In this document: positions 1 to 37,323 of the stretch, piece after piece
How the letters are laid out: every line of letters begins with the position of its first letter
Position numbering within the stretch: the first letter of the stretch is position 1
NCBI GenBank assembly: GCA_947585915.1
Contig: CANPXJ010000005.1
Location: 1-37,323 of the forward strand
DNA: 37,323 nt
Reading direction: 5' to 3'
Source: an uncultured Bacilli bacterium
GTDB lineage: Bacteria > Bacillota_I > Bacilli_A > RF39 > UBA660
The notes under the pieces: model-generated
What the model was told of the DNA's origin: nothing
The model's database searches: none
The model's input: only the letters and a program-made list of their open reading frames with translations
Translations under genes and position numbers: made by a program

Positions 1-119
1 TGGTGATTAAATTAATTTGCAATTTTTTTGATTAATTATTGTGCAAATTATAAGTTAATTTAATTTGCAAATGTATACTTTCTCGGAGGGTGTATAATAT
101 TTAGAAAGGATGTGTTGCT

Positions 120-395
120 ATGCCTCGTACTTATTCTAATGATTTTAAATCTATGCTTGTTAATCTTATTGTTAACGAAAAGCATTCTACTATTGCTACT
201 GCTCATCAATTTGAAGTCCCTCTTAAAACTTTAGAAAAGTGGATTACGGCTTATAATAAAGATCATAATGTCTTTGATTCCAATTATCTTTCTCCTTCTA
301 GACAAATTGAAATCTTAAAAAAGCAAGTTGCTAAATTACAACGGGATAATGACATTTTAAAAAAAACTATTTCTTTATTAGCAAAAAAGGAATAA
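120..395 (+). CDS. IS3-family transposase OrfA (HTH, leucine-zipper-like C-terminus)
   Basis: MPRTYSNDFKSMLVNLIVNEKHSTIATAHQFEVPLKTLEKWI... resembles InsE/HTH_Tnp_1; ends ...KKTISLLAKKE. Confidence 0.88.
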   Translation: MPRTYSNDFKSMLVNLIVNEKHSTIATAHQFEVPLKTLEKWITAYNKDHNVFDSNYLSPSRQIEILKKQVAKLQRDNDILKKTISLLAKKE

Positions 396-1276
396 ATTTA
401 TTTGAAAGTATTAAGGTTCTCAATAATGATTTCCCTTTAATTTCTATTTGTAATGCTTTAGGGGTTAATAAATCTTCTTACCTTTATTGGTTGAATTTTT
501 CTTCTCTTAAAGATTCTTCTTCCTTTTTTAATCTTATTATTAAAATTTATTCCCAAAGTAATGGTATTTATGGTTCTCCTAAAATTACTTCTATCTTAAA
601 TAACCATTATAATATTTCTTGCTCTGTTTCTAAAGTTTCTAGAGCTATGGCCTTATTAGGTATTAAATCCATTGTTTCTTCCTCTTTTCCTAAAAAAATT
701 TCTAGAATTACCAGTAAAGAAAAATCTTTAATTGTTAATTTAATTAAAGATTTAGATATTTCTCACATTAACCAAGTTTGGACTACTGATATTACTTATA
801 TTAAAACTTCTTTTGATGGCACTTTTTATCTTATTTCTTTTATTGATTATTTTTCTAAGAAAGTTGTTGCTTGGGGTCTTTTTGAAAATCAAAAAACCGA
901 TAAAATTATTTCTGTTTTAAATAAAGCCATCATTAAAAGAAATCCTAATCCTGGTTTAATTATTCATTCTGATAAAGGTGCTCAATTTCGATCTAAAGAA
1001 TATAGAAAATTTTTAAGTAAACATAATTTTGTTTTTAGCTATACTTCTTTAAATCACTCTTGTGATGAAAATGCTGCTCAAGAATCTTTTCATTCTTTAT
1101 TAAAAAAAGAATGGTTATATCAAAAAAAATTATATACTTTTCATGATGCATACAGGGAAATTTTCAACTATATAGATGGGTTTTATAATCCGATTAGAAT
1201 TCATTCTTCTTTAGGGTATGTTTCCCCCATTGTCTTTGAAAATAACTTTTTTAATTCTAATACCCCCTCTAATTAG
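383..1276 (+). CDS. IS3-family transposase OrfB (DDE integrase core), probably made as an OrfAB fusion by -1 frameshifting; ORF track begins at TTG 491
   Basis: WTTDITYIKT, IHSDKGAQFRS, ENAAQESFHSLLKKE = D-D-E integrase motifs; frame open upstream to the slippery A AAA AAG at 383-389. Confidence 0.88.
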   Translation, partial: KKGINLFESIKVLNNDFPLISICNALGVNKSSYLYWLNFSSLKDSSSFFNLIIKIYSQSNGIYGSPKITSILNNHYNISCSVSKVSRAMALLGIKSIVSSSFPKKISRITSKEKSLIVNLIKDLDISHINQVWTTDITYIKTSFDGTFYLISFIDYFSKKVVAWGLFENQKTDKIISVLNKAIIKRNPNPGLIIHSDKGAQFRSKEYRKFLSKHNFVFSYTSLNHSCDENAAQESFHSLLKKEWLYQKKLYTFHDAYREIFNYIDGFYNPIRIHSSLGYVSPIVFENNFFNSNTPSN

Positions 1277-1409
1277 TGTCTAAATTTTTGACAAATTCCC
1301 AAGACATAAATAATGCATCAAATTATTTACTTAAGCCGATAATTAGAGAAGAGGCTTTTTTAGATAAAAAAAAGATAAATAACGAAAAATTTAAAATTAT
1401 TAAATTTTC

Positions 1410-1679
1410 TTATTCATCAATTAAATTATATTTTATTTTAGTTTTATGAGTTAGGGTATTTAGCATTTCATCAATTACTTTAAGTTCTGCCTCTGTTGTT
1501 ACTGGCATTATCTTGCCACCTTCTAACATACCACTATAACAAGTTATGGTATTATTTTCTTTTTTTAAATTTGTATAAACAATATATTTTTTTAAAGTAT
1601 TTTTTGAATCAAAACTAAATAAAATTTCATATTCTTCTTCAATACCATTATCATTTTTTATTTTTATTTTATTTTCCAT
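1410..1679 (-). CDS. DUF1292-like small protein
   Basis: 89 aa; ...EEEYEILFSFDSKNTLKKYIVYT pattern typical of DUF1292/YrzB-like proteins. Confidence 0.5.
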   Translation of the reverse strand: MENKIKIKNDNGIEEEYEILFSFDSKNTLKKYIVYTNLKKENNTITCYSGMLEGGKIMPVTTEAELKVIDEMLNTLTHKTKIKYNLIDE

Positions 1680-1681
1680 TT

Positions 1682-3094
1682 TTACCTCCTATTAAACATA
1701 GCTACCGTAGCATTATCTTTTCCAGCCGGAATTGTAACGTACTTTCCTTCTTCATTATAAGCTGATATCGACTGATTTAGAGCTTGCGTAATAATTATAT
1801 TACTAATAGTTTCAGGATTACTATTTGCTGTAATACTATAGATATCATCCATTGATAGCAAATCGGTAACTCCATCGCTAAACAACAATAATTTATCATA
1901 AGAGTGATTATTAACTGGAAAACTATTTACTTCCATATATGAATATCCAAAGGCATTACTAATCACATTGTTTCTACTAGCAAAACGCAAATTATTAATA
2001 TCTGTATCAGTAATTTGTTTGTTATTTTCTTTAGCTTTATATTCCATTTCTTTCCACACTACTGAATCATCTCTAGTTATTAACCTTAACCCATTGTCAT
2101 CATACGTATAAGCTCTTGAATCACCTATATTTGTAATTAAGGTTTCGTTTTCAAAAACTATGGCACTAACTAAGGTAGAACCTCCCCCTCTAACATTTTG
2201 GCATAAATCATTATTTATTTGTTTTAACTTTTCTTCATAATTATTAGCTATATCTGTTAAATAATAGTAGCCTTCGGCCGGCAAATGGTTAAACCAATCG
2301 CTTATTTCTTTTAAAAGATAACTACTAGCTTCTTCGCCACGTTCTGTTCCACCCATTCCATCAGCAACAGCGAGTAGCTTAAAATCAGGATTTTGAGGAT
2401 GAGTTAATATTATTACCGAATCTTCTTGATTAGTTCTTTTTTGACCAACAGTAGAAGAGGCAAATAGGGTTCCATCCAATGTGTAATCAACACGTTCATG
2501 TTTTAATTGCGCCCCACTTTTTAACTCTTCTAGACAGCGATTAAAAGCGTTGTAATTGACATGTATATTTTCTGCCGAATTTAACTTTTCTAAATCTTTA
2601 TCAATTAAACTTAGTTCTTCTTGATTATTTTTTTCATAATCATCAATATATGGTTTTAAATCCATATAATTATTAAACCTAGTTGATAAAACAGCTAATA
2701 TTAATTCATATAGTTTTCCACCATTTGTTAAATAATAACTAAAGGCATTAATACTTGAATCATTAACTATTAGTTTAGCGTTATTTAAAGCCTCTATTCC
2801 CGGAAAACAACGTTGTAAAGTTTTCGAATCAAAAAGTTTATAATGCACAGCTCCTTTATAATATTCAGAAATATTTATTGCTTGTTTTAAAATATATTCT
2901 AAAAAATCCATTGAACTAGCAGTTTTAACAATTTCCCGAGCGCTGTTTTCTCTAGTAAAATGAGATGGATATACCTTACGAGTAATACATTTTAAAATAA
3001 TAGAACTCATGTCTTTTCTAAACTCCGGATGAGCTTTTAAAGTCTCGAATATTGCATAGTCAATTTGTTTAATCGTAGCCATTATTATCACCAC
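1682..3094 (-). CDS. PP2C-family serine/threonine phosphatase with N-terminal extension
   Basis: ADGMGGTERGEEAS, LITNIGDSRAY, LLFSDGVTDLL PP2C metal-binding motifs. Confidence 0.85.
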   Translation of the reverse strand: MVIIMATIKQIDYAIFETLKAHPEFRKDMSSIILKCITRKVYPSHFTRENSAREIVKTASSMDFLEYILKQAINISEYYKGAVHYKLFDSKTLQRCFPGIEALNNAKLIVNDSSINAFSYYLTNGGKLYELILAVLSTRFNNYMDLKPYIDDYEKNNQEELSLIDKDLEKLNSAENIHVNYNAFNRCLEELKSGAQLKHERVDYTLDGTLFASSTVGQKRTNQEDSVIILTHPQNPDFKLLAVADGMGGTERGEEASSYLLKEISDWFNHLPAEGYYYLTDIANNYEEKLKQINNDLCQNVRGGGSTLVSAIVFENETLITNIGDSRAYTYDDNGLRLITRDDSVVWKEMEYKAKENNKQITDTDINNLRFASRNNVISNAFGYSYMEVNSFPVNNHSYDKLLLFSDGVTDLLSMDDIYSITANSNPETISNIIITQALNQSISAYNEEGKYVTIPAGKDNATVAMFNRR

Positions 3095-3233
3095 TTTAAT
3101 TTTAACATAGCTTTTTTTCTAATAAAAGTAAAATTTAACAAAAAAATATTGAAAAAAATATTGAAAAAAATTTCTTGCTATTTTCTTGATTTTGTGATAG
3201 ATTATATATCAATTTAGGAGGGTTTATTATATT

Positions 3234-3881
3234 ATGATAGCATATGATAGTACGCAAGCAACTAAAAAGCATATCATAAAAGTTGGCGAGTATCTTGATA
3301 CTTTTTGTGAAAAATTAAATACTACTGATAAGGTTTGTAATGATATCACTAAGGCTACTTTAGTAGATTTAATATTATGGATTATAAATGATTATGAAAT
3401 GCCTGAGGCAGAAATCTTTACTACACTTAAAAACAACACTATAAGTGATACACCTATTGATATATGTGATAAAAAAGAATATTTAAAATATATGATTTAT
3501 TTCTTAAAGTTAAAGAAAAAAAGACATGATTTATCAAAACTATATGCACCTGAGAAAAAATATTTTGATATATGGACACCATATAAAAATAAATATCCAT
3601 ATGGTTCTAAAGAATACTTACAAATTTGTGATAATTTAAAGCCTGCTTTAGAGCACCATTATAAAGTAAATCGCCATCATCCTGAACATTATGCTAATGG
3701 TATTTATGGTATGAATATATTAGATGCAACAGAAGCTTTCTTTGATTGGAAGGCTACATCTGATGAACAGATTAATAGTGATTTTGCCAAGGGTTTAAAA
3801 ATTAATGAAGAAAGATTTGAGTATAGTCCCGAATTAACCTTAATTTTTAATAATACAGCCAAGGCTTTTCCCAAAAAATAA
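3234..3881 (+). CDS. DUF5662-like protein
   Basis: LEHHYKVNRHHPEHYANGIYGMNILDATEAFFDWKAT motif. Confidence 0.6.
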   Translation: MIAYDSTQATKKHIIKVGEYLDTFCEKLNTTDKVCNDITKATLVDLILWIINDYEMPEAEIFTTLKNNTISDTPIDICDKKEYLKYMIYFLKLKKKRHDLSKLYAPEKKYFDIWTPYKNKYPYGSKEYLQICDNLKPALEHHYKVNRHHPEHYANGIYGMNILDATEAFFDWKATSDEQINSDFAKGLKINEERFEYSPELTLIFNNTAKAFPKK

Positions 3882-3912
3882 GAAATCTAAATTAATTAGA
3901 CTTCTTTTTTTT
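3880..3912. terminator. bidirectional intrinsic terminator between convergent genes
   Basis: agaaatctaa-attaa-ttagacttcttttttt imperfect hairpin with flanking A/T runs. Confidence 0.6.
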
Positions 3913-5305
3913 ATGCTTCTATCATATTTTTATAATATTTCCAAGCTAAAACTTTAAAAGTATGGTAATTAATTAAATCTTCGCTTATAACACCATCATT
4001 TATTGCTTGCTTTATTTGAGTAAAAGCATCAGCACAATTAGATAAAATGAACATGTCATTATCGGCAAGTAAAGCATTGACAATTGTTGAACCACTTGTA
4101 TATTTTTTAATAGCATCCATATCTAAATCGTCTGTCATTAAAATTCCTCCGAAAGCTAAATCATTTCTAGCTAATTGGTGAACTCTTAAAGATAAGGAAG
4201 CAGGATTATTTTCATCAACAGCTTTGATAATATTATGAGATACCATTATAGCCTCGGCTCCATTTTCTGCTCCAGCTTTAAAGGGAAGTAAGTCATTGGC
4301 TTTTAATTCATCTAAAGGACGCTCGTCGATTGCCATTCCCGTATGAGTATCTTTGTTATTGCCGTAGCCAGGAAAATGTTTTAAAACATTAGAAACGGAT
4401 GAGGCTTTACTTGAGGCAATAATTGTTTTAGCATATTCGGATGTTATATTAGCATCCTCCCCTAAAGATCTACTATAAATAAAGTCATTTGGATTAGTAG
4501 AAACATCAACAACTGGAGCTAGATTTAAGTTGACTTTTAGACTAGATAGTAAATTATTCATTTCGATATTATTATTTTTTATTGCTTCCAAGCCACCATT
4601 TTGATATATGGTACGTGGGGATGAAAATTTTGAAGAGCGCAAGTTTGGATTATTACTTATTCTAACAACTGTTCCTCCTTCCTCATCAACAGCAATTAAC
4701 ATGGGAATTTTGGAATTAGCTTGATATTTTTCAATTTTATTTATTAAAGATGTTTTTGTTTCATTCTTAGTATCTCTTCCAAATAATATATAGCCACCTA
4801 GAAAATAATTTGTTAAGGCGCTGATCTGACCAGCTTCGGGTACTCTAACAAGTAGTAATTGGCCAATTTTTTCATCTAAAGAAAGTTGTTGCAGTTTTTG
4901 ATAGGCTTTATCATAATTATCGCTAAATACTTTATTATCTTGCCAAGATAAAGGTACTTTTTCAGGTGTAATTTCCAAATTATCTATTTTAGTTATTTTA
5001 ATATCTTGGACATTTAAACTATAATCGATATTTCCTTGATATTTAATATTAATGTTTTGTCCTATTTTAAAATTTCCATTATCATTGTAATTTATTGTAA
5101 AAAAGCTTCCATCTGCTGATTTTATAGTAATTAAATTATTTTCTTTTTTATATACAATTCCATAAAGTTCTTTATCTTTTTTTACTACTTTTTTAACCGA
5201 TGTTTTTTCTTTAAAAGTAGGTTTATGATAAAATTTAATACCGTAAATAACAAATGGACAAATAATAATTATAGCTATAATTATTAGAATAAATACCTTT
5301 TTCAA
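3911..5305 (-). CDS. glycoside hydrolase family 3 (NagZ-like beta-N-acetylhexosaminidase), membrane anchored
   Basis: AVDEEGGTVVRI, KHFPGYGNNKDTHTGMA, MTDDLDMDAI; N-terminal TM. Confidence 0.85.
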   Translation of the reverse strand: MKKVFILIIIAIIIICPFVIYGIKFYHKPTFKEKTSVKKVVKKDKELYGIVYKKENNLITIKSADGSFFTINYNDNGNFKIGQNINIKYQGNIDYSLNVQDIKITKIDNLEITPEKVPLSWQDNKVFSDNYDKAYQKLQQLSLDEKIGQLLLVRVPEAGQISALTNYFLGGYILFGRDTKNETKTSLINKIEKYQANSKIPMLIAVDEEGGTVVRISNNPNLRSSKFSSPRTIYQNGGLEAIKNNNIEMNNLLSSLKVNLNLAPVVDVSTNPNDFIYSRSLGEDANITSEYAKTIIASSKASSVSNVLKHFPGYGNNKDTHTGMAIDERPLDELKANDLLPFKAGAENGAEAIMVSHNIIKAVDENNPASLSLRVHQLARNDLAFGGILMTDDLDMDAIKKYTSGSTIVNALLADNDMFILSNCADAFTQIKQAINDGVISEDLINYHTFKVLAWKYYKNMIEA

Positions 5306-5314
5306 TATGGCCTC

Positions 5315-5875
5315 CTAAAGATGATAACTTAATTTATTTTGATTTCCATCATAACAATTTTCTAATATTTCTTGGCTATTTTCTTCTTGCAATGAACCAT
5401 CCATTTTTAATAAATGGATTTCTAAAATGAAATCTTGAGGATTATTAGTAATATAATCAAGTACTAATTGTTGATATTTATTAAAATCCCTAAATAATCC
5501 TTTTACTAACACTTCTATTTTTGTTTTATTTTTTTCTATTTTAATATCTAAATTATCGATATTATGAAAATAATTTTCTATTTCTAAACTTTCGTTATTT
5601 TCATTTATCTCTAATTCTAATAAGGGAATATAATTAATATTTTTGGCATTATCAAAAATATCCACATATTTAACATCATAATTATAATCTAAAGCTATTT
5701 GTTGCCCCACCACTAAACTTTCCAAATATTTTTCTTTAGGAACAGAAATATATGTTATACCATAATAATCCTTAACATTGGTTTTTACTTTTATCTTGTT
5801 TTCTAAAAAATCAATAAATTTGCCCAAATTATCGTTATAACTCATAAATACATATTTCATAATACATTCCCCCAA
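5315..5875 (-). CDS. hypothetical protein
   Basis: 186-aa ORF, no recognised motif. Confidence 0.55.
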   Translation of the reverse strand: MGECIMKYVFMSYNDNLGKFIDFLENKIKVKTNVKDYYGITYISVPKEKYLESLVVGQQIALDYNYDVKYVDIFDNAKNINYIPLLELEINENNESLEIENYFHNIDNLDIKIEKNKTKIEVLVKGLFRDFNKYQQLVLDYITNNPQDFILEIHLLKMDGSLQEENSQEILENCYDGNQNKLSYHL

Positions 5876-5936
5876 ATCTTATATTACTTTAATTATACCT
5901 CATATATTTTTATTTTACTAGAATTATTAAAGGGTA

Positions 5937-5968
5937 GAAAAAAAGATATTTTATCGTGCAAAATATCT
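5937..5968 (-). terminator. intrinsic terminator of the four-gene membrane-protein cluster
   Basis: minus strand AGATATTTT-gcacgat-AAAATATCT followed by TTTTTTT; 9-bp perfect stem. Confidence 0.75.
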
Positions 5969-6593
5969 AACTATTAATTTTTAATAAATATTCATTCTTA
6001 TTAATATTTTCTTCGATATAATCTAGTTGATTATTAATTTTGTTGATATCTTCTTCTGTTGCCACCTTATATCTTATTAATGTATGTAATTTTTCTTGTA
6101 ACAACAATTTTTTTAGTTGTTGTTTTTTTATTAATCTTTCATAAAATGAAAGCTCTAAGGCAACGTTGTATTCTTTAGCCAAAGGCATTGTTTCAGGTTG
6201 ATAATTATAAAAACTTAATTCCTCATTTTCTCTTTGGGCATAATATGTTTCTATTTTCTCTCTAATATCTTCTTGAGTTGAATCTGGTTCACTATTAACT
6301 TTCTTTAGTTTGGAAATATTATTAACAAATCCTTGTGCACAGGCATATATTGCACCTGTTGTTAAAGCTCCAAAAAGAGGTAAAGTTAAATATCCATTTT
6401 TTCCAAAAGCCGAATCTAAATTGGAAATAAGACCAGGGCAAGTTGTTTTTAGATAATGGTTAAAAATTCCTAAACAAGCTGCTCCCAAAAGAAAAGATGT
6501 TGCAATTTTGGTTTTAGTTACTCTCTTTCTTTGAATTTTATATTTTCTATTTTTAATAAGTTTTCTAAAAGCTTTTGTTTTTTCTAATCTCAT
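5967..6593 (-). CDS. two-TM coiled-coil protein, paralog 4 of a tandem family
   Basis: FRKLIKNRKYKIQRKRVTKTKIA..TM..TM..coiled coil ...YKVATEEDINKINNQLDYIEENI. Confidence 0.7.
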   Translation of the reverse strand: MRLEKTKAFRKLIKNRKYKIQRKRVTKTKIATSFLLGAACLGIFNHYLKTTCPGLISNLDSAFGKNGYLTLPLFGALTTGAIYACAQGFVNNISKLKKVNSEPDSTQEDIREKIETYYAQRENEELSFYNYQPETMPLAKEYNVALELSFYERLIKKQQLKKLLLQEKLHTLIRYKVATEEDINKINNQLDYIEENINKNEYLLKINS

Positions 6594-6611
6594 ATTATCA
6601 TCTTCCTATAA

Positions 6612-7157
6612 TTATCCTCTGACTAATCTGCGTGTTTGTTCTTCAATTTCTAAATCAACTTCTGAAATTGACTGTTTTATATTTATTTTATCTTGATGAG
6701 TTGCAACTTTATAAAAAGCTAAATCTGCTAATTTTTCTTCTAACAATTTTCTCTTTATTTTTAATTTTCTTAAAAGATTTTTGCGATTTTCTTCTAAAAC
6801 TTTCATTTTAGTGTCATAATAACTATCTATTTTTGCTTTAATTATATCGTCATATTCCTTTTCTTCTTTTATTGCTTGTTGTAAATCAGAGGTACTAACT
6901 AACCCACAAAAGGTTGTAGATATTAAAAATCCAATTATACCGGCTAAAAATGTTGCTTTCGCATTATCAATATTAGTCTCCATAACCTTATTAGCAATAT
7001 TAAAAATAGTTAATTGAACAACAGTTGCTCCTGATAGAGCACCTACTCCAGTTGTTATAATATCATAGGCAAATTCACATCTCTTTAACTTTTTTTCTCC
7101 TTTAACATCTTCTCTATCTTTTAACAAATTTCTAAATTCTTTATTGTCATATTTCAT
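6612..7157 (-). CDS. two-TM coiled-coil protein, paralog 3
   Basis: FRNLLKDREDVKGEKKLKRCEFA... LAFYKVATHQDKINIKQSISEVDLEIEEQ. Confidence 0.7.
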   Translation of the reverse strand: MKYDNKEFRNLLKDREDVKGEKKLKRCEFAYDIITTGVGALSGATVVQLTIFNIANKVMETNIDNAKATFLAGIIGFLISTTFCGLVSTSDLQQAIKEEKEYDDIIKAKIDSYYDTKMKVLEENRKNLLRKLKIKRKLLEEKLADLAFYKVATHQDKINIKQSISEVDLEIEEQTRRLVRG

Positions 7158-7705
7158 ATGTTCCCTCCACTTCTAATTAAGGCTCTTTGTTTTTTTATCT
7201 CCGCTTCAATCGATAATATTGAATTTTTTAATTCCTTTTTCTCTTTGTGTTTTAATGCATTATAACTAATTAAATCTTTTTGTTTATTTAGTAATATTTG
7301 TTTTTTTAACAGCAAGGTTTGTAAGTTGTCTTCATCTTTTATGTTCTCGATTCTTTTTTCATAATAATTTTCAACTTCTGATTTAATCCTATCATTATAA
7401 TATCTTTCTAATATTACAGCTCTTTTTATTTTAGAAATAAAATTCGATCCATATAAAGAACTAGATATTAAAAAACCAACTATACTAGCTAATGCTATAC
7501 TTTTCCAACATTCAGGATTAAAAGCAATTGGGCTGTTATTAATATTTTGAATGATCAAATCTATAAACCCTACTATTACACCCCCTAATGCTCCTATATA
7601 AAGAGAGTCTAGTCCAACTTCTGTTTTTATAACCTTTCTTCTATTTTTATATTTATCTCTAGCTTCAAGTAAATCTTTAAATAAAATGTCATCTACATTA
7701 TTCAT
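7154..7705 (-). CDS. two-TM coiled-coil protein, paralog 2
   Basis: FKDLLEARDKYKNRRKVIKTEVG... LISYNALKHKEKKELKNSILSIEAEIKKQ. Confidence 0.7.
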   Translation of the reverse strand: MNNVDDILFKDLLEARDKYKNRRKVIKTEVGLDSLYIGALGGVIVGFIDLIIQNINNSPIAFNPECWKSIALASIVGFLISSSLYGSNFISKIKRAVILERYYNDRIKSEVENYYEKRIENIKDEDNLQTLLLKKQILLNKQKDLISYNALKHKEKKELKNSILSIEAEIKKQRALIRSGGNI

Positions 7706-7759
7706 ATTTTTTCTCCTCGTTTAGTTTTTTTTGTTTCAAAATATATTTTGCTTCTTCAT

Positions 7760-8215
7760 TTATGACTTTAATTTTTTCTCCAGCATAATATTGTCCTTCT
7801 CAGTTTTAACTTTATATTTATTATAAAGTTTTAATTTTTCTTGTAAATAATCTATTCGATTTTCGACATTGACTGCTTTAGAATATCTTTTATCACATAT
7901 ATTGTCAATTTCATTTCTAATTGCCTTGTTTAAATCTTCTTCTTTTTCTATAATAGACTTTAAATTATTCACTCTTTCTTTAATATATAAAGTGACGTTA
8001 ATCATAGCAATTAACCCTGCTAATACACTTACTCCTATCAAATATGGCTTATTATAATTTATAATTTGTTTTGCTGCAAAAATATAAAGCCCAGAAATTC
8101 CTATCCACAAAGTGGGATAAGATGCCATTTTAACTTTTTCTATTCTTTTTCTTTTAGTTTCATAATCTCTTCTTTTTATTAAATCTTCTAAATATTCATC
8201 ACTATTTAGTTGCAC
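7760..8215 (-). CDS. two-TM coiled-coil protein, paralog 1
   Basis: YLEDLIKRRDYETKRKRIEKVKMA... LYNKYKVKTEKDNIMLEKKL. Confidence 0.7.
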   Translation of the reverse strand: MQLNSDEYLEDLIKRRDYETKRKRIEKVKMASYPTLWIGISGLYIFAAKQIINYNKPYLIGVSVLAGLIAMINVTLYIKERVNNLKSIIEKEEDLNKAIRNEIDNICDKRYSKAVNVENRIDYLQEKLKLYNKYKVKTEKDNIMLEKKLKS

Positions 8216-8253
8216 TTAAAAACCTCCTTTTAGTGGTTTCTATTATAGAATAC

Positions 8254-8284
8254 AAAAAAAGATATTGCAAGCAATACTTTTTAA
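8254..8284. terminator. hairpin terminator near the end of the YugP-like gene
   Basis: aaaaagatattg-caag-caatacttttt. Confidence 0.5.
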
Positions 8285-8949
8285 TCTCTTCTATTTGTAA
8301 ATATTAATATTAAACGAAGTAACTCTAAAATACTTGATAGTACCCCAGCAACATAGGTAAACGCCGCAGAGTTAAGCATCTTTTCTACTCCTTGTGCTTC
8401 GGTTTTAGTCACTAATTTTAATTTTTCTAATTCCTTTTTTGCTCGAGATGAGGCATTAAATTCCACTGGCAAGGTAACTATTTGAAATAATAAACCAATG
8501 GAAACTAAAGCAATACCTAAAGCAAATAAATTTAAGGCTTCTGATAATAGACCAATAAATAAAATAATATAAGCAAAATAACTAGTGAAATGCACAACCG
8601 GAAAAATTAAGCTTCTAAAACGCAAGAATGAATAATTCTCTTTATCTTGGATAGCATGTCCACACTCATGAGCAGCAACACTTAAAGCAGCAATAGAACT
8701 ACCATGAAAAATACTTGTCGATAATCTAACCACTTTATAAGTAGGGTCATAATGGTCAGTTAAATTTCCTTTGACTTCGACAATATGAATTTTATCTAAA
8801 CCATTTTTATCAAGTATCTTCCGCGCCACTTCAAAGCCAGTAATATTCTTTTTATTTTCAATTTTACTATAATTGGCATAATTAGAACTTATATAAATTT
8901 GGGCTATAATAGGAATAAGAATAATTCCTAAAATTATTAATAAATCCAT
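8281..8949 (-). CDS. YugP-like Zn-dependent membrane protease
   Basis: AAHECGHAIQD HExxH motif, multiple TMs. Confidence 0.85.
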   Translation of the reverse strand: MDLLIILGIILIPIIAQIYISSNYANYSKIENKKNITGFEVARKILDKNGLDKIHIVEVKGNLTDHYDPTYKVVRLSTSIFHGSSIAALSVAAHECGHAIQDKENYSFLRFRSLIFPVVHFTSYFAYIILFIGLLSEALNLFALGIALVSIGLLFQIVTLPVEFNASSRAKKELEKLKLVTKTEAQGVEKMLNSAAFTYVAGVLSSILELLRLILIFTNRRD

Positions 8950-8960
8950 AACTTCACTTC

Positions 8961-10349
8961 CTATACTAATTCATAAGTCGTACTATCTTTAGTATCTTTT
9001 AATATTATACCCTGTTTGCCTAAATCGTCTCTTATTTTATCAGCTAAATCATAATCTTTATTAGCTTTAGCTATCTTTCTTTTTTCTATTTGTTCTAATA
9101 TATATTTAGAATCAATGTCATTTTTTGCTTCTTTTATAGTTAAATTTAAAGATAAAACTTTATCCCACGCTTTTATTAAAGCAAGTTTAGTTGCATCACT
9201 AACCTCATCTTTTAATAAATCATAAATTAAGGTAATAGTATTTGCTGTATTTAAATCATCACTAATATATTCTTTAAATCTATTATCGTAGTTGTTATAT
9301 TTTTCTTTATCAATTTGACCTGCTTCTTTTAAACTTAAAATTTTATTTTTTAATTTTTGATAAGTTTTTTGAGCATTATCTAAAGCATCATAAGTAAAAA
9401 CTAAAACTTTGCGATATGAAGTGTTTAAACACATAAAACGATAGGAAAGAGGATTATATTTTTTATCTTCCAGTAAATTAATAGTTAAAAATTCATCGTT
9501 TGATTTACTCATTTTACCATCTTTATCATTTAAGTGTTCTCCATGTATCCAATAATTACACCACTTATGACCTATATAGGCTTCACTTTGGGCAATTTCA
9601 TTAGTATGATGAGGAAAAATATTATCAACACCACCACAATGAATATCTAAATACTCTCCCAAATATTTTAAACTAATTCCACTACATTCAATATGCCAAC
9701 CAGGATAACCTACACCCCAAGGTGAATCCCATTTTAATTCTTGATCTTCAAATTTAGATTTGGTAAACCATAGGACAAAGTCAGTCTGATTTTTTTTAGC
9801 TTTATCAGCTTCGACATCATCTCTTACACCTACAGCTAAATCTGCTTTATCTTGATTAGTTAGTTGATAATAATTTTTTAATTTTGATGTATCAAAATAA
9901 ACATTGCCGTTACTTAAATAAGCATATTCTTTTTTTAGTAAATCTTCGATTATTTTTATATAGTCTAAAATATTATCAGTAGCTTTTGATACTATTTGGG
10001 GCCATTTAATGTTTAACTTTTCGGTATCTTTTTTAAAAGCTTCGGTATAAAAGTTAGCTATATCTAAAACTGACTTTTTTTCTCTTTTGGCTCCTTTTAA
10101 CATTTTATCCTCACCAGTATCGGCATCAGATGTTAAATGTCCGACATCCGTAATATTCATACATCTTTTTACATTATATCCGAGATAAGTTAAAGATTTT
10201 TCTAAAATATCTTCAAATATATAAGTTCTTAAATTACCAATATGAGCGTAGTGATAAACAGTTGGACCACAAGTATACATGGTTACGACTTTTTCGTCAT
10301 GAGGAATAAATTCTTCAACTTTTTTTGTTAAAGTATTATATAGTTTCAT
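8961..10349 (-). CDS. cysS: cysteinyl-tRNA synthetase
   Basis: MYTCGPTVYHYAHIGNLRTYIFEDIL; GWHIECSGIS; KMSKS. Confidence 0.97.
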   Translation of the reverse strand: MKLYNTLTKKVEEFIPHDEKVVTMYTCGPTVYHYAHIGNLRTYIFEDILEKSLTYLGYNVKRCMNITDVGHLTSDADTGEDKMLKGAKREKKSVLDIANFYTEAFKKDTEKLNIKWPQIVSKATDNILDYIKIIEDLLKKEYAYLSNGNVYFDTSKLKNYYQLTNQDKADLAVGVRDDVEADKAKKNQTDFVLWFTKSKFEDQELKWDSPWGVGYPGWHIECSGISLKYLGEYLDIHCGGVDNIFPHHTNEIAQSEAYIGHKWCNYWIHGEHLNDKDGKMSKSNDEFLTINLLEDKKYNPLSYRFMCLNTSYRKVLVFTYDALDNAQKTYQKLKNKILSLKEAGQIDKEKYNNYDNRFKEYISDDLNTANTITLIYDLLKDEVSDATKLALIKAWDKVLSLNLTIKEAKNDIDSKYILEQIEKRKIAKANKDYDLADKIRDDLGKQGIILKDTKDSTTYELV

Positions 10350-10410
10350 TGTTTCACCTTCTTTTTAATCTTATTAAATATTACGGCGATTATTATTAAA
10401 TAAGGTTAAG

Positions 10411-12051
10411 TTAAGCATTTTTTTGTGTTTTATACAATTCTAATCTTTTTATTAATCTTTCTTTGCCTAATAAATGCATAATTTCATAAAGATCTGGAGT
10501 CATCGTCAAAGAAGTTATAACAAAACGCAACATTTCACAAATATCTCCAACATGACCTTTATAAAGACTTGGATTTTCCTTATATTCTTTAACAGAAGTA
10601 TAGTTATGTTTCTGACCAAATTCCGCTATTTTGTTAAACCAAGTATTTTTATCATCATTTTCATCATAATAATTATTTAAATAATCACTTAACATTTCAA
10701 TATCAATATCTTTATTTTCATAACTTGGCTTAAATTCTTCATCATACATATACCAAATTAATTTTTTAACATCACTATATTTACCTATATCTTTACGAGG
10801 TTTTTTTTGCTCTCTTTCAATATTTAAGATAGCTTTAGTATAATCCGGGTCTTTAGTAAATACTTTTAAGAAATCTTTATCAAATTCTTCTAAGTAAGTT
10901 TTAGTTTGCTCGTATATTTCCTCTTTATTCAAACGCGAAATATAGGTTTTAGAGATATTAGTCAGTTTTTCTAAATCAAACAAAGCTCCACTTTTACTAA
11001 CCTTTTTAAAACTAAATTCAAAATCGCTTATCTTTTTATCTTTATTTTGTAAATACCATTCTTCAAAGTTACTATTAATTATTGTTGCAAGATAAAGTTT
11101 AACTGCTTCAGTTGGAATACCCATTTCGTGATAAAAACTTACTGCACATTCTGGGTCTTTTCTTTTTGACAATTTCCTAATAACACCATTATCATTTTTT
11201 AATAGTGGTGATATGTGCGCGTATTTTGGCGGTTTAAAACCAAACACTTGAAATAGTTGAATATGAATTGGTAAAGACGAAACCCATTCATCACTTCGAA
11301 TAATATGCGTAGTGTGCATCAAATAATCATCAACTAAATGAGCAAAGTGATAAGTTGGTAGTCCATCTTTTTTCATAATCGGAATATCTATATCATTTTC
11401 GGGGAATTCTAAAGTACCTCTTACTAAATCTGAACATTTAATTTTTTTATAAAAACTTCCAGGTGATTTAAGACGAATAATATAATCTTCCCCATTTTTA
11501 ATTTTTTGACTTGCTTCTTCTACAGGCATATCACGATATCTAGCATATCTACCATAAATACCAATTCTTTTTTTACTCTTTTCTTGACGAAGTCTTATAC
11601 TAGCTACTTCCTCTTCTGATAAGAAACAAGGATAAGCTTTACCTTCTTCAATTAATTGTTTAATAAAGGTATGATATATTTCTTTTCTTTTAGATTGAAT
11701 ATATGGGCCATAGTTTCCTTTTTCTTTTTCTTCACTTAAAGCTCCCTCATCGAAAACAATATCAAAATCTTTTAAATCTTTAATAATATTCTTTATCCCA
11801 TTTTCTACAGTTCTTTTTGTATCAGTATCTTCAATTCTTAAGAAAAACACCCCTTCGGATTGATGAGCGAAGGAATAACTAGTAAAACTAGCAAGTAGAG
11901 CACCAATATGCACAAAACCAGTTGGCGATGGGGCATAACGTGTTACAATTGCTCCTTCTTTTAAATCTCTGGGCGGATATTTTTCTTCATAATATTTTAT
12001 ATCATGTTTAATATTAGGAAATATTAAATCAGCAAGTTCTTTTCTAGTCAT
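10411..12051 (-). CDS. gltX: glutamyl-tRNA synthetase
   Basis: TRYAPSPTGFVHIGALLAS, FLRIEDTD, KLSKRKD. Confidence 0.95.
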   Translation of the reverse strand: MTRKELADLIFPNIKHDIKYYEEKYPPRDLKEGAIVTRYAPSPTGFVHIGALLASFTSYSFAHQSEGVFFLRIEDTDTKRTVENGIKNIIKDLKDFDIVFDEGALSEEKEKGNYGPYIQSKRKEIYHTFIKQLIEEGKAYPCFLSEEEVASIRLRQEKSKKRIGIYGRYARYRDMPVEEASQKIKNGEDYIIRLKSPGSFYKKIKCSDLVRGTLEFPENDIDIPIMKKDGLPTYHFAHLVDDYLMHTTHIIRSDEWVSSLPIHIQLFQVFGFKPPKYAHISPLLKNDNGVIRKLSKRKDPECAVSFYHEMGIPTEAVKLYLATIINSNFEEWYLQNKDKKISDFEFSFKKVSKSGALFDLEKLTNISKTYISRLNKEEIYEQTKTYLEEFDKDFLKVFTKDPDYTKAILNIEREQKKPRKDIGKYSDVKKLIWYMYDEEFKPSYENKDIDIEMLSDYLNNYYDENDDKNTWFNKIAEFGQKHNYTSVKEYKENPSLYKGHVGDICEMLRFVITSLTMTPDLYEIMHLLGKERLIKRLELYKTQKNA

Positions 12052-12097
12052 TTTAAGTCCTTCTTTCTTTAATTTATTCTAACATAAAAGTAGTTAA

Positions 12098-12137
12098 AAA
12101 AAAAGAACTCTTATCAGGAAGTAGAGTACCTTTTTTA
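12098..12137 (-). terminator. intrinsic terminator downstream of the HExxH protein gene
   Basis: minus strand aaaggtactct-acttcctgat-aagagttcttttttttt. Confidence 0.6.
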
Positions 12138-13793
12138 TTATCTTTGATAATTTAGATTATTAGTTTGTAATTTATATTCTTTATATTCAGATGGACTATA
12201 TCCTATAAAATAAAATTGGTTATCTTTAATTACTAATTGATTTTGATAATCTTCTGATATTAAATAATTTCCATTTACTAATTTGATAATTCCATCTTGT
12301 TTATATTGTTCTATGTCTTCTTCATTTAAAAGAAAATATTTTGAGTCTATTTGAGTACATAAATTTATTATAGAATTTGGACATTGATTTGTAAAATAAG
12401 TCTTATTTTCTTTAACGTGAGTGTAATTATTGAGAGCTATTTCTTTTAGGTATGCATCTGAATAATATTCATTAATTTGCTTTTCCAATAAGTCATTTTT
12501 ATTATACCAAAACATTATTTCTTCATTGTTAACAATTGAATCCTGGGTTTTAGTCTCGTAAAGTAATTTTAAACTATCAAGAATAACTCTACTATTTTCG
12601 TGAATTAAATTAAGCATATTTTGTTGATCAGTTTCATTTAATTGGGAATTAAACAATTCACTTTCTAAATTCAAATTAGCATCAATCGTAACAAGTAAAT
12701 TTTCAACTAAAGTCCTATCATCAATAATTGTAAGTAGATAATCTTCTATTAAAGACATATCTGTTTTAAAAAAGGCTTGCTTTAAAGTTTCTCTATCAAC
12801 TATTTCACAAAGAATTCTAGCATAAGGAACAATTGTATTATAAGCACCATCATACCTTTCATTTTCTCCATAATATTCATTATTTACGATAACATTTAAA
12901 GCTTCAATCACTTTTTGACCACACTTGGTATTAGCATAAGAAAGTGGAGATATAGCAAAGGCGTGGGATATTTCATGAGTAAGAACCGATTTAGAAGCGT
13001 TGCTAAACTGCGTAGAGTGATAAATTATTATTTTATAATTAGCATCATCATAAGAACCATCAATTGAACCATTACTTTCTGGTCGATACTCTATTTGAAG
13101 ATTTGTTAACATTTTTTGAACATGAGCATTATCCATATATGTTAAGTTATCTAAAAAGTACTGTTTACAAGATAATATTAAATTTTTTTCATCTTGGTTT
13201 AAATAAGGATTAGCATTTATTAAATTAACAACGTCTTCATAAGTTAGAGTTACATTTTCTGTTTCATCTAGTTGTTGGTTAACTACTATGTTGTTTTGAT
13301 AGTATGCCTCATAATCTCCAGCTGAAGCTCTTACTACTATATTGCTGTTTAAGCCTATTGTTATAGAAGAAATTAAAGAAACAATTATAGCTTTTTTACC
13401 AACATTAACTATTCTTTTAAAATAATCTTTATTATTTGAATTTTTAAATTGGAAAGCCCAAACACCTTCTTGATTATTGTATACAAAATTTAAAATTTTT
13501 AAATCATTTTCACTTGGTAACGTTAATTTATTATCTTTTTCTTCATAAAAAACATTAAAACCATATTCACTAACAAAGTGCTTAAAGGTTTTATTATTAA
13601 AGTAAATATTTTTTAAATTAGTTGGTTTAGAGAAAGATAATACTTTAGATAATACTTCATCTAAAATATTTTCATCTTCTAATGATAAATTATAAATCTC
13701 TTTTTTGTCTTTTAATTTACCTTTTTGTAATTTATCATTGTTTATTTTCCAAAACAATTCACTATCATTCCAAATAAATTTTAAAAATTTCAT
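12138..13793 (-). CDS. predicted membrane-anchored zinc-metallopeptidase-like protein of unknown family
   Basis: internal TM (AIIVSLISSITIGLNSNIVVRA) then SVLTHEISHAFAISP with an HExxH signature. Confidence 0.55.
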   Translation of the reverse strand: MKFLKFIWNDSELFWKINNDKLQKGKLKDKKEIYNLSLEDENILDEVLSKVLSFSKPTNLKNIYFNNKTFKHFVSEYGFNVFYEEKDNKLTLPSENDLKILNFVYNNQEGVWAFQFKNSNNKDYFKRIVNVGKKAIIVSLISSITIGLNSNIVVRASAGDYEAYYQNNIVVNQQLDETENVTLTYEDVVNLINANPYLNQDEKNLILSCKQYFLDNLTYMDNAHVQKMLTNLQIEYRPESNGSIDGSYDDANYKIIIYHSTQFSNASKSVLTHEISHAFAISPLSYANTKCGQKVIEALNVIVNNEYYGENERYDGAYNTIVPYARILCEIVDRETLKQAFFKTDMSLIEDYLLTIIDDRTLVENLLVTIDANLNLESELFNSQLNETDQQNMLNLIHENSRVILDSLKLLYETKTQDSIVNNEEIMFWYNKNDLLEKQINEYYSDAYLKEIALNNYTHVKENKTYFTNQCPNSIINLCTQIDSKYFLLNEEDIEQYKQDGIIKLVNGNYLISEDYQNQLVIKDNQFYFIGYSPSEYKEYKLQTNNLNYQR

Positions 13794-13821
13794 TATTTCC
13801 CCATAATCTTTCTATGATAAT

Positions 13822-14922
13822 TTATACGTTAAATCTAAAATAGCAAATATCGCCATCTTGCATTAAGTATTCTTTACCCTCTAAACGAAGTTTCCCTGCT
13901 TCCTTAACGGCTTTTTCGCTTTTTAATTCTTCTAAATCATTAAAACTCATCACTTCCGCTTTAATAAAGCCTTTTTGAAAGTCAGTATGAATTATTCCGG
14001 CACATTCAGGTGCTTTCATACCTTTTCTAAAAGTCCAGGCTCTAACCTCATCTGTACCGGAGGTGAAAAAGGTTTCTAAACCTAGAAGAGTATAAGTAGC
14101 TTTAATTAGTTTATCTAATCCACTATCTTTAATTCCTAATTCTGCTAAAAATACTTTTTTGGCATCATCGTCTAATTCAGATAATTCACTTTCCATTTTG
14201 GCACACATAACAATTACTTCTGAACCTTCTTTTTGAGCGTACTTTAAAACCTCTTTTGTATATTCATTTTCTCCAGTTACGGCATCATCTTCCGAAACAT
14301 TAGTAGCATAAATTATTGGTTTTAGAGTTATTAGATTGAAATTTTTTAAAACAGCTAATTCTTCTTCGATAAAGGAAATATTTCTTAAAGCGGTATTTTC
14401 TTCTAAAGCTTTTTCACATTTTTTTAAAGTATTAACCTCTAGAATTACATCTTTATCTTTAGTCATATCAGCTTTTTTTCCAATTTTACCGATTCTGTTT
14501 TGAATAATTTCTAAATCGGCTAAGATTAATTCAACATTAATAATTTCAATATCACGTATGGGGTCAATTTGCCCTTCGACATGGGTAATTTGTTTATCTT
14601 CAAAGCATCTAACTACCTCGACTATGGCATCTACTTCTCTAATGTGAGATAAGAATTTATTGCCTAAGCCTTCGCCACTTGATGCTCCTTTAACCAACCC
14701 AGCTATATCTGTAAATTCAAAAGAGGTAGGTATTAATTTAGCTGGATGATACATTTCATTTAAAACATCCAAACGATAATCAGGAACACTTACCACTCCT
14801 ACATTTGGTTCAATAGTAGCAAAAGGATAATTTGCTGCCAAAATATTTTTTTTCGTTATTGCGTTAAATAAGGTGGATTTTCCGACATTAGGAAGACCAA
14901 CTATTCCCGCTTTTAAAGCCAT
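13822..14922 (-). CDS. ychF: Obg-like ATPase YchF (true start probably MALKAGIVG at 14922; ORF track extends to 14964)
   Basis: MALKAGIVGLPNVGKSTLFNAITK, ANYPFATIEPNVGVV; C-terminal TGS domain. Confidence 0.95.
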   Translation of the reverse strand: MALKAGIVGLPNVGKSTLFNAITKKNILAANYPFATIEPNVGVVSVPDYRLDVLNEMYHPAKLIPTSFEFTDIAGLVKGASSGEGLGNKFLSHIREVDAIVEVVRCFEDKQITHVEGQIDPIRDIEIINVELILADLEIIQNRIGKIGKKADMTKDKDVILEVNTLKKCEKALEENTALRNISFIEEELAVLKNFNLITLKPIIYATNVSEDDAVTGENEYTKEVLKYAQKEGSEVIVMCAKMESELSELDDDAKKVFLAELGIKDSGLDKLIKATYTLLGLETFFTSGTDEVRAWTFRKGMKAPECAGIIHTDFQKGFIKAEVMSFNDLEELKSEKAVKEAGKLRLEGKEYLMQDGDICYFRFNV

Positions 14923-14935
14923 TAAATCACGTCCT

Positions 14936-16483
14936 TTATAATACTGCTCCAGCTCCGATACCAATAGGAACTCCTATTAAATACCAAACGATTAAAAGAG
15001 CTAGCAATATTCCCCCTGTGGCTAAACTATAAGGGATTTGATATTTTAAAGTTTTAAATAAACTTATTGGTTTTGAATTTTGATTAACTTTTTGTATATA
15101 TGCTAAGTATATTACATAATAAGCTAAAAGTGGGGTCAAGCCCGTTGTAACACATTCGGCAAATCTAAATATTACTTGACCAAATTCTGGAGTAATTCCA
15201 GCATTCATCAGAACCGGTACAGTTACTCCCGCCATGATAGCATATTTAGTCGAGGACGATGGAATAAAAATTGTCCCGAGCGCCACTAAAACAAATACTA
15301 ATATAATTAAAGGTATTCCGGTAAAGGATGAATTTTCAATAAAACCAGCAAACATGGAAATTAAAACTGTTCCTATTTCGGATTTTTTGAAAATATTGAT
15401 TAAAGCGGAAGCAAAGAAAATTAAGACTAAAGTTCTTCCTGTTCCATCTAAAGAATGAGAAAAATATTCACACACATCATTGTTATTCTTGATTGTTTTG
15501 GCACCAATTCCATAAAACAAGCCCCATATAACAAATAACATGGTAACAATGAAGACAAAGCCATTACTGAAAAATGAATCATGACTAAATAATTTATCAA
15601 TATAATAAACTTGGGTGTTATCTAGTAAGTTTCCAGAGAAAGGCAGTCCCGGAATAATGTTATAAATGAAAATAATTAAATAAATTAATCCCGCTCCAAT
15701 GGCATAAATTAAACCTTTTAACTCCCTTCTACCGATGATAACATCTTCCTCTAATTCTTCAAATTCGTATTTAGATAAACGAGGAGATACTATTTTTTCA
15801 GTAATAAAAGTTATAACAAAAGCAAGTAATATTACAGCAATTAACATTATAAACAAGAAAGCAAATGTTCCTATTTTATATTTTGCATCTAAAACAGATG
15901 CTCCTGTCAAAGTCATTTTTAAAAGTTCACTATCAATTGAGGTTAAAAAGACACTAATCCCCGAACCGCAAGTTAATCCAGCAAATGAGGCCACAATTCC
16001 AGCAATGGGATTTCTTCTTCCGTGTAAAAAAAGTAAAGCACTAATAGGAATTAAGATTACATATCCTAAATCCCCCATTATACTTGATAATATACTAATA
16101 AGAACTAAAACAAAGGTAACTGTATTTTTCTTACAAAATTTAGAAAGTAAGGTAAAAGCCGTTTTTAAAAAACCACTTTTTTCCATAATACCAATACCAA
16201 TTAAAATAATTATCAACATACTTAAAGGGGTAAAGGCTACAAAGTTGGAAACAGTTGATGTAAATATATACTTAAGGCCACTTAAACTAAATAGGTTAAA
16301 AACACTTACTAAAGTTGATGTATATTCTTTAGTAGTTGAATTATAAACATTGTAAGTTGATTCAAATCCTAATAATGATAAAATTCCACTAGCCACAATC
16401 ACTAAAATCATTAATATGATAAAAGTCATTATGGGATGGAGAGTTATTTTATCTTTAATTTTTCTTTTCTTCATTATTATCAC
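14936..16483 (-). CDS. AbgT-family transporter
   Basis: about 12 TMs; HPIMTFIILMILVIVASGILSLLGF; PSSSTKYAIMAGVTVPVLM. Confidence 0.8.
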   Translation of the reverse strand: MIIMKKRKIKDKITLHPIMTFIILMILVIVASGILSLLGFESTYNVYNSTTKEYTSTLVSVFNLFSLSGLKYIFTSTVSNFVAFTPLSMLIIILIGIGIMEKSGFLKTAFTLLSKFCKKNTVTFVLVLISILSSIMGDLGYVILIPISALLFLHGRRNPIAGIVASFAGLTCGSGISVFLTSIDSELLKMTLTGASVLDAKYKIGTFAFLFIMLIAVILLAFVITFITEKIVSPRLSKYEFEELEEDVIIGRRELKGLIYAIGAGLIYLIIFIYNIIPGLPFSGNLLDNTQVYYIDKLFSHDSFFSNGFVFIVTMLFVIWGLFYGIGAKTIKNNNDVCEYFSHSLDGTGRTLVLIFFASALINIFKKSEIGTVLISMFAGFIENSSFTGIPLIILVFVLVALGTIFIPSSSTKYAIMAGVTVPVLMNAGITPEFGQVIFRFAECVTTGLTPLLAYYVIYLAYIQKVNQNSKPISLFKTLKYQIPYSLATGGILLALLIVWYLIGVPIGIGAGAVL

Positions 16484-16664
16484 CTAAAACTTCTTTTAGT
16501 TTTTTTTCAAATTTTAATCGGTCAAGCATAACTTCATGACCACAAGCAACACACTTAATTTTAATATCTACACCCATTCTTGTTATTATCCATTCGTTAG
16601 TTTGACAAGCATGAGGTTTTTTCATTTTAACATGGTCATTTAATTTATATTTTTTTAGCATCAT
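16455..16664 (-). CDS. DUF951 (YyzM-like) small zinc-ribbon-like protein
   Basis: DHVKMKKPHACQTNEWIITRMGVDIKIKCVACGHEVMLDR. Confidence 0.88.
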   Translation of the reverse strand: MMLKKYKLNDHVKMKKPHACQTNEWIITRMGVDIKIKCVACGHEVMLDRLKFEKKLKEVLGDNNEEKKN

Positions 16665-17460
16665 GCACCTCTACTTGAGCATATGGAATTGTTAGATTGT
16701 TTTTATCATAAGCTTCCTTTACCATTCTATGAACAACTCTTTGCATATCCCAATGAGTTCCTCTTTTACACCAAACACGAAGAGCATAATTCACACTGGA
16801 ATCAGCAAATTTTTCTATTCCTAAAAATTTACAATCATGAATTTCTTTTACTTTACAAGCTTCTTCGGCTACTTTATTTAAAGTTTTTTCAACATCTTTA
16901 ATTGAATCCTCATAACTTGTAGGAATTTCTAAAGTAAAACATGATGTTTTTTGAGATAAATTTATTATTTCCGTTATATTCCGATTAGAAATTATTTTAA
17001 CTTGACCATTAACAGCTTTTATTTTTGTTGTTTTAAGACCTAGTTCAATAACTTCTCCTGTAAAACCTTGGTAATCCACTAAATCACCAACAACAAAAAA
17101 GTTATCTAGAATAATCGTAATTCCGTTTATTAAATCTTTAATTGTATCTTGTAGAGCCAAACCTAAAATAGCTCCAACGATTCCTAAACCAGCAATCAAA
17201 GAACGAGTATTTACACCATTTAATTCTAAAGCAAAAAGGACTATTAAGATAAAAACTAAATATCTCGTAATACTCTGAAAAAGTTTAACAATAGTTTTCC
17301 TTTTTTTCTTTTCTAGTTCCGTTTTACCGGAATTAATTATTTTTTCAAATATAAGTCCCGAAAATTTATAGACGATGTATCCTAGAGCAACAATGAACAC
17401 AACCCCATAAACTTCTTTTTGAGTTACAAATTTAATAATTTGTTCTATCACTCTAATCAC
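16645..17460 (-). CDS. MscS-family mechanosensitive channel
   Basis: GLGIVGAILGLALQDTIKDLINGITIILDNFFVVGDLV. Confidence 0.88.
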   Translation of the reverse strand: MIRVIEQIIKFVTQKEVYGVVFIVALGYIVYKFSGLIFEKIINSGKTELEKKKRKTIVKLFQSITRYLVFILIVLFALELNGVNTRSLIAGLGIVGAILGLALQDTIKDLINGITIILDNFFVVGDLVDYQGFTGEVIELGLKTTKIKAVNGQVKIISNRNITEIINLSQKTSCFTLEIPTSYEDSIKDVEKTLNKVAEEACKVKEIHDCKFLGIEKFADSSVNYALRVWCKRGTHWDMQRVVHRMVKEAYDKNNLTIPYAQVEVHDAKKI

Positions 17461-18346
17461 CCTCTATTTTTATATTAATAATTTCTAATATTCTTTCTAA
17501 ATCTTTTAAAGAATCAAAAGGAATTTCTACTTTTTTATTTGTTACTTTTACTTTTGTTCCTATTTTTTCTCTTAAGATATTTTCATATATATTATATTTA
17601 ATGTTATTTTGATTACGATTAATAGTTACTCTTTTGGGTATGCTATCGTTATTAGTTAATTTCTCAATTTCACGAACATTAAGATTTTCTTTAATCGCTT
17701 TTTCAGCTAATTGTTTAACTTTATCAGGGTCAGTTATTTTACTTAAAGCTCGAGCATGTGACATTGATAATTTTTTTTCTTCCACCTTCTTTTGCACTTC
17801 ACTAGGTAGATTAAGCAGTCCCAAAAGATTTGTAACATAGCTTCGACTTTTGCCAAATTTTGACGCTATTTCTTCTTGGGTCATATTTGTTTCTTTAATG
17901 ATATTAGCAAAAGCTTTAGCTTCTTCAATTGGATTTAAATTTTCTCTTTGAATGTTTTCAATCAAAGCAATTTCCATCATTTCCAAATCACTAAAATCTT
18001 TAATAATAGCAGGAATTGTTTCTTTCCCAGCAATACTTGAAGCTTTAGTCCTGCGCTCTCCTGCTACCAATTCATAACCTTTAATACTTTTTTTGACAAT
18101 TACTGGCTCTACGACACCATGTTCCTTAATCGATGTAGCTAATTCTTCTAGAGCTTCTTCATCAAATGTTGTTCTTGGTTGATAAGGATTACTTCTTATT
18201 TCATTTAAGGGGATTTCAATAATTTCGTTTTTACTAGAATTTTTAATAATATTTTCTTCAAAGTTATCAAAATCAATTCTTTCATTTGAAAATAATTGTT
18301 CTAGTCCCTTTCCTAAGGCTTTTCTTTTATTTTCCATTTCTATCAA
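17453..18346 (-). CDS. parB: chromosome partitioning protein ParB/Spo0J
   Basis: IPLNEIRSNPYQPRTTFDEEALEELA; ELVAGERRTKAS; NLNPIEEAKAF; HTH. Confidence 0.93.
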   Translation of the reverse strand: MIEMENKRKALGKGLEQLFSNERIDFDNFEENIIKNSSKNEIIEIPLNEIRSNPYQPRTTFDEEALEELATSIKEHGVVEPVIVKKSIKGYELVAGERRTKASSIAGKETIPAIIKDFSDLEMMEIALIENIQRENLNPIEEAKAFANIIKETNMTQEEIASKFGKSRSYVTNLLGLLNLPSEVQKKVEEKKLSMSHARALSKITDPDKVKQLAEKAIKENLNVREIEKLTNNDSIPKRVTINRNQNNIKYNIYENILREKIGTKVKVTNKKVEIPFDSLKDLERILEIINIKIEGD

Positions 18347-19112
18347 TCACTTCCTTTGCTAAATTGGCATAGGCTTCAGTTGCTCGACAAAGGGGATCAT
18401 ATTCACCAATTGGTTTACCATGAGATGGTGCTTCTACTAAACGAACAAGTCTTGGTATTATGGTATTAAATACTTTATCTTTAAAGAATTTCCTTACCTC
18501 TTCGATAACTTCTAAACCAATATTAGTCCTTCCATCTAGCATGGTTAGTAAAACTCCTTCAATTCGTAAATTAGGATTTAAGTTGTATTGAACCATAATA
18601 ATTGAGTTTAATAATTGCGCAATACCCTCTAAAGCTAAATATTCACATTGCACAGGAATTATTACTGAATTACTAGCAACTAAAGCGTTCATTGTTAAAA
18701 TACCTAATGATGGTTGGCAATCTATTATAATATAATCATAGTTTTTTTCGACATTCATTAATGCTTTTTTTAATTGATCATTTTGGTTAAAACTTTTATC
18801 TTCTAATAATTTTTTTACAAATTCTACATCAACACCAGCTAAATTAATGGTTGCTGGAATTAAAGATAGATTAGCAAATTTAGTTTTAATAATTGCTTTT
18901 TTGATATCGCATCTACCTGTTATAACATCATACATATCAACATTAAAATCAGCATTGTTATAGCCAAGCCCAGTTGAGCTATTTCCCTGTGGATCTAAAT
19001 CAATTAAAAGAGTCTTTTTCTTTAATTTTCCTAATGCTGCAGCGAGATTAATGCTAGTTGTAGTTTTACCTACTCCTCCTTTTTGATTTACTAAAGATAT
19101 AATTTTTGCCAT
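18327..19112 (-). CDS. parA: chromosome partitioning ATPase ParA/Soj
   Basis: NQKGGVGKTTTSINLAAAL deviant Walker A; IIDCQPSLG. Confidence 0.95.
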   Translation of the reverse strand: MAKIISLVNQKGGVGKTTTSINLAAALGKLKKKTLLIDLDPQGNSSTGLGYNNADFNVDMYDVITGRCDIKKAIIKTKFANLSLIPATINLAGVDVEFVKKLLEDKSFNQNDQLKKALMNVEKNYDYIIIDCQPSLGILTMNALVASNSVIIPVQCEYLALEGIAQLLNSIIMVQYNLNPNLRIEGVLLTMLDGRTNIGLEVIEEVRKFFKDKVFNTIIPRLVRLVEAPSHGKPIGEYDPLCRATEAYANLAKEVIDRNGK

Positions 19113-19186
19113 AACATCACCTGATTTCTTACTTATATTATTTTATCATATGTAAGTGGTTTTGTCATAAAAAATTGGGTAAGAAA

Positions 19187-19220
19187 AAAACTAAAGTTGT
19201 TTCTTTTACACTTTAGTTTT
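19187..19220. terminator. bidirectional intrinsic terminator
   Basis: AAAACTAAAGT-tgtttctttta/c-ACTTTAGTTTT, 11-bp perfect stem. Confidence 0.7.
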
Positions 19221-19222
19221 AT

Positions 19223-20470
19223 TTAATTAATCTTTTTAAAATAATTTTTTCTATCTATGAATATATAGAATAGTATTGCTCCTCCAAAACAAACTAAAAT
19301 ACCTATTAAAGATAAAACAGAAGTTGTCGGATTTTTTGTTGTTTTTTCTTTATTATTAGAACTGCCTAGTGAGTAAACATAGCAATCATTTCCTAAATTA
19401 CTTTTATTATCTTCATTTGTATACCCATAAATAGTATTATTTAACAAATTATAAAAGTAATAGGAATTACCAAATTGATTTTCAACCAAAGTTTTGTAAG
19501 ACACAAAATTATTTGGGTAATTTAAGTTGGTTTTACTTAAAAACTTTAAATCATTTACAGTAATAGATTTTAAATCTATAATATCATCCATTTCATCAAT
19601 ATATTTAGGAAGAGTTCTTTTTCCATCAACTAAAACGGTTTTAACAACGGATATAACATCTTGATTATCAGTAGTATTACCTTCTTTAGCGCCACTAAAC
19701 CAGCCACTATTTTTAACATAATTATATAGCCCTTCAGCTCCACTGCCATAACCATTGCCTTTAAGTTCAAAAAGATTAGCCATTAATGATGCTTCAGCGG
19801 CGACACTTTCAAGTGTTCCCTTGTTACGATAACATATATAGGCTAGATACTTTAATTGTTCCTCAGTTAAATTATATTTTGGAAAATCTCCTTTATTATT
19901 GCAACTCGCTTTATCAGCAGTTGAGTTTAAATTTAGTGATTTAATTCTAATTATTTTCCCTTTTCTCTCATCGCTTTTAGCAAATTCAGTTTTATCAATA
20001 GGACTTCCATTTGAATTTTGCCAATTGCTTCTGGAACCAGCATCATATGCCATTACTTTTCCACTATCAACAGAAACTATTATATTCATATGGCCACTGC
20101 TACCTCCATCACCATTATCTCTTACAAGTATATCTCCGGGTTTTAATATAGAAGTAACATCTTCATTTTCATCGACAGTAATTTCTTCCCAACCATATTT
20201 TTCTTGCCAATTAGTATTTATAAATCCCGTAGTTGTTACTTGAGTAGCAAACTCTTTATAGCCTGACTCATACAAAACCCAACAAACATATGCGCTGGAA
20301 TCTATCTGTTTTGTAGGAGGGATATTAGTTCCTCCATATTCAAAATCATTATCAATTATCATTTTCCAAGTATCTTCTCCATAGTCCAAAAGTGTTGGTT
20401 CACTAGCCAAAATTATATTGGGAATTAGCAATAACAAAATTAGAAATACTATTTTTTTCATTATAATCAT
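19223..20470 (-). CDS. secreted NlpC/P60/CHAP-like cell-wall-associated protein with C-terminal TM anchor
   Basis: signal peptide; EYGGTNIPPTKQIDSSAYVCWVLYESGY; GDILVRDNGDGGSSGHMNIIVSVDSGKVMAYDAGSR; C-terminal TM + KKIN. Confidence 0.65.
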   Translation of the reverse strand: MIIMKKIVFLILLLLIPNIILASEPTLLDYGEDTWKMIIDNDFEYGGTNIPPTKQIDSSAYVCWVLYESGYKEFATQVTTTGFINTNWQEKYGWEEITVDENEDVTSILKPGDILVRDNGDGGSSGHMNIIVSVDSGKVMAYDAGSRSNWQNSNGSPIDKTEFAKSDERKGKIIRIKSLNLNSTADKASCNNKGDFPKYNLTEEQLKYLAYICYRNKGTLESVAAEASLMANLFELKGNGYGSGAEGLYNYVKNSGWFSGAKEGNTTDNQDVISVVKTVLVDGKRTLPKYIDEMDDIIDLKSITVNDLKFLSKTNLNYPNNFVSYKTLVENQFGNSYYFYNLLNNTIYGYTNEDNKSNLGNDCYVYSLGSSNNKEKTTKNPTTSVLSLIGILVCFGGAILFYIFIDRKNYFKKIN

Positions 20471-20481
20471 CCTTACTTTTT

Positions 20482-21264
20482 TTAGCCCATAATCATAGAG
20501 ATGAATTCTCCAAAGAAACTAACTACTATAACAACTACGTAAACAATAAAGACATATTTACAGGCTTTGTTTATCCCAGGATGTAAATCATTTTTTGTAA
20601 AAGCATAAATAAATAATCCTGCTATAGGTTGAACTAAAGCAATAATAAAAGCTGCTATACTAAATTGTTTTAAACCATTTTTATTTAAACAATCTTCACA
20701 ATAAAATTTTTCGCCTTTTATTTCTTTGCCGCAATCATGACAATATGATTTTTCATTTAATTTTTTACTCATTTTTATTTTCTCTCCTTTCTCAATATAC
20801 ATTTTAAAACCTAACCTTTGACCGATTAATTCACAATACGCTAAAAGTAAAATAACAAAAATAGACTCTCCAATTATAAATAAAACTTTAAAGGTAAAAC
20901 TTAAAACTCCTTTAAATTTAATATAACCTGCAAATAGTGCCAAACTGCAGATACCACTTATAATTGCTATTATTAACATTTTTATTATACCTTTTTTATT
21001 TTCTTGCATAAAAGCCAATATTTTTGAATTGTTTTTTCCGGTTTTAAAAGCCTTTTCATCACCAATAATAAAACCTACAACAATAGCTAACAATGCAAAT
21101 AAAATCTGATAACATTCCTCAAAAAATATAGAATAATCCGAAAGAAATAACGACATAGCAATTAAAATTATTATTACAATTGCGGCGATTTTATAATTTT
21201 TATTTCCTTCATATTTTGCTTTTTTACTCATTTTATTTCTACCTTTCTTTTGCGGAAAGTTCAT
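20482..21264 (-). CDS. multi-TM protein with internal zinc ribbon
   Basis: SYCHDCGKEIKGEKFYCEDCLNKN flanked by TM segments. Confidence 0.6.
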   Translation of the reverse strand: MNFPQKKGRNKMSKKAKYEGNKNYKIAAIVIIILIAMSLFLSDYSIFFEECYQILFALLAIVVGFIIGDEKAFKTGKNNSKILAFMQENKKGIIKMLIIAIISGICSLALFAGYIKFKGVLSFTFKVLFIIGESIFVILLLAYCELIGQRLGFKMYIEKGEKIKMSKKLNEKSYCHDCGKEIKGEKFYCEDCLNKNGLKQFSIAAFIIALVQPIAGLFIYAFTKNDLHPGINKACKYVFIVYVVVIVVSFFGEFISMIMG

Positions 21265-21514
21265 TTAGCAAAGATACTAAAGCCGGATATTCTGCTTTTA
21301 ATTTTTCATCAAATTCAGCATCTAAATCTTCCATACTATTTATTAATTCAATTTCTTTTTCGTTAAAAATCATCTTCATTATTTTTTCCGACAAAAATGA
21401 TTCTAGAAAATCTTTCTGTTCATCGGAAAAATAAGGATACGTTTCCTCCATTTGCTTAAACAATTGCGTCATATCATCGATATACTTAAAATATTTATTT
21501 TTTAGTTCTTCCAT
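21239..21514 (-). CDS. hypothetical acidic small protein
   Basis: 91-aa ORF in operon context. Confidence 0.55.
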   Translation of the reverse strand: MEELKNKYFKYIDDMTQLFKQMEETYPYFSDEQKDFLESFLSEKIMKMIFNEKEIELINSMEDLDAEFDEKLKAEYPALVSLLNELSAKER

Positions 21515-21524
21515 AATTATACTC

Positions 21525-22976
21525 CTATCTCACTAAATATAAATTTTGTTCTTCATCTATTATAAACTGTTCTTTTAAATTACTAATTAATAATGGATAT
21601 TTTGCATCTTCGGTAGTTAAATATCCTATATATTCAATAGTTGGAACATTATATTCTTTAAAAGATTTTCTAATTTTATTTAAATATGTTTTATCAGTAC
21701 TTAAAGTTGATTTGTCAATAATTTGATAATAAAGTTTTTGATTATAATCATCATATAACATAATAGCAAAATTGTTCTGATAGTCTATTAATTGATAATC
21801 GTAAATATACATATCTTCAAAATAGATAATATTATCATTTATTTTTAAACCAATTTCGCTTTTGGCATTTTCATCAGAAAGTTCAATTTTATAATTGTCA
21901 TATTCTATTTTAAATTTACTATAATTAGGAATACTGGTAGTGAAAAAATCTAAATCCTTTTTTTCATAATGGTAACAGACTTTATATTCATCTAATCCCT
22001 TTATTTTACTTTCATCTATGGGCATTAAAATTAGAATAAATAATGATAATAAACAAACATTTAGAATTATAAAGTTTTGCTTATCTTTTTTTAATTCATC
22101 ATCGGTTATCTTATAATCTTTATCAATTAACATGTTTGTTTTACTTTTTCTAAATATAATCAAAGCACTTATTAGCCAGATAAGAAATAATAAGGAAGTT
22201 GAATAAATATTATAAATTAATACAGCATTAGTAGTAATTTGCTCGATACAATCACGAATTAAACCAGCATTAGGCAACATAATGAAAAAATCATAAAAAG
22301 CATGCAGGAATATAATACTCCATATATTTTTAGTTCTAAAATAAATACAACTTAATAAAATCCCTACCCCTGTTGCATTAATAATTTGAGTTAATGTAGA
22401 TAGTAAATCTTGGCTATTTGATACATTACTAATGTGAACTATTCCAAAAATTATAGAAGATAAAATTATAGATGTTATAACTTGTTTTCTATTGTCACCA
22501 TAATTTTCTAAAAATTCATTTAAAATCCACCCTCTAAAAATAAATTCTTCAAAAAAACCAATTAGAGTACAATACATCAATAAATTTAATGCGTTGCTTA
22601 TACTAAAATGTTTTATATCTGATATGGAAGTAATAAAAATCGATAAAGTAAATAAAATTATAGGTAAACCTAAAATTATAGCTTTTCGAAATTTTTCTTT
22701 TTTTTGCGTAAATATATAAGTATTATGATTATTAATAACAATAATCAAACCCATAATAGCCATGATTGCCTCTACAATTATTTCTGCTCCATATTTACTG
22801 TTTAAAATATTAAATTCTAGTATCCCTGCCAAAAAAGATCCAACAGTATAAACTAAACAAAGAGAAATAAGTACAATTATAAATAATAAAATTATATTTT
22901 TCTTTTTTTTGCTATCACAATTTGAATTGTTTTTTTCTATTTTGTCATCCTTATTTTGACAATTTTTGCACTTCAA
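21525..22976 (-). CDS. CPBP-family intramembrane (CAAX) glutamic protease
   Basis: FFEEFIFRGWILNEF and FGIVHISN, FLHAFYDFF motifs. Confidence 0.85.
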   Translation of the reverse strand: MKCKNCQNKDDKIEKNNSNCDSKKKKNIILLFIIVLISLCLVYTVGSFLAGILEFNILNSKYGAEIIVEAIMAIMGLIIVINNHNTYIFTQKKEKFRKAIILGLPIILFTLSIFITSISDIKHFSISNALNLLMYCTLIGFFEEFIFRGWILNEFLENYGDNRKQVITSIILSSIIFGIVHISNVSNSQDLLSTLTQIINATGVGILLSCIYFRTKNIWSIIFLHAFYDFFIMLPNAGLIRDCIEQITTNAVLIYNIYSTSLLFLIWLISALIIFRKSKTNMLIDKDYKITDDELKKDKQNFIILNVCLLSLFILILMPIDESKIKGLDEYKVCYHYEKKDLDFFTTSIPNYSKFKIEYDNYKIELSDENAKSEIGLKINDNIIYFEDMYIYDYQLIDYQNNFAIMLYDDYNQKLYYQIIDKSTLSTDKTYLNKIRKSFKEYNVPTIEYIGYLTTEDAKYPLLISNLKEQFIIDEEQNLYLVR

Positions 22977-23115
22977 ATACTACCACTCCTTTTTTTCTTA
23001 GATATACCTCCGTACTATAAAAAGTATATCATATAAAATTATTTTTGTATAACTAAAAATAGCATTTTGCTAATAGATGATGAAGATAATGGGAAAATTA
23101 AACTGGTGATTAGCT

Positions 23116-23547
23116 ATGATTGAATTTTCCCGTATAAAAGATATTAGAGAAGATAAGGATTTATCACAAAAAGAAGTTGCCCGCATATTAGGCATTAAAA
23201 GACCCACATATTCTCTATGGGAATTAGGAATTAATATTATCCCTCTAAATTATCTTTGTAATTTTAGTGATTATTTTAATTACAGTTTAGATTATGTATT
23301 AGGTCTTACCAATGAACGAAATATAAAAAATAAATATCCCGGTCTTAATTTAACTTTACTTGGAACAAATATTAGAAATTTTCGAATTCAGAAAAAATTA
23401 TCACAGAAAGATTTAGCTAATTTATTAAAGGTAACACAACCATGTATAGTTCGTTATGAAAAGGGAATTGTTTGTATTTCTACTTCTAATTTATATAAGC
23501 TTTCCCTTATTTTTAATAAAACTTTAAATGAATTGTGCGGCAAATAA
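23116..23547 (+). CDS. transcriptional regulator with two tandem XRE-type HTH domains
   Basis: IKDIREDKDLSQKEVARILGIKRPTYSLWELG and IRNFRIQKKLSQKDLANLLKVTQPCIVRYEKG. Confidence 0.85.
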   Translation: MIEFSRIKDIREDKDLSQKEVARILGIKRPTYSLWELGINIIPLNYLCNFSDYFNYSLDYVLGLTNERNIKNKYPGLNLTLLGTNIRNFRIQKKLSQKDLANLLKVTQPCIVRYEKGIVCISTSNLYKLSLIFNKTLNELCGK

Positions 23548-23558
23548 AAACTAGAGGC

Positions 23559-25538
23559 TTAATCAAGCTTATCTAGTTCTTTTTGTAATTCTTCTTTACT
23601 CATTTTAGAGTATCCTTTTATGCCTTTTTCTTTAGCCATTTCTTTTAACTCTGTTAAAGTCAAGCCTTCAGTTTTAGCATAAGGTATATCTTTAAAGTCA
23701 ATAGAATTATTTTTTACAATATAGTCTATTTGTTCTTTAGTAATTGTTTCATATTTCATTAAAGCATCAGTTATTAACATAACTAAATTTTTATTTTTCT
23801 TTAAGATCTCCTGCGCTTTTTTGTAACATTCATCGATAATTTTACGGACTTCTTTATCAATTTCTAAGGCTACTTGATCAGAGAAATTTTTAGTTTTACC
23901 ATAATCTCGACCTAAGAAAACACTTTCGCTTTTTTGTTCTAGTTGCATAGGTCCTAAATCACTCATACCATATTCAGTTACCATAGCTCGAGCAATATTA
24001 GTCGCTTTTTTAAAGTCATCTGATGCTCCAGTAGTAATTTCGCCAAAGTACATTTCTTCACTAACGCGACCCCCTAATAAACCAACTATTTGCGAAGTTA
24101 ATTCGTTTTTAGTCATTATGGCCATTTTCTCTTCTTTAGGAAGCATCATTGTATAACCACCGGCCATACCACGTGGAATAATAGTTATTTTATGGACAGC
24201 CTGCGCATCCTCAAGTTTAAGACCAATAACAGCATGTCCTGCTTCGTGAATTGAAACTAAACGTTTTTCTTTTTCCGTAATTTTACGAGATGTTTTAGCG
24301 GGTCCCAATAACACACGATCGGTTGCTTCATCTATTTCGTCCATAGAAATAGCGTCTTTATTACGACGAACAGTAAGTAGAGCTGCTTCATTTAGTAAGT
24401 TTTCTAAGTCTGCTCCACTAAAGCCCGGTGTTCTTTGCGATAAGTTTTCTAAATTTACATCTTCATCAAATGTTTTGTTTTTAGCATGAACTTCTAATAT
24501 TTGTTCTCTTTCTTTAGAGTCTGGTAAACTAACTGTTACTTGACGGTCAAATCTTCCTGGACGAAGTAAAGCTGGATCTAATACATCAGGTCGGTTAGTG
24601 GCAGCAATGATAATAATTCCTTCATTTGCCCCAAAACCATCCATTTCGGTAAGTAATTGATTTAGAGTTTGTTCGCGTTCATCGTGTCCTCCACCTAAAC
24701 CAGTTCCTCTTTGACGGCCAACAGCATCTATTTCATCAATAAATATTAAGCATGGTGCACTTTGTTTAGCTTGTTTAAACATATCACGAACACGGCTAGC
24801 TCCTACACCAACAAATAACTCAACAAAATCACTACCACTTATATAATAAAATGGTACATTAGCTTCTCCAGCAACTGCTTTAGCAAGTAATGTTTTTCCG
24901 GTTCCAGGAGGGCCAACAAGCAATACTCCTTTTGGAATTCTTGCTCCTAGTCTTTGGAATTTCTTAGGATTTTTTAAGAAATCAATTAATTCTTCAACTT
25001 CTTCTTTTTCCTCTTTTAAACCAGCAACATCACTAAATCTTACTTTACCTCCATCTTGAGAAAGACGAGCGCGGCTTCGACCAAAGTCCATTGATTTAGA
25101 ATTTCCTCCCGCCATACGTGTAAATAGGAAGAAAGTTACACCAACTAAAATTAAGAATGGTAAAATATTAACTATTATATATAATATTGAACTACTTCCT
25201 GGATCTTTTTTAGTATCGTATAAATCTATATTATGTGACACAGCATACTCTGAAACTTTTTCAATATCCTCAGGAATTATCTTTGTTTTAAAAGATTCAT
25301 TTTCTTCATAATCTTCTAATTTTCCTTCCAGATAATAAACACTTTCTCCACTTTTAGGAGTAATTGTTAACTCACTAACTTTAGCTTTATCAATATAACT
25401 CATGAATTCCCCAGTTGTAAGTTCGTGAACTTCTTTTCCTAAACTATTATAGAAAAATAATGTTCCAACCACAACCAATAATAAAATTATATAAGGAAAT
25501 ACATTCTTAAGTGAATTGTTATTTTTATTTATAACCAT
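23559..25538 (-). CDS. ftsH: ATP-dependent zinc metalloprotease FtsH
   Basis: [40 protein letters not shown]. Confidence 0.98.
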
Positions 25539-25541
25539 ATA

Positions 25542-26897
25542 TTAATCTCCTTCTTTCTTTTCGTACTTAAGTATTATATCATAGTTTTGCTCTTTTGCCT
25601 TATCAAATTTCGATTTTTTTATTCCTGGCAACCAAAGAATATTATTTTGACTATCAGTTACAACAGGAATTTGTTTCCTAATTGAAATAGGAATCTTAGA
25701 ATCAATTAAAATATCTTTGATTTTTTTATGGCCTTTTAAATTTTTAACAGCCATTTTATCCTGTGCTTGGATGCTTCTAACTATAAGTGGCAAAGTTATT
25801 TCTTTGGAATCCAAATAAAGATAAAAATTATCAGTTTTGTCTGGCTTTGCTAATTTTATTATTCTATCTTTATTAGGAAGAATAAGTTCTTCATTAAAGA
25901 TATAATTAAAGTTTTCTTTTTCCAAATCTTTCGTTTTCTTAAAACTAATATTATTATACTCTTTTAAAGCAATAATATTAATTGGTAAATTAATAAAGCT
26001 ATTTGGCTTATCAGTATTAATCAAATTATATAAAGCTTCTTGATGTTTTTTATTAACTTTTGCTAGTTCATTATTATATACTAAATGCAGAATTTCTTCA
26101 ATTACTTTTTTTAAAATATAATCATCTAATTTTTTTATTTTTTCAACATCTATTTTATTATCTTTATATACTTTCTTTACTTCTTTTAATACAACTCTTT
26201 CAATATACTTATCTGCGCTTTCTAATTCTTGAGAAAATTCTAAATATTTTAAATGGACATTTTTATCTTCTTTTTTTAAAAAAGGTAGGATATTTTGACG
26301 ATAACGATTTCTAGTATATTTTGAACTTTGGTTAGAACTATCAATATAATATTTTAATTTATTTTGATCCATATAATCTATTATTTGTTTTTTATCTAAA
26401 AAAAGTAAAGGCCTAACTATTTTAAAATTCTCTCCTTCGGTTATTAATTTAATACCACTATATCCTTTTAAAGAAGAACCTCTAGTAAGACGCATTAGGA
26501 TTGTTTCAATCAAATCATCACCATGATGAGCGGTCATTAAATAATTAGCTTGATATTTTTTAACAATTTCATAAAAAAATTTATATCTTTTAGTTCGGGC
26601 GTAGTTATGAAAATTTTCTTTATTATAATTATCTATTCGTAAGTACTCAAATAATAATTTATTTTCTTCAGCATACTTTTTAACAAATATTTCTTCTTCT
26701 TCACTTTGTTTTCTTAAAGAATGATTTACATGAGCTATAATTATCTTTAAATTAAGTTTATCTTTATAAACAAGTAATAAATTAGCCAAATACATGGAAT
26801 CAGGACCACCAGATATGGCTAAAACTACTGTATCTTTTTCTTTAAGTAAACTATCTAAAAAAGTTTTAGAGTTATTCAAACTATCACCTTCGTTCAT
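25542..26897 (-). CDS. tilS: tRNA(Ile)-lysidine synthetase
   Basis: VVLAISGGPDSMYLANLL PP-loop; AHVNHSLRKQSEEEE; MTAHHGDDLIETILMRLTRGSSL. Confidence 0.94.
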   Translation of the reverse strand: MNEGDSLNNSKTFLDSLLKEKDTVVLAISGGPDSMYLANLLLVYKDKLNLKIIIAHVNHSLRKQSEEEEIFVKKYAEENKLLFEYLRIDNYNKENFHNYARTKRYKFFYEIVKKYQANYLMTAHHGDDLIETILMRLTRGSSLKGYSGIKLITEGENFKIVRPLLFLDKKQIIDYMDQNKLKYYIDSSNQSSKYTRNRYRQNILPFLKKEDKNVHLKYLEFSQELESADKYIERVVLKEVKKVYKDNKIDVEKIKKLDDYILKKVIEEILHLVYNNELAKVNKKHQEALYNLINTDKPNSFINLPINIIALKEYNNISFKKTKDLEKENFNYIFNEELILPNKDRIIKLAKPDKTDNFYLYLDSKEITLPLIVRSIQAQDKMAVKNLKGHKKIKDILIDSKIPISIRKQIPVVTDSQNNILWLPGIKKSKFDKAKEQNYDIILKYEKKEGD

Positions 26898-26952
26898 TAA
26901 AGATATTTTAACAAAAATTAAAAAAATAACAATAGTTTATTTTATAATTCTA

Positions 26953-26981
26953 TTGCCAAATAAAAAAAGATATATTACAAT
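26953..26981 (+). promoter_or_regulatory. predicted sigma-70 promoter of antisense sRNA
   Basis: TTGCCA (26953-26958)-17 nt-TACAAT (26976-26981). Confidence 0.6.
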
Positions 26982-26987
26982 TTAGAT

Positions 26988-27072
26988 GGATGCATCAAGG
27001 CTTTGGCCAAGATGCCTTTCCACTCTGTGAAAAGCCATCTAGTGACCCCCTGTGGTCATTAGATGCTTTTTT
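26988..27072 (+). ncRNA. candidate type I antitoxin sRNA (RNA II-like), about 85 nt
   Basis: promoter immediately upstream; ends in GCCATCTAGTGACC-ccctgt-GGTCATTAGATGC hairpin + T6; repeats complementary to toxin 5'UTR. Confidence 0.6.
27034..27072. terminator. bidirectional terminator shared by convergent toxin mRNA and antisense sRNA
   Basis: about 13-bp stem with one GU pair and one bulge; T6 on + strand, T4 on - strand. Confidence 0.75.
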
Positions 27073-27115
27073 GATGTAGTTATCTAGGGTGTTAGAGTGT
27101 ATCAACCAAGAAGTA

Positions 27116-27187
27116 TTATATTAAAACTAAAATAAGAGCTACAAACAAAAAAATAATGATTATCTGATAAAACACTTTATCACACAT
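27116..27187 (-). CDS. candidate type I toxin: 23-aa hydrophobic peptide MCDKVFYQIIIIFLFVALILVLI (not in ORF track)
   Basis: ATG at 27187, TAA at 27116-27118, strong SD aaggaaaggtg upstream, single TM peptide, convergent sRNA. Confidence 0.6.
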   Translation of the reverse strand: MCDKVFYQIIIIFLFVALILVLI

Positions 27188-27252
27188 AACTATCACCTTT
27201 CCTTTTTAAGGGAAAGACACCTTGACCAACAGTACCTTGGTGCATCAAAGTT

Positions 27253-27281
27253 AAATTACTACATTTTAACTTATTTGTAAA
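27253..27281 (-). promoter_or_regulatory. predicted promoter of the toxin mRNA
   Basis: minus strand TTTACA (27281-27276)-17 nt-TAATTT (27258-27253). Confidence 0.45.
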
Positions 27282-27387
27282 ATCACTATTTTTAAAGTTT
27301 TGTAATTGTTTTTTACCTATTTTTAAATTTTCTCATAGGGAAAAAATGTTATTTGAGCTATATAAACTTCCAAAAAAGAAAAATTAG

Positions 27388-28458
27388 TTATTTTAAAATT
27401 TTTAAAATATTACAATTACTATAAGATAAATAACCTTTATAACTAGCTTTAACTCTAACTAATTTTTCTTGATTATAAATTTTTAAATTTTTTATTTTCC
27501 TTTTAATTCTTCTTTTTGTCTGATTATTTATTCTAATTATTAATTTCTTATTTTTTAACTTAAATCTATAACCTAAAAATCCGACTCCTTTATTCAAATT
27601 ATAAATATTAGTTTTTTTATTTACTTCTAATTTTTCTTTTATTTTTCTTAAACATTCTTCTAAATATTTTTTATCATCGTGAAAAATAATAAAGTCATCC
27701 ATATATCTTATATAATATTTTAATTTTAAGTTTTCTTTAATATAATGATCCACTTCATTTAAATAATATATAGCAAGTATTTGACTACTTAAATTGCCTA
27801 TCGGTAATCCTTTATTATCTTGATATATAGGTAATTCCTTGATTTGCTTTTGTTCTTCCTTGTTTTTTATTTTTTTTATTACCCTATTTTTTTCTTTAAC
27901 TATTTCTTCATTAACATATTTTTCATTACTACTTTTTATTATATTAATCACTAATTTATATAAATTTTCATCTTTTATTAATTTTCTTAATTTATTTAAT
28001 AAAATAGTATGGTCAATATTAAAAAAGTATTTTTTAATATCTATTTTTAATACATAGATTTCTTCATTATTTAATTTTATTTTATTAATATATTTTTTAG
28101 CTAAATATAATCCATATGAGGTCCCTTTGTTTTTTCTTGTTGCTACATTAGAATTAATAAGTAATGGTTCTATTAACGGAATTAAAACGTAATTTGAAAC
28201 TAAATGGTTAACTATTTTATCATTTAATTTTTCGCTCATTATAATTCGATATTTTGGTTCTTTAATTATGAATATATTATATTTACCATGCTTATATTTG
28301 TTAGATTTTAAAATATTTAATATATTTAAAAGATTACTCCCTTTAAAACACTCAAATTTGCATATCTTATTCCTGTTTTTAGTCTTTACTCTAATATGTT
28401 CATATTCTTTAATTATTTTATCAAAATCAACTATATCATTATAAACTATCTTTTTCAT
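27388..28458 (-). CDS. DGR-type reverse transcriptase
   Basis: KGTSYGLYLAKKYI, KIDIKKYFFNIDH, GLPIGNLSSQILAIYYLNEVDHYIKE, YYIRYMDDFIIF (YMDD), GVGFLGYRFK. Confidence 0.93.
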   Translation of the reverse strand: MKKIVYNDIVDFDKIIKEYEHIRVKTKNRNKICKFECFKGSNLLNILNILKSNKYKHGKYNIFIIKEPKYRIIMSEKLNDKIVNHLVSNYVLIPLIEPLLINSNVATRKNKGTSYGLYLAKKYINKIKLNNEEIYVLKIDIKKYFFNIDHTILLNKLRKLIKDENLYKLVINIIKSSNEKYVNEEIVKEKNRVIKKIKNKEEQKQIKELPIYQDNKGLPIGNLSSQILAIYYLNEVDHYIKENLKLKYYIRYMDDFIIFHDDKKYLEECLRKIKEKLEVNKKTNIYNLNKGVGFLGYRFKLKNKKLIIRINNQTKRRIKRKIKNLKIYNQEKLVRVKASYKGYLSYSNCNILKILK

Positions 28459-28792
28459 TTTTTAATAACCCATAACTTATTTTTCTTATTTCTAATATAT
28501 AATTGGTTATGCTTTCATACTTTTTCTTTTTTATATACCCTCTATTATATATTTCTAAAAGAAAAAAATCACACATAGACAATTTTATTAAAATATTTTT
28601 TATGTTGGTTTTTCTAATTTTTAAATTGTCACTATTAATCATATAGCTATAAGTTAGTTCTATAATAGCTAACATATTTTCTTCAACATGAGTTTTTAAT
28701 ACTATTTCTTTTCTAGGAATATTTATAAGCATTTTGTTTATATACCAATATGTTTTTTGAACACTTGCTAACAACTTGAAATTATTATTCAT
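28439..28792 (-). CDS. avd: Avd-like DGR accessory protein (four-helix bundle)
   Basis: 117 aa helical, adjacent to and overlapping the RT start, ...YSYMINSDNLKIRKTNIKNILIKLSMCDFFLLEIYNRGYIKKKKYESI. Confidence 0.75.
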   Translation of the reverse strand: MNNNFKLLASVQKTYWYINKMLINIPRKEIVLKTHVEENMLAIIELTYSYMINSDNLKIRKTNIKNILIKLSMCDFFLLEIYNRGYIKKKKYESITNYILEIRKISYGLLKNEKDSL

Positions 28793-28956
28793 TTTATCAT
28801 TCTTTCCTTAAAAAAAGTAATGAGTTTATCAGGTTCATTACTTTTGTAATACAGCAAGTAGATATCATCTACTTTTTTATTTTTTAGCAAAGATAACGTC
28901 TGTATTATGTTTTTTGAATTACTTTGAATAATCCAAGGAATAAATCTTGTTTCCAA
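28789..28956 (-). CDS. candidate small ORF (55 aa from TTG) translationally coupled to avd, or remnant of a longer gene
   Basis: LETRFIPWIIQSNSKNIIQTLSLLKNKKVDDIYLLYYKSNEPDKLITFFKERMIK*; its TGA overlaps the avd ATG as ATGA; no ATG start so absent from ORF track. Confidence 0.4.
   Translation of the reverse strand: METRFIPWIIQSNSKNIIQTLSLLKNKKVDDIYLLYYKSNEPDKLITFFKERMIK
28810..28845 (-). terminator. terminator/attenuator-like hairpin between TR and avd
   Basis: minus strand AAAAGTAATGA-acctgataaac-TCATTACTTTT with T7 tract; 11-bp perfect stem. Confidence 0.55.
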
Positions 28957-29097
28957 TCTAAATTATATTTTGATATTATATCTAGATTTCCAATTGATTA
29001 AATAACAATTGGCTACTTCCTCTGTTTATTAGATACTATCCAATAAAGCTCGGTATAGTAATATAAATAAATTATATTAAAATATATTAGTAGGAAT

Positions 29098-29199
29098 CTG
29101 GCACGACGGCGTTTGTATTGTTAGTATTGTTGTTGTTGATGTTGCCATTGTTGCCTTCGAATACATTAGCATTATTATTAGAATTGTTAGGCGAAAGGC
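29098..29199 (-). repeat. DGR template repeat (TR)
   Basis: minus strand ctttcgcctaacaattctaataataatgctaatgtattcgaaggcaacaatggcaac...aacgccgtcgtgccag; AAY-rich, matches VR except at adenines and three codon-sized indels. Confidence 0.93.
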
Positions 29200-29288
29200 C
29201 ACAACGCGGAAAAAAGTCAATTAATAGATTTATCCCTATATAAACCTCAGTTTATACCTTATTAATCATTTAATATATTTTAATTCGT

Positions 29289-29316
29289 CCAAACTTTTGA
29301 CGGAGCAAAAGTTTGG
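29289..29316. repeat. perfect inverted repeat (hairpin) just downstream of the VR-protein stop codon
   Basis: CCAAACTTTTG-acggag-CAAAAGTTTGG, 11 bp (12 with flanking t-a). Confidence 0.75.
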
Positions 29317-29328
29317 AAACGCTTGCTC

Positions 29329-30849
29329 TTAGTCTACTTGAAATGGACTTTGTTCACTCCCATCTCCAGTGGTGATTAGTGCACTAGTGGATAGATTGAT
29401 AACTGGCACGACGGCGCCCGTACCGCCAGTACCGTAGTCGGTGCCGCCACTGTAGCCATAGCTGCCTTCGAAAACACGAGCAGTATTACCAGAAGAACTG
29501 TAAGGCGAAAGGCTCCACCACCAATAATTATGATAAATATAGTTTGTTTCATCTGCATACGGCTCGGACCTTGATAACCCTGCCATATTCATTTCATCTG
29601 CTGTTATTAATCCTATCTTCGTTTTATATATCCCTCCATAATCTCTTGGTGAACCATTTTGATTATTTGGCTCTGGACATTTTAAACTTGGTTCTTTTTT
29701 TGTTACTACTCGGTCATATGCTCCGTAAAATAAATAACCACTAGTTGTAGCTCCTTCGTTTCCACTTCCATATGAGGTATCATTGCAGAAATATCCTTGG
29801 GCTATTTGATCGTTTACACTATTTAAATTATTACTATACCATGTCTCTAGTGCTGTCTTTATATTACTATCTTGTCCTCCAAAGTTTTCATTTGAAAACT
29901 CACCACTTTTATATATTACCTCGCATGGATTATTTTTTGTACAACTATTTGTATTGTCATATGTGTATCCTGTATATTTTCCAGCATGAATCTCTTGATT
30001 TGCTACATAATCATTGAATTTTGAATTAGACTCGATTTTATCATTTAAAATAAGTCTTATTGTTCCATCTCCATTGATTCGTACTATTTTCCATTCCTTT
30101 CCTGCAAATTCTACGTTATTATTTAGTTCATTTCTATCTCCTCGAAAATAGTAACTTGTCCCTTGATCATCTTCGGCTTTATATATTCCACTTCCTGTGT
30201 TTGGAGTTACACCTTCATTTAAAGAAGCTATTGATATATCTGCTGGCTCTCCCTTTGCAAAGTCTGGTCTCTCTTCTTTTATTGTATTATGGGCGAGTAT
30301 TGTTCTTAAGTTTCCACTTGCATTATTTATTTGTACTATTCCACTGAATGTTTTTCCTTGATTATAGTTTTGGTTACTTCCTATCTCTTTAAAATGTATG
30401 GTTAATGTATAACTATGTTTCTCTTTACTTTTTATCCCTATATTCCCTAGTATTGTCTCTGATCCACTTTCTGGAGCTTGACTATACTCTTTTACTTCTT
30501 TATTATCTCTTTCTATTTTATATTCTAACTCTTCTTTTTTTTCATATGTATTTATTATTTCTATCATATCTAAATTATATATTGTATCTAATGTCCCTGT
30601 ATTTTCTACTGTAAAATTTATTGTATGTATTGCTCCTGGTAAGGCATTTTCTAGACTTGTTATTGTTGTTCCATCTAGTTTTAAGGACATTGTTCCTGAT
30701 TGTACTTTTATTTCTTTTGCTTCTTCATTTCCTTTTACTTTTAATGTGAAGTATGCATATGACACACTTATTGTTATTACTATTATTAATGTTATTATTG
30801 CTATTACTATTTTTTTATTCTCTTTTATATTTTTTATTTTATCCGACAT
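29329..30849 (-). CDS. DGR target: secreted/surface protein with SipW-type signal region and C-terminal C-type-lectin-like variable domain
   Basis: N-term KIVIAIITLIIVITISVSYAYFTLKVKGNEEAKEIKVQSGTMSLKLDG; C-term NYWWWSLSPYSSSGNTARVFEGSYGYSGGTDYGTGGTGAVVPVINLS contains the VR. Confidence 0.88.
   Translation of the reverse strand: MSDKIKNIKENKKIVIAIITLIIVITISVSYAYFTLKVKGNEEAKEIKVQSGTMSLKLDGTTITSLENALPGAIHTINFTVENTGTLDTIYNLDMIEIINTYEKKEELEYKIERDNKEVKEYSQAPESGSETILGNIGIKSKEKHSYTLTIHFKEIGSNQNYNQGKTFSGIVQINNASGNLRTILAHNTIKEERPDFAKGEPADISIASLNEGVTPNTGSGIYKAEDDQGTSYYFRGDRNELNNNVEFAGKEWKIVRINGDGTIRLILNDKIESNSKFNDYVANQEIHAGKYTGYTYDNTNSCTKNNPCEVIYKSGEFSNENFGGQDSNIKTALETWYSNNLNSVNDQIAQGYFCNDTSYGSGNEGATTSGYLFYGAYDRVVTKKEPSLKCPEPNNQNGSPRDYGGIYKTKIGLITADEMNMAGLSRSEPYADETNYIYHNYWWWSLSPYSSSGNTARVFEGSYGYSGGTDYGTGGTGAVVPVINLSTSALITTGDGSEQSPFQVD
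29403..29513 (-). repeat. DGR variable repeat (VR) in the 3' end of the target gene
   Basis: shares ctttcgcct, ttcgaaggc and gccgtcgtgccag constant blocks with the TR; substitutions at TR adenines. Confidence 0.93.
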
Positions 30850-30872
30850 AGTTATTACTCTCCTTAATTATA

Positions 30873-30904
30873 ATTATACGTCTACTTGCCCCCCCCCTAG
30901 TCAA
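30873..30904 (-). promoter_or_regulatory. promoter of the DGR target with a G9 tract in the -35/-10 spacer
   Basis: minus strand TTGACT (30904-30899) a GGGGGGGGG (30897-30889) caagtagacg TATAAT (30878-30873); SD AAGGAG before ATG 30849. Confidence 0.7.
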
Positions 30905-30948
30905 GCTTTTTTTCAAAAAAAAAGAAATTTCACAAATTATTTCAAAAT

Positions 30949-32047
30949 TTAATGAAACTGTTGTAGCATAGCAACCATAAAATCTAAAATGTCTCCATCT
31001 AACACTTTATCGGCTTGACTAGTTTCAAAACCTGTTCTAGTATCTTTAACCATAGTATATGGTTCTAAAACATAACTTCTTATTTGACTACCAAAATCAA
31101 TATTAGTACTAACCCCTTTAATTTCATTTAATTTAGCTTCTTGTTTATTTAATTCTATTTGATATAATTTGCTTTTTAAGATATTCATAGCAATTTCTTT
31201 ATTTTTAATTTGGCTTCTTTCGTTTTGGCAAGTAACAACTGTTTTAGTTGGTAAATGCGTAATTCTTACAGCTGAATCAGTAGTATTTACCCCTTGTCCC
31301 CCTTTACCACTACTTCGATAAACATCAATTTTTAAATCTTTTTCATTAATTTCTACTTCAATATCTTTAGAAAACTCAGGAGTTATAGTTACAGAGGCAA
31401 ATGAAGTATGCCGCCTTGCTCCGGAATCAAATGGAGATATTCTAACTAAACGATGGACTCCACTTTCACCTTTAAAATATCCATAAGCATACTCACCTTT
31501 TATTAATATTGTTACGCTTTTTAAACCGGCTTCTTCCCCTTTTTGCATTTCAATAATTTCGTAATTATAATTGTTTTTTTCACAAAATCTAGTATACATT
31601 CTAAAAAGCATATCTGCCCAATCACAGCTCTCAGTTCCTCCAGCTCCGGGATGAATTTCTAAATAACAATTTAAGTCATCATATTTTCCTGATAATAAAA
31701 CACTTATCTCTAAATCATTAAGTTCCGTTTTTATTTCTTCAAGGCTTTTTATAATTTCTTCTTCTAAATCTTTATCTTCTTCTATTTCTAATAAAGTTAA
31801 AAGTTCGGCTATACTTTTTATTTTGGTGGAAACATCACTAGTTTTTAAAATTTCTTTTTTTAAATTATTTACTTTAGTTGTAATATCAGTTGCCTTGGTT
31901 GTATCATCCCAAAAGCCTTCTTCATTCATTTTATTTTCTAGTTCTTGTAATTTTTTCTTTTTGCTTTCTAAGTCAAAGAGACCTCCCGATATCTTCTTCT
32001 TTTTTTCTTAAATTTTCTAATTTTATTTTTAATTCTTTTATTTCCAT
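30949..32047 (-). CDS. prfB: peptide chain release factor 2 with programmed +1 frameshift
   Basis: zero frame ATG 32047 MEIKELKIKLENLRKKEEDIGRSL then CTT TGA C (TGA at 31975-31973) with upstream GGGAGGT; downstream frame ...HPGAGGTESCDWADML, SSGKGGQGVNTTDSAVRITH. Confidence 0.95.
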
Positions 32048-32076
32048 TCCACTCACCTTGTTCATTTATATAGCTA

Positions 32077-33453
32077 TTATACCATATTCTCTATTTTTTG
32101 CTGGTAAGATTTCTTTAATATAAACAATGAAATAATACAGGTTAAAACCTCGGCAATGGGGAAAGTCCACCAGACCAAAGATGAAGCATTATTAGTTTTG
32201 ATAAAAAGATAGGCAATAGGAAAAACAAAGATTATAAGTCTAAGTAACGATATCATTAATGGTCTTAGCGCATATCGTATTGATTGCAAAACGCCTTGAA
32301 TAGCAACAGATACTCCCATAAAAGCAAAGCCTAGACTTGATATTCTTAAAGCTCTTACACATAGCAAAATCATTTGTTTAGATGTTCCACTTGCTAGGCC
32401 AAAAAGATTAGCTAAAGGTTGGGCGAATAATTCAAAAAGAATAGTAATTATAATCATAACTATAATTGTATCAATTATGCCAAATTTTATACAATTATTT
32501 ATTCTTTTTTTATCTTTCATTCCATAGTTATAAGCCAATATAGATATAATTGTATTAGATAGACCAAAAGCTGAAAATAGTGCAACTTGTTGAATTTTAT
32601 AGTATATCCCAAATGCTCCTACTAATATGCTAGGATTAATTTCTGATAAATTTAAAATGATATTTACGCCAGCCATCATAACGGCTAGTAAAGCTTGCAT
32701 AATAGTGGCCGAAATACCGATTACGTAAATTGCTTTAATTAGATTAATATTTGGTTTTAAATATTTTAAGTTACCATTTATTTCTTTATTATTTCGATAA
32801 TGGAAAAACATAGCCACAACTAAAGACACAATCTGACCAATAACCGTGGCCCAAGCTGCTCCTTCCACATTCATTTTCAAAGGATAGATAAAAATATAAT
32901 CTAATACAATATTAGTAATTGCTCCGGATACTTGAGCAATAGTGGAAAGCATTGTTTTTCCTGTAGATTGTAATAATCTTTCATAAACAGAAAAACCAAT
33001 AGCCCCAAAAGATACACATGTACATATTCTTAAATAAGCTGTTCCCATTTTTACTACTTCGGGATTAGTCGTAAAAAGAGTTATAAATTTATGAGAACCA
33101 AGTAATCCAAAGAGTAAAAATATGATATATATGCAAATACTTAAAAATATTCCATTTCCAGCAATTTTATTAACCTTATCTTGTTCTTTTTCTCCTAAAC
33201 TTTTAGATAGTAAAGAGTTTAGTCCTATTCCAGTTCCAACGCCGATAGCTATTATTAGAATTTGAATAGGAAAAGCATAAGTTAAAGCCTCATTGGCTAA
33301 AACACCGATCCCTTTTATATTAGTAACAAATATACTATCAATAACATTATATAAAGCTTGTAAGACCATAGAAATAATCATAGGCAATCCCATTTTCCAT
33401 ATTAGTTTATTAACTGGCATTATTGCCATTTTATTTTGTTTTTCTTTTTTCAT
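32077..33453 (-). CDS. MATE-family efflux transporter
   Basis: 12 TMs; PVNKLIWKMGLPMIISMVLQALYNVIDSIFV. Confidence 0.9.
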   Translation of the reverse strand: MKKEKQNKMAIMPVNKLIWKMGLPMIISMVLQALYNVIDSIFVTNIKGIGVLANEALTYAFPIQILIIAIGVGTGIGLNSLLSKSLGEKEQDKVNKIAGNGIFLSICIYIIFLLFGLLGSHKFITLFTTNPEVVKMGTAYLRICTCVSFGAIGFSVYERLLQSTGKTMLSTIAQVSGAITNIVLDYIFIYPLKMNVEGAAWATVIGQIVSLVVAMFFHYRNNKEINGNLKYLKPNINLIKAIYVIGISATIMQALLAVMMAGVNIILNLSEINPSILVGAFGIYYKIQQVALFSAFGLSNTIISILAYNYGMKDKKRINNCIKFGIIDTIIVMIIITILFELFAQPLANLFGLASGTSKQMILLCVRALRISSLGFAFMGVSVAIQGVLQSIRYALRPLMISLLRLIIFVFPIAYLFIKTNNASSLVWWTFPIAEVLTCIISLFILKKSYQQKIENMV

Positions 33454-33473
33454 AATAATCCTTCCTTTAGAGC

Positions 33474-33508
33474 AAAAAAATAACGCAAACCCAAACTGGA
33501 TTTACGCT
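33474..33508 (-). terminator. intrinsic terminator (attenuator) in the MATE gene leader
   Basis: minus strand AGCGTAAATCC-agttt-GGGTTTGCGTT then ATTTTTTT, upstream of SD AAGGAAGG and ATG 33453. Confidence 0.6.
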
Positions 33509-33533
33509 TTTTTAAGCCACTCGTTGTGATTAG

Positions 33534-33562
33534 ATTATAGCAAATATTAAACTTTTTTTCAA
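33534..33562 (-). promoter_or_regulatory. predicted sigma-70 promoter of the MATE gene
   Basis: TTGAAA (33562-33557)-17 nt-TATAAT (33539-33534). Confidence 0.65.
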
Positions 33563-33613
33563 GTTTTAAAATTTGGGAAAATCCATAATATATTATATTT
33601 TTATGGATAAAAA

Positions 33614-33865
33614 TTATTCTTTTAAAGTTAGAGAATAATTTTGCTCTGAATTAGACAATTTTTGTTTTTTTATTTCTAGAAACATTAATTTAGTTAAACC
33701 CCTATTATGTTCTATTAAATAATCTATCTCTTCTAAACTCATCTGTTCTAAAAGATTTTCTTCATTAGAAAGAATAAGTATTTGCTTTAGCGTTAAATGG
33801 GTGTTGCTAAATTCTCCTCTTTCATATCTTGACATTATTTCATTATATTTTTCAATATTATTCAT
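33614..33865 (-). CDS. hypothetical small protein
   Basis: 83-aa ORF. Confidence 0.45.
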   Translation of the reverse strand: MNNIEKYNEIMSRYERGEFSNTHLTLKQILILSNEENLLEQMSLEEIDYLIEHNRGLTKLMFLEIKKQKLSNSEQNYSLTLKE

Positions 33866-34008
33866 ATTTTCCTCACTTTATTTTATATTTTCTTCATTAT
33901 CTTATTTAATATAAATATATTTTGCAAAAGTTTTCACAAAATTTTTCCAAAATATATGTTTTTTTAAATGGACAGTTTATTTATTTTCAATTTGTGTTGC
34001 CTTATTTA

Positions 34009-34887
34009 TTAATCTATCAAAAAACGAAAAACTTTTAAAGCATTTTCAACTTCTTTTTTCCAATCCTCCATATACATTGCAATATTTCTTTCCGCATTAT
34101 TTTCAGCTATATCAAGAAATAAGTTTACTAAATTGTTTAGATTTTTTATTTCTTGTTCATTTAAATAATTCTTAGCAATAGTAATATCTGATTTTAGTAT
34201 CTTACCATCAGGAGATTTTTCCCAATTAGTAAGACCCATATTTTTCTTAGTAGAATCTACTCTATGATAAACTATTTCAGCAGCAGTTTGTCCAGTTATA
34301 GCATAATGAAATTTATTTTGAATTGTTTTATAAAAGTCTATTGCTATTTCGCTATTTTCATCATAATCTATTGAACATTCTGCAAAGATATCCGTAACTT
34401 TTTGATAAAACATTCTTTCACTGGTACGAATTAATTTTATTCTTTCAAGTAATCTTTGAAAATATTCTTGGTCTCTCTTATTAGCTTTCATAAATCTTTC
34501 ATCATCTAAAGCAAATCCTTGAACCATATAATCCTTAATTATTTTATTTGCCCAAGTTCTAAATTTAATTGCTTTTTTTGAATTAACTCTAAAACCTATA
34601 GAAATAATCATATCTAAATTATAATATTTTGTTTTATAAGTTTGTTTGCCGTTGTTACCCATATGTTCCATTTTGGAACATGTGATATTTTCTTCAAGTT
34701 CACTATCATTATATATGTTATTTATATGTTTAGTAATTGCTGGTCTTTTAACACTAAAAAGTGTTGCTAAAGCTTCAGTATTTAACCAAACATCTTCATC
34801 TTTAAGTAATACTTCTACTTTAGCATTTCCTTCCTCATCATTATAAAATAAAATATTTTTTTCAGTTCCAATTAATTTATCTTTCAC
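34009..34887 (-). CDS. RhuM-family (virulence RhuM-like) protein
   Basis: EDVWLNTEALATLFSVKRPAITKHINNIYNDSEL; YNLDMIISIGFRVNSKKAIKFRTWANKIIKDYMVQGFALDDERF. Confidence 0.85.
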   Translation of the reverse strand: MKDKLIGTEKNILFYNDEEGNAKVEVLLKDEDVWLNTEALATLFSVKRPAITKHINNIYNDSELEENITCSKMEHMGNNGKQTYKTKYYNLDMIISIGFRVNSKKAIKFRTWANKIIKDYMVQGFALDDERFMKANKRDQEYFQRLLERIKLIRTSERMFYQKVTDIFAECSIDYDENSEIAIDFYKTIQNKFHYAITGQTAAEIVYHRVDSTKKNMGLTNWEKSPDGKILKSDITIAKNYLNEQEIKNLNNLVNLFLDIAENNAERNIAMYMEDWKKEVENALKVFRFLID

Positions 34888-35484
34888 ATTTACACCTCCC
34901 TGTTAAATAGTATTTTCTCACATATATTATACTATTATCACTAATTCTAAACAAGCAATTTGGTAGAGTTCAAGTAAATTAATCTAATAAAAATTCATAT
35001 TTTAAAAGTTATTTGCATTTCTATTATTCTATAAAAATTCAAAATATCATTTTTATCACACGAATATTAATTATACCATTATTTTAATTAATTTAAAAAA
35101 GGCTATCAACAAATTTATTTTATTAACATCTTTATTTTCTATGAATACTTTTTATTTATTATTTCATGTGAATACTCTATACCATATGCAACCTTGTAAT
35201 ATTGTCCAGCGCTAATAAATATTATTTTTCATTATCAATATAAATAGTACCTTCTTTGATATTGCATATATAGGTTTTTGTTTAATTATCTCTATTAAGT
35301 ATTTTCAACTTTCAACCAAAAAAATCTAAAAAATCAAACAATAAAAAACTCGTTTCCTCTTTCATTTTATGTGAACATACGAGTTTATTTATCCCCTTTG
35401 TTTACCACATTATATACTCAATGCAATTTCATATTATCATATCTATGGGATTATTTACTAACCTAATGGAAAAAATGAATAAAT

Positions 35485-36360
35485 TTAAACCATTCGTTTA
35501 TTATTTAGAAATTGATAAATATTATTTTTATAAACTTCTAATACTTTATCTCGCAATTCTGAATCTAGTTCTTCTAAATTCATATGTGGACTATTATCTT
35601 CTATTTCTAGAAGCAAAAATGAATCATCGTTTAATTTTAGAAAATCTATTCTCTGAAAACCAACTTTTAAATTTGACTTTTGCGCAAAATGATATGCTAA
35701 CTTTTCTTGATCATTATTTAATTTTATTAACTGCGGTTTCGGATAATTTGGATATTTGGATGGAATATATTCAAATACATACATTAATTTATCTGCAACA
35801 AAATAACATTGTACTTCTGACTTAAATTCTATTTTAGGTTGAATTAAATATCCTTCTTTAAATTCTTTTGCTAAATCATCTTTCTTTACAATTTTTTGTC
35901 CTATTCCACTACCAAGTGAATCAATCTCTTTAAGAACATATTTAGAAATGTTTTTAAATTTCTTTGTATCTTCTATGTTACTTACAGTAGGAATAACTTT
36001 TTCGCCAGTTTGATAAAAGGCACAAAGATATTCTTTACCTATTCCGTCTAACCCTTCGAGATTTACAGTCTTTATTTTTTTCTCTTTCAGTCTTTCCACT
36101 AATTTTTCATTAAAATCAGAAAAATAATTTATCTTATTTATATCTTCGGTCCAAGTATTTCTCCTAATAATAATATCAAATTTTTCATCAAGCTGTTCAT
36201 CATAGTCTACCCACAACAACGATACTTCGTTACCATCATTTCTAAATGATTCAGCTATATAATTATCTTCAATGAATTCTTCATTATCTTCATTTGATAA
36301 TATTAAAATTTTATAATTCATTTTACCACCAACAATTTTTATCCTTTTTATCGTCACCAC
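35485..36360 (-). CDS. ATP-grasp-like protein (start may be the internal MNYKILILS)
   Basis: SKYVLKEIDSLGSGIGQKIVKKDDL, YLIQPKIEFKSEVQCYFVADK, FLLLEIEDNSPHMNLEEL ATP-grasp pattern. Confidence 0.6.
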   Translation of the reverse strand: MVTIKRIKIVGGKMNYKILILSNEDNEEFIEDNYIAESFRNDGNEVSLLWVDYDEQLDEKFDIIIRRNTWTEDINKINYFSDFNEKLVERLKEKKIKTVNLEGLDGIGKEYLCAFYQTGEKVIPTVSNIEDTKKFKNISKYVLKEIDSLGSGIGQKIVKKDDLAKEFKEGYLIQPKIEFKSEVQCYFVADKLMYVFEYIPSKYPNYPKPQLIKLNNDQEKLAYHFAQKSNLKVGFQRIDFLKLNDDSFLLLEIEDNSPHMNLEELDSELRDKVLEVYKNNIYQFLNNKRMV

Positions 36361-36594
36361 ATGATCTTACATTTTTGATGTTTATAGTAATTATGCATAA
36401 CTGTTATTACTTATGATTGAACTCATTAGACAAAACACATTTAGTACATATTATATTTATAAAACTATAATTACTATCAACACTTCATAAAATTGGAACA
36501 AATTGAGAACATTATTATCATTTAACAATCATTCTGATATTTAAAATAGTAGTATCACATCGTGCAATCGTTAATTAATTTATATATTAAAAAG

Positions 36595-37155
36595 TTAATA
36601 ATCCTTAGAATTTAATTTTTTTATTATTCTTTTATGAACAGGTCTTATAAAATCAACAATATTATTTCCTACTGCCTCTTCGAATGTAATCCATTTAACT
36701 CCCTTACTCTCATCTTCTCTAAAAGTTAATGATTTTTTGTCATCTGCTTCTAATAAGTACACAACATCTAAATGAGTATGAGCTGGAACATATTTCCCTT
36801 TTTTTATATGCCCAATAATTGGAGATGCCGAAATCGCAAAAATTGAGTCATCTAAAACTTTTGTTTTTAATCCTGTTTCTTCTTCTACTTCACGAATTGC
36901 AACAGCTAAAAGATTTTCTTCACCATCAGCATGTCCACCCGGAAAGATCCATGCATCATATATATTGTGGTACACCACAAGCATTTTTGTTCGTTCTTTA
37001 TTTACTACAAACGCTGAAGAGGCAAAATGTCCAAATTCGTTTTCTCTTGTTAAAACATCTTGAAAAGTATTCATCCATTTTAATAAGTAATCTTTAATTT
37101 TTTCTTCGCTTTCATCAAAAGGAATATAATTTTCTATTTTCTCCTTCAAGTTCAT
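36595..37155 (-). CDS. NUDIX hydrolase
   Basis: GGHADGEENLLAVAIREVEEETGLK Nudix box. Confidence 0.9.
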   Translation of the reverse strand: MNLKEKIENYIPFDESEEKIKDYLLKWMNTFQDVLTRENEFGHFASSAFVVNKERTKMLVVYHNIYDAWIFPGGHADGEENLLAVAIREVEEETGLKTKVLDDSIFAISASPIIGHIKKGKYVPAHTHLDVVYLLEADDKKSLTFREDESKGVKWITFEEAVGNNIVDFIRPVHKRIIKKLNSKDY

Positions 37156-37323
37156 TGCTTCTACTCCTTAAATAATTTTTATCCGACATGGTTTGACGAA
37201 AGTATTATATCTAAATTCTTTAGGAATGTAAATATTGGTTCTCTCTTTTAAGTTCCGGCAAAAATAAAAAAGGAAAGAAAAAGCAGATAAGAAAGCAATT
37301 AGAAATGAAGCAAGAAATATTTT

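Follow-up and report, generated by a model that had tools for sequence, protein, structure and literature searches.

A chromosomal diversity-generating retroelement of an uncultured Bacilli bacterium and its apparent remote targets

The cassette and its host genome

The window, by which we mean the whole 37,323-nucleotide stretch of DNA that was analyzed, carries a diversity-generating retroelement (DGR) on its minus strand (Table 1). Target, VR, TR, Avd and reverse transcriptase (RT) came out with the same order, strand and coordinates when the ORFs and the sequence were reread as in an earlier sequence-only reading. The RT and Avd ORFs are both open and intact, and 72 nt separate the 3′ end of the VR from the target stop codon. 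This is a genuine DGR, chromosomal and of a known kind of system. The host genome is a metagenome-assembled genome (MAG) of 93 contigs and 1.39 Mb, 92% complete, and the nearest named records, uncultured Bacilli MAGs called Lapin, agree with the assignment to Bacilli made earlier. To judge by the names of these records, the source appears to be rabbit gut. A phage or plasmid origin of the cassette was considered and rejected, as the target had no match in phages and the DNA none in plasmids. No paper on DGRs in this Bacilli group was found in the literature covered, which was partial and included few subscription journals.

Table 1. Features of the retroelement cassette and of its template RNA region, by position in the window
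Feature	Position	Strand	Remarks
Target (variable protein) gene	30849-29329	minus	ORF, 506 aa; VR inside, near 3′ end
Hairpin tccaaacttttg-CTCCGT-caaaagtttgga	29288..29317	minus	Just 3′ of target stop; loop conserved, stem covaries in genus
VR	29403..29513	minus	111 nt
Small hairpin GTATAAAC/GTTTATAT	29238..29257	minus	5′ end of template RNA region; conserved, little variation
Closing-helix 5′ arm GGGATAAATCT	29226..29236	minus	Pairs across TR with AGATTTATTCC
TR	29098..29199	minus	102 nt
CTACT, 3′ TR junction (IMH*-like position)	29089..29093	minus	Pairs with AGTAG at 29017-29013; conserved, no covariation
Structured spacer downstream of TR	28937..29098	minus	Part modelled as R1
Closing-helix 3′ arm AGATTTATTCC	28937..28947	minus	Pairs with GGGATAAATCT
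Avd gene	28439..28792	minus	ORF, 117 aa, four-helix bundle
DGR reverse transcriptase gene	27388..28458	minus	ORF, 356 aa; IGNLSSQ, YMDD

The RT matches RVT_1 (E 1e-17) and contains the IGNLSSQ and YMDD motifs that had been taken as typical of DGRs, a view with which both its tree position and its best solved-structure match agree. That match is 8ub7 (E 2e-28), whose entry title names a DGR ribonucleoprotein RT (BPP-1); the group II match was at 2e-8. A DGR-RT phylogeny had been proposed as a check. In a tree that included six each of known DGR RTs and group II RTs, with group II alone as the outgroup, the DGR-type rows, the window RT among them, split from the group II RTs at 100/100, and the window RT fell, with good support, in a clade whose members come from uncultured Bacilli and Erysipelotrichaceae. 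A group II intron RT or maturase was rejected on this placement and on a score of 91 bits for NCBIfam TIGR04416, against a cut-off of 300. A defense-associated RT was rejected as well (Drt3a 60 of 200 bits, Drt2 36 of 390, both under the cut-off); PADLOC hits were generic.

For Avd, the profile search that had been suggested did give matches (bAvd, E 3e-6; PHROG Avd, E 4e-9), but the scores lie under curated cut-offs, and thus it is the fold match that carries the assignment: the model (pLDDT 92) is a four-helix bundle with 8ub7_B and 4dwl as top matches, BPP-1 Avd chains among them.

The target begins with a SipW/camelysin-type signal and a beta domain (PF12389, E 5e-8; TIGR04090, E 5e-4, is below the cut-off), and a SipW-like signal peptidase is encoded elsewhere in the genome (TIGR02228, over the cut-off). 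Its C-terminal domain, which bears the VR, is DUF6273-like; DUF6273 was matched in five of eight aligned relatives and not in the window target itself. Others have modelled VR-carrying DUF6273 as a C-type lectin fold (PMC10743442). The fold model of our target was too poor for a fold search, which was rejected (mean pLDDT 52, structural matches uninformative). No conflict-system domains were seen in this protein. Taken together, the signal, the peptidase and the relatives make it likely that the target is a surface ligand-binding protein, as had been proposed, although its own fold model is poor.

When the window TR and VR were aligned by codons, with codon gaps allowed and equal mismatch costs, 24 of 40 adenines had changed, compared to 1 of 59 other bases (Fisher p = 2.1e-11). 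The adenine specificity noted before is thus upheld, as is the earlier count of about 23 substitutions; the statement that all of them fall at adenines is not, given a single change of a T in ATC that depends on gap placement. The codon-sized indels reported earlier reflect a real length difference, the VR exceeding the TR by 9 nt, or three codons (TCT, AGT and GGC). Its non-A change and added codons therefore mean that the window VR is not a simple copy of exactly the present TR. The TR holds 16 AAY codons, none convertible to a stop by changes at A, and its codons allow about 2e21 protein versions, all stop-free. After CCA, VRs read on as GTTATCAATC or near variants (V-I-N-L) and all TRs as GATTCCTACT; judged on sequence, the IMH in the VR is distinct from the IMH* in the TR.

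Nine length differences were seen among the well-matched VRs, all of them whole-codon gains relative to the TR and none shorter. Inserted codons were NNY, as expected from AAY, in eight of nine cases. Either later shrinkage of the TR or slippage on AAY runs would explain such gains. Slippage of the RT on AAC/AAT runs during copying is a plausible account, although we lean slightly away from it. AAC repeats are cited in a published discussion as sites of slippage by multiples of three (PMC12875486), and the NNY codons would fit such slippage, but TR length itself varies in whole-codon steps between loci and species (96, 99, 102 and 105 nt from TCGCC to CCA). Moreover, a single TR that was older and longer would account for the equal length of the second halves of the window VR and that of contig C57, and all nine differences are gains, though they are not independent.

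Template RNA and its relatives

Nine loci share a common fold, obtained with the TR removed before folding. In alignment A1, 97.8% of cells were paired and 13 pairs had changed on both sides, the structure having been derived from the same nine loci that gave these counts; sliding the partner by 1 to 3 columns lowered pairing to 32-46%. Most of the covariation is held by the CTCCGT hairpin 3′ of the adjacent target (both-side changes in 8 of 12 pairs), which is unlike the BPP-1 type in loop and distance: here a 6-nt loop lies about 86 nt after the VR, whereas the BPP-1 hairpin has a 4-nt GRNA loop at 4-34 bp (PMC3240598). We discarded this hairpin as a mark of every VR, as none of its type was found after the remote VRs in the host genome, and also as an intrinsic terminator, since it has no T run and was not called by the scan. 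The closing helix was paired in 100% of cells in the nine loci, with two pairs changed on both sides in addition to single-side changes; these double changes are one state common to three loci of a sister species, G003, so that support is good but events are few. Rfam gave no match at the locus.

The spacer of BPP-1 folds and recruits RT-Avd, and cDNA is primed by an internal adenine at IMH* (PMC12875486). The CTACT/AGTAG helix of the window would place IMH* next to the spacer. From the nine related template genes comes an RNA fold that has covariation behind it and belongs to a DGR distant from BPP-1; it offers a point of comparison for how template RNAs are closed and primed.

The target-TR-Avd-RT layout was found again in relatives, in which the spacer motif and the R1 RNA model served to locate TRs (a loose regular-expression search gave mostly noise). 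The R1 spacer model also matched in seven other genera of the family, always beside an Avd gene and, except at locus L194, with an adjoining RT match too. By eye, the gene just before Avd at seven sister-genus loci (L077, L078, L080-L083 and L086) encodes a MutS N-terminal-like (mismatch-recognition-like) product. At an Erysipelotrichaceae DGR locus (L090:3887-4960), one protein, also judged by eye, combines a type IV pilin-like N-terminus with a C-terminus that ends in VVRPVI, as in DGR targets.

The arrangement in G003 is different. Its sole RT/Avd locus, on its contig C16, has no TR, and its three template genes, on its C8, C11 and C17, each adjoin a target, with neither Avd nor RT in the stretch read around each; one of them lies 503 nt from a contig end, its surroundings being partly unseen. 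On C11, the VR differs from the neighboring TR at 14 of 37 adenines and 0 of 62 other bases. One can envision that the template RNA of this lineage of Bacilli forms a gene module of its own that disperses, such that several TR genes and a large target family share one Avd-RT in a near-minimal genome, and that repertoires arise through duplicated target-plus-template units diversified in trans. We regard the chances of this being right as even.

Remote variable regions

The story of this system is mainly genome-wide and extends beyond the adjacent target, which the sequence-only reading missed. The host genome has one RT of this kind and 34 places that match the C-terminal part of the target, 19 of which were aligned with the TR. 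Eight VRs show no more than 5 non-A changes per 59: C16 and C27 with 0, C57 and the window with 1, C37 and C78 with 3, and C17 and C10 with 5. The C16 and C27 VRs, of the same length as the TR and without gaps, each differ from it at 23 of 40 adenines and 0 of 59 other bases (p = 4.6e-12). These VRs lie on other contigs, and such a pattern implies diversification in trans. Outside the VR, the C16 and window genes are 97.6% identical, and within it 75.8%; thus the VR changed after duplication. Mis-binned contigs are possible in a MAG of 93 contigs, but for C16 this is made less likely by a gene so nearly identical to that of the window.

Under a looser rule of 50% identity, as used for cyanobacteria (PMC7517822), about 17 VRs qualify; since selection that preserves framework codons could likewise produce a bias toward adenines in diverged copies, we claim only the strict eight. 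It appears, from sequence comparison, that one enzyme rewrote the 3′ ends of at least eight, and perhaps about twenty, surface-type proteins across the chromosome.

We therefore consider it very probable that a chromosomal DGR with one RT and one intact TR serves both the adjacent target and, in trans, several paralogous exported proteins. Two observations count against it: the departures of the window VR from a simple copy, and the lack of a BPP-1-type hairpin behind the remote VRs. The cassette, the adenine-specific differences, the remote VRs and the conserved RNA fold can be read directly from the DNA. We imagine that the TR is transcribed as part of an RNA that folds, with its flanks paired across the TR, and that the RT, with Avd, would copy the TR with errors at adenines. 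The cDNA would then replace the VR at the 3′ end of target genes that carry the TR constant blocks and an IMH-like CCAGTTATCAATC end, so that the single RT and single intact TR may act on the adjacent target and on remote paralogous exported proteins alike.

The cassette might instead be intact and now idle, its VRs being drifting relics of past retrohoming. This would fit the many host-genome VRs with 8-30 non-A changes, a decayed second template copy that adjoins a target on C17, and the finding that four of the nine genus members have a broken RT or none at all but retain targets. Target-like places number 34, 38, 33, 21 and 13 in the genomes with an intact RT and 7, 9, 13 and 14 in those without (Mann-Whitney p = 0.049, nine genomes), an association that is a hint, given that completeness differs among them. 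We nonetheless think an idle cassette unlikely, with RT and Avd both open and drift not expected to leave VRs such as those of C16 and C27, without a single non-A change, for long. Of the earlier view that the system is active or recently active, the recent activity is supported by these two VRs, and the system may still be active.

It is also conceivable that the VR differences come from gene conversion or selection among paralogues, with no reverse transcription. The targets do form a large paralogous family with common framework codons, but silent non-A sites in the VRs are unchanged where adenines have changed, and the TR copy retained next to Avd and RT is non-coding. We give this explanation almost no weight, in favor of a DGR that would act by retrohoming.

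Related systems and other features of the window

The likeness to the DGR of Bordetella phage BPP-1 includes a target with a 3′ VR, a TR, Avd, an RT with YMDD and a folded spacer downstream of the TR (PMC12875486), the RTs being homologous and the Avd fold the same. In BPP-1, however, the TR lies between avd and RT, whereas here it is upstream of avd, and the window system is chromosomal with many remote targets. In this respect it resembles the DGR of Treponema denticola, in which one RT and one TR serve up to seven targets, most of them far from the core, and leftover targets persist where the core was lost (PMC4891356). The T. denticola targets are fewer and are lipoproteins, while ours are SipW-type, and the Treponema RTs lie far from the window RT in the tree.

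Remote targets, degenerate loci and trans diversification are shared with the DGRs of Thiohalocapsa PB-PSB1 and of cyanobacteria (PMC10907252, PMC7517822). In the 7.95 Mb of PB-PSB1 there are 15 targets and nine DGR loci, whereas the 1.39 Mb here contain about 34 paralogues and a single RT. Gut phage DGRs (tentaclins; nd12) likewise have DUF6273 bearing the VR (PMC10743442), and the RT of phage nd12 is one of the known DGR RTs that lie nearer to ours in the tree; tentaclins are phage genes with Ig domains, however, whereas the window target had no match in the phage collection. Other organisms thus offer precedents for remote targets, for degenerate copies and for action in trans (PMC4891356, PMC10907252, PMC3521204). 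The notable points are how many targets this small genome holds and the detached template genes of the sister species. If our reading is correct, a reduced 1.39-Mb gut genome devotes tens of genes to one hypervariable exported family with a single writing enzyme, and would be a strong bacterial example of an antibody-like repertoire.

Several other features of the window deserve mention. In prfB (31971-32020, minus), CTT TGA with an upstream GGGAGG suggests a programmed +1 frameshift, so that the gene start in the ORF list (31929) is too late. At 27036-27209 (minus), a very short hydrophobic ORF (MCDKVFYQIIIIFLFVALILVLI) adjoins a hairpin and is reminiscent of a type I toxin; Rfam gave no match for this region, and the terminator scan was positive on the opposite strand. 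Four adjoining small membrane-type proteins at 5967-8215 (minus) appear to be diverged tandem paralogues, the two that were tested having no match in Pfam. An IS3-type transposase pair (HTH_Tnp_1, rve) lies at 120-1276 (plus) and a RhuM-family protein (PF13310, E 2e-89) at 34009-34887 (minus).

Follow-up and report, generated by a model that had tools for sequence, protein, structure and literature searches.

A G9 tract in the promoter spacer of a DGR target gene, probably one of many slippage-tuned surface-gene promoters in an uncultured Bacilli bacterium

The target gene of a DGR in an uncultured Bacilli bacterium has a run of nine Gs between the predicted -35 and -10 hexamers of its promoter. 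Judging from sequence comparisons within and among genomes, we consider this tract to be probably a simple-sequence contingency element in a sigma-A type promoter, and to belong to a slippage-tuned set of surface genes that overlaps the DGR targets.

The window, by which we mean the whole stretch of 37,323 nucleotides that was analysed, contains the following features of interest, all on the minus strand. The promoter and start elements were read from the sequence, and the G9 run was in addition identified by a pattern count.

30899 to 30904, minus strand: -35 hexamer TTGACT
30898, minus strand: single A between TTGACT and the G9 run
30889 to 30897, minus strand: G9 homopolymer within the 20-nt spacer between -35 and -10
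30879 to 30888, minus strand: CAAGTAGACG, between the G9 run and the -10 hexamer
30873 to 30878, minus strand: predicted -10 hexamer TATAAT
30867 to 30872, minus strand: second TATAAT, directly after the first
30860 to 30865, minus strand: Shine-Dalgarno sequence AAGGAG, 10 nt ahead of the ATG
30849, minus strand: start ATG of the DGR target
29329 to 30849, minus strand: DGR target, a variable protein of 506 aa with an N-terminal membrane/SipW-TasA-like (Peptidase_M73) region and a C-terminal variable domain
29402 to 29513 (approximate), minus strand: VR, matching the TR except at adenines and for small indels
29098 to 29199, minus strand: TR core, 102 nt with 40 adenines, from the TR/VR comparison
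28439 to 28792, minus strand: bAvd-like accessory protein, 117 aa (PF22296, 3e-6; NF033474 DivGenRetAVD, 6e-5; both below curated cut-offs)
27388 to 28458, minus strand: DGR reverse transcriptase (RT), 356 aa, with YMDD (PF00078, RVT_1, 1e-17)

Read along the minus strand from 30904 to 30873, the promoter elements are TTGACT-A-GGGGGGGGG-CAAGTAGACG-TATAAT, followed by AAGGAG and the ATG of the VR protein. This agrees exactly with the preliminary description of a promoter with a close Shine-Dalgarno sequence, and the coordinates confirm the 20-nt spacer given there. The -35 and -10 hexamers were assigned by consensus only. Runs of G/C in the window have lengths of 1 to 5, plus one single run of 9; the three overlapping matches to G7+ all belong to this run, and three matches were obtained in 0/100 shuffles. 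An RNA element in the leader was rejected, as no Rfam match was found at 28700-31100. The upstream neighbour of the DGR target is prfB, apparently with its usual programmed-frameshift site (CTTTGACTT context, at about 31929-32052 on the minus strand, ahead of the ORF at 30949-31929).

The locus combines a YMDD RT and a TR/VR pair with adenine-specific differences, together with the bAvd match below cut-off, as found in DGRs. In the window gene, TR-to-VR changes affect 23/40 adenines versus 1/62 other positions, and the corresponding figures for the paralogs L090 and L091 (contigs 16 and 27) are 23/40 and 0/62. Pooled over 15 alignable, non-redundant paralogs, the change rates are 55% for A, 16% for C, 9% for G and 7% for T. 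In the VR protein, a SipW-dependent match was weak and below cut-off, a Pfam search found no domain over the C-terminus, and the AlphaFold model (mean pLDDT 34) is too poor to recognise a C-type-lectin or Ig-like fold. Carriage by a virus or plasmid was rejected, because the VR protein has no relatives in IMG/VR or in plasmids. Viral contigs do contain matches to the promoter-like pattern.

A tblastn search with the VR protein identified 46 matches in its own genome. Among the 10 paralogs with a readable start, 8 have the G9 promoter (the exceptions being C17:6202 and C37:1050); many other copies are broken by contig ends. Four VRs, that of the window gene and those of three paralogs, differ essentially only at TR adenines, and all four genes have G9 promoters. 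The RT is the only match of its kind found in a search of the genome; together with the adenine-directed changes in several paralogs, this indicates that a single RT has diversified several genes in trans, whereas the more distant paralogs have drifted. The family is also expanded in G001, whose 1.0-Mb genome gives 65 tblastn matches and whose poly-G promoters (L361, L378) have TTGCAA as their -35 element.

Poly-G promoters are not confined to the VR family. The genome (1.39 Mb, 27% GC, a draft of 93 contigs) contains 37 runs of G8 to G10, namely 31 of G9, 4 of G8 and 2 of G10, whereas a first-order model based on the window predicts about 1.7 runs of G8+ and 0.3 runs of G9+. The earlier remark that no other C/G run is this long is therefore correct for the window, but not for the genome. 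A -35-like and a -10-like hexamer flank 35/37 runs. Most sites belong to one of two promoter classes, within which the flanks are similar. The downstream products are mostly exported or anchored, and include type IV pilin-like, pectate-lyase-like adhesin, Cna_B, Big_2 and WXG100 proteins in addition to the VR paralogs, which as anchored variable proteins form the largest group. One product does not fit this pattern, namely L041, which was judged by eye to be acetyltransferase-like. The remaining two G9 runs have no promoter around them and lie within a coding region or at its end (L034, near 2076-2084 on the plus strand; L043, on the minus strand, at 1968-1976 of the reverse complement). One of them is found where a gene ends (3') just ahead of a multi-pass membrane ORF, the other within a coding frame, and both are possible translational contingency loci.

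Two further observations concern the surroundings of the tracts. The promoter L050 (C42:13706-13728) is chimeric, being of the window type through the G9 run and of the other class thereafter, with an 11-bp spacer, which suggests recombination within or beside the tract. In addition, five poly-G tracts (L036, L042, L044, L050, L059) have TTTGCAAATGTATA at a distance of 40-49 nt on their upstream side, and a longer form of this sequence has a one-mismatch match near the left end of the window, at 62-77; it is perhaps a recombination site.

In order to describe the distribution of the layout, other genomes were scanned. A G7+ run followed by TATAAT was found in 7/8 other genomes of the genus, and the stricter pattern TTGACA...G7+...TATAAT in 32/246 genomes of the family, representing 27/150 genera, with 0 matches for the reversed-pattern control. 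The tract abuts the -10 hexamer in most genera and is nearer to the -35 in others, as in the window; this shift in position identifies placement in the spacer, and not a fixed operator, as the common feature. Among the matches listed in a scan of named genomes, the layout extends to Clostridia and further taxa, and at least 49 of the 82 sites are followed by an ORF whose start is hydrophobic or signal-like. Named and apparently cultured carriers include Pumilibacter muris CLA-AA-M08 (L274), Hydrogenoanaerobacterium saccharovorans An564 (L252), Streptobacillus notomytis (L247) and Helicobacter sp. 16-1353 (L255).

Poly-G promoters are also found where no DGR was detected. Within the genus, the VR family is present in all genomes compared (G001-G008), an open RT gene is found in G001, G002, G003 and G006 and a broken one in G005 and G007, and the genus genome search found no RT in G004 and G008. 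An exclusive coupling of the two systems was rejected, since poly-G promoters occur in four genomes without an RT match (G004, G025, G032, G043) and also on non-DGR genes. As such promoters are found both with and without a DGR, the arrangement looks like an overlap of two separable systems on the same genes rather than a dedicated composite. The pairing of poly-G tract and DGR on one gene, as first described, is real, but the tract is not special to the DGR target, which shares this promoter type with a set of about 35 and with genomes in which no DGR was detected.

Spacer lengths of poly-G promoters differ from those of ordinary promoters. In three genus genomes, exact TTGACA...TATAAT promoters that lack a G run most often have a 17-bp spacer (47/88), a length seen in only 1/49 of the poly-G promoters (Fisher P ~8e-11, though the sites are related to each other). 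In named genomes, the broad scan gave a 17-bp spacer for 6/82 poly-G sites among the matches listed. In most species the spacers of the assembled poly-G promoters are concentrated at 18-20 bp (mostly 19 bp in G000 and G002), and in G003, G032 and G040 at 14-16 bp. The majority state in each assembly may be away from the optimum, and hence mostly OFF, or G-tract DNA may move the optimum to 18-19 bp. In Neisseria, the porA promoter has its highest activity near 18 bp, so the departure from 17 bp should be read with care. With assembled spacers clustered at 18-20 bp, the near-optimal 16-18 nt that, according to the earlier description, a loss of 2-4 Gs would give does not imply that the gene is then ON.

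One poly-G locus in G002 (L342, about 7869-7841, minus strand), ahead of a DGR-adjacent target, has an interrupted tract, GGAGGGGG, and a spacer of exactly 17 bp (TTGACA-ATAAGACATGGAGGGGG-TATAAT); siblings with the same flanks are mostly G10 at 19 bp. The TR/VR pair of G002 shows mainly adenine changes (14/39 A versus 5/73 others). The interrupted tract is a possible natural locked promoter on a core DGR target.

Tract lengths were compared between promoters with identical flanks. They differ in 75/204 pairs from the genus and its near relatives and in 26/48 pairs from a second, separate set of other genera (for example G9/9/9/10/10/11). One genome per species was used. Paralog pairs report on evolution and not on switching in a clone, and many promoters are copies of one another, so that pair counts are not independent. 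Such differences at identical flanks indicate that tract length changes faster than flank sequence. A flank-anchored search in the own genome (TTGACANTTNNTTTTA...TATAAT) identified 20 sites, every one of which has a tract (G6 at one site, G8 at two, G9 at sixteen and G10 at one). The window promoter and its closest copy in the same genome, L037, are both G9, so that the expectation of varying tract length is borne out among relatives but not for this pair. A constant spacer maintained by compensating tract and flank lengths found no support, as no negative correlation between the two was seen. That slippage is high for want of mismatch repair was rejected: MutS is present in 8/9 genus genomes, the exception being 67% complete, and mismatch repair is therefore not obviously lost, a point against the slippage reading.

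The observation that 31/37 tracts in the own genome are exactly G9 counts against a switch, since classical contingency loci are usually less uniform. It would fit a fixed promoter element under stabilising selection around G9, in which poly-dG helix geometry makes 18-20 bp work, or in which a regulator acts on a long spacer, as MerR-type activators need. Spacers of 18-20 bp in many genera and the coherent gene set point in the same direction. We nevertheless consider such an element unlikely, because the differences in tract position and flanks among genera are incompatible with a fixed operator, promoters with identical flanks have tracts of different length, and three genomes have their clusters at 14-16 bp.

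Copying without function, in which duplicating surface genes carried a G-run promoter along with them and the run was merely tolerated, would account for the similar flanks within the two promoter classes. We regard it as quite improbable, given that the tract is also found at unrelated genes and flanks, that the 27 genera have different flanks, and that long G runs are otherwise rare in a genome of 27% GC. An artefact of assembly or composition is hardly credible. The genome is a 93-contig draft and several tracts are near contig ends, but the window tract is well inside its 37-kb contig, and the layout recurs in many independent assemblies with a reversed-pattern control at zero or near zero.

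Together, length variation, conserved placement in the spacer and surface-gene content make slippage-driven spacer variation the best explanation. The slippage interpretation of the preliminary description is partly supported by these three features and by the Neisseria-type architecture, but variation of the window tract itself was not seen. Replication slippage would add or remove Gs in the tract, each gain or loss would change the spacer by whole base pairs, and promoter strength would thereby be reset in a heritable, reversible and random manner. Some 35 promoters genome-wide, mostly driving exported or surface proteins, would be subject to such changes. One DGR diversifies several paralogs of an anchored protein in trans, which would alter what the protein binds, and the poly-G spacer would set whether or how strongly each paralog is expressed. 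We infer that the length differences arise by slippage and influence transcription, and that combining the two systems may bring some benefit. That the two form a two-layer surface repertoire, with the trans-acting DGR rewriting the binding faces of paralogs and slippage picking at random the members displayed, is a tentative extension, to which we give somewhat less than an even chance.

If correct, promoter-spacer phase variation would extend to a large part of the surface proteome in gut Bacillota that are mostly uncultured, and nature would offer a case in which the choice of expressed genes and directed changes of their sequence may concern the same receptors. Literature searches found no description of promoter-spacer phase variation in this group. 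They also found no paper joining DGRs with homopolymer promoter switching, in agreement with the earlier description, whose author was not aware of such a pairing on one gene, though coverage was partial and this is weak evidence. A global DGR survey does not mention promoters or phase variation (PMC8144416).

The mechanism has known counterparts. In Neisseria fetA and porA, a homopolymer lies between -35 and -10 and its length sets spacing and transcription (PMC5320596). The promoters described here share with porA, opc and fetA a G/C homopolymer in the -35/-10 spacer. Neisseria opc is of the same spacer-homopolymer type. Unlike the handful of genes in that Gram-negative genus, the set reported here, known from its sequences, comprises about 35 promoters in one 1.4-Mb Bacilli genome and serves multigene surface families. 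In Treponema pallidum tpr genes, a promoter poly-G tract varies in length within isolates and affects promoter activity, transcription starting at the fourth base after the tract (PMC7864442). Both systems have poly-G in the promoter of surface-protein paralogs, but the tpr tract is just upstream of the transcription start, whereas here it lies between the predicted -35 and -10. To our knowledge, no DGR acts on the tpr genes. The TvpA family of Treponema denticola has one RT/TR and up to seven dispersed surface-protein targets, in a paper where the word 'promoter' is absent (PMC4891356). Our system resembles it in combining one RT/TR with several dispersed surface-protein VRs, and differs in the size of its VR family, which runs to tens of proteins; many of these have poly-G promoters, and near-pure adenine changes are seen in at least four. 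Compared with these systems, the class of mechanism is known, and its scale, host group and overlap with DGR targets appear to be new.
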